Below, in pieces: positions 1 through 24,482 of a DNA stretch of 24,482 nucleotides. Position 1 is the stretch's first letter. Every line of letters starts with the position of its first letter. The position numbers were made by a program, and so were the translations under genes. Location of the stretch: positions 1 through 24,482 of IMG/VR virus record IMGVR_UViG_3300025930_000367; one strand, written 5' to 3'. Source of the DNA: a virus. The notes under the pieces are model-generated. The model saw only the letters and a program-made list of their open reading frames with translations. It made no database searches and was not told the DNA's origin.

Positions 1-413
1 TGCCACATCGACGCTGCAATTGAGCCTTCCAGGCCTTCCCGCTCAGGTGGAGTCGGCGGGTTCACCCTCTCATCAAGCACGAGCGGCGGCGGCTCAGTAT
101 GCGTCTCTTGAGTCGGCATCGCCAGCCTCGACTCGACCGGGTGCTGATAATCACCAGGCTGCACAACCGGCGGTGCCGTAGCCAACGCAGGAGGAATAGC
201 CGGCGCCGGTGTCGGCGGCAATCTCAAGCCAGTAAGTCCTTGTAGCCAGCCCGGCCCACCAGCCATGAAGCTGTCCGACCGCTCTGCCGGCTGATCCTCT
301 GGCGGATATGTGAAGTTCGGAAAACCAATCCTCTCTCTATCCTGAGGCGTTGCGCCGTAAGCAGCGAGTAATGCTGCTTGCTGTGCCGCAGCTTCTTCCT
401 CAGGAGTCGGCAT
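1..413 (-). CDS. Pro-rich hypothetical protein, C-terminus off the left edge
   Basis: The frame opens at an ATG at 413 and stays open to the window edge, giving at least 137 residues. It begins MPTPEEEAAAQQAALLAAYG and then becomes rich in proline, with PTPAPAIPPA-type stretches, so it is probably largely disordered. Its ATG overlaps the stop of the upstream gene by one base (TAATG), and a GGAGG site lies about 9 nt upstream of the start. It is the last visible gene of the leftward packaging/structural operon. I do not recognise a family. Position downstream of the large terminase suggests a virion or packaging-associated role, which is inference only. Confidence 0.7.
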   Translation of the reverse strand, partial: MPTPEEEAAAQQAALLAAYGATPQDRERIGFPNFTYPPEDQPAERSDSFMAGGPGWLQGLTGLRLPPTPAPAIPPALATAPPVVQPGDYQHPVESRLAMPTQETHTEPPPLVLDERVNPPTPPEREGLEGSIAASMW

Positions 414-850
414 TACCGTAACCCTCCGAGTCGATTAAGCATAACATCGCTAGAACGCGGCTGTATTTGCGGCCAGCCGGGTACCGGCACAGCAGGATTT
501 CTCAGTGAATTAGCTAGCGTTTCAGGAGAGGCTTCATTCGGGTCCACGCCATAAGCCCGCATAAACTGTTCCATCCAGTACGTTGGATGCTGTGGAGTTT
601 TAAACGTGACGTCCCCTCTTAACGTTTCAGCACCAGATGGCCAGTGATACCGGCCGCCAGCATGCTCATACGGCTCTGGCACCACGCCCGCACGCCAAGC
701 ACCTCTCGTATCGTATTCTGGCGCGTCCAGGTTCGGCGGACCACCAAACTCTTGGTTAATTCCCCTGTACCAATCCCGATAGCCCGGCGAGAACTGCATG
801 TCGTACTGAAAGTTCTGCTCCGGGCTAAGCCCTTCAATCCAGCCGGCCAT
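413..850 (-). CDS. Hypothetical protein of the leftward structural operon
   Basis: This encodes 145 residues starting MAGWIEGLSPEQNFQYDMQF, rich in Trp, Tyr, Pro and Gly, with no signal peptide or membrane segment visible. It lies directly after the 100-residue gene (stop at 851, start at 850) and its own stop overlaps the next ATG, so it is very likely translationally coupled within the operon. The plus-strand frame across it looks like a shadow because the operon runs leftward with consistent overlaps. I cannot assign a family. Location between terminase and downstream structural genes suggests a virion-associated or portal-adjacent protein, unproven. Confidence 0.7.
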   Translation of the reverse strand: MAGWIEGLSPEQNFQYDMQFSPGYRDWYRGINQEFGGPPNLDAPEYDTRGAWRAGVVPEPYEHAGGRYHWPSGAETLRGDVTFKTPQHPTYWMEQFMRAYGVDPNEASPETLANSLRNPAVPVPGWPQIQPRSSDVMLNRLGGLR

Positions 851-1153
851 TTACCGCACTCTTCTCGGTCCAAACCACTCAGTCATCCTGTTGTTCGGCT
901 GCTGCGTTTGCATCGCCTGCCGATAGCGCAGAAGCGCCTGCCCGACTCGTTGCCGCTGCGCATCTTGATCCAGCACAGCAGGATCTACCGGAGCTATCGC
1001 AGACGTGCCACGCGAATTGGGCTGTGGCACTGGCGGTATAGGCCCGAAGGTCTCAGGGGGCGCTTGTGCGGTGCCCGCGCCGCCAAGGAAGCCGGGGAGC
1101 CAACTCTGCCGGCCAGCCCAAGAGCCGATATCATCGAACCAGCCTCCGCTCAT
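851..1153 (-). CDS. Hypothetical protein, 100 aa
   Basis: The protein starts MSGGWFDDIGSWAGRQSWLP, has a Gly/Pro-rich middle and a basic helical C-terminal half (about residues 55-100, QRQRVGQALLRYRQAMQ). Its ATG overlaps the TGA of the upstream HNH gene (ATGA), and a GGAGG site about 8 nt before the ATG lies inside the HNH 3' end. If the HNH gene is an insertion, this gene would originally have followed the large terminase through the same type of overlap. Function unknown; a small structural protein is plausible from context. Confidence 0.68.
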   Translation of the reverse strand: MSGGWFDDIGSWAGRQSWLPGFLGGAGTAQAPPETFGPIPPVPQPNSRGTSAIAPVDPAVLDQDAQRQRVGQALLRYRQAMQTQQPNNRMTEWFGPRRVR

Positions 1154-1512
1154 GGTGCTACCCTCCAGTGATTAGGCCTCCAATTAGGCCCTCGAGATTG
1201 CCGAGTATTCTGCCTACCCATAGCGAACATATCCTGCATATTGTCGCTACGAGTTCCTTCGTAGAGGTGCTCAAAACAAATACAGTGCCGTTTCGTACAA
1301 TCTCGCGTATGGAGCGCGTGCTTGCCGGGGGCTATCTCTCTGCGGAGATAAATTGTCAGCGCCACGCGATGAACTCGTTCTGGCCGCCTACGAAACACGT
1401 AAGCACCATAGCCATTCGGCCTTATATAGCCAGTCCAGAGCAAATGACCGTCTTTCCACTCTGTCATGCTCCAAAAGCGAACCAAATGCGCTTCTGTGAA
1501 ATGTTCCATCAT
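1150..1512 (-). CDS. HNH homing endonuclease, downstream of terminase
   Basis: The product is about 120 residues from the ATG at 1512 (MMEHFTEAHLVRFW). It shows an HNH_3-like order: a WTGYI..NGYGAY strand, an HRVAL helix, the LHTRDC..HCICFEHL histidine/cysteine core and the GTRSDNMQDM tail. HNH proteins of this type nick or cut DNA and are usually selfish homing genes in phages. The longer frame from a TTG at 1527 is less likely, because the ATG overlaps the terminase stop (ATGA) as elsewhere in the operon. The C-terminus WRVAP copies the terminase C-terminus, and the surrounding 18 bp are nearly duplicated at both ends of the gene (see findings). The catalytic core looks intact. Confidence 0.85.
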   Translation of the reverse strand: MMEHFTEAHLVRFWSMTEWKDGHLLWTGYIRPNGYGAYVFRRRPERVHRVALTIYLRREIAPGKHALHTRDCTKRHCICFEHLYEGTRSDNMQDMFAMGRQNTRQSRGPNWRPNHWRVAP

Positions 1513-3179
1513 GGCGCTACCCGCCAACCCTCATTAAATTCCTCTGTATCAACCGGGTCTTCCTGAACTTCGTCCTCATTACCCGATCCAGCCCCCGCAA
1601 CAGGATCGAGGAGCGCGATAGCCCCGGCCAAGCCGTCAGGATGATCATCGTGCACCCCTGATGGGAAGTCCAGGAGCTGACTTTCAAGCTCCGGGATCGG
1701 TACGTAGTGCTGAATATACCCGTTGCTGTACCGAGGCTGCAAAACGCCCTTAATCCGCGTATACTTCGATGTTTTAGAGCCATGTATGATGGGCAGAATG
1801 TCGAAGTAGTGCTTTTTCTTGAACATTTCCGCCCTAATGAGGTGTATCAGCGCCGCCTGATACTGATTTGCCTCCACTCCGTGATGAGATGCGCCGTAGC
1901 GCTTGCTATAATTGAAGAATGCGTCGATAATATCTCTCGGTTTCGCGCCTCTCTGCGCCCAAGGTGCCGGAACGAAGATCCTACCGGTTTTAAGCGACAT
2001 TCCAACGGCATAGACCACCGAGCTATCTGCACGTTTTGCCTCTGAGATGGCCGGATCGCAGTAAACTGCCCAAATCAGGGAGCCATCTTCCGGCGTGGGC
2101 GGCCCGTAGCGGAAAAACCGCTGCTGGAAGATCTGAGTTTCCTCTGCTCGGACCTGATTATGGTATTCCAGGTAGAAAGTTGATAGCTCTCCCGCTCGCG
2201 TGAAGCTCCGTTTTTCTGCTTCCAGCCGCTCTACCGACATATTCTCGGGCCAAATCGGCTTCCCAGCCCGATCAAGGGCTCCAAACCGTATCACACTGAA
2301 CTTCGGGTCGTTAGCCCAAGTCATCAATAGACTTGCTGGATGAAGAACAGTACCAATAACAACCATAGCAGCAAGAGGATCAAGCGCAGGTAGGCATGGA
2401 AGTAGATCCCCATACCCCCAAACGCGCATTTTCTTCCGCTGCTCTTCAGTTGAAACACTTTCTCGGTCCTCCACATCATCGACCTTCACCTTCTGTGGTC
2501 GTATTCCTTGAAGGTTAAGACCTCTGATCTGCGCTCCCGCACCTCTCGCGACCATAGCACAGGAGTTCGTGGTTTCAAAGATGTCAACAGACCAATGCTT
2601 CCCGGTCGAACGCTCTGGTTTAAGTATCCCGAAGTCGTGGAGGATGCGAGTATTCGCCTCGAGTTCTCTTTTAACATTCTCAAGTTGTGTTTCAGCGTGA
2701 GGGGCGGCGTGAGAAACATAAGCTGAAAGCTGAACAAGCTGATAGCAGATATCTCTGATACTATCAGCGATGCCACAAATAGTTGTCTTAGAGAAACCTC
2801 GAGGTAGTAGAACCAAGGTGTGGGTTCCCAAGTACATCCTAAGTATCCCATCTGCACCTCGTTCAAAGATCCTATACGTTTTTCCATCTCGTTCCATTAT
2901 AAAGTTATCAATAATCCAGTCTATATCTCCATATGCCTCTAAAAAAGCAGTCTGTCTTGTCAAAATTGCAAGCAGCCCTCTGTGTACCGGAGGTATAGGA
3001 GCGGGAAACATATGTTCTAGATAGTACCTACAAAAGAGAACTGGGTCATCATAACATGCGGAGACACGCTCTTTAACAGATAGAGCTGCTAACGTAGAAA
3101 GAAGTGCTTCTCCCTTTAACGCTGTCTCCACGACCTCACTCCAGCTCTGTGTAGAACTGCCATAATAGTATTTTCGCAC
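1509..3179 (-). CDS. terL: Terminase large subunit (packaging ATPase and nuclease)
   Basis: This is the DNA-packaging motor. The 556-residue protein has a Walker A motif LLPRGFSKTT (residues 124-133), a Walker B/catalytic segment VKVDDVED (231-238), and a C-terminal RNase H-fold nuclease with acidic residues in YCDPAISE (D375), GVEANQ (E436) and VHDDHPDG (511-515). The length is normal for TerL. The given ATG at 3179 lies 64 nt inside the upstream HNH gene; a GTG at 3131 with GGAG about 7 nt upstream is an alternative. The N-terminal third of the gene is visibly more AT-rich than the C-terminal part, matching the adjacent HNH gene and suggesting co-conversion or imported DNA. The stop overlaps the second HNH gene. 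Confidence 0.93.
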   Translation of the reverse strand: MRKYYYGSSTQSWSEVVETALKGEALLSTLAALSVKERVSACYDDPVLFCRYYLEHMFPAPIPPVHRGLLAILTRQTAFLEAYGDIDWIIDNFIMERDGKTYRIFERGADGILRMYLGTHTLVLLPRGFSKTTICGIADSIRDICYQLVQLSAYVSHAAPHAETQLENVKRELEANTRILHDFGILKPERSTGKHWSVDIFETTNSCAMVARGAGAQIRGLNLQGIRPQKVKVDDVEDRESVSTEEQRKKMRVWGYGDLLPCLPALDPLAAMVVIGTVLHPASLLMTWANDPKFSVIRFGALDRAGKPIWPENMSVERLEAEKRSFTRAGELSTFYLEYHNQVRAEETQIFQQRFFRYGPPTPEDGSLIWAVYCDPAISEAKRADSSVVYAVGMSLKTGRIFVPAPWAQRGAKPRDIIDAFFNYSKRYGASHHGVEANQYQAALIHLIRAEMFKKKHYFDILPIIHGSKTSKYTRIKGVLQPRYSNGYIQHYVPIPELESQLLDFPSGVHDDHPDGLAGAIALLDPVAGAGSGNEDEVQEDPVDTEEFNEGWRVAP

Positions 3180-3574
3180 ACAGCAAACTGTTTTGCAAGT
3201 TTCATTTGTCCATACTTATACGGCACATACAGCTTTAATATTTCAGATATCTGTTCTTTTGTCAGCTTGTACATACGTCCTTGTACAGAAGCATCATACA
3301 TGTTTCGTGCTTGTGTATCAGCCATAAGATGCTCTATGCGGACACATGCACGATTATTACAACTATGTAGTACTCCAAGCTCATTTGGAATAGCTCCGTT
3401 GTGTATGCGATACGCTACCCTATGGGCCAAATGCTGTCCACCAGCATCACGAATAGTAAAAGTACCATAACCATTTGCATTTTTAGGTCCCAGCCACTCA
3501 TAACAAGAGTGAAACGGGATATATGCTATTAGTGCTTCAAATCTGTTTATCGTTTCTGCTGTATAAAATTGCAT
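3116..3574 (-). CDS. HNH homing endonuclease with C-terminal HTH, upstream of terminase
   Basis: This starts at the ATG at 3574 (MQFYTAETINRFEALI), one base after the stop of the preceding gene; longer readings run into that gene and are unlikely. The 152-residue product shows EWLGPKNANGYGTF, an HRVAYRIHNG helix, the HNH core LHSCNNRACVRIEHL and the ARNMYDASVQGR tail. A C-terminal KLTKEQISEILKLY plus helix-turn-helix segment follows, as in homing enzymes with DNA-binding modules. Base composition is clearly AT-rich against the GC-rich neighbours, a sign of recent acquisition. The 3' end overlaps the terminase reading frame by 64 nt, so the terminase start was probably remodelled at insertion. 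Confidence 0.86.
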   Translation of the reverse strand: MQFYTAETINRFEALIAYIPFHSCYEWLGPKNANGYGTFTIRDAGGQHLAHRVAYRIHNGAIPNELGVLHSCNNRACVRIEHLMADTQARNMYDASVQGRMYKLTKEQISEILKLYVPYKYGQMKLAKQFAVCENTIMAVLHRAGVRSWRQR

Positions 3575-3575
3575 A

Positions 3576-4016
3576 CTACATCCCGAAGTTCGTCTGCCTG
3601 ATCGGCGGAGTGAACTGCCGTCCACCCAGGCCGGCCAGTTGCGGAGCCAGCTTCGACACGTCAAACGTATACTGGCTCGGTCCTACCGGCCCACCTGTCG
3701 GCATGTACGGTGCTTGCGGCGGAGAAGGCGGCATACCCGGCCGGACAACGCCTGGAGGTGCGTGCCCGGCCGGCGGAGCCCCCGGCCTCATCTGCGGGCC
3801 AGTCGGCGCGCCGGGGTTCGGCCCTGTCGGCGTAGGCAGCTGCGCTTGCGGCGCTGTTACCTGGTTCGCTATCTGCATCGAAGTATTCGGGTCACCTCCA
3901 GAGAACATCGCCGGCGCGCTCTGCGTAAGCGGAGCCTTGATCAGTCCTGTAAGAAGCTGATCAAGCGGAACTTGGCCCGGCTGTGCCGGGCCAAGACCAG
4001 GAAGACCTCCACCCAT
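3576..4016 (-). CDS. Pro/Gly-rich protein, probably disordered
   Basis: The 146-residue product starts MGGGLPGLGPAQPGQVPLDQ. Residues about 50-115 are dominated by Pro, Gly and Ala (for example GPNPGAPTGPQMRPGAPP), a low-complexity composition typical of disordered virion or linker proteins. It lies 2 nt after the stop of the 4019-4489 gene and 1 nt before the HNH start, so it is co-transcribed. No family is recognised. The long plus-strand frame opposite it lacks domain signal and is treated as a shadow. Confidence 0.62.
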   Translation of the reverse strand: MGGGLPGLGPAQPGQVPLDQLLTGLIKAPLTQSAPAMFSGGDPNTSMQIANQVTAPQAQLPTPTGPNPGAPTGPQMRPGAPPAGHAPPGVVRPGMPPSPPQAPYMPTGGPVGPSQYTFDVSKLAPQLAGLGGRQFTPPIRQTNFGM

Positions 4017-4018
4017 CC

Positions 4019-4489
4019 TTACGGACCACTCCGAACGCCAGTAGCCCGGTTCGTCGTCATTCCTGCCTGAAGCGAAGTCGCCGTCGTACCAGCTGGCGGT
4101 GGGATCGGCAGATCCGCCGGGTCTGCCGTATAGCCCATATTCTTCAGCACTTTCAGCGCCGCCAGTGCCCGAGTCTCATCCGTCGTACCAGCGAAAGCAA
4201 TCGTTTCTCCCGACTTCGATGTATACCCGCCCACACGCGGCTTCGGAGGTGGTGCCTCCGGCGTAAAATACGTCGGGACGCTCGACCAATCCCTCGGTTC
4301 CTTCTCCCAGTCCCACTCCGCGACGCGCCGGCGGGCCTCCAGAATGTCTTCCGGCTGCTCCGGTTCCATGTAAGCTCCCGTTTCCGGATCGAACGCTGCG
4401 CGTTGCTGCTCCTGCTGCGGGCCGCTGCCGGAAACCGGGCTACGGTTGGGCTGCGGGCCGGCTCGGGGCGGTACTGTAGTTTCTGCCAT
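4019..4489 (-). CDS. Hypothetical protein with disordered N-terminus
   Basis: The product is 156 residues from the ATG at 4489 (MAETTVPPRAGPQPNRSP). An AGGAGG site at 4500-4495 sits 5 nt upstream, which rules out the GTG at 4495 lying inside that site. The N-terminal 50 residues are Pro/Gln-rich; residues about 55-140 look folded (AEWDWEKEPRDWSSVPTYFT, then a GETIAFAGTTDETRALAALKVL segment). It sits between the PEP-CTERM gene and the Pro/Gly-rich gene in the leftward operon. No known family is recognised. Confidence 0.68.
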   Translation of the reverse strand: MAETTVPPRAGPQPNRSPVSGSGPQQEQQRAAFDPETGAYMEPEQPEDILEARRRVAEWDWEKEPRDWSSVPTYFTPEAPPPKPRVGGYTSKSGETIAFAGTTDETRALAALKVLKNMGYTADPADLPIPPPAGTTATSLQAGMTTNRATGVRSGP

Positions 4490-4524
4490 GCTCACCTCCT
4501 ATTTACGAGTTTGTACACGCGGTG

Positions 4525-5205
4525 CTACGCTACAAGGCCCTCCTTCTTCCGCCGGCGCAGAACGCCGAGGCCGAGCAGGCTAGCCCCGAACAGGGCAATT
4601 GAGGCCGGCTCGGGAACCTCGAATGCCGAAGCATTGCCAGAGACGGAAGCTGTAAAGCTGTTGATCGTCTGCCCAGTGTTGCAGCCAGGGTTGCTCGCCG
4701 TGCAGGCCACCAGGCTGACCGGCGGCGCCACGTTAGTAAACGAGAACCCGAGCGCGTTGGGCTCGCCAAGTGCCTGGATAACGCTCGAGGTGAACGTCAC
4801 GTCAGGCGCTGCGACGACAATCTGCACTGCTCCATTCGCGGTCAGCGCGCCGTCAGAAAAACTGCCCGACAGGTAATTGACGGCGCAGCCAGCGGCCGTC
4901 GAGCAGATACTGAAAGTCCCAGCGAACTCCTGGGTGATAAACGGCCCGACAGTGTTCGCGCCGCCGATCGAGTGCGCGCTGACATCCAAAAAGGCACTGA
5001 ACGGCGTAGCCGGACCGTTCGGTGCGATCTGCGTCACGGTGACAGGGATGTCCGTGCCGCCCCAGACTGTCCCAGTGGCGCTAGCCGTGCCGGTGATCGT
5101 GTTTCCGCTGCCCGACTGGCCGTAGGTGATGATAACGTCGGCTGCGGCTGGCTGAACAAGGGCCAGCGCGGCAACAGCGATAGCACCAAACAGAAGCCTC
5201 TTCAT
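4525..5205 (-). CDS. Secreted PEP-CTERM sorting-domain protein
   Basis: The 226-residue protein has a Sec signal peptide (MKRLLFGAIAVAALALVQ, cleavage likely after AAA near residue 22). The mature region is beta-rich with many Gly, Ser, Thr and Asn and Cys pairs in SICSTAAGC and ACTASNPGC. It ends with a textbook PEP-CTERM signal at about residues 197-221: VPEP, a hydrophobic helix (ASIALFGASLLGLGVL) and an RRRKK basic cluster. Known biology: host exosortases recognise this tail and process surface or exopolysaccharide-associated proteins. AGGAG lies about 8 nt before the ATG. It sits inside the phage structural operon, so it is either a cargo (moron) gene altering the host surface or a virion decoration protein; the sequence cannot decide. 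The fold of the central region is not recognised. Confidence 0.9.
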   Translation of the reverse strand: MKRLLFGAIAVAALALVQPAAADVIITYGQSGSGNTITGTASATGTVWGGTDIPVTVTQIAPNGPATPFSAFLDVSAHSIGGANTVGPFITQEFAGTFSICSTAAGCAVNYLSGSFSDGALTANGAVQIVVAAPDVTFTSSVIQALGEPNALGFSFTNVAPPVSLVACTASNPGCNTGQTINSFTASVSGNASAFEVPEPASIALFGASLLGLGVLRRRKKEGLVA

Positions 5206-5245
5206 TTTCTAATCTCCTTTTACGTTCACTCGCGTACCTATCGCA

Positions 5246-5258
5246 CGCCCTTCGGGCG
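5246..5258 (-). other. Short intergenic hairpin
   Basis: CGCCC-TTC-GGGCG forms a 5-bp stem with a 3-nt loop in the gap between the His/Pro-repeat gene and the PEP-CTERM gene. No T-tract follows on the minus strand, so it is more likely an RNA processing or stability element, or a weak terminator, than a full terminator. Confidence 0.45.
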
Positions 5259-5261
5259 GAC

Positions 5262-5816
5262 TTACCGGCGCCTCGGCTGTGCCGACGGCGGTTGAGGCTG
5301 CGGCAGGCCCTGGTCCGGCCCTGGTGGCGGCTGCGGCAGGCCCTGATCCGGCTGCTGCCCGGTGTCAACCACCACCCAGCGGTAGCCGACACTCGGTACC
5401 CAGGCGAGAACGACCACTACGCCCGGGCCTTCCCCTGCGTTCGGCGGGAGCGGTGGCCACACCGTCCCAGGCGGCAGCGCGATCGGATGCGTCGGCGTGC
5501 CCGGGATATAGATCGGGTGCGAAGGCACGCCGGGTGCTGGAGGCGTGTAGATCGGGTGCTCCGGTGTCCCGCCTACTCCCGCGATCGGGTGCTCCGGATG
5601 CACAGGCATCGGAGGCAGAGCGATCGGGTGGCTCGGATGGCCTGCACCAGGCGGGAGACCCTGATCCGGATGGCCAGGCTGTCCGCCGGGTGCGATCGGG
5701 TGAGCCGGATGCCCCGGGCTTGGCCAGATGCCAGTGCCTGGAGGCTGAGGAAGGCCCTGGTCCGGGTATCCGGGCGCTGCACCCAGCGGGATCACAATAC
5801 AGATCATTGGCTTCAT
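5262..5816 (-). CDS. His/Pro-rich repeat protein (HPI and PDQGLP repeats)
   Basis: The 184-residue protein is built from degenerate repeats such as GHPSHPIA, EHPIAGVG, SHPIYIPG and PDQGLPQPP over residues 15-130, followed by a folded-looking segment GVVVVLAWVPSVGYRWVVVD (residues about 131-150) and a second set of PDQGLPQPP repeats. I recall similar HPDQGLP-type proteins in environmental phages, usually without known function. The start at 5816 has AAGGAG 10 nt upstream. The regularly spaced histidines could bind metal, and the polyproline could mediate virion contacts; both are inference. The plus-strand open frames across this GC-rich repeat are shadows. Confidence 0.75.
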   Translation of the reverse strand: MKPMICIVIPLGAAPGYPDQGLPQPPGTGIWPSPGHPAHPIAPGGQPGHPDQGLPPGAGHPSHPIALPPMPVHPEHPIAGVGGTPEHPIYTPPAPGVPSHPIYIPGTPTHPIALPPGTVWPPLPPNAGEGPGVVVVLAWVPSVGYRWVVVDTGQQPDQGLPQPPPGPDQGLPQPQPPSAQPRRR

Positions 5817-5834
5817 TACACTCTGTCTCCTTGT

Positions 5835-6743
5835 TTACGCTGCCTGGAAGTGCCAGGCCACCATGCGCCTTGCTCGCTCCCAACTGCCCGGACCGACCAC
5901 CCAGTAGGGCACGCCCGCCCGCCAGTTCCTCACCGCCTGCACCAAGACCCAGCGGCGCTCCGGCCACACGTCCCGGCAAACGGCCTTGTAACGTAAAAGC
6001 TGTTCCTCTGCCTGCGGGGTCACCGAGAGTTTTGCCTCCACGATCAGCCCCCAGTCCCGGCAAACGCCTACGATGTCTGGACTTGCCCGTGGCCCTACGA
6101 TCGCCCCTTTGGCCGCTGCTTCCCCCCACCAGCCCGCCTCTGCGTTTCCAGAGCGATCGCGACGGCCTGCTTCTGCGGCTTCCCGGCCGCCATTTCGGTC
6201 CGGATGTTCTCCGAAACTGCTTTCTTGGAAGGTGACTTTTTGAGTGGCATGGCTACTCTCCGAGTCTTGGCTACGCAAACCTCGCTCGGGGGTAGGGCGC
6301 AAAGCGCCCTCTCCCCCCCTCGCTAACTGCTTCCCTTCTACCGGAGGCCCTTGATCGCCCGGCCGACTGGCATTCCCGGCATCCCTGGCATCGGTGGGCC
6401 GCCCGGGGGAAGGGCTCCTGGCGGCATAGGTACGTCGGGCGGCATCCCCGGCGGGCCTGGCGGTAACTGGCCCGGCCCAGGGATAGCCGGTGGACGTGAG
6501 CCCTGGCCTCTCGGCCTCGACTTCGGTGGTCTCTTCGGTGCTGGCATCTTTGCCTCCGCATTGCGGCCCGCCTACGGCGGGGCTGGTAAAGCTAAGGTTC
6601 TGGAACCACGGGTTGCGAAGCAGCATCATCTCGGGCCATAGCGTCGGCTGTATTCGACATAGATACTCCCACACCTTCCTCTCGTGCCGGAGACCCCGCT
6701 GCTGAGAAGGAGTCATCCTGCCGATCACTGGCTTTGGAGGAGC
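5835..6743 (-). CDS. PD-(D/E)XK nuclease reading frame, apparently interrupted
   Basis: One frame runs from 6869 to 5835; the most sensible ATG is at 6743 (MAPPKPVIGRMTPSQQRGLR), though no good ribosome site is visible. The N-terminal part (RHERKVWEYL..LLRNPWFQ) and the C-terminal part (ASPDIVGV..LIVEAKL, then AEEQLLRYKAV..RRWVLVQAVRN) look like two halves of one small nuclease domain, with PD and E-x-K catalytic residues present. Between them lie about 150 residues of Ser/Gly/Arg-rich sequence that read like out-of-frame translation of two small genes (6338-6547 and 6095-6250). The 5' end overlaps the terminase small-subunit candidate in another frame. It may be a nuclease split by in-frame insertion of two genes, or one protein with a non-folded insert. 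Confidence 0.5.
   Translation of the reverse strand, partial: APPKPVIGRMTPSQQRGLRHERKVWEYLCRIQPTLWPEMMLLRNPWFQNLSFTSPAVGGPQCGGKDASTEETTEVEAERPGLTSTGYPWAGPVTARPAGDAARRTYAARSPSPGRPTDARDAGNASRPGDQGPPVEGKQLARGGEGALRPTPERGLRSQDSESSHATQKVTFQESSFGEHPDRNGGREAAEAGRRDRSGNAEAGWWGEAAAKGAIVGPRASPDIVGVCRDWGLIVEAKLSVTPQAEEQLLRYKAVCRDVWPERRWVLVQAVRNWRAGVPYWVVGPGSWERARRMVAWHFQAA
6095..6250 (-). CDS. Small basic DUF6496-like protein
   Basis: The 51-residue protein starts MPLKKSPSKKAVSENIRTEM and continues AAGKPQKQAVAIALETQRR before a Gly/Lys/Arg tail ending at a TAG. It matches the widespread small phage/bacterial family with the pattern MP.KKG.S.K..S.NI.TE..AGKP.KQAVAIAL (the DUF6496 type, from memory). GGAG lies 7 nt before the ATG. 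Basic residues suggest nucleic-acid contact, but the family function is not established. It is entirely nested inside the nuclease reading frame in a different frame. Confidence 0.78.
   Translation of the reverse strand: MPLKKSPSKKAVSENIRTEMAAGKPQKQAVAIALETQRRAGGGKQRPKGRS
6294..6310 (-). other. Intergenic hairpin (AGGGCGC stem)
   Basis: A perfect 7-bp stem with a 3-nt loop (AGGGCGC-AAA-GCGCCCT on the plus strand) lies between the 69-residue Pro-rich gene and the DUF6496-like gene. Almost the same sequence occurs at 10199-10214 in another intergenic gap. No T-tract follows on the transcribed strand. Confidence 0.55.
6338..6547 (-). CDS. Small Pro/Met-rich protein
   Basis: The 69-residue product starts MPAPKRPPKSRPRGQGSRPP and continues with Pro-Gly-Met repeats (PPMPGMPGMPVG). 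GGAGG lies 5 nt before the ATG, a good ribosome site that supports real translation. It is nested within the nuclease frame and shares its Pro-rich style with 3576-4016 and 5262-5816 of the same operon. Probably disordered; function unknown. Confidence 0.55.
   Translation of the reverse strand: MPAPKRPPKSRPRGQGSRPPAIPGPGQLPPGPPGMPPDVPMPPGALPPGGPPMPGMPGMPVGRAIKGLR
6567..6581 (-). other. Intergenic hairpin (CCCGCC stem)
   Basis: CCCGCC-TAC-GGCGGG forms a 6-bp stem with a 3-nt loop between the stop of the terminase small-subunit candidate and the ribosome site of the Pro-rich gene. It could mark an mRNA boundary. No T-tract is present. Confidence 0.45.
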
Positions 6744-7458
6744 CATCCGGTCCGGTATGCGGAGCCAGCACGACCGTTCGCGCGGCCCGCTCCATTCGCA
6801 TTGCTCGAATGTCTGCTGGGCTGATAGCGGTGTTGACACTGGCATGGAAAGTCCTCTGCACAGGAGCATGGCCGGCCCGGTCTACGAGGCCGAGAGCTGT
6901 CTTTGTCAGCCAGTCTGCCGGCATCGCTACGCCCGGCGTCCCTTCGAGCTTCTCTGTGAGCTTGTCAAGGGCGATCGCTCCGGCGACTTTGAGACGTACT
7001 CCAATGTCAATCGCGGCGTGGTCTCGAGCGGTGGTATATCCATGCAGCAGATCTTGAAACTGCGGTGTGGCGATGAGCCGGGCGATAGTCGGGACTGTGA
7101 TATCGAGGATGCGGCTGATCTCCGCAGGGCGCGTACCTGCAGCAAGCAGTCGAGCAATTTCATGATGCTGGTATCGAAGGGCTCTGATAGCTGGACCGGT
7201 CGAGCCGCTGTTCTTTTCATGCGGGCCGGGCGCATTCGCGACTTCCTCCTCGGTCAGTTCCCTCACATCTTCTACGGACACGTCATCCCCGTGCGGCGTC
7301 GGAGAGTCGAAAACAGTGTCCTCAGCGGCCGCAATGCCGGCGTGCCGGAAGGCAGGCTCGTTAGTCATCCCTCCGCTTATTAGGCCACCCGGGCCGAGCG
7401 TCACCTCCAGCGCCGGGCCGGGCCGCATCGGGGCGAGTTTGGCTGCGTCATTGCCCAT
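6592..7458 (-). CDS. Probable terminase small subunit / HTH DNA-binding protein
   Basis: The 288-residue reading has a central helix-turn-helix (AAGTRPAEISRILDITVPTI, about residues 110-130) followed by a helical region (DHAAIDIGVRLKVAGAIALD), the usual layout of phage small terminases that recognise packaging sites. The Ala/Gly/Pro N-terminus and Ser/Asp-rich C-terminus look disordered. The TTG at 7491 is the -35 box of the promoter, so the start is the ATG at 7458 or a later one (7428, 7368). The ATG at 7368 (MTNEPAF) has GGAGG only 1 nt upstream. It is first in the leftward operon that includes terL, which supports the call. The last 50 residues overlap the nuclease N-terminus in another frame. 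Confidence 0.6.
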   Translation of the reverse strand: MGNDAAKLAPMRPGPALEVTLGPGGLISGGMTNEPAFRHAGIAAAEDTVFDSPTPHGDDVSVEDVRELTEEEVANAPGPHEKNSGSTGPAIRALRYQHHEIARLLAAGTRPAEISRILDITVPTIARLIATPQFQDLLHGYTTARDHAAIDIGVRLKVAGAIALDKLTEKLEGTPGVAMPADWLTKTALGLVDRAGHAPVQRTFHASVNTAISPADIRAMRMERAARTVVLAPHTGPDGSSKASDRQDDSFSAAGSPAREEGVGVSMSNTADAMARDDAASQPVVPEP

Positions 7459-7463
7459 ATGGT

Positions 7464-7491
7464 ATTCTAACAGGCTGCTATCGAAAGTCAA
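7464..7491 (-). promoter_or_regulatory. Leftward sigma70-like promoter for the packaging operon
   Basis: On the minus strand TTGACT (7491-7486) is followed after 16 nt by TAGAAT (7469-7464), five of six matches to each consensus box. Initiation would fall near 7457, almost on the ATG at 7458, implying either a leaderless message or a downstream translation start. Confidence 0.6.
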
Positions 7492-7650
7492 CCCAGTTTT
7501 TCCGGGCCGAACGCAGTAATGGTGGTGTTGAAAGAGGGAATGGAGTAGAATTGGGGTAGTTTGAAAACTGCGCAGAAACTGCCGCTACCTACTGCAAGAT
7601 CGATGCCACGGGCCATGTGGGGGGAGCGTGGCTGCTATGCACGCAGCGCG

Positions 7651-7683
7651 TAGGACTATTCCTCTGTAGGATAGGACTATTCC
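7651..7683 (+). repeat. Two 12-bp direct repeats spaced 21 bp
   Basis: TAGGACTATTCC occurs at 7651-7662 and again at 7672-7683. The 21-bp period is two helical turns, so both copies face the same side of the DNA, as expected for cooperative binding of a regulator. Confidence 0.6.
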
Positions 7684-7742
7684 GTAAGCCTCTTCCTCTA
7701 TGCAGATCCTACATGCCTGCCATGCTGTCTTTGCACTACGCT

Positions 7743-7761
7743 TTGGGGTAGGCTTGGGGTA
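7743..7761 (+). repeat. Tandem TTGGGGTA octamers
   Basis: TTGGGGTA is found at 7743-7750 and 7754-7761 (11 bp apart, one helical turn), with a third copy at 7551-7558 in the same control region. Possible protein-binding sites. Confidence 0.4.
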
Positions 7762-7793
7762 CTGTCCTCCTTGCCAGGGCGAGCCGCCCCGGT

Positions 7794-7821
7794 CCGGCCC
7801 CCGCCCTAGACGCGGGGCCGG
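7794..7821 (+). promoter_or_regulatory. GC-rich stem-loop in the 5' leader of the first rightward gene
   Basis: CCGGCCCC (7794-7801) pairs with GGGGCCGG (7814-7821) around a 12-nt loop, ending 26 nt before the ATG at 7848 and just upstream of the AAAGGA ribosome site. It could stabilise the message or tune translation. Confidence 0.4.
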
Positions 7822-7847
7822 CAACCGAAAGTCCAAAGGATCGCGTT

Positions 7848-8387
7848 ATGCCTATCACTATGACTCTGCCCGATGAAATCACGTATTCGGTTCCCGGGCT
7901 GGAAGCGTTTGTACACTCGCTCGCAGACCATACTCCCGAAATGATTGTGCGCGGCTTCGCGCATGGGATGCGGCAGGTGATTATCGACGCGCGTTCTATC
8001 ACGCGCGAAGACCAGGCCGAAATGACGGTGGAACAGGTTTCCAAGTGGAAACACGACAAGGCGATGACTGCCTTTGCCAATCGCCTCGCGTGGCTTCGGG
8101 CGGACCCGCGTATCCAGTCGGATGACACCATCTGGATGGGCGAATGTCGGGATTTCCTGAAACTGCTTGGTGTCGGCGCCAAGACGCGCATGGCCCTCAA
8201 GACGGTGGCGGATGGCAAAGCCGCCCTTATCGCGGCGGGCGGACCAATCGCCGGCGAGTCGTACATCTTGGCGGTCACGCATAACGCGGATACCAAGAAA
8301 GCGACTCTCGCCAACGGGCGGGCGGCCGTTGCGGCAATGGTGGAAGCGGCGCTCGCGGCCAAGGCAGCGGCCGAAGCGGCGGAATAA
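7848..8387 (+). CDS. First rightward-operon protein, unknown function
   Basis: The 179-residue protein starts MPITMTLPDEITYSVPGLEA. It has a charged helical middle (VEQVSKWKHDKAMTAFANRL) and an Ala-rich C-terminal helix (about residues 155-179). AAAGGA lies about 8 nt upstream, and a strong terminator-like hairpin follows 18 nt after the stop, making this a single-gene unit. As the first gene after the divergent control region it may be expressed early or highly. I do not recognise a family and see no catalytic motif, signal peptide or membrane segment. Confidence 0.75.
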   Translation: MPITMTLPDEITYSVPGLEAFVHSLADHTPEMIVRGFAHGMRQVIIDARSITREDQAEMTVEQVSKWKHDKAMTAFANRLAWLRADPRIQSDDTIWMGECRDFLKLLGVGAKTRMALKTVADGKAALIAAGGPIAGESYILAVTHNADTKKATLANGRAAVAAMVEAALAAKAAAEAAE

Positions 8388-8405
8388 CCCGCCCGGCAGC
8401 CGGTT

Positions 8406-8429
8406 CCCCCGGGGCATTTGCCCCGGGGG
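8406..8429 (+). terminator. Strong hairpin terminator or attenuator
   Basis: CCCCCGGGGCA (8406-8416) and TGCCCCGGGGG (8419-8429) form an 11-bp perfect stem, with only TTCC rather than a long T-run after it. A GGTACC-rich imperfect dyad follows, so it may also act as an mRNA stabiliser or partial terminator. Confidence 0.65.
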
Positions 8430-8475
8430 TTCCGGGTACCGGACTGGTACCGTTCACCCAGAAGGAACAGCTAGA

Positions 8476-8685
8476 ATGAACGTCAACTACATCCATGCCA
8501 TGCTCCCCCCGGAAGGTCAGCGCATGGTCGAAGAGGTCATCCTGCGCGAGCTGCGCAACATATCGGCGGCCGTGGCGCGCGAGTGTGGCTCGCCGGACGG
8601 AGAGCTTCCCCTCAACCTCCTCAAAGATCTCTCGTCGGCCGCCAGCCTCTACCGGACCATCTTGGTCCGAATGCGGACCCGGTGA
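8476..8685 (+). CDS. Small helical hypothetical protein
   Basis: The 69-residue product starts MNVNYIHAMLPPEGQRMVEE and is mostly helical (EEVILRELRNISAAVAREC, LLKDLSSAASLYRTILVRMR). AAGGA lies 9 nt before the ATG within the leader AGAAGGAACAG that recurs at 9982 and 10215. Longer in-frame readings cross the terminator hairpin and are rejected. It has no recognised family. Confidence 0.65.
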   Translation: MNVNYIHAMLPPEGQRMVEEVILRELRNISAAVARECGSPDGELPLNLLKDLSSAASLYRTILVRMRTR

Positions 8686-8686
8686 C

Positions 8687-8746
8687 ATGCTGCTTGCAGC
8701 CCTCTGCCTCTTCATGATCGCTGCATTCGTTTACCTGAACCGTTGA
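8687..8746 (+). CDS. Tiny single-span membrane peptide
   Basis: This 19-residue reading (MLLAALCLFMIAAFVYLNR) starts one base after the previous stop and ends just before the terminator at 8751. It is almost wholly one membrane helix with a positive end. Similar tiny membrane peptides occur at 12850, 14386 and 18190 in this window, which raises the odds that it is real, but it is very short and has no clear ribosome site of its own. Confidence 0.4.
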   Translation: MLLAALCLFMIAAFVYLNR

Positions 8747-8750
8747 GAGG

Positions 8751-8776
8751 GCGGCCGCTGAAAGGCGGCCGCTTTT
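8751..8776 (+). terminator. Rho-independent terminator
   Basis: GCGGCCGC (8751-8758), a 6-nt loop, GCGGCCGC (8765-8772) and TTTT (8773-8776) followed by CT. It ends the unit of 8476-8746. Confidence 0.8.
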
Positions 8777-8783
8777 CTACTGT

Positions 8784-8796
8784 CCCCCTACGGGGG
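8784..8796 (+). other. Short hairpin CCCCC-TAC-GGGGG
   Basis: A 5-bp G/C stem with a TAC loop lies between the terminator and the 21-bp direct repeats. It is one of several intergenic triloop hairpins in the window. Confidence 0.4.
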
Positions 8797-8797
8797 C

Positions 8798-8850
8798 CGC
8801 TAAGATCCTCTATTGGCCCCCAGAGGGGACGCTAAGATCCTCTATTGGCC
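8798..8850 (+). repeat. 21-bp direct repeat, two copies, 32-bp period
   Basis: A 21-bp sequence (CGCTAAGATCC followed by TCTATTGGCC) occurs identically at 8798-8818 and 8830-8850, three helical turns apart. The first copy is also enclosed by GGGGCC/GGCCCC inverted hexamers (8793-8798 and 8815-8820). This could be iteron-like or a regulator-binding site. Only two copies were found. Confidence 0.65.
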
Positions 8851-8859
8851 GAGCCGGGA

Positions 8860-8888
8860 CACCATGTTAACCGGGTAAAGTGCCCCAT
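8860..8888 (+). promoter_or_regulatory. Palindromic operator-like site, copy 1
   Basis: CACCATGTTAACCGGGTAAA followed by GTGCCCCAT. The core GTTAACCGGGTAAAG is a near-palindrome. A closely matching site lies at 16611-16639, upstream of another promoter, with the flanking CACCA and CCCCAT conserved as well. Confidence 0.6.
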
Positions 8889-8899
8889 ATGCTGTGCGG

Positions 8900-9031
8900 G
8901 TGTGCTGGATGCCGAGAGTGCTGGAATCGATTTTTGCCGGTTTCGGGGGCCTCAGTCTTATGAGAAAAAAAAAAAAATAATAACTATATAGGGCGGGAGG
9001 CCGGAAGGGTCAAAACCCGGTTCCAGCACAC
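8900..9031 (+). other. A-tract with flanking inverted repeats, candidate origin or control element
   Basis: GTGTGCTGG (8900-8908) and GTGCTGGAA (8918-8926) are inverted against CCAGCACAC (9023-9031) and TTCCAGCAC (9021-9029). Between them are a run of 13 A (8965-8977), the AT-rich stretch TAATAACTATATA (8978-8990), a GGGCGGG block, and GGGT-CAAA-ACCC (9008-9018). No convincing gene lies here. AT-rich DNA inside inverted repeats next to direct repeats fits a replication origin, but nothing proves it. Confidence 0.45.
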
Positions 9032-9073
9032 TCGACATTCAACATTCCAGTATGATCTACCCCACGATTCTCA

Positions 9074-9102
9074 TTGACTTTCCCCACAGTCCATGTTACA
9101 CT
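9074..9102 (+). promoter_or_regulatory. Sigma70-like promoter
   Basis: TTGACT (9074-9079), a 17-nt spacer, then TACACT (9097-9102). It drives the unit starting at 9137 and shows that the in-frame TTG at 9074 is part of the promoter, not a start codon. Confidence 0.72.
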
Positions 9103-9136
9103 CTTACACCATCCACCAAACCAACAGGCCCGCCCA

Positions 9137-9592
9137 ATGCCAAAACTCCGTAAGCGCCCTCGGCCCGACGAGCGTTACATTCGCGTCTGGTACACCGCCC
9201 TACACGGCCCGATCGAGATGGATGCAGCAGATCAAAAGACCGCTACAAGAATGCGGTTCCTCCTCAATCAAGCAAAGCTCGCCGACAAAGAACTCTACGA
9301 AATCAAGAACGGCCCGGTCGGCTGGCCACTCGAGATTATGACCACTGAAACTGAGAAGCGCGGCTCCACATACGTAGTGATTGTGAAGCAAGACCTGGTT
9401 GCGATCAGCGCGCTCACAGCCACTGGCCAGCTCACAACGCTGCCTGCGATAGATCCAGATGCTGCATGGGCCGCGTGCGAGGATCGGCTGCTCTCCTATC
9501 GAAACGCTGATTTTCATAAGCGCGCAGTCACTGGACATCTGACGCCAGATGATATCTTTCCAATGCCAGTGAGAGGTGATGGCCGTGAATAA
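9137..9592 (+). CDS. Hypothetical protein, 151 aa
   Basis: This starts at the ATG at 9137 (MPKLRKRPRPDERYIRVWYT), downstream of the promoter at 9074. The N-terminus is strongly basic, followed by an alpha/beta body (LEIMTTETEKRGSTYVVIVK) and a helical end. Basic N-terminal residues hint at nucleic-acid binding. Its stop overlaps the next gene by 14 nt, so the two are coupled. No family recognised. Confidence 0.7.
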   Translation: MPKLRKRPRPDERYIRVWYTALHGPIEMDAADQKTATRMRFLLNQAKLADKELYEIKNGPVGWPLEIMTTETEKRGSTYVVIVKQDLVAISALTATGQLTTLPAIDPDAAWAACEDRLLSYRNADFHKRAVTGHLTPDDIFPMPVRGDGRE

Positions 9593-9911
9593 TGAAGAAC
9601 TCGCCAAACTAATGAGGCAGCTTTCAAAACAGCTTGCTGAAGTAGCAGCGAAGCTAGATCCAAAGCCATCACAAACGGAGTCAATAGCCCTCGTATACCG
9701 CTGGGCCAAAGCAGAGTACTGTACAAATGGAAAGATTGCTATTGCTGAGAAGCATCTTCGTACAAAGCTCTTACAATCAGGAATAGCGCCTCAATACCTT
9801 GAAAGCACATTCAACGCTCTAATTCAAAGCGGCTATTTAGAGTACAAAGACGGTGACTACCCAAACAGGCATTACGCTCCGTACTTACCAAATAATTCAC
9901 AAGGTGCTTGA
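9579..9911 (+). CDS. Small protein with winged-helix-like C-terminus
   Basis: The 110-residue product starts MAVNNEELAKLMRQLSKQLA with an N-terminal amphipathic helix (possible coiled coil, residues 3-28). A helix-helix-strand segment follows (GKIAIAEKHLRTKLL..QYLESTFNALIQSGYLEYKD..RHYAPYL) that resembles a winged helix. It is AT-richer than its neighbours. The stop codon overlaps the -35 box of the promoter at 9908. A DNA-binding regulator is plausible but not shown. Confidence 0.65.
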   Translation: MAVNNEELAKLMRQLSKQLAEVAAKLDPKPSQTESIALVYRWAKAEYCTNGKIAIAEKHLRTKLLQSGIAPQYLESTFNALIQSGYLEYKDGDYPNRHYAPYLPNNSQGA

Positions 9912-9936
9912 CATCAACGGCGGATGGTGTCATGAT
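9908..9936 (+). promoter_or_regulatory. Sigma70-like promoter
   Basis: TTGACA (9908-9913), a perfect -35, a 17-nt spacer and CATGAT (9931-9936). It drives the zinc-ribbon gene at 9997, the tRNA and the following small genes. Confidence 0.72.
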
Positions 9937-9996
9937 GCGCGTGCGGGGCAAAAACCGCCCGCCTGCTACTAAACCCCTCCTAGAAGGAACAGACCA

Positions 9997-10200
9997 ATGA
10001 AACATGCTAACCCACCATCAAACTGTGACGCTTGCGAGCGCCCGATCATGCTCGTCTTCTACGACGCAGCGACGCCCCGTGGTTGGGGTAACTTCTGTCC
10101 GATGTGCTTCATCAAGCTCGGCTGCAAGCTCGGCACAGGGCGTGGACAGCGTTTCGAGCGGCCAGCAACCGGCGGGCCGTTCGAGAAAACCTCCGGCTAG
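9997..10200 (+). CDS. Small zinc-ribbon-like protein
   Basis: The 67-residue protein has two knuckles, CDACERP (C10, C13) and FCPMCF (C34, C37), a CxxC-x20-CxxC layout expected to bind one zinc ion. The remainder is basic. AAGGA lies 9 nt upstream, and a near-palindromic CCTCCTAGAAGGA covers the ribosome site. First gene of the 9908 transcript. Nucleic-acid or protein binding is likely, target unknown. Confidence 0.72.
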   Translation: MKHANPPSNCDACERPIMLVFYDAATPRGWGNFCPMCFIKLGCKLGTGRGQRFERPATGGPFEKTSG

Positions 10201-10214
10201 GCGCAAAGCGCCCT
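10199..10214 (+). other. Intergenic hairpin, second copy of the GGCGCAAAGCGCC element
   Basis: GGCGC-AAA-GCGCC (10200-10212) plus flanking A and CT repeats the element at 6294-6310 almost exactly. It begins at the stop codon of the zinc-ribbon gene and precedes the AGAAGGAAC ribosome site of the next gene. Confidence 0.55.
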
Positions 10215-10231
10215 CAGAAGGAACATACACG

Positions 10232-10417
10232 ATGCGTAAAAAGCCCGAACCAGAAATGGCTCACATCGTCGTGGATACTCGCGACGCGAGCCGCGACAAG
10301 CGTATTCCGCTGGTCGAAGCCCAGCGCCTCTACAAAGAGGGCAAACTCGCCAAGCTCGATATGGGCCAGGGCGCGTACCGCCATGCTTACGAAGAAATAA
10401 AGCGTTCGGCCCGGTAG
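10232..10417 (+). CDS. Small basic hypothetical protein
   Basis: The 61-residue product starts MRKKPEPEMAHIVVDTRDAS and continues RIPLVEAQRLYKEGKLAKLD..GAYRHAYEEIKR. AAGGA lies about 9 nt before the ATG. The VEAQRLYKEGKL segment looks like a helical hairpin that could contact nucleic acid. It ends 11 nt before the tRNA gene. Function unknown. Confidence 0.7.
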   Translation: MRKKPEPEMAHIVVDTRDASRDKRIPLVEAQRLYKEGKLAKLDMGQGAYRHAYEEIKRSAR

Positions 10418-10428
10418 ACAGGCCGTGA

Positions 10429-10502
10429 TCCCCGATCGTCTAAAGGTAGGACACTGGATTTTGGTTCCAGGTATGCCGGTTCGACTCCAGCTCGGGGAGC
10501 CA
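10429..10502 (+). tRNA. tRNA-Gln (anticodon UUG)
   Basis: A full cloverleaf can be drawn: acceptor TCCCCGA (10429-10435) with TCGGGGA (10492-10498); D stem GTC/GAC; anticodon stem CTGGA (10454-10458) with TCCAG (10466-10470) and loop TTTTGGT carrying TTG at 10461-10463; T arm GCCGG-TTCGACT-CCAGC with one C-A mismatch; discriminator G and an encoded CCA (10500-10502). It reads CAA codons and sits inside the 9908 operon, so it must be processed from a polycistronic RNA. Confidence 0.93.
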
Positions 10503-10532
10503 TCCGAAAACCTCCTAGAAGGACACTTCACA

Positions 10533-10841
10533 ATGCAGCCCACTGAACTCAGCAATTCCTGCGCCCAGCTCGAGGCCGCCTTACTCGAAAAGGCCCCGAT
10601 CAAGAGCCATCTCGCATACGTCACGCTCAACATCGAGATCAGCGGCCACGTGATAGAGTATCGTTTGTCCGCCTGTTTGTGGAAGCCCGGCACAAAGCCT
10701 GAGGAGGCACCGTTCAACGCCTACATGCGGGGTAAGGACCCGTATAAACTACTCGACAAGCTGTCCAGGGACATCGAAGTGTTCGAGCTGTGGACGCCCG
10801 CCGCTATCGCGGCGACCCTCGGGATCGAGGAGTCGGTCTAA
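10533..10841 (+). CDS. Hypothetical protein, 102 aa
   Basis: This starts at the ATG at 10533 (MQPTELSNSCAQLEAALLEK), 10 nt after AAGGA in the leader CCTCCTAGAAGGA shared with 9976. A strand-rich middle (YVTLNIEISGHVIEYRLSAC) is followed by helices. The stop overlaps the ATG of the next gene (TAATG). Readings that start earlier run through the tRNA gene and are rejected. No family recognised. Confidence 0.7.
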   Translation: MQPTELSNSCAQLEAALLEKAPIKSHLAYVTLNIEISGHVIEYRLSACLWKPGTKPEEAPFNAYMRGKDPYKLLDKLSRDIEVFELWTPAAIAATLGIEESV

Positions 10842-11176
10842 TGTCAAAAGCCCGTGAAGCCGTAGCATTCCTCAACCTCGGCCCGGCTACTACACGCGAG
10901 GTGATGGCAGCACTACACCTCGATGCGAAACAGGCCGGGAACCTATTGAACAGCCTTCGGCTCAGGAGCCTGGCCGAACACAACAAGGACACCGGCCGTT
11001 GGCAGCTCCGAGACCGTCGGCACAAGGTGCCGGTGATCCGGCTGTCCGCATGGGCTGTCACACCGGCCTTGCTCGACCAGATCGAGGCGTCCGTCAGGGA
11101 GATTGATGAGTTCGTCGGCTCGTCCTCAGACGAACTGCTTTCTGAAATCAAGGCTGTTCGGGAGTACCTCGGATGA
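10841..11176 (+). CDS. Winged-HTH-like DNA-binding protein
   Basis: The 111-residue protein has an N-terminal helix-turn-helix reading: AREAVAFLNLGPATTREVMA, then HLDAKQAGNLLNSLRLRSLA, then a wing GRWQLRD. This fits an MarR- or ArsR-like winged helix. The C-terminal half (LDQIEASVREIDEFVG..LLSEIKAVREYL) is helical and may dimerise. It is coupled to both neighbours by start/stop overlaps. A phage transcription regulator is likely; target unknown. Confidence 0.68.
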   Translation: MSKAREAVAFLNLGPATTREVMAALHLDAKQAGNLLNSLRLRSLAEHNKDTGRWQLRDRRHKVPVIRLSAWAVTPALLDQIEASVREIDEFVGSSSDELLSEIKAVREYLG

Positions 11177-11361
11177 ATATTACTGTCGAACAGGAGTTCT
11201 TCGGGCGGGAGCACAAGGGTGCCCCGCTCGTCGGCCAGCTCCTCGCCATGTTCCGCGACACGCACGGCCACGAGTGGTTCGCGTTCGAGCTGCCCGACGT
11301 GTGGGGCATTCACGTCATCCCGGCTGACAGCCGGTTCCTCGTTTCCATCTTCGGAGAATAA
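11173..11361 (+). CDS. Small hypothetical protein, 62 aa
   Basis: This starts MNITVEQEFFGREHKGAPLV and continues with a compact alpha/beta sequence (FRDTHGHEWFAFELPDVWGI). The ATG overlaps the previous stop (ATGA). It has no motif I recognise. Confidence 0.62.
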   Translation: MNITVEQEFFGREHKGAPLVGQLLAMFRDTHGHEWFAFELPDVWGIHVIPADSRFLVSIFGE

Positions 11362-11362
11362 C

Positions 11363-11557
11363 ATGAAACGCAGAAAGCCAACCTTCGAGTGGCCGCACCC
11401 TTATCCGTCCCTCTCGGTAGACAGCACGCTGCCCGAAGCAGTCAAGCAGCTCTATGGTGAGGGCCGCTTGATTTCAGCTGTAAAATGGCTGATGGATAAC
11501 AAGGGTATGTCACTCGCCGACGCATACAACCTCATCAAAAAGGAGGCAGGCTTATGA
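11363..11557 (+). CDS. Small protein with ribosomal L7/L12-like helical hairpin
   Basis: The 64-residue product begins MKRRKPTFEWPHPYPS. Residues 24-62 (EAVKQLYGEGRLISAVKWLM..GMSLADAYNLIKKE) resemble the C-terminal domain of ribosomal protein L7/L12, where a basic helix, a Gly-x-x-Leu turn and a second helix form a protein-binding face. GGAG lies 7 nt upstream. Such domains appear in small phage and bacterial proteins, possibly binding translation factors or other partners; that role here is inference. Confidence 0.65.
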   Translation: MKRRKPTFEWPHPYPSLSVDSTLPEAVKQLYGEGRLISAVKWLMDNKGMSLADAYNLIKKEAGL

Positions 11558-11772
11558 GTTTCCCCGTTGACGAAATCCCGGGTGAGGACCCAGACTGCAT
11601 CTGCGGTTGGACAACTGTCCACGCCACAGACATCGACCCGCCGGAACCGAAGCTCAACAAGAACTGCCCCGTCCACGGGCGAGACCCGGACGAGGCATAC
11701 GAGGAATACCGCGACCGCCGCTCACACGAAGCAGAGGAGCGCTATGACGATAGCGATTGGTACGATGAGTAA
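11554..11772 (+). CDS. Small acidic protein with Cys/His residues
   Basis: The 72-residue protein starts MSFPVDEIPGEDPDCICGWT. C15, C17, C38 and H41 (NCPVHG) could form a zinc site. The C-terminal third is very acidic and aromatic (DDSDWYDE), which suggests a DNA-mimic or flexible tail, unproven. The ATG overlaps the previous stop. Confidence 0.62.
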   Translation: MSFPVDEIPGEDPDCICGWTTVHATDIDPPEPKLNKNCPVHGRDPDEAYEEYRDRRSHEAEERYDDSDWYDE

Positions 11773-11926
11773 GGTCATCTGTGTTCTTTATGATCCGAAG
11801 CCGATCCCCCTGAGGCAGTTCGACTGGTCGGCTGTCCGTGCCGATTACGAGCCGGGTATGCCGCAGGGTTTCGGTGCAACCAGAGAAGCCGCTATCGCGG
11901 ACCTTCTCGAACAGGAGGAAGAATGA
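11765..11926 (+). CDS. Small hypothetical protein, 53 aa
   Basis: This starts MSKVICVLYDPKPIPLRQFD and continues with WSAVRADYEPGMPQGFGATR before an EAAIADLLEQEEE helix. The pattern of an aromatic beta strand, a GFGAT turn and a terminal EAAIADLL helix occurs in other short phage proteins of unknown function. It overlaps both neighbours by a few bases and is translationally coupled. Confidence 0.68.
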   Translation: MSKVICVLYDPKPIPLRQFDWSAVRADYEPGMPQGFGATREAAIADLLEQEEE

Positions 11927-12111
11927 TGCACTTTACGATCCAGCCCCTCGAAGGCACGACCGGCGTGTACGTCATTACAGCCGGCCTAGAAAGCCAGCCG
12001 ATCATCCGGTCGCAGGTGAACGCACCAACCGCACTCGAGGCTATCGCTGCGTTCCGTGCGGCTATCTCGGCCTTGACGACTGTTTCATTTCCAGAGGTGA
12101 CCTGCTCGTAG
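11923..12111 (+). CDS. Small alpha/beta hypothetical protein
   Basis: The 62-residue product starts MMHFTIQPLEGTTGVYVITA and ends with a helix containing TALEAIAAFRAAISAL, giving strand-strand-helix. GGAGG lies 4 nt before the first ATG and 7 nt before the second, so the second (11926) may be the true start. It is the last gene before the terminator at 12123. Confidence 0.62.
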   Translation: MMHFTIQPLEGTTGVYVITAGLESQPIIRSQVNAPTALEAIAAFRAAISALTTVSFPEVTCS

Positions 12112-12122
12112 CGCAGCAGTCT

Positions 12123-12149
12123 CGGCCACGCGCTTGCGTGGCCGTTTCT
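12123..12149 (+). terminator. Rho-independent terminator
   Basis: CGGCCACGC (12123-12131), loop GCTT, GCGTGGCCG (12136-12144), then TTTCT. It ends the 9908 transcription unit. A small GGTAC-loop-GTACC dyad follows before the next ribosome site, as also seen after the hairpin at 8406. Confidence 0.78.
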
Positions 12150-12189
12150 GGTACGCTTCCAGTACCGCCCCAGAGAAGGAAAATCAACA

Positions 12190-12369
12190 GTGTCTAAGCC
12201 AATTGCCCGCTTCGTCGTCATCGACGAACTCGGTGCCACAGGCAGACGGGCCTACGGTCCGTATACTACGTTCCGTGAAGCAGCTGCATACGCAATGTCA
12301 CTCTCTAGCACCGCGTATGTGCTGCATCTCGAGAAGCCGGTGGAACATGGACCTCCCGACCGCGCTTAA
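12190..12369 (+). CDS. Small hypothetical protein with GTG start
   Basis: The 59-residue reading (SKPIARFVVIDELGATGRR, then YGPYTTFREAAAYAMSLSST) starts at a GTG at 12190 with AAGGA 9 nt upstream. It has a strand, turn and EAAAYA helix like the 11765 and 11923 products. The stop overlaps the following gene. A longer minus-strand reading here (12239-11892) lacks a ribosome site. Confidence 0.6.
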   Translation: MSKPIARFVVIDELGATGRRAYGPYTTFREAAAYAMSLSSTAYVLHLEKPVEHGPPDRA

Positions 12370-12535
12370 CGGAGCGAAGCTCCTGGCAAAGAAGTATGAC
12401 ACCACAGTTATCGTCCACTGGAAGGGCAATAACAGGTACGGCTTTGCCACAGAGATCCGCCTCCTCAGCGGAAAGCGCCGCCTCTCTCGCTGGCGCTACC
12501 GCGTGTTCCCTGACGGCCGTTCAGAAAGGCTCTAG
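12347..12535 (+). CDS. Small basic hypothetical protein
   Basis: The 62-residue protein starts MDLPTALNGAKLLAKKYDTT and is followed by basic, aromatic beta-like sequence (VIVHWKGNNRYGFATEIRLL, SRWRYRVFPDGRSE). Net charge is clearly positive, so RNA or DNA contact is possible. It overlaps the upstream gene by 23 nt. Function unknown. Confidence 0.6.
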   Translation: MDLPTALNGAKLLAKKYDTTVIVHWKGNNRYGFATEIRLLSGKRRLSRWRYRVFPDGRSERL

Positions 12536-12536
12536 A

Positions 12537-12848
12537 ATGACTATTCCATTTACCCAGTATATCCGGCCCTACGGCCGGAAAGCCCTGACCGAGTACGAGA
12601 CGGACAGCGAAGCGATCGACCGCCTAGCTGCGGAAATCATCGACGCAGGCGGCCGGTTCGAGGCTGAGGTCCTGACGACCGGCGAAGTCAGCGTGACCTG
12701 TGTTGCGTCGCTGCCTGATCCGACCAGGCCCGGCAAAACGTACGAGTCCGACATCGCTATCGCTGTCTGCAAGAACGCTAACATGCCAGTCAAGACGGCT
12801 GTCGAGAGCATCGTCGCTCAGGCCGCTCGACGGCTCGGCATCAAGTAA
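12537..12848 (+). CDS. Hypothetical protein, 103 aa
   Basis: This starts MTIPFTQYIRPYGRKALTEY and continues with an alpha/beta fold (AIDRLAAEIIDAGGRFEAEV, then SVTCVASLP, DIAIAVCKN) and a terminal helix (AVESIVAQAARRLGIK). The ATG is 1 nt after the previous stop. I have a loose recollection of similar proteins in other phages but cannot name a family with confidence. Confidence 0.7.
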   Translation: MTIPFTQYIRPYGRKALTEYETDSEAIDRLAAEIIDAGGRFEAEVLTTGEVSVTCVASLPDPTRPGKTYESDIAIAVCKNANMPVKTAVESIVAQAARRLGIK

Positions 12849-12849
12849 C

Positions 12850-12942
12850 ATGAACAACGCCTGGATAGCCTGTGCTATCTGGGGCGCGTTCATGGGAGCT
12901 ATCGGTGTATTCATCGGCTACAACCTGAGGAGAAGAAAGTGA
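12850..12942 (+). CDS. Small single-span membrane protein
   Basis: The 30-residue protein starts MNNAWIACAIWGAFMGAIGV and ends FIGYNLRRRK, giving one membrane helix with glycine spacing followed by a basic cytoplasmic tail. The start is 1 nt after the previous stop, and its stop overlaps the next GTG. It could be a small inner-membrane effector; no lysis genes are nearby to support a holin role. Confidence 0.6.
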   Translation: MNNAWIACAIWGAFMGAIGVFIGYNLRRRK

Positions 12943-13124
12943 AGTTTAAGATCACCATCACCGCTGTCATCGACGCGCCTGTCGCAGACTTGAGGGAGGA
13001 ACTCCAGAACGAGGACGATGAACTCGTGAATGCGCTTCAGGAGTACCTGAACGACAACCTCGTCGATCTGGGCATCGAGTCCGGCGAGACGGAGATCGGC
13101 GCGGTAGAAGTCACTGTCGGCTAA
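12939..13124 (+). CDS. Small acidic protein with GTG start
   Basis: The 61-residue product starts at the GTG overlapping the previous stop (MKFKITITAVIDAPVADLRE) and is acidic in the helical middle (EELQNEDDELVNALQEYLND). AGGAG lies about 11 nt upstream. It is the last gene before a strong terminator. No family named. Confidence 0.65.
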   Translation: MKFKITITAVIDAPVADLREELQNEDDELVNALQEYLNDNLVDLGIESGETEIGAVEVTVG

Positions 13125-13133
13125 CAGCAAGGA

Positions 13134-13157
13134 GGGAGGGGCCTTAAGGCCCCTCCC
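13134..13157 (+). terminator. Strong hairpin terminator
   Basis: GGGAGGGGCC (13134-13143), loop TTAA, GGCCCCTCCC (13148-13157), followed by TTAGGAGTTTTC. The same downstream stretch supplies the AGGAG site for the gene at 13172, so termination may be partial. Confidence 0.75.
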
Positions 13158-13171
13158 TTAGGAGTTTTCAG

Positions 13172-13432
13172 ATGAAGCAGGCACATGTTGATACGGCTGC
13201 ACGCCTCGTGGACGAGCGTCACGACCTGTTTACGCTCCGCACGGCTGCGCTCACAAACACAGTTACTATGGCCGCCGGGACGAGCCCGTTGGAGATCCCG
13301 AACCGGCAGGCGCTGATACTAATCGACACGCTCATTCAGGCGAACGCTTCCGCCATGAAGGAGCTGGGCATCACAGACATCACTGAATGGCGGATGCCGG
13401 CGAAGCCGCCCGAGGCGAAGAACGAATGCTGA
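13172..13432 (+). CDS. Hypothetical protein, 86 aa
   Basis: This starts MKQAHVDTAARLVDERHDLF and is helical (AARLVDERHDLFTLRTAALT, ALILIDTLIQANASAMKELG) with AGGAG 7 nt upstream. It is the first gene after the terminator and overlaps the next gene by 7 nt. No recognised family. Confidence 0.65.
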   Translation: MKQAHVDTAARLVDERHDLFTLRTAALTNTVTMAAGTSPLEIPNRQALILIDTLIQANASAMKELGITDITEWRMPAKPPEAKNEC

Positions 13433-13614
13433 CGCACATCCACTGGAAGCGCAGCGGCGAGATGAAGATCATCATCGAGATGACCTTCACCTCCGAGCAG
13501 GAAACCTCGATCTACTGGAACCGCCTGTGCGCCTGGTACAAGAACGGGCCGAGGGCGTTACAGCTTTTGCTCGCGAAGCCAGAGAGCGTTTCGGCAGAAA
13601 AGGTCCGCACATGA
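13426..13614 (+). CDS. Small hypothetical protein, 62 aa
   Basis: The reading begins MLTHIHWKRSGEMKIIIEMT and includes an amphipathic strand (IIIEMTF) and helix (ETSIYWNRLCAWYK..ALQLLLAKPE). A second in-frame ATG at 13462 could be the true start. It overlaps both neighbours as in the rest of this operon. Function unknown. Confidence 0.55.
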   Translation: MLTHIHWKRSGEMKIIIEMTFTSEQETSIYWNRLCAWYKNGPRALQLLLAKPESVSAEKVRT

Positions 13615-13808
13615 AGAACGATCCCGGCCCGCCGCTCGGCGCACGCAAGAGCGTGGACATCTGTGCGTATCTCTTTCAGACGCTCCAGCTCGAGGCGAAG
13701 CGCCTGGATGCGGCAGAGAAGCTCACCTTCGAGCGAGTGCTCATCGAGAAGTACGCTGTTCCCAAGGAACTGGCTACGGGCCTCGTAGCCTTTTTACGGA
13801 GGACGTGA
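13611..13808 (+). CDS. Small helical hypothetical protein
   Basis: The 65-residue product starts MKNDPGPPLGARKSVDICAY and is otherwise helical (FQTLQLEAKRLDAAEKLTFE, KELATGLVAFLRR). The ATG overlaps the previous stop region (ACATGA) and its own TGA overlaps the next start. Unknown function. Confidence 0.6.
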   Translation: MKNDPGPPLGARKSVDICAYLFQTLQLEAKRLDAAEKLTFERVLIEKYAVPKELATGLVAFLRRT

Positions 13809-14041
13809 TGGTACATAAGGTAATCCGTTATCAGCCTTTCCAGCATGTAGAGGGGAAGGATCTATGCTGTTCCTGCGGCGCTCGCTGGTACATCAGAGAC
13901 GACCGCCGGACCTATCCTCACTTTCTGGCGCTTGTCGCGCTGCACTTCGGTTGGGAGGCTCCCCGCATCGGAGCAACGAAAGAGGGACTGACTGAGTGGT
14001 TGCACAGCAATCTGCCGGAGAACCTGCGACCGAAAACGTAA
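13808..14041 (+). CDS. Hypothetical protein with Cys-rich motif
   Basis: The 77-residue protein starts at the ATG at 13808 (MVHKVIRYQPFQHVEGKDLC) with GGAGG 5 nt upstream, preferred over the GTG at 13805. CCSCGARW (residues 20-27) with nearby His residues could form a metal site. The rest is helical and aromatic (HFLALVALHFGWEAP). It is last in its unit before the promoter at 14050. Confidence 0.62.
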   Translation: MVHKVIRYQPFQHVEGKDLCCSCGARWYIRDDRRTYPHFLALVALHFGWEAPRIGATKEGLTEWLHSNLPENLRPKT

Positions 14042-14049
14042 CAGGCCCC

Positions 14050-14078
14050 TTGACTTTCGCGGCCGGTTGTGGTAACGT
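14050..14078 (+). promoter_or_regulatory. Sigma70-like promoter
   Basis: TTGACT (14050-14055), a 17-nt spacer and TAACGT (14073-14078), about 30 bp before the HTH regulator gene. The first ten bases of the site (TTGACTTTCG) match the leftward promoter at 7491. Confidence 0.68.
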
Positions 14079-14109
14079 TGGACACAGTAATAAATGAAGG
14101 CCCTCCCAA

Positions 14110-14385
14110 ATGACAAAAATCTACCAGAGCTACATGTTTCGCGACAAGGACCCGATCATCCACCGGCTCCATTCGTTAATCGCAGACCAGAAAGTGTCGT
14201 TCACCTACGTTGAAACTAAGAGCGGTGTAACGGCACGGACCCTGCACGCCTGGTTCCAGGGCAAAACGAAGCGCCCGCAGCATTGCACGATCGCTGCGGT
14301 CGCTGCCTGCCTCGGTTACGAGATCTCCTTCACGGCGCGCTCTGCGCCGAACGTCGTCCCGATCCACAAGAAAGCTGCCCGCTGA
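14110..14385 (+). CDS. HTH transcriptional regulator (Cro/CI-like)
   Basis: The 91-residue protein has a helix-turn-helix of the lambda-repressor type: a first helix (IIHRLHSLIADQKV), SFTYVETKSGVTARTLHAWF as scaffold and recognition helices, and CTIAAVAACLGYEISF as helix five. Proteins of this size usually bind operators as dimers. It has its own promoter and precedes the helicase operon, so it may control early genes or itself; the palindromic sites at 8866 and 16617 are candidate targets (inference). AGG lies about 9 nt upstream. Confidence 0.82.
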   Translation: MTKIYQSYMFRDKDPIIHRLHSLIADQKVSFTYVETKSGVTARTLHAWFQGKTKRPQHCTIAAVAACLGYEISFTARSAPNVVPIHKKAAR

Positions 14386-14469
14386 ATGGAAGAGTACGCG
14401 GGCCGCATAGCGCTGGTTATAATCATCCTCACGCTAGCGGCCTTCGTTTGTTTGTTCCTTTCCTTTTAA
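14386..14469 (+). CDS. Tiny single-span membrane peptide
   Basis: The 27-residue reading MEEYAGRIALVIIILTLAAF, then VCLFLSF, begins immediately after the HTH gene stop and ends 15 nt before the helicase ATG. It has an acidic N-terminus and one strong membrane helix. Very short, but the exact fit between two genes supports it. Confidence 0.55.
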   Translation: MEEYAGRIALVIIILTLAAFVCLFLSF

Positions 14470-14484
14470 CGCAGTGAGAAGAAA

Positions 14485-16191
14485 ATGAAAACCCTTACAC
14501 CAGAACAGAGCGCGTTCCTCGAAGCGCTCCTCATGACAAATGATAACCTCGTCCTCGAGGCAGTTGCCGGCTCCGGTAAGAGCTTCACCCTTGAAAAGGG
14601 CCTTGCAGAGTTACAGCGCGAAGGGCTCCTGCCGAGCAGCGTGCTCGTCTGTGCCTTTAACAAGCACATCGAGGTAGCTTTTACTGAGCGCGTGAAAGCA
14701 GCTGGCCTACCAGTCTCCTGTCGGACAATGAACTCGCTCGGCCACTCAGCTTTTGGCCGGGCCATCGGCCGCCGGCTCACCCTGGAAACCGGGAAGCTCT
14801 ACCTCACGGCTAAGGAACTCTGGCCGCGCTTCGACACCTCCCCGATGGCCTGCCCGGACTTCAAGAAGCTGGTCGATGCAGCTCGGAACACCGGGATCGT
14901 GCCTGCCGGCTCACCTGGCGGCGCGCAGGATGACACCGAAGCTAACTGGGCAGAGCTGTTCGAGAATGCGGACATTGACTCGGAGGACTGGGACCCAAGC
15001 TGGCTGATCGAGTGCGCGCGGACGCTGCTAGCACGAATGAACATGCGAGCCTGGGACGGCGTGATCGACTTCACCGACCAGCTCTATCTGCCAGTCACGA
15101 TCGCCGGCCGCTTCGATACGTACAAGCTCGTGATGGTGGACGAGGCACAGGATCTCGGGACTCTCCAGCACCGGATGCTCCGCAAGCTCCTCGGGCTGAG
15201 CGGCCGCCTCGTCGCTGCAGGCGACCGTAACCAGGCGATCTACGGCTTCCGGGGAGCGGATGTGCGGTCGATCCCTAACATGATCACGCAGTTTGGGCTG
15301 CGCCCGATGCCTCTTACGGTCAGCTTCCGCTGCCCGAAGGCGGTCGTGCGGCAGGCAAACGAGATCGTTCCTTACATGAAGTCGGCGCCAGACGCACCGG
15401 AAGGCCACGTCGGGATTTCTAAGCCGTCTGATATCCGGCCCGGCGACTTCATCCTCTGTCGGTACAACCAGCCGCTTGCCGGCCTGTGGCTCCGTCTTAT
15501 CAAGCGGAACATCCCAGCGACTATCCTCGGGAAGGATATCGGTGCTGGGCTAGCGCGCTTGCTGAAGAAGCGCGGCGCGAACGGGAACGAGGCCATGCCA
15601 CTGGGAGAAGCTCTCCAGCATCTCGATGCTTGGCTCTCCGCAGAAACGGCAAAGCACCTCGGTAAGGGGAAACACGACAAAGCTGAGAGCCTGACGGATC
15701 GCTGTGCGGCCATCCACTCTATCTGTGAAGCCGCTCCGACCGACGCAGCCGTCAGCTGGTTCTCAGTAAAGATTGAGAACCTGTTCAGCGACCGGCCCGG
15801 CTCTCCGGCCGTCGTCACGCTCAGTACCATCCACAAGGCAAAGGGCCTCGAGTACCGGCGGGTGCACTTCCTTGGCCGTGAGAAGCTTCCTCCGCAGCGT
15901 GCTCGTGGCGCCGGCCGGGACCAGGAACACAACCTGATTTATGTCGGTGAAACGCGGGCGATGCTGGAACTGTATTTTATGAGCATCCGCTCGCTGGCCG
16001 AAACCAATGAAACGGCTGACCTGACGGTCGAGGACCTCTTTGCACCGAGACCACCTCGTTTGCCGAGCGTCCCATCCCTCGCCGCTCCGACCCCGGATAT
16101 GAGCCGGGAAGAAGAACTGGCAAAGCAGCAGAAGTTCTTAGAGAGCCGTAAGACCACGGCCGATATCTCAATCGAGGACCTCGGCCTATGA
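14485..16191 (+). CDS. SF1 (UvrD/PcrA-like) DNA helicase
   Basis: The 568-residue ATP-dependent helicase carries all main SF1A motifs: Walker A AVAGSGKSF (26-34), VDEAQD (219-224), AAGDRNQAIYGFRGAD (motif III, 245-260), LTVSFRCP (motif IV, 278-285), LSTIHKAKGLEYR (motif V, 447-459) and LIYVGETRA (motif VI, 485-493). It unwinds DNA during phage replication or recombination. The start at 14485 follows a GTGAGAAG site. The extreme C-terminus (ISIEDLGL) is shared with two small downstream proteins, so it probably docks a common partner. It heads the replication gene cluster. Confidence 0.95.
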   Translation: MKTLTPEQSAFLEALLMTNDNLVLEAVAGSGKSFTLEKGLAELQREGLLPSSVLVCAFNKHIEVAFTERVKAAGLPVSCRTMNSLGHSAFGRAIGRRLTLETGKLYLTAKELWPRFDTSPMACPDFKKLVDAARNTGIVPAGSPGGAQDDTEANWAELFENADIDSEDWDPSWLIECARTLLARMNMRAWDGVIDFTDQLYLPVTIAGRFDTYKLVMVDEAQDLGTLQHRMLRKLLGLSGRLVAAGDRNQAIYGFRGADVRSIPNMITQFGLRPMPLTVSFRCPKAVVRQANEIVPYMKSAPDAPEGHVGISKPSDIRPGDFILCRYNQPLAGLWLRLIKRNIPATILGKDIGAGLARLLKKRGANGNEAMPLGEALQHLDAWLSAETAKHLGKGKHDKAESLTDRCAAIHSICEAAPTDAAVSWFSVKIENLFSDRPGSPAVVTLSTIHKAKGLEYRRVHFLGREKLPPQRARGAGRDQEHNLIYVGETRAMLELYFMSIRSLAETNETADLTVEDLFAPRPPRLPSVPSLAAPTPDMSREEELAKQQKFLESRKTTADISIEDLGL

Positions 16192-16203
16192 AGGAGGGGA
16201 AGG

Positions 16204-16479
16204 ATGCTATGTCCATGCGGTGGGAAAACTACGGTCACAGACAGCCGGCCAAAAGAACTTCGCTCCGGCCCGACAACGCGGCGGGTCCGGGAGTGTCTTA
16301 CCTGTGGCACAACCTTCGCCACATATGAACTGATCCAGAAGGAGAGCGTGCGATGCAGGACGATAAACTTACCCCTTGGGCAGCGCTCATCATCGAGCCA
16401 GACGGCACCGTCGCGGTCTACGTTCACAACTGGATTAGAGCAGGTCGGGCGAGCAACCCGGAAGAACTCTGGAAGCTGA
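16204..16479 (+). CDS. NrdR-like zinc-ribbon protein
   Basis: Residues 1-45 (MLCPCGGKTTVTDSRP, then TRRVRECLTCGTTFATYELI) match the N-terminal zinc ribbon of NrdR: Cys pair, VTDSRP, RRVRECL.CG..F.TYE. The ATP-cone domain of full NrdR is absent; the rest (Ser/Thr/Arg-rich) overlaps the next gene by 127 nt and is probably not conserved. GGAGG lies 7 nt upstream. It may bind DNA as a small regulator. The first Cys pair is CPC rather than CxxC, an oddity for the family. Confidence 0.68.
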   Translation: MLCPCGGKTTVTDSRPKELRSGPTTRRVRECLTCGTTFATYELIQKESVRCRTINLPLGQRSSSSQTAPSRSTFTTGLEQVGRATRKNSGS

Positions 16480-16604
16480 CACACGAGGCATGGAGCACGC
16501 CAGAGAAGTTCTGGGGGCTCTTTTATGCCGCACTCGGCCGCCGCGAAGCGGCTCCTATCAACCCGAAACTGAAAAGCCTGAGCATCGAGGACCTCGGGCT
16601 ATAG
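16353..16604 (+). CDS. Small protein with SIEDLGL C-terminal tail
   Basis: The 83-residue product starts MQDDKLTPWAALIIEPDGTV with AAGGAG 8 nt upstream. An alpha/beta N-terminal part (AVYVHNWIRAGRASNPEELW) precedes a helical region and a flexible end whose last residues, LKSLSIEDLGL, match the helicase C-terminus. No family recognised. The shared tail suggests it acts in the same complex as the helicase (inference). Confidence 0.72.
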   Translation: MQDDKLTPWAALIIEPDGTVAVYVHNWIRAGRASNPEELWKLTHEAWSTPEKFWGLFYAALGRREAAPINPKLKSLSIEDLGL

Positions 16605-16610
16605 CCTCTG

Positions 16611-16639
16611 CACCACGTTTACCCGGTAAACAACCCCAT
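16611..16639 (+). promoter_or_regulatory. Palindromic operator-like site, copy 2
   Basis: CACCACGTTTACCCGGTAAA followed by CAACCCCAT. The core GTTTACC-C-GGTAAAC is a perfect 7-bp palindrome with one central base, 30 bp upstream of the promoter at 16661. It matches the site at 8860-8888 in core and flanks. Confidence 0.65.
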
Positions 16640-16660
16640 GCGCCGGCCGCACGAAGGCAC

Positions 16661-16689
16661 TTGACACCCGTCCCGCATGGTGCCATATT
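16661..16689 (+). promoter_or_regulatory. Sigma70-like promoter
   Basis: TTGACA (16661-16666), a 17-nt spacer and CATATT (16684-16689). It drives 16745 onward. A second TTGACA at 16688 overlaps the -10 region but lacks a good partner. Confidence 0.74.
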
Positions 16690-16744
16690 GACACCGTACC
16701 GTTAACCCCCGGCCCACAACGGGCCAGCACAAGGAGCTATCACA

Positions 16745-17242
16745 GTGAACACCCAGCCAGTCATGATCCAGGGACAGATCTTCAACATCGCCGCGCCCTA
16801 CGCCGAGGGGCACCAGCTGACCGCGAACGAGGCGGCGGCCCTCAACCAGCTCCGCGCGGAGAACATCCGTAACAATTTCGCTGCGCGGATGAAGAAGGCC
16901 ATCGAGGACAAGGAGCCGGAACTCGGCCAGACCGAACTGGACGCCTATGATGCGTCGTACCAGTTCGGCATCCGTCAGGCCGGCAAGCTGCCGCAGGACC
17001 CGGTCGAGAAGGAGGCTTACAAGCTCGCCGAGTCCGCCGTTATCTCGGCCCTCAAGGCGCGTGGGACGAAGCTCAAGGAGCTGCCGGAGGGCAAGCTGGA
17101 CGAGCTGACGCTCGCGACGCTCGAGAAGCGCCCGCACTTCCGCGAGCAGGCGCGTACCGTGGTCGAGGCCCGCAAGGCGGCGGTCGCCGGGGCTGGCGTG
17201 GATCTCGGAGACGTGGGGCCGGCCCAGCAGGCCGCGCAGTAA
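16745..17242 (+). CDS. Conserved phage protein of unknown function
   Basis: The 165-residue protein starts at a GTG (MNTQPVMIQGQIFNIAAPYA) with AAGGAG 9 nt upstream. The segment FNIAAPYAEGHQLTANEAAA followed by LNQLRAENIRNNFA resembles a family I recall in many tailed phages, seen near replication genes; its role is not known to me. The middle is highly charged and helical, and the C-terminus is Ala/Gly/Gln-rich. It is the first gene after the operator and promoter at 16611-16689. The following open frame continues in phase past its TAA. Confidence 0.78.
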   Translation: MNTQPVMIQGQIFNIAAPYAEGHQLTANEAAALNQLRAENIRNNFAARMKKAIEDKEPELGQTELDAYDASYQFGIRQAGKLPQDPVEKEAYKLAESAVISALKARGTKLKELPEGKLDELTLATLEKRPHFREQARTVVEARKAAVAGAGVDLGDVGPAQQAAQ

Positions 17243-17243
17243 G

Positions 17244-17260
17244 CAGGGGCTACGCCCCTG
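17244..17260 (+). other. Hairpin just after the stop codon
   Basis: CAGGGGC-TAC-GCCCCTG, a 7-bp stem with a 3-nt loop, begins 2 nt after the TAA of the previous gene. With no T-run it is not a classical terminator. A stem right after a stop codon is compatible with termination control or stop-codon read-through. Confidence 0.5.
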
Positions 17261-17515
17261 GCTAACAGAGACATCTGTCTCCAACTCCTGGATCGGGCCC
17301 TCAGCTCTCCTTACGGGCTGGCGGTCCGATCTCAGGACGTTGAGCACTTGAAACGGTGCCTCGGCACTGTCCGGCAAGAGGAGCGCAAGAGGGGATCGCC
17401 TGTTCCGGTGTTAGTTCTCCGCAAGCCGGGAGATCCGTTCGAGTTACTTATCATCCCAAGGAGCATCTATGTCCAAGTCAAGACCCGGAAAGGTCCATCT
17501 CCACCTCCTGCTTGA
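17258..17515 (+). CDS. Protein-like frame without a normal start codon
   Basis: The frame 17243-17515 is open and reads as a plausible folded protein: LANRDICLQLLDRALSSPYG, LAVRSQDVEHLKRCLGTVRQ, PVPVLVLRKPGDPFELLIIP. The RALSSPYGLAV..D...LK..L pattern resembles small phage proteins I recall as beginning with RALASP-type helices. There is no ATG, GTG or TTG before the conserved-looking part; the nearest candidate is CTG at 17258. The frame is in phase with the 16745 gene across its TAA. So it may use a non-AUG start, be expressed by read-through, or be a remnant. It overlaps the next gene by 47 nt, and no other gene occupies 17261-17468. Confidence 0.45.
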   Translation: MANRDICLQLLDRALSSPYGLAVRSQDVEHLKRCLGTVRQEERKRGSPVPVLVLRKPGDPFELLIIPRSIYVQVKTRKGPSPPPA

Positions 17516-17708
17516 TGAGGAACTGATGGACCGCTTCAAGAGCTACTTCCCTGGCTTCGGCGCGCAGAGCCGCGTCGTCCGAGCACTGATCGAGAGACAG
17601 CTAAAGTTTCTCGATGATCGAACGGCCGAGGCGCTTCGCGCTAAGTCGCCAGACATCCAGCTGCCGGACCTCGGCCCGCTGGAAAGCGACCTGGTGGCGC
17701 CTCAGTGA
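17469..17708 (+). CDS. Ribbon-helix-helix DNA-binding protein
   Basis: The 79-residue protein starts MSKSRPGKVHLHLLLDEELM with AAGGAG 7 nt upstream. The pattern of an N-terminal strand (KVHLHLLL), a helix (DEELMDRFKSYF) and a second helix (SRVVRALIERQLKFLDDR) fits Arc/MetJ/CopG-type ribbon-helix-helix dimers that bind DNA through the strand. The C-terminus (PDIQLPDLGPLESDL) is acidic. A phage regulator is likely. It overlaps the next GTG start by 4 nt. Confidence 0.75.
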   Translation: MSKSRPGKVHLHLLLDEELMDRFKSYFPGFGAQSRVVRALIERQLKFLDDRTAEALRAKSPDIQLPDLGPLESDLVAPQ

Positions 17709-17971
17709 CCTGGGTCATCCAGGTAATGCGGAAGCTGAGCGGTGAGGAGTATCCGACCGTCATAGAGAAGGAACTCCTACACACGCAGCAACAGACCCAA
17801 CGCCTGCCGACCTGGCGCCTCGTGACGGTCCCGCCAGAGTACGCACACCTCGATCCGCTCAGCATCCTGCACGCCTGCTACGCAGCCCGTATCGACTGGA
17901 GAAAGGAAGAGAAGCATGAGCGAGTTACCGAACGGCCCAGTCCCGGACCCGATCCTCGCCCAGGTGACTGA
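17705..17971 (+). CDS. Small hypothetical protein, 88 aa
   Basis: The frame opens at a GTG overlapping the previous stop (MTWVIQVMRKLSGEEYPTVI); an ATG at 17726 is an alternative start. It has helical and strand-like parts (EKELLHTQQQTQRLPTWRLV..LSILHACYAARIDW) and a Pro/Arg-rich end lying within the next gene. Function unknown. Confidence 0.58.
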   Translation: MTWVIQVMRKLSGEEYPTVIEKELLHTQQQTQRLPTWRLVTVPPEYAHLDPLSILHACYAARIDWRKEEKHERVTERPSPGPDPRPGD

Positions 17972-18188
17972 GGACGGGCTGGAAGAGTTGTTCCGGAAGG
18001 ACCCTTTGCTGATAACGCAGAAGGATCTTTCCAGCATCATCGACTACTTTCGAGCGGAGCGTCATCGTTTCCAGCAAATGGAGGCGGAAGGGAAGTTCCG
18101 CAAGAAGAAGAAAGAGAACGGAGATCCTAACATCGACGCAAAGAAGGCTGCTAACGCCGCCCTCAGCATCGATAACTTGGACATCTAA
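17916..18188 (+). CDS. Small helical protein with SIDNLDI tail
   Basis: The 90-residue product starts MSELPNGPVPDPILAQVTED and contains a helix pair (DGLEELFRKDPLLITQKDLS, SIIDYFRAERHRFQQMEAEG). A Lys-rich linker (FRKKKKENGD) leads to a C-terminal tail AALSIDNLDI, related to the SIEDLGL tails of the helicase and the 16353 protein. It may join the same complex. No family named. Confidence 0.7.
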   Translation: MSELPNGPVPDPILAQVTEDGLEELFRKDPLLITQKDLSSIIDYFRAERHRFQQMEAEGKFRKKKKENGDPNIDAKKAANAALSIDNLDI

Positions 18189-18189
18189 G

Positions 18190-18315
18190 ATGTCGAAATC
18201 CATCCTCCCAAACAACGAGTTTGAGTGGTATTGGTTCTGGCGCGGTAGCATGGCGTGCGCCGTCGTCTGGATCATCCTTATCCTCATCGCCGCAGCCCTA
18301 GGAGTCTTCCGATGA
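18190..18315 (+). CDS. Small single-span membrane protein
   Basis: The 41-residue protein starts MSKSILPNNEFEWYWFWRGS and continues with a membrane helix (MACAVVWIILILIAAALGVF). The aromatic belt EWYWFW before the helix is typical of a membrane interface. It starts 1 nt after the previous stop, and its TGA overlaps the next ATG. Confidence 0.62.
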   Translation: MSKSILPNNEFEWYWFWRGSMACAVVWIILILIAAALGVFR

Positions 18316-18494
18316 AAGAACCCGATTACTTCCTTGATACGACCGTTGATGCTGTCCGCGAGTTTCTCAGCAAGCCGGACAGCGAGTTTAACGAAGTGTT
18401 GACTAACTGTCTGGATGAGGCGCAAGGCCGGGTCTACACGGCCCTCGAGTTCGAAAAGGTCCCGGTCTACATCTTGATCAGGATCGCTCCGTAG
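18312..18494 (+). CDS. Small acidic hypothetical protein
   Basis: The 60-residue product starts MKEPDYFLDTTVDAVREFLS and is mainly acidic helix (SKPDSEFNEVLTNCLDEAQG) followed by a strand (VPVYILIRI). The ATG overlaps the previous stop. No family recognised. Confidence 0.62.
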   Translation: MKEPDYFLDTTVDAVREFLSKPDSEFNEVLTNCLDEAQGRVYTALEFEKVPVYILIRIAP

Positions 18495-18833
18495 GTGAGG
18501 GGCCTACAGCACCTCTGGGTTCCCTCGAACCTCGGCCACGGCGAGGCTATGTGTTCTCGCTGTGGCATCACCGACCGCGAGGCCCGTGCCCTTCACGTCA
18601 CCGAAACCTGTACCGGCCAGCACCCGAACGAGCGAGCTGCCGCGATCAGGGAGGCCGCAGCTATCGCTCGCCAGCACGCAGCGAACAGCGCAGCTGTTGC
18701 CCAGAAGTACGTCCGCTCACCTAACCTCTGGGCGCAGCACGCACAGGCCGAGAAGGTCGCTATCGCAATTGCTAAAGAAATCGAGGCCCTCGATGGAGCT
18801 AAACAGCCAGAACCCGGCCAGAAGAATGCGTGA
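18495..18833 (+). CDS. Small zinc-finger-like protein, GTG start
   Basis: The 112-residue protein starts at the GTG adjoining the previous stop (MRGLQHLWVPSNLGHGEAMC). MCSRCGITDREARALHVTET followed by CTGQH gives Cys/Cys/Cys/His ligands at 20, 23, 39 and 42, a likely zinc site. The remainder is an Ala-rich charged helix (AAIREAAAIARQHAANSAAV). The ribosome site is weak; coupling to the upstream gene is likely. Function unknown. Confidence 0.65.
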   Translation: MRGLQHLWVPSNLGHGEAMCSRCGITDREARALHVTETCTGQHPNERAAAIREAAAIARQHAANSAAVAQKYVRSPNLWAQHAQAEKVAIAIAKEIEALDGAKQPEPGQKNA

Positions 18834-19002
18834 AACCGTCCTCACCTCGCTGTCCGATATCCTCAAGACGCTAAGGGAAATCGAGAATTACTGCACGACG
18901 CCTCACTGGACGGCCGACCGGCGCTGGAAAATCGAGCACGCGGCTCGGCACTTGCGCCGGCGCCTCGAGAAGGAGAATGCTGATGCCAGCCGAGGCGCCT
19001 GA
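18826..19002 (+). CDS. Small helical protein
   Basis: The 58-residue product starts MRETVLTSLSDILKTLREIE and is mostly helix (ENYCTTPHWTADRRWKIEHA, ARHLRRRLEKENAD), basic at the end. An upstream in-frame ATG at 18793 (MELNSQNPARRM) has a GAGG site and could be the true start. Its 3' end overlaps the nuclease gene by 20 nt. It may be a partner of the adjacent nuclease, but this is not shown. Confidence 0.58.
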   Translation: MRETVLTSLSDILKTLREIENYCTTPHWTADRRWKIEHAARHLRRRLEKENADASRGA

Positions 19003-20023
19003 CACCCAACTCTTCTGCAAGTCTGCCCCATTAGTTCAACATGCGTGGGATAATAGCTCCATGACGCTGTTGAAAGAATGTGCCCGCAAATACCAGCTAG
19101 CCATCATTGAAGGCTGGATACCAAAAGACACCGCCCCTCCCCTCGTATTCGGTGGGCTCCTCCATAGGTACCTCGAAGCCTATGACCGGCACCGCATCAA
19201 AGGAACAGACCACTATGCGTCGCTCTCGCTCGTCGTTGCCCAAGCCCTCCGCGAGACTGTGCGCCGAGTTAATGGACTACTGCTCCCAGATGGAGGCATA
19301 CGTGAGGTCCCTGCAGGCACAGAAGGTGCCCAGGAAACGCTTATCTTCTGGCACGGAGACAACAACCGTACGCGCCTCACGCTCGTCCGAAGCATCATCT
19401 GGTACACAGAGCAATTCGCCATCAACGACCCCCTCAAAACTGTCAGACTTTCGTCCGGCGAAGCAGCCCTAGAAATCTCCTTCCGCTTCATGCTGCCGCT
19501 CACTTCGCCAGATGGTGACGCCTTCATCTACTGCGGGCACATCGATAAGATTTGTGAGTTCGCCGGAGAAACTTTTATCCAGGAGCGGAAGCACACGACC
19601 TCTACCCTCGGCCAGTGGTACTTCATCAAGTACTCTATCGACGCACAGACATCCGGGTACCTCACCGCCGGTAAGGTCCTGATCGACAAGCCTGTGTCCG
19701 GCATCATCGTGGACGCTTGTCAGGTGGCCGTCACCTTCACTCGCGTTCACCGGCACATCGCTCCGCGTACGGAGGCTCAGTTAGATGAATGGCTCGCCAA
19801 CACGCTAGAGTGGATCGAGATTGCACAGGGCTACGCCATGCGCTATGGTAATCGCCCCTGGCCACTCAACGAGTCATCGTGCCATAAGTATGCTGGGTGC
19901 CAGTTCCGGGGCGTCTGTTCTAAGGACCCGAGCATCCGGCCGATGATCCTTCAACAGCACTTCACAAAGAAGCAATGGAACCCTCTGGAGATCCGCAGCG
20001 GCGCGGACGATTGGAGCAGCTAA
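18983..20023 (+). CDS. RecB/Cas4-family PD-(D/E)XK nuclease with probable Fe-S cluster
   Basis: The product is 346 residues from the ATG at 18983, chosen because AAGGAG is 7 nt upstream (only 1 nt from the earlier ATG at 18977). The core reads GHIDKICE (Asp), FIQERKHT (E-x-K) and DAQTSGY (the RecB Q..xxY motif). A Cys in LLKECARKYQL near the N-terminus plus CHKYAGCQFRGVC near the C-terminus matches the four-cysteine iron-sulfur arrangement of AddB, Cas4 and viral exonucleases. It most likely degrades DNA ends for phage recombination or replication, next to a Sak4-like annealing ATPase and a candidate ssDNA-binding protein. Confidence 0.85.
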   Translation: MPAEAPDTQLFCKSAPLVQHAWDNSSMTLLKECARKYQLAIIEGWIPKDTAPPLVFGGLLHRYLEAYDRHRIKGTDHYASLSLVVAQALRETVRRVNGLLLPDGGIREVPAGTEGAQETLIFWHGDNNRTRLTLVRSIIWYTEQFAINDPLKTVRLSSGEAALEISFRFMLPLTSPDGDAFIYCGHIDKICEFAGETFIQERKHTTSTLGQWYFIKYSIDAQTSGYLTAGKVLIDKPVSGIIVDACQVAVTFTRVHRHIAPRTEAQLDEWLANTLEWIEIAQGYAMRYGNRPWPLNESSCHKYAGCQFRGVCSKDPSIRPMILQQHFTKKQWNPLEIRSGADDWSS

Positions 20024-20451
20024 TGGCGAGCAAGAAACCCCTTCTGTGCCTCGACTTCGATGGGGTCCTGCACATGTACACGAGCGGCTGGTCCGATGTA
20101 GCGCACATTGCGGATGGCCCTGTGCCCGGCGCATTCGACTTCATCCGAGAAGCGATGGATTACTTTGAGGTAGCGATTTATAGCAGCCGCTCCGCGCATC
20201 CCGGCGGTGTCGAGGCTATGCAGAAGTGGTTCGCTGACAACGGGCTAGAGGCCGAGTACCGGGAACGCCTCGCCTGGCCGATCGCGAAGCCAGCAGCTTA
20301 CCTCTCTATCGATGACAGGGCGCTCCAGTTCTCTGGCTCCTTTCCAGAACCTTCTCGCCTTCTTGACTTCCGGCCGTGGAACAAGGGGACGCCGATAGAG
20401 GCCCAGGAGTTCGCTCATCTCATGTTTGAACCCGCATCGGAGACATTCTGA
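20023..20451 (+). CDS. HAD-superfamily phosphatase
   Basis: The 142-residue protein starts at the ATG at 20023 overlapping the previous stop (MASKKPLLCLDFDGVLHMYT). LDFDG carries the nucleophile and acid Asp residues (D11, D13), SSRSAHPGG is motif II, and SIDDRAL is the acidic motif IV. Phage HAD proteins of this size are often related to the phosphatase part of polynucleotide kinase and may repair DNA or RNA ends. GGAG lies 6 nt upstream. It is coupled between the nuclease and Sak4-like genes. Confidence 0.83.
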   Translation: MASKKPLLCLDFDGVLHMYTSGWSDVAHIADGPVPGAFDFIREAMDYFEVAIYSSRSAHPGGVEAMQKWFADNGLEAEYRERLAWPIAKPAAYLSIDDRALQFSGSFPEPSRLLDFRPWNKGTPIEAQEFAHLMFEPASETF

Positions 20452-21276
20452 ATGGCATCCCTCGCAGAAATGTCTATCAAAGTACATCCCCATAAAGTTT
20501 TAATGTGCGCGCCTAGCGGCACCGGCAAGACGGCCCTGATCGGTTCCCTCGCCAAGGCGGACTATCGCTGCTTCGTGCAGGATTTTGACGCCGGCATCGA
20601 GATCCTCCTTGATCCGAGCATTCTGCCTGTCAACAAGCGGCAGAACGTCTTCGTTAAGACGTACACCGACAAGCCGCTCTCTGCGGAGCACGGCATACCG
20701 ATGGCGGCTATGACCGCCATGAGCGACCTGTCCAAGGGCTGGGTCGAGAAGAACGTGAACATGGGCACCCCTCGTACATGGGGAGTCAAGGACGTTCTCT
20801 TTCTCGACACGCTTGGCTTTTTTGGTGATGCCTGTCTGCGCTACGTCCAGGCGATGAACAATCACTTCGAGCGGGCGACCATCCCTGACTACGGCACCGC
20901 TATGGACATGGTAGAGAAGTACCTGGAAACAGTGTTCTCTGACATGACAACCTGCAATGTCGTGGTCAACAGCCACATCATGTTCACCGGCTCGCCTGAG
21001 CAGCAGGGTTCTCTCAAAGGGTTCCCGCTCGCCCTGGGAAGCAAGCTCCCTCCTAAGGTCCCGCGCTTCTTCAACTCCATGCTTTCCTTAGAGAAGCGCA
21101 AGGACCCGAAGGGAGAAATCGAAGTCATCATGCACACCCGTATGACTCCCGCACTCGATCTCAAAACTCCCGCACCTTCCATCGTTCCATCCGAGATGAA
21201 AGCAGATCTAGCCCTCTTTTTCCGCTTCCTGGACACCGTCCAGGTGGCGCCGTCGGTAGCCCAGCCAGCGGCGTAA
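20452..21276 (+). CDS. Sak4-like RecA-fold recombination ATPase (AAA_24 type)
   Basis: The 274-residue protein has Walker A CAPSGTGKT (19-27), a Walker B-like VLFLDT (115-120), an acidic DFDAGIE segment (44-50) and a VVVNSHIM strand near 168-175. This is the layout of phage nucleotide-binding proteins of the Sak4/AAA_24 group, which assist single-strand annealing with an SSB. It follows directly after the HAD gene stop and is followed by a candidate ssDNA-binding protein, as is common for Sak4. Confidence 0.83.
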   Translation: MASLAEMSIKVHPHKVLMCAPSGTGKTALIGSLAKADYRCFVQDFDAGIEILLDPSILPVNKRQNVFVKTYTDKPLSAEHGIPMAAMTAMSDLSKGWVEKNVNMGTPRTWGVKDVLFLDTLGFFGDACLRYVQAMNNHFERATIPDYGTAMDMVEKYLETVFSDMTTCNVVVNSHIMFTGSPEQQGSLKGFPLALGSKLPPKVPRFFNSMLSLEKRKDPKGEIEVIMHTRMTPALDLKTPAPSIVPSEMKADLALFFRFLDTVQVAPSVAQPAA

Positions 21277-21302
21277 CGCAACCTTAGGGCAGGAGAAGAC
21301 CT

Positions 21303-21734
21303 ATGTCGTTCGAAGATGTCATGAACATGTCTGCCGAAACTGCAATCCGGCCGCCGCCGTTCCCTGGCGGTACCTACCGCTTCCTCATTCTGAAGCACAC
21401 GCCGGGGCAGGCACAGAACGAAAAGAAAACCCCCCTCATCGAGTTGGAACTGAAGCCGATCGCAGCGATGGCCGACGTGGACCAGAGCCGCTTGCCGGAG
21501 GACTGGAACAACCGCCTCCAGAACTACTCCTTCTTCATGACGAAGGACGCGGCCTACCGGCTCCGCGAGTTCGCCGAGGCTATGGGCGTCCAGGTCGCCG
21601 GCCGGACGTTCAAGCAGATCGTCCCGGATCTCCAGGGCAAGTACTGCACTGGCACGATGGTGATGCAGCCGTCCAAGCGGAGGCCCTCGGAGATGGTCTC
21701 CTTCATCAACGAACTCGGTCCGGATCGGACGTAG
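21303..21734 (+). CDS. Candidate ssDNA-binding protein (DUF669-like)
   Basis: The 143-residue product starts MSFEDVMNMSAETAIRPPPF with AGGAG 8 nt upstream. It has a strand-rich GGTYRFLILKHTPG..TPLIELELKPI region, an FFMTKDAAYRLREFAEAMGV helix, and an LQGKYCTGTMVM..SEMVSFI region. That layout fits the ssDNA-binding/DUF669-type proteins usually found beside Sak4-like ATPases. No DDDIPF-like tail is present. Assignment rests mainly on layout and neighbourhood. Confidence 0.65.
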   Translation: MSFEDVMNMSAETAIRPPPFPGGTYRFLILKHTPGQAQNEKKTPLIELELKPIAAMADVDQSRLPEDWNNRLQNYSFFMTKDAAYRLREFAEAMGVQVAGRTFKQIVPDLQGKYCTGTMVMQPSKRRPSEMVSFINELGPDRT

Positions 21735-21740
21735 CCAACT

Positions 21741-21770
21741 GGGGCGGCCTTCGGGCCGCCCCTTTCTTCT
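21741..21770 (+). terminator. Rho-independent terminator with TTCG loop
   Basis: GGGGCGGCC (21741-21749), tetraloop TTCG, GGCCGCCCC (21754-21762), then TTTCTTCT. It closes the recombination operon just before the methyltransferase gene. Confidence 0.85.
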
Positions 21771-21779
21771 GGAGCCCTC

Positions 21780-23039
21780 ATGCGGATATCCGACATCAAG
21801 GTCGAAGATCGGCAACGCTCTGCTATCGATCCGGCCCAATTAGACGAGCTGAAGGCGAGCATAGCCCGGAACGGCCTGCTGCATCCGATAGTAGTTGACC
21901 GAAGCGGGAGGCTGCTTGCCGGGCAGCGCCGTCTCGAGGCGCATAAGGCCCTCGGCCTGAAAGAAATTGCAGTCACCCTCTGGGAAGATCTCCCCGAAAA
22001 CGAGCGAAAGATCATCGAGCTGGAGGAGAACCTCAAGCGGAGCGACCTCGACTGGAAAGACCAAGTGAAGGCGATACGGCAGCTGCATGACGCTTACACG
22101 GCCACTCAGCCGGATTGGACGGCCGCTCGCACCGCGACAGCCCTGAACGTCACGCCCGCCTTCGTCAGCCGTATGCTGACCGTCGAGCAGGAAATCAAGA
22201 AGAACCCTGAACTGCTAAGGGAAACCTCTGCCAAGGCTATCTACAACCAGTACGCACGCCGGCAAGCCCGTGATATTGATGCAGCTATCACCGATCAACT
22301 GATGCCGATGGGACCAGTGGCGCCGAAGGCGCCTTTCGAGTTGTACTGTGCTGATTTCCTTTCCTGGGCTATAGCTTATGACGAAAGGCCCTTCAATGTG
22401 CTACACTGTGACTTCCCATACGGACTGTCTATGCACGACGCACAGATGCAGGCTTCTCGTCAGTCAGATCGCTATGACGACCGGCCAGAATTATTCTTCC
22501 AGCTCCTCGACACTTTGCTCATCGCTCGCCATAAACTTTTCGCACCCGCTGGGCACATGGTCTTCTGGACCGCTGCTAAACACCGAGCCGCTGCGGCTGG
22601 GCGGTTTAGGTCCGAACCTGGGTTCGTTGTAGATGAGTACCCGCTTATCTGGCATAAAGCAGACCTGGCAGGCATTATACCGGACCCCAGACGAGGGCCC
22701 AGGCGGACTTATGAAATGGCCCTCTTCATCACATGGGGAGACCGTTTTATCGTTAGGCCCGTTTCCAATTCTATCTCTCACCCTCGGGGCGCTTCTGACA
22801 GCGAGCACATTTCTGAAAAGCCCCTCCAGGTTGTTGAGCATTTCCTCTCCATGCTGGTCGACGAGAACACAGACCTCCTTGACCCTACCTGCGGTTCTGG
22901 AACAGCCATTGCAGCAGCGGTTAGCCTCAAAGCAAGACGCGCTGTTGGCCTTGATAGTGAGCAGAAATACGTGGACCTCTCTCACCACACCGTCAGACGC
23001 CGGCTGGCCACAGATACCATAATTGAGGGCATAGTATGA
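21780..23039 (+). CDS. ParB-like domain fused to a DNA methyltransferase
   Basis: The 419-residue protein has an N-terminal ParB/sulfiredoxin-like domain (residues 1-90: NGLLHPIVVD, LLAGQRRLEAHKALG, ELEENLKRSDLDW) and a helix-turn-helix (TAARTATALNVTPAFVSRML, 114-133). The methyltransferase follows, with motif IV DFPYG (211-215) before motif I LDPTCGSGTAI (367-377), the beta-class order for N6-adenine or N4-cytosine methylation. DFPY instead of DPPY is a tolerated-looking variant. Likely roles are self-methylation against host restriction or regulation. GGAG lies 6 nt upstream. Its stop overlaps the next ATG. Confidence 0.88.
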   Translation: MRISDIKVEDRQRSAIDPAQLDELKASIARNGLLHPIVVDRSGRLLAGQRRLEAHKALGLKEIAVTLWEDLPENERKIIELEENLKRSDLDWKDQVKAIRQLHDAYTATQPDWTAARTATALNVTPAFVSRMLTVEQEIKKNPELLRETSAKAIYNQYARRQARDIDAAITDQLMPMGPVAPKAPFELYCADFLSWAIAYDERPFNVLHCDFPYGLSMHDAQMQASRQSDRYDDRPELFFQLLDTLLIARHKLFAPAGHMVFWTAAKHRAAAAGRFRSEPGFVVDEYPLIWHKADLAGIIPDPRRGPRRTYEMALFITWGDRFIVRPVSNSISHPRGASDSEHISEKPLQVVEHFLSMLVDENTDLLDPTCGSGTAIAAAVSLKARRAVGLDSEQKYVDLSHHTVRRRLATDTIIEGIV

Positions 23040-24022
23040 GCGGCCGCTGGTCTGACTCACTCGTCCCTGGTGCGCCTTTAATGGTCGTAGGAGAAGCATT
23101 TGCAGAAACAGAAGAAGTCACTGGCTCCCCGCTCACCGGCCGGTACGGCCACGCTCTCTTTCAGCTGTTCCGAAACGTTGGGCTCAAGCGAGCCGATCTT
23201 TCTCTATCAAACGTCTTCAATGAACGACCTCCTGGAGATGTCATTTCTCGTCTCTGGGAGAACGATGAGATCCGTGAAAGCGCGCTACAGCGCTTAGGAA
23301 AGGAAATCGACGTTGCTAAGCCGAACCTTATATTGGCGATGGGGAATACCGCACTCCGTGCCCTCACCGGTCTCACTGGAGTCTCCTCCATACGGGGCCA
23401 CTGTCTACTGGGCACTCTCCGCCCAGTTAAGGTGCTACCGACCCTCCTCTCTATCTTCCAAGGAGCGACTGCCCGCGCTAATGTCCAGGTGGATATCATC
23501 AAGGCGAAACGTGAGAGTGCTTTTCCTGAGGTGCGGCACACTCATAAAACGCTCTGGCTCGAACCGACGCTCACAGACCTCCTCCTCTTCGAGGAATACT
23601 ACTTGGAGTCCGCCAGTTACATCGCCTGCGATATTGAGACGACGGGAAGCAAACTTATTACAATGGTGGGTCTGGCGGCTCGCCCTAGTCTCGGCATCGT
23701 CATCCCCTTCGTTGACCGTTCCAAGCCGGGCTACCACTACTGGGAAACGCGAGAGGAAGAAATAGCCGCATGGGCCTGGCTCCGCAAACAGCTTCACCGG
23801 CCGATCCCGAAGGTGTTTCAGAACGGCCAATACGACACTTATTGGCTGGCCCACTACGGTATCTACCCGACTGGTGGACCGATCGAAGACACCATGCTCC
23901 TTCATCATGCCCGATACAGCGAGCTGGCAAAGGATCTCGAGTCACTAGCTGCTGTGTATGCGGCCACGCCCCCCTGGAAGTCTAAACGCCCGAGAGGTTC
24001 CGATGTCGGCAAGGAGAAATAA
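23036..24022 (+). CDS. UDG-like domain plus DNA polymerase 3'-5' exonuclease (N-terminal half of split polymerase)
   Basis: The 328-residue protein has a uracil-DNA-glycosylase-like domain (residues 14-145: VVGEAFAETEEVTGSPLTG, LILAMGNTALRALTG) in which the usual His-Pro motif reads VLPTLL, suggesting loss of glycosylase activity. A family A polymerase proofreading domain follows: Exo I ACDIETTG (D199, E201), Exo II FQNGQYD (N263, D267) and IEDTMLLHHARYSELAKDLE. It ends at residue 328 just where the Exo III Tyr-x3-Asp would be expected. That motif (YNGLD) instead begins the gene at 24360. It therefore looks like the front half of a polymerase. Confidence 0.85.
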   Translation: MSGRWSDSLVPGAPLMVVGEAFAETEEVTGSPLTGRYGHALFQLFRNVGLKRADLSLSNVFNERPPGDVISRLWENDEIRESALQRLGKEIDVAKPNLILAMGNTALRALTGLTGVSSIRGHCLLGTLRPVKVLPTLLSIFQGATARANVQVDIIKAKRESAFPEVRHTHKTLWLEPTLTDLLLFEEYYLESASYIACDIETTGSKLITMVGLAARPSLGIVIPFVDRSKPGYHYWETREEEIAAWAWLRKQLHRPIPKVFQNGQYDTYWLAHYGIYPTGGPIEDTMLLHHARYSELAKDLESLAAVYAATPPWKSKRPRGSDVGKEK

Positions 24023-24432
24023 TGAGACTTCCCCTCGTCATTATCGAGAGCCGGTACGCTGCGAAAACCGCCGAGGGCCTGATCAGGAACTGGAACTATC
24101 TTCGCTTCGCCATCGCGGACTCAATCTCCCGTGGCGAGGCTCCCTTCGCTTCTCATGGCTTCTTTACGCAGATGCTGAACGATCGTTCACCAGAAGCGCG
24201 CAAACTCGGTCTACGACTAGCTGTGGAGTTCATTAAACGTGCAGATGCTATGGCGATTTATACTGACTACGGGTGGAGCCGGGGGATGCGGGCTGGCGCT
24301 CGGTGGGCTGTCCGCTTTGATCTACCACTTACTGAGCGGAAGATAGGGAGGTTAAGCAAATGGCAAAAGTCCTCCACTTTGCTGAAAACTATCCAGCCGG
24401 GGCCTCGCCCGATCAAATCTACAACGGCCTAG
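24022..24432 (+). CDS. DUF7768-like protein between polymerase halves
   Basis: The 136-residue protein starts at the ATG overlapping the previous stop (MRLPLVIIESRYAAKTAEGL). The pattern IIESRYA..., AIADSISRGEAPFASHGFFT, SPEARKLGLRLAVEFIKRAD and IYTDYGWSRGMRAGARWA matches a widespread small family I recall as DUF7768, related to nucleoside deoxyribosyltransferase-like folds; enzymatic activity is unproven. The 3' end overlaps the polymerase gene by 73 nt, and the last 30 residues look less conserved. Its place inside the polymerase locus implies insertion. Confidence 0.75.
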   Translation: MRLPLVIIESRYAAKTAEGLIRNWNYLRFAIADSISRGEAPFASHGFFTQMLNDRSPEARKLGLRLAVEFIKRADAMAIYTDYGWSRGMRAGARWAVRFDLPLTERKIGRLSKWQKSSTLLKTIQPGPRPIKSTTA

Positions 24433-24482
24433 ACGTAACTACGACAGCTGAAATCTGGGAGGCGATCCGGCACTGGCGCGAT
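24360..24482 (+). CDS. DNA polymerase C-terminal half, truncated by the right edge
   Basis: The visible 41 residues begin MAKVLHFAENYPAGASPDQI and continue YNGLDVTTTAEIWEAIRHWR. GGAGG lies 8 nt before the ATG. YNGLDVTTTAEIW matches the family A polymerase Exo III segment (Tyr-x3-Asp followed by a helix), which normally leads into the polymerase domain. The palm and finger motifs would lie beyond the window, so the call rests on this motif and on the adjacent exonuclease gene. Confidence 0.6.
   Translation, partial: MAKVLHFAENYPAGASPDQIYNGLDVTTTAEIWEAIRHWRD

Follow-up and report, generated by a model that had tools for sequence, protein, structure and literature searches.

In the LUZ24-group and phiEco32 phages, an exonuclease subunit and a family A DNA polymerase are encoded as separate genes with small genes between them (PMC3517423, PMC3890496), and most of the group of Methylophilales phages represented by MEP401 and MEP402 has a divided family A polymerase whose parts are separated by a single small ORF (PMC10580990). 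Aeromonas phages 25 and 44RR have a split polymerase, gp43A/43B, and phage Aeh1 has a split nrdA, the pieces lying beside a homing endonuclease or an intercistronic sequence; the T4-like gp43A and gp43B proteins co-purify and polymerise, which provides a precedent for the assembly of a divided polymerase (PMC2988022). An unsplit enzyme that joins UDG, exonuclease and polymerase domains has been described as PaBG gp205 (PMC7412058). Among the open-access papers searched, we found none that describes a break between the exonuclease motifs Exo II and Exo III.

Results

We analysed a stretch of viral DNA of 24,482 nucleotides, referred to here as the window, which is a complete IMG/VR contig (IMGVR_UViG_3300025930_000367) ending at position 24482, 123 nt into the C-terminal half (C half) of a divided polymerase. 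The features at the end of the window, and the full C-half gene in a longer contig, are as follows.

21780 to 23039, + strand: upstream gene, a fusion of a ParB_N domain and an N6/N4 DNA methyltransferase (Pfam PF02195, 7.7e-9; PF01555, 2.7e-9)
23036 to 24022, + strand: polymerase N-terminal half (N half), 328 residues, a UDG-like domain and an exonuclease core that has Exo I and Exo II but no Exo III (Pfam)
23630 to 23638, + strand: Exo I, codons of D199 and E201 (E. coli D355 and E357 by profile alignment to E. coli Pol I; conserved in 66/66)
23834 to 23836, + strand: Exo II, codon of D267 (E. coli D424 by profile alignment; conserved in 66/66)
24011 to 24016, + strand: ribosome-binding site AAGGAG for the cargo gene, ahead of a TAATG stop-start overlap (from sequence)
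24022 to 24432, + strand: DUF7768 cargo gene, deoxyribosyltransferase-like, 136 residues (PF24963, 3.6e-20; phrog_355, 5.6e-14)
24347 to 24351, + strand: GGAGG ribosome-binding site of the C half, 8 nt before the ATG at 24360 (from sequence)
24360 to 24482, + strand: first 41 of the 526 residues of the C half, a 20-residue extension and then Exo III, cut by the contig end
24420 to 24434, + strand: Exo III, YNGLD, with its Tyr and Asp (E. coli Y497 and D501 by profile alignment; conserved in 68/68)
9325 to 10905 of contig L007: full C-half gene with the polymerase domain

The stop codon of the methyltransferase fusion overlaps the start of the N half as ATGA; several of the unsplit relatives likewise have an annotated ParB-like or methylase gene upstream of their polymerase. 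The N half matches PF03167 over residues 11-118 (3.5e-12) and PF01612 over residues 190-310 (4.5e-5), and it carries Exo I as DIET (residues 199-202, 23630-23641) and Exo II as NGQYD (residues 263-267). The DUF7768 gene and the C-half start share a 73-nt overlap, and YNGLD occupies residues 21-25 of the 24360 frame, with its Tyr at 24420-24422 and its Asp at 24432-24434. These results bear out a first-pass annotation of the window, which had correctly placed DIET and NGQYD in a gene at 23036 that stops before Exo III, had seen the Exo III-like sequence open a gene of its own at 24360 behind a GGAGG site and had recognised a DUF7768-like gene between the two; the UDG domain of the 23036 product went unmentioned. 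The divided polymerase is thus confirmed, and it is far more general than the window shows. Elsewhere in the window, the gene at 4525-5205 (- strand) encodes a predicted secreted protein with an end, VPEPASIALFGASLLGLGVLRRRKKEGLVA, that resembles a PEP-CTERM sorting signal, which is odd for a phage contig.

Because the window is a whole contig, the palm motifs of the polymerase are not visible in it. Seven further IMG/VR records contain this region at 97-100% identity, and the split is therefore not a matter of chance. The same phage is represented by three longer contigs (L002, L004 and L007, with an N half that is 100% identical), in which the 24360 frame runs on to 526 residues and is followed by a DUF3987 gene; the C half of L007 matches PF00476 (9e-27), a domain found in all 8 genomes tested. 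Across the C halves of split loci, the Asp of motif A (58/58), the Arg and Lys of motif B (56/56) and the Asp of motif C (54/54) are all conserved, and the motif B Tyr is present in 53 of 56, with Phe in the remaining 3. Extension of the contig to the right, which had been proposed as a check, hence reveals polymerase motifs downstream of YNGLD. Motif C of the C halves reads HDA or HDS, as opposed to HDE, and motif B has His in place of E. coli Pol I F762 in 56/56 split loci; F762 governs nucleotide discrimination. We also suspect inteins in the C halves of L052, L074, L079 and L152, which contain insertions of ~290 residues that start with Cys and end in GN before Ser or Thr; the insertions in L052 and L074 are at polymerase motif B, and those in L079 and L152 are elsewhere in the polymerase domain.

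To locate the cut, we used E. coli Pol I and unsplit relatives as references. A profile of 32 N-half sequences aligns to Pol I residues 339-445, and a profile of 20 C-half sequences aligns to residues 497-924, starting exactly at Y497, and unsplit relatives (Mel-JY34, ctMlz233 and 13 IMG/VR relatives) span the cut point by a linker of 16-18 residues. As the two halves tile Pol I and the unsplit linker lies at the same point, the break falls inside the exonuclease domain. In the profile alignment, D199, E201 and D267 are equivalent to D355, E357 and D424 of Pol I, and Tyr21 and Asp25 of the C half are equivalent to Y497 and D501, which places three predicted catalytic carboxylates on the N chain and the fourth, with the tyrosine, on the C chain. 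The Y-x3-D signature of Exo III, which in a DnaQ-like exonuclease is expected in the same chain, here opens the C chain (68/68). The interpretation given in the first-pass annotation is supported by these alignments: in unsplit polymerases, Exo III comes after the stretch that corresponds to the end of the 23036 product, and the 24360 frame does continue into polymerase motifs. Judged from sequence, proofreading can soundly be expected to need two assembled polypeptides.

An AlphaFold model of the N half (pLDDT 88, pTM 0.82) matches a family 4 UDG and the Klenow exonuclease domain in Foldseek searches. The UDG-like domain of the window phage (23066-23460, + strand) is without the HP motif (residues 134-141), and it is probably inactive because most relatives retain this motif and the window phage has lost it. 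In locus L055, the halves are in frame with a single TAG between them, and the sequence read through this TAG is predicted to adopt a Klenow-like fold (pLDDT 82, pTM 0.75, TM 0.77 to 1kln over 661 columns). This joined model is an artificial single chain in which TAG readthrough is a modelling device, and its alignment had 19 full-length rows, 13 of them from unsplit relatives; a 109-row alignment that combined separate halves with the joined chain was dropped because N fragments were misplaced. The joined model supports the complementarity of the halves, not their docking.

The exonuclease residues are invariant in both halves: Asp and Glu of Exo I and Asp of Exo II in 66/66 N halves, and Tyr and Asp of Exo III in 68/68 C halves, down to about 33% identity, a conservation for which structural constraint, and not exonuclease activity, could be partly responsible. 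When the window phage was compared with a relative that is 97-98% identical to it, a pair with near-saturated silent sites, the Exo I-II part, the Exo III segment and the polymerase gave dN/dS values of 0.029, 0.017 and 0.035, respectively; both halves are under purifying selection. The N halves share a recurring tail (ending TIKRDD/E), and the C half mostly starts 20-25 residues ahead of the Exo III Tyr; the ends of the halves are settled termini rather than products of decay. Each of the 8 near-full genomes has one family A polymerase. These observations bear on the possibility that proofreading has been lost, with the N product acting as an independent UDG/nuclease-like protein and the C product as an exonuclease-deficient polymerase with a fossil Exo III. 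The degenerate UDG motifs of the window phage indicate that domains of this protein can decay, but the invariance of all catalytic exonuclease residues, a dN/dS of 0.02-0.04 in both exonuclease parts and our failure to find any other DnaQ-type exonuclease (RNase_T) in the 8 near-full genomes make such a loss quite improbable.

Among the relatives found in the first search, the N half ends before Exo III in 79/79, and wherever the contig extends far enough the C half has an ORF of its own, five contigs ending earlier. Further scans brought the collection to 198 loci, controls included, of which 118 non-redundant loci were placed in a tree; a scan of a genome collection gave two MAG matches only. 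The 94 split non-redundant loci form one clade (SH-aLRT 99), with the unsplit UDG-exonuclease-polymerase relatives outside it and with a cultured member, Caulobacter phage Kuura (OQ067476). Kuura has the same halves and the same split, its gp29, annotated as a hypothetical protein, being the N half and its gp26, annotated as a DNA polymerase, the C half; two small genes lie between them, and this cargo differs from that of the window. The paper describing Kuura makes no mention of the split (PMC9959647). Locus L168, a MAG contig, has the same split yet groups with an unsplit phage in the tree, and forcing it into the split clade was rejected (AU p 0.022), a result of moderate strength given the long branches involved; this placement suggests that the polymerase was split there a second time, independently. 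We also note that the L084 (MW202554) polymerase is divided immediately past Exo III, a small ORF separating the pieces. Some polymerases of the unsplit Mel-JY34 group (L183, L187, L188, L189 and L194; L186, L191 and L192) are broken at other positions, either in the middle of the polymerase domain or in the N-terminal part; 130-850 bp separate the pieces, and these are possibly introns.

The gap between the halves spans -4 to 2793 bp across loci. It is nil (-4 to +3) in 16 of 92 non-redundant loci, usually through an ATGA or TAATG overlap, and in the remaining 76 it holds up to several genes. We considered whether the product could be one chain after all, through intron splicing, protein splicing or a programmed frameshift or readthrough, given that group I introns are frequent in phage polymerase genes (PMC10580990, PMC3517423) and that the halves of L055 are separated by one in-frame TAG. 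However, the 16 gapless loci have no space for an intron, the genes in the other gaps argue against one there, and an Rfam search of L007 positions 8001-11000 gave no intron match. Further, the relative frames of the halves are mixed (35/33/24), an in-phase slippery heptamer occurs in just 1 of the 16 adjacent loci, and the termini of the halves lie ~10-25 residues from the junction, which is too tight for the parts of a split intein. We conclude that a single chain is very unlikely and that two chains are the simplest reading.

Deoxyribosyltransferase-like genes are the most frequent cargo and occur in 29 of the 76 gapped non-redundant loci (15 DUF7768, 14 DUF1937/DUF4406), MazG-like genes in 7 and HNH or endonuclease VII genes in at least 5. 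HNH genes lie in the gaps of L001, L022 and L052 and an endonuclease VII gene in that of L050. The DUF7768 gene of the window thus belongs to the commonest kind of cargo, and the earlier view that such an intervening gene is unusual does not hold. The gap of the window contains no endonuclease gene. L001 is near-identical to the window phage as far as the junction, where an HNH gene has been inserted after the DUF7768 gene and before the C half, and the flanks on both sides of this insertion are recoded, mostly by silent changes, a pattern that is as would be expected of homing. Mobile endonucleases, as predicted from their sequences, do enter the polymerase junction. Homing, which the first-pass annotation had set aside, is therefore a live explanation for the origin of the split, and a mobile element may plausibly have made the original cut. 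In addition, two ORFs in the window (1150-1527 and 3116-3664, both - strand) are HNH-endonuclease-like when judged by eye, so that the phage may carry several mobile endonuclease genes.

Discussion

The two halves are separate ORFs that complement each other and lie contiguously on E. coli Pol I, and they are fixed across a deep clade of phages. We consider it highly probable that they encode a family A replicative polymerase as two chains forming a heterodimer with a composite exonuclease site, an assembly and activity that we infer. In the mechanism that we propose, the N chain would contribute the UDG-like domain and an exonuclease fold bearing three of the four catalytic carboxylates, and the C chain would open with the last exonuclease helix, in which Exo III would supply the fourth carboxylate and the tyrosine, before the whole polymerase domain. 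Both chains would be made from a single operon, with frequent stop-start coupling of their translation, and would associate through the divided exonuclease fold to form a proofreading heterodimer. The cut would have arisen once in the ancestor of the clade, plausibly through a mobile endonuclease, and the junction would afterwards have served as a landing site for small genes, the DUF7768 gene of the window being one such cargo. A single origin of the cut is an incomplete account, as L168 looks like an independent second split. A further idea is that the split is a regulated device instead of a scar that the phage tolerates, in which case docking and undocking of the N chain would switch proofreading on and off and the recurring nucleotide-metabolism genes of the gap (deoxyribosyltransferase-like and MazG) would be functionally tied to the polymerase; we regard this as doubtful.

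This heterodimer would be a direct test case for a replicative polymerase that depends on an exonuclease site composed in trans, and for the effect of such an arrangement on the mutation rate. The gap is also a natural record of genes landing inside an essential enzyme, and annotation misses the split, the N half of Kuura being filed as hypothetical.

Could the locus instead be a LUZ24/phiEco32 arrangement, i.e. a complete exonuclease subunit and a separate polymerase? The broad layout is the same, with the exonuclease and polymerase genes apart and small genes between them, but in those phages the cut is between the exonuclease and polymerase domains and Exo III is on the exonuclease subunit (YCLQD in LUZ24 gp25, YCEQD in phiEco32 gp74), whereas here Exo III is on the polymerase chain in 68/68; we therefore ruled out this type, which is barely credible for the window phage. 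An assembly or sequencing artefact, which might be suspected because the window stops so soon after the C half begins, can be dismissed as practically negligible, since the identical junction is found in independent contigs, in 140 loci and in the cultured phage Kuura.

A divided polymerase of the MEP401 type was likewise ruled out, as the cut of MEP401 is inside the polymerase domain and the C half here holds that domain. The gp43A/43B pair is a family B polymerase of single phages, in contrast to the family A polymerase of a deep clade described here. The unsplit enzymes of Mel-JY34, vir526, PaBG (gp205) and phiLo (PDB 9qhs) have the same domain order and homologous sequence in one chain. 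Overall, the documented phage polymerase splits that we found lie between domains, lie in the polymerase domain or affect family B polymerases of single phages, whereas the break described here runs through the catalytic site for proofreading and is kept across a deep and diverse clade with a cultured member.
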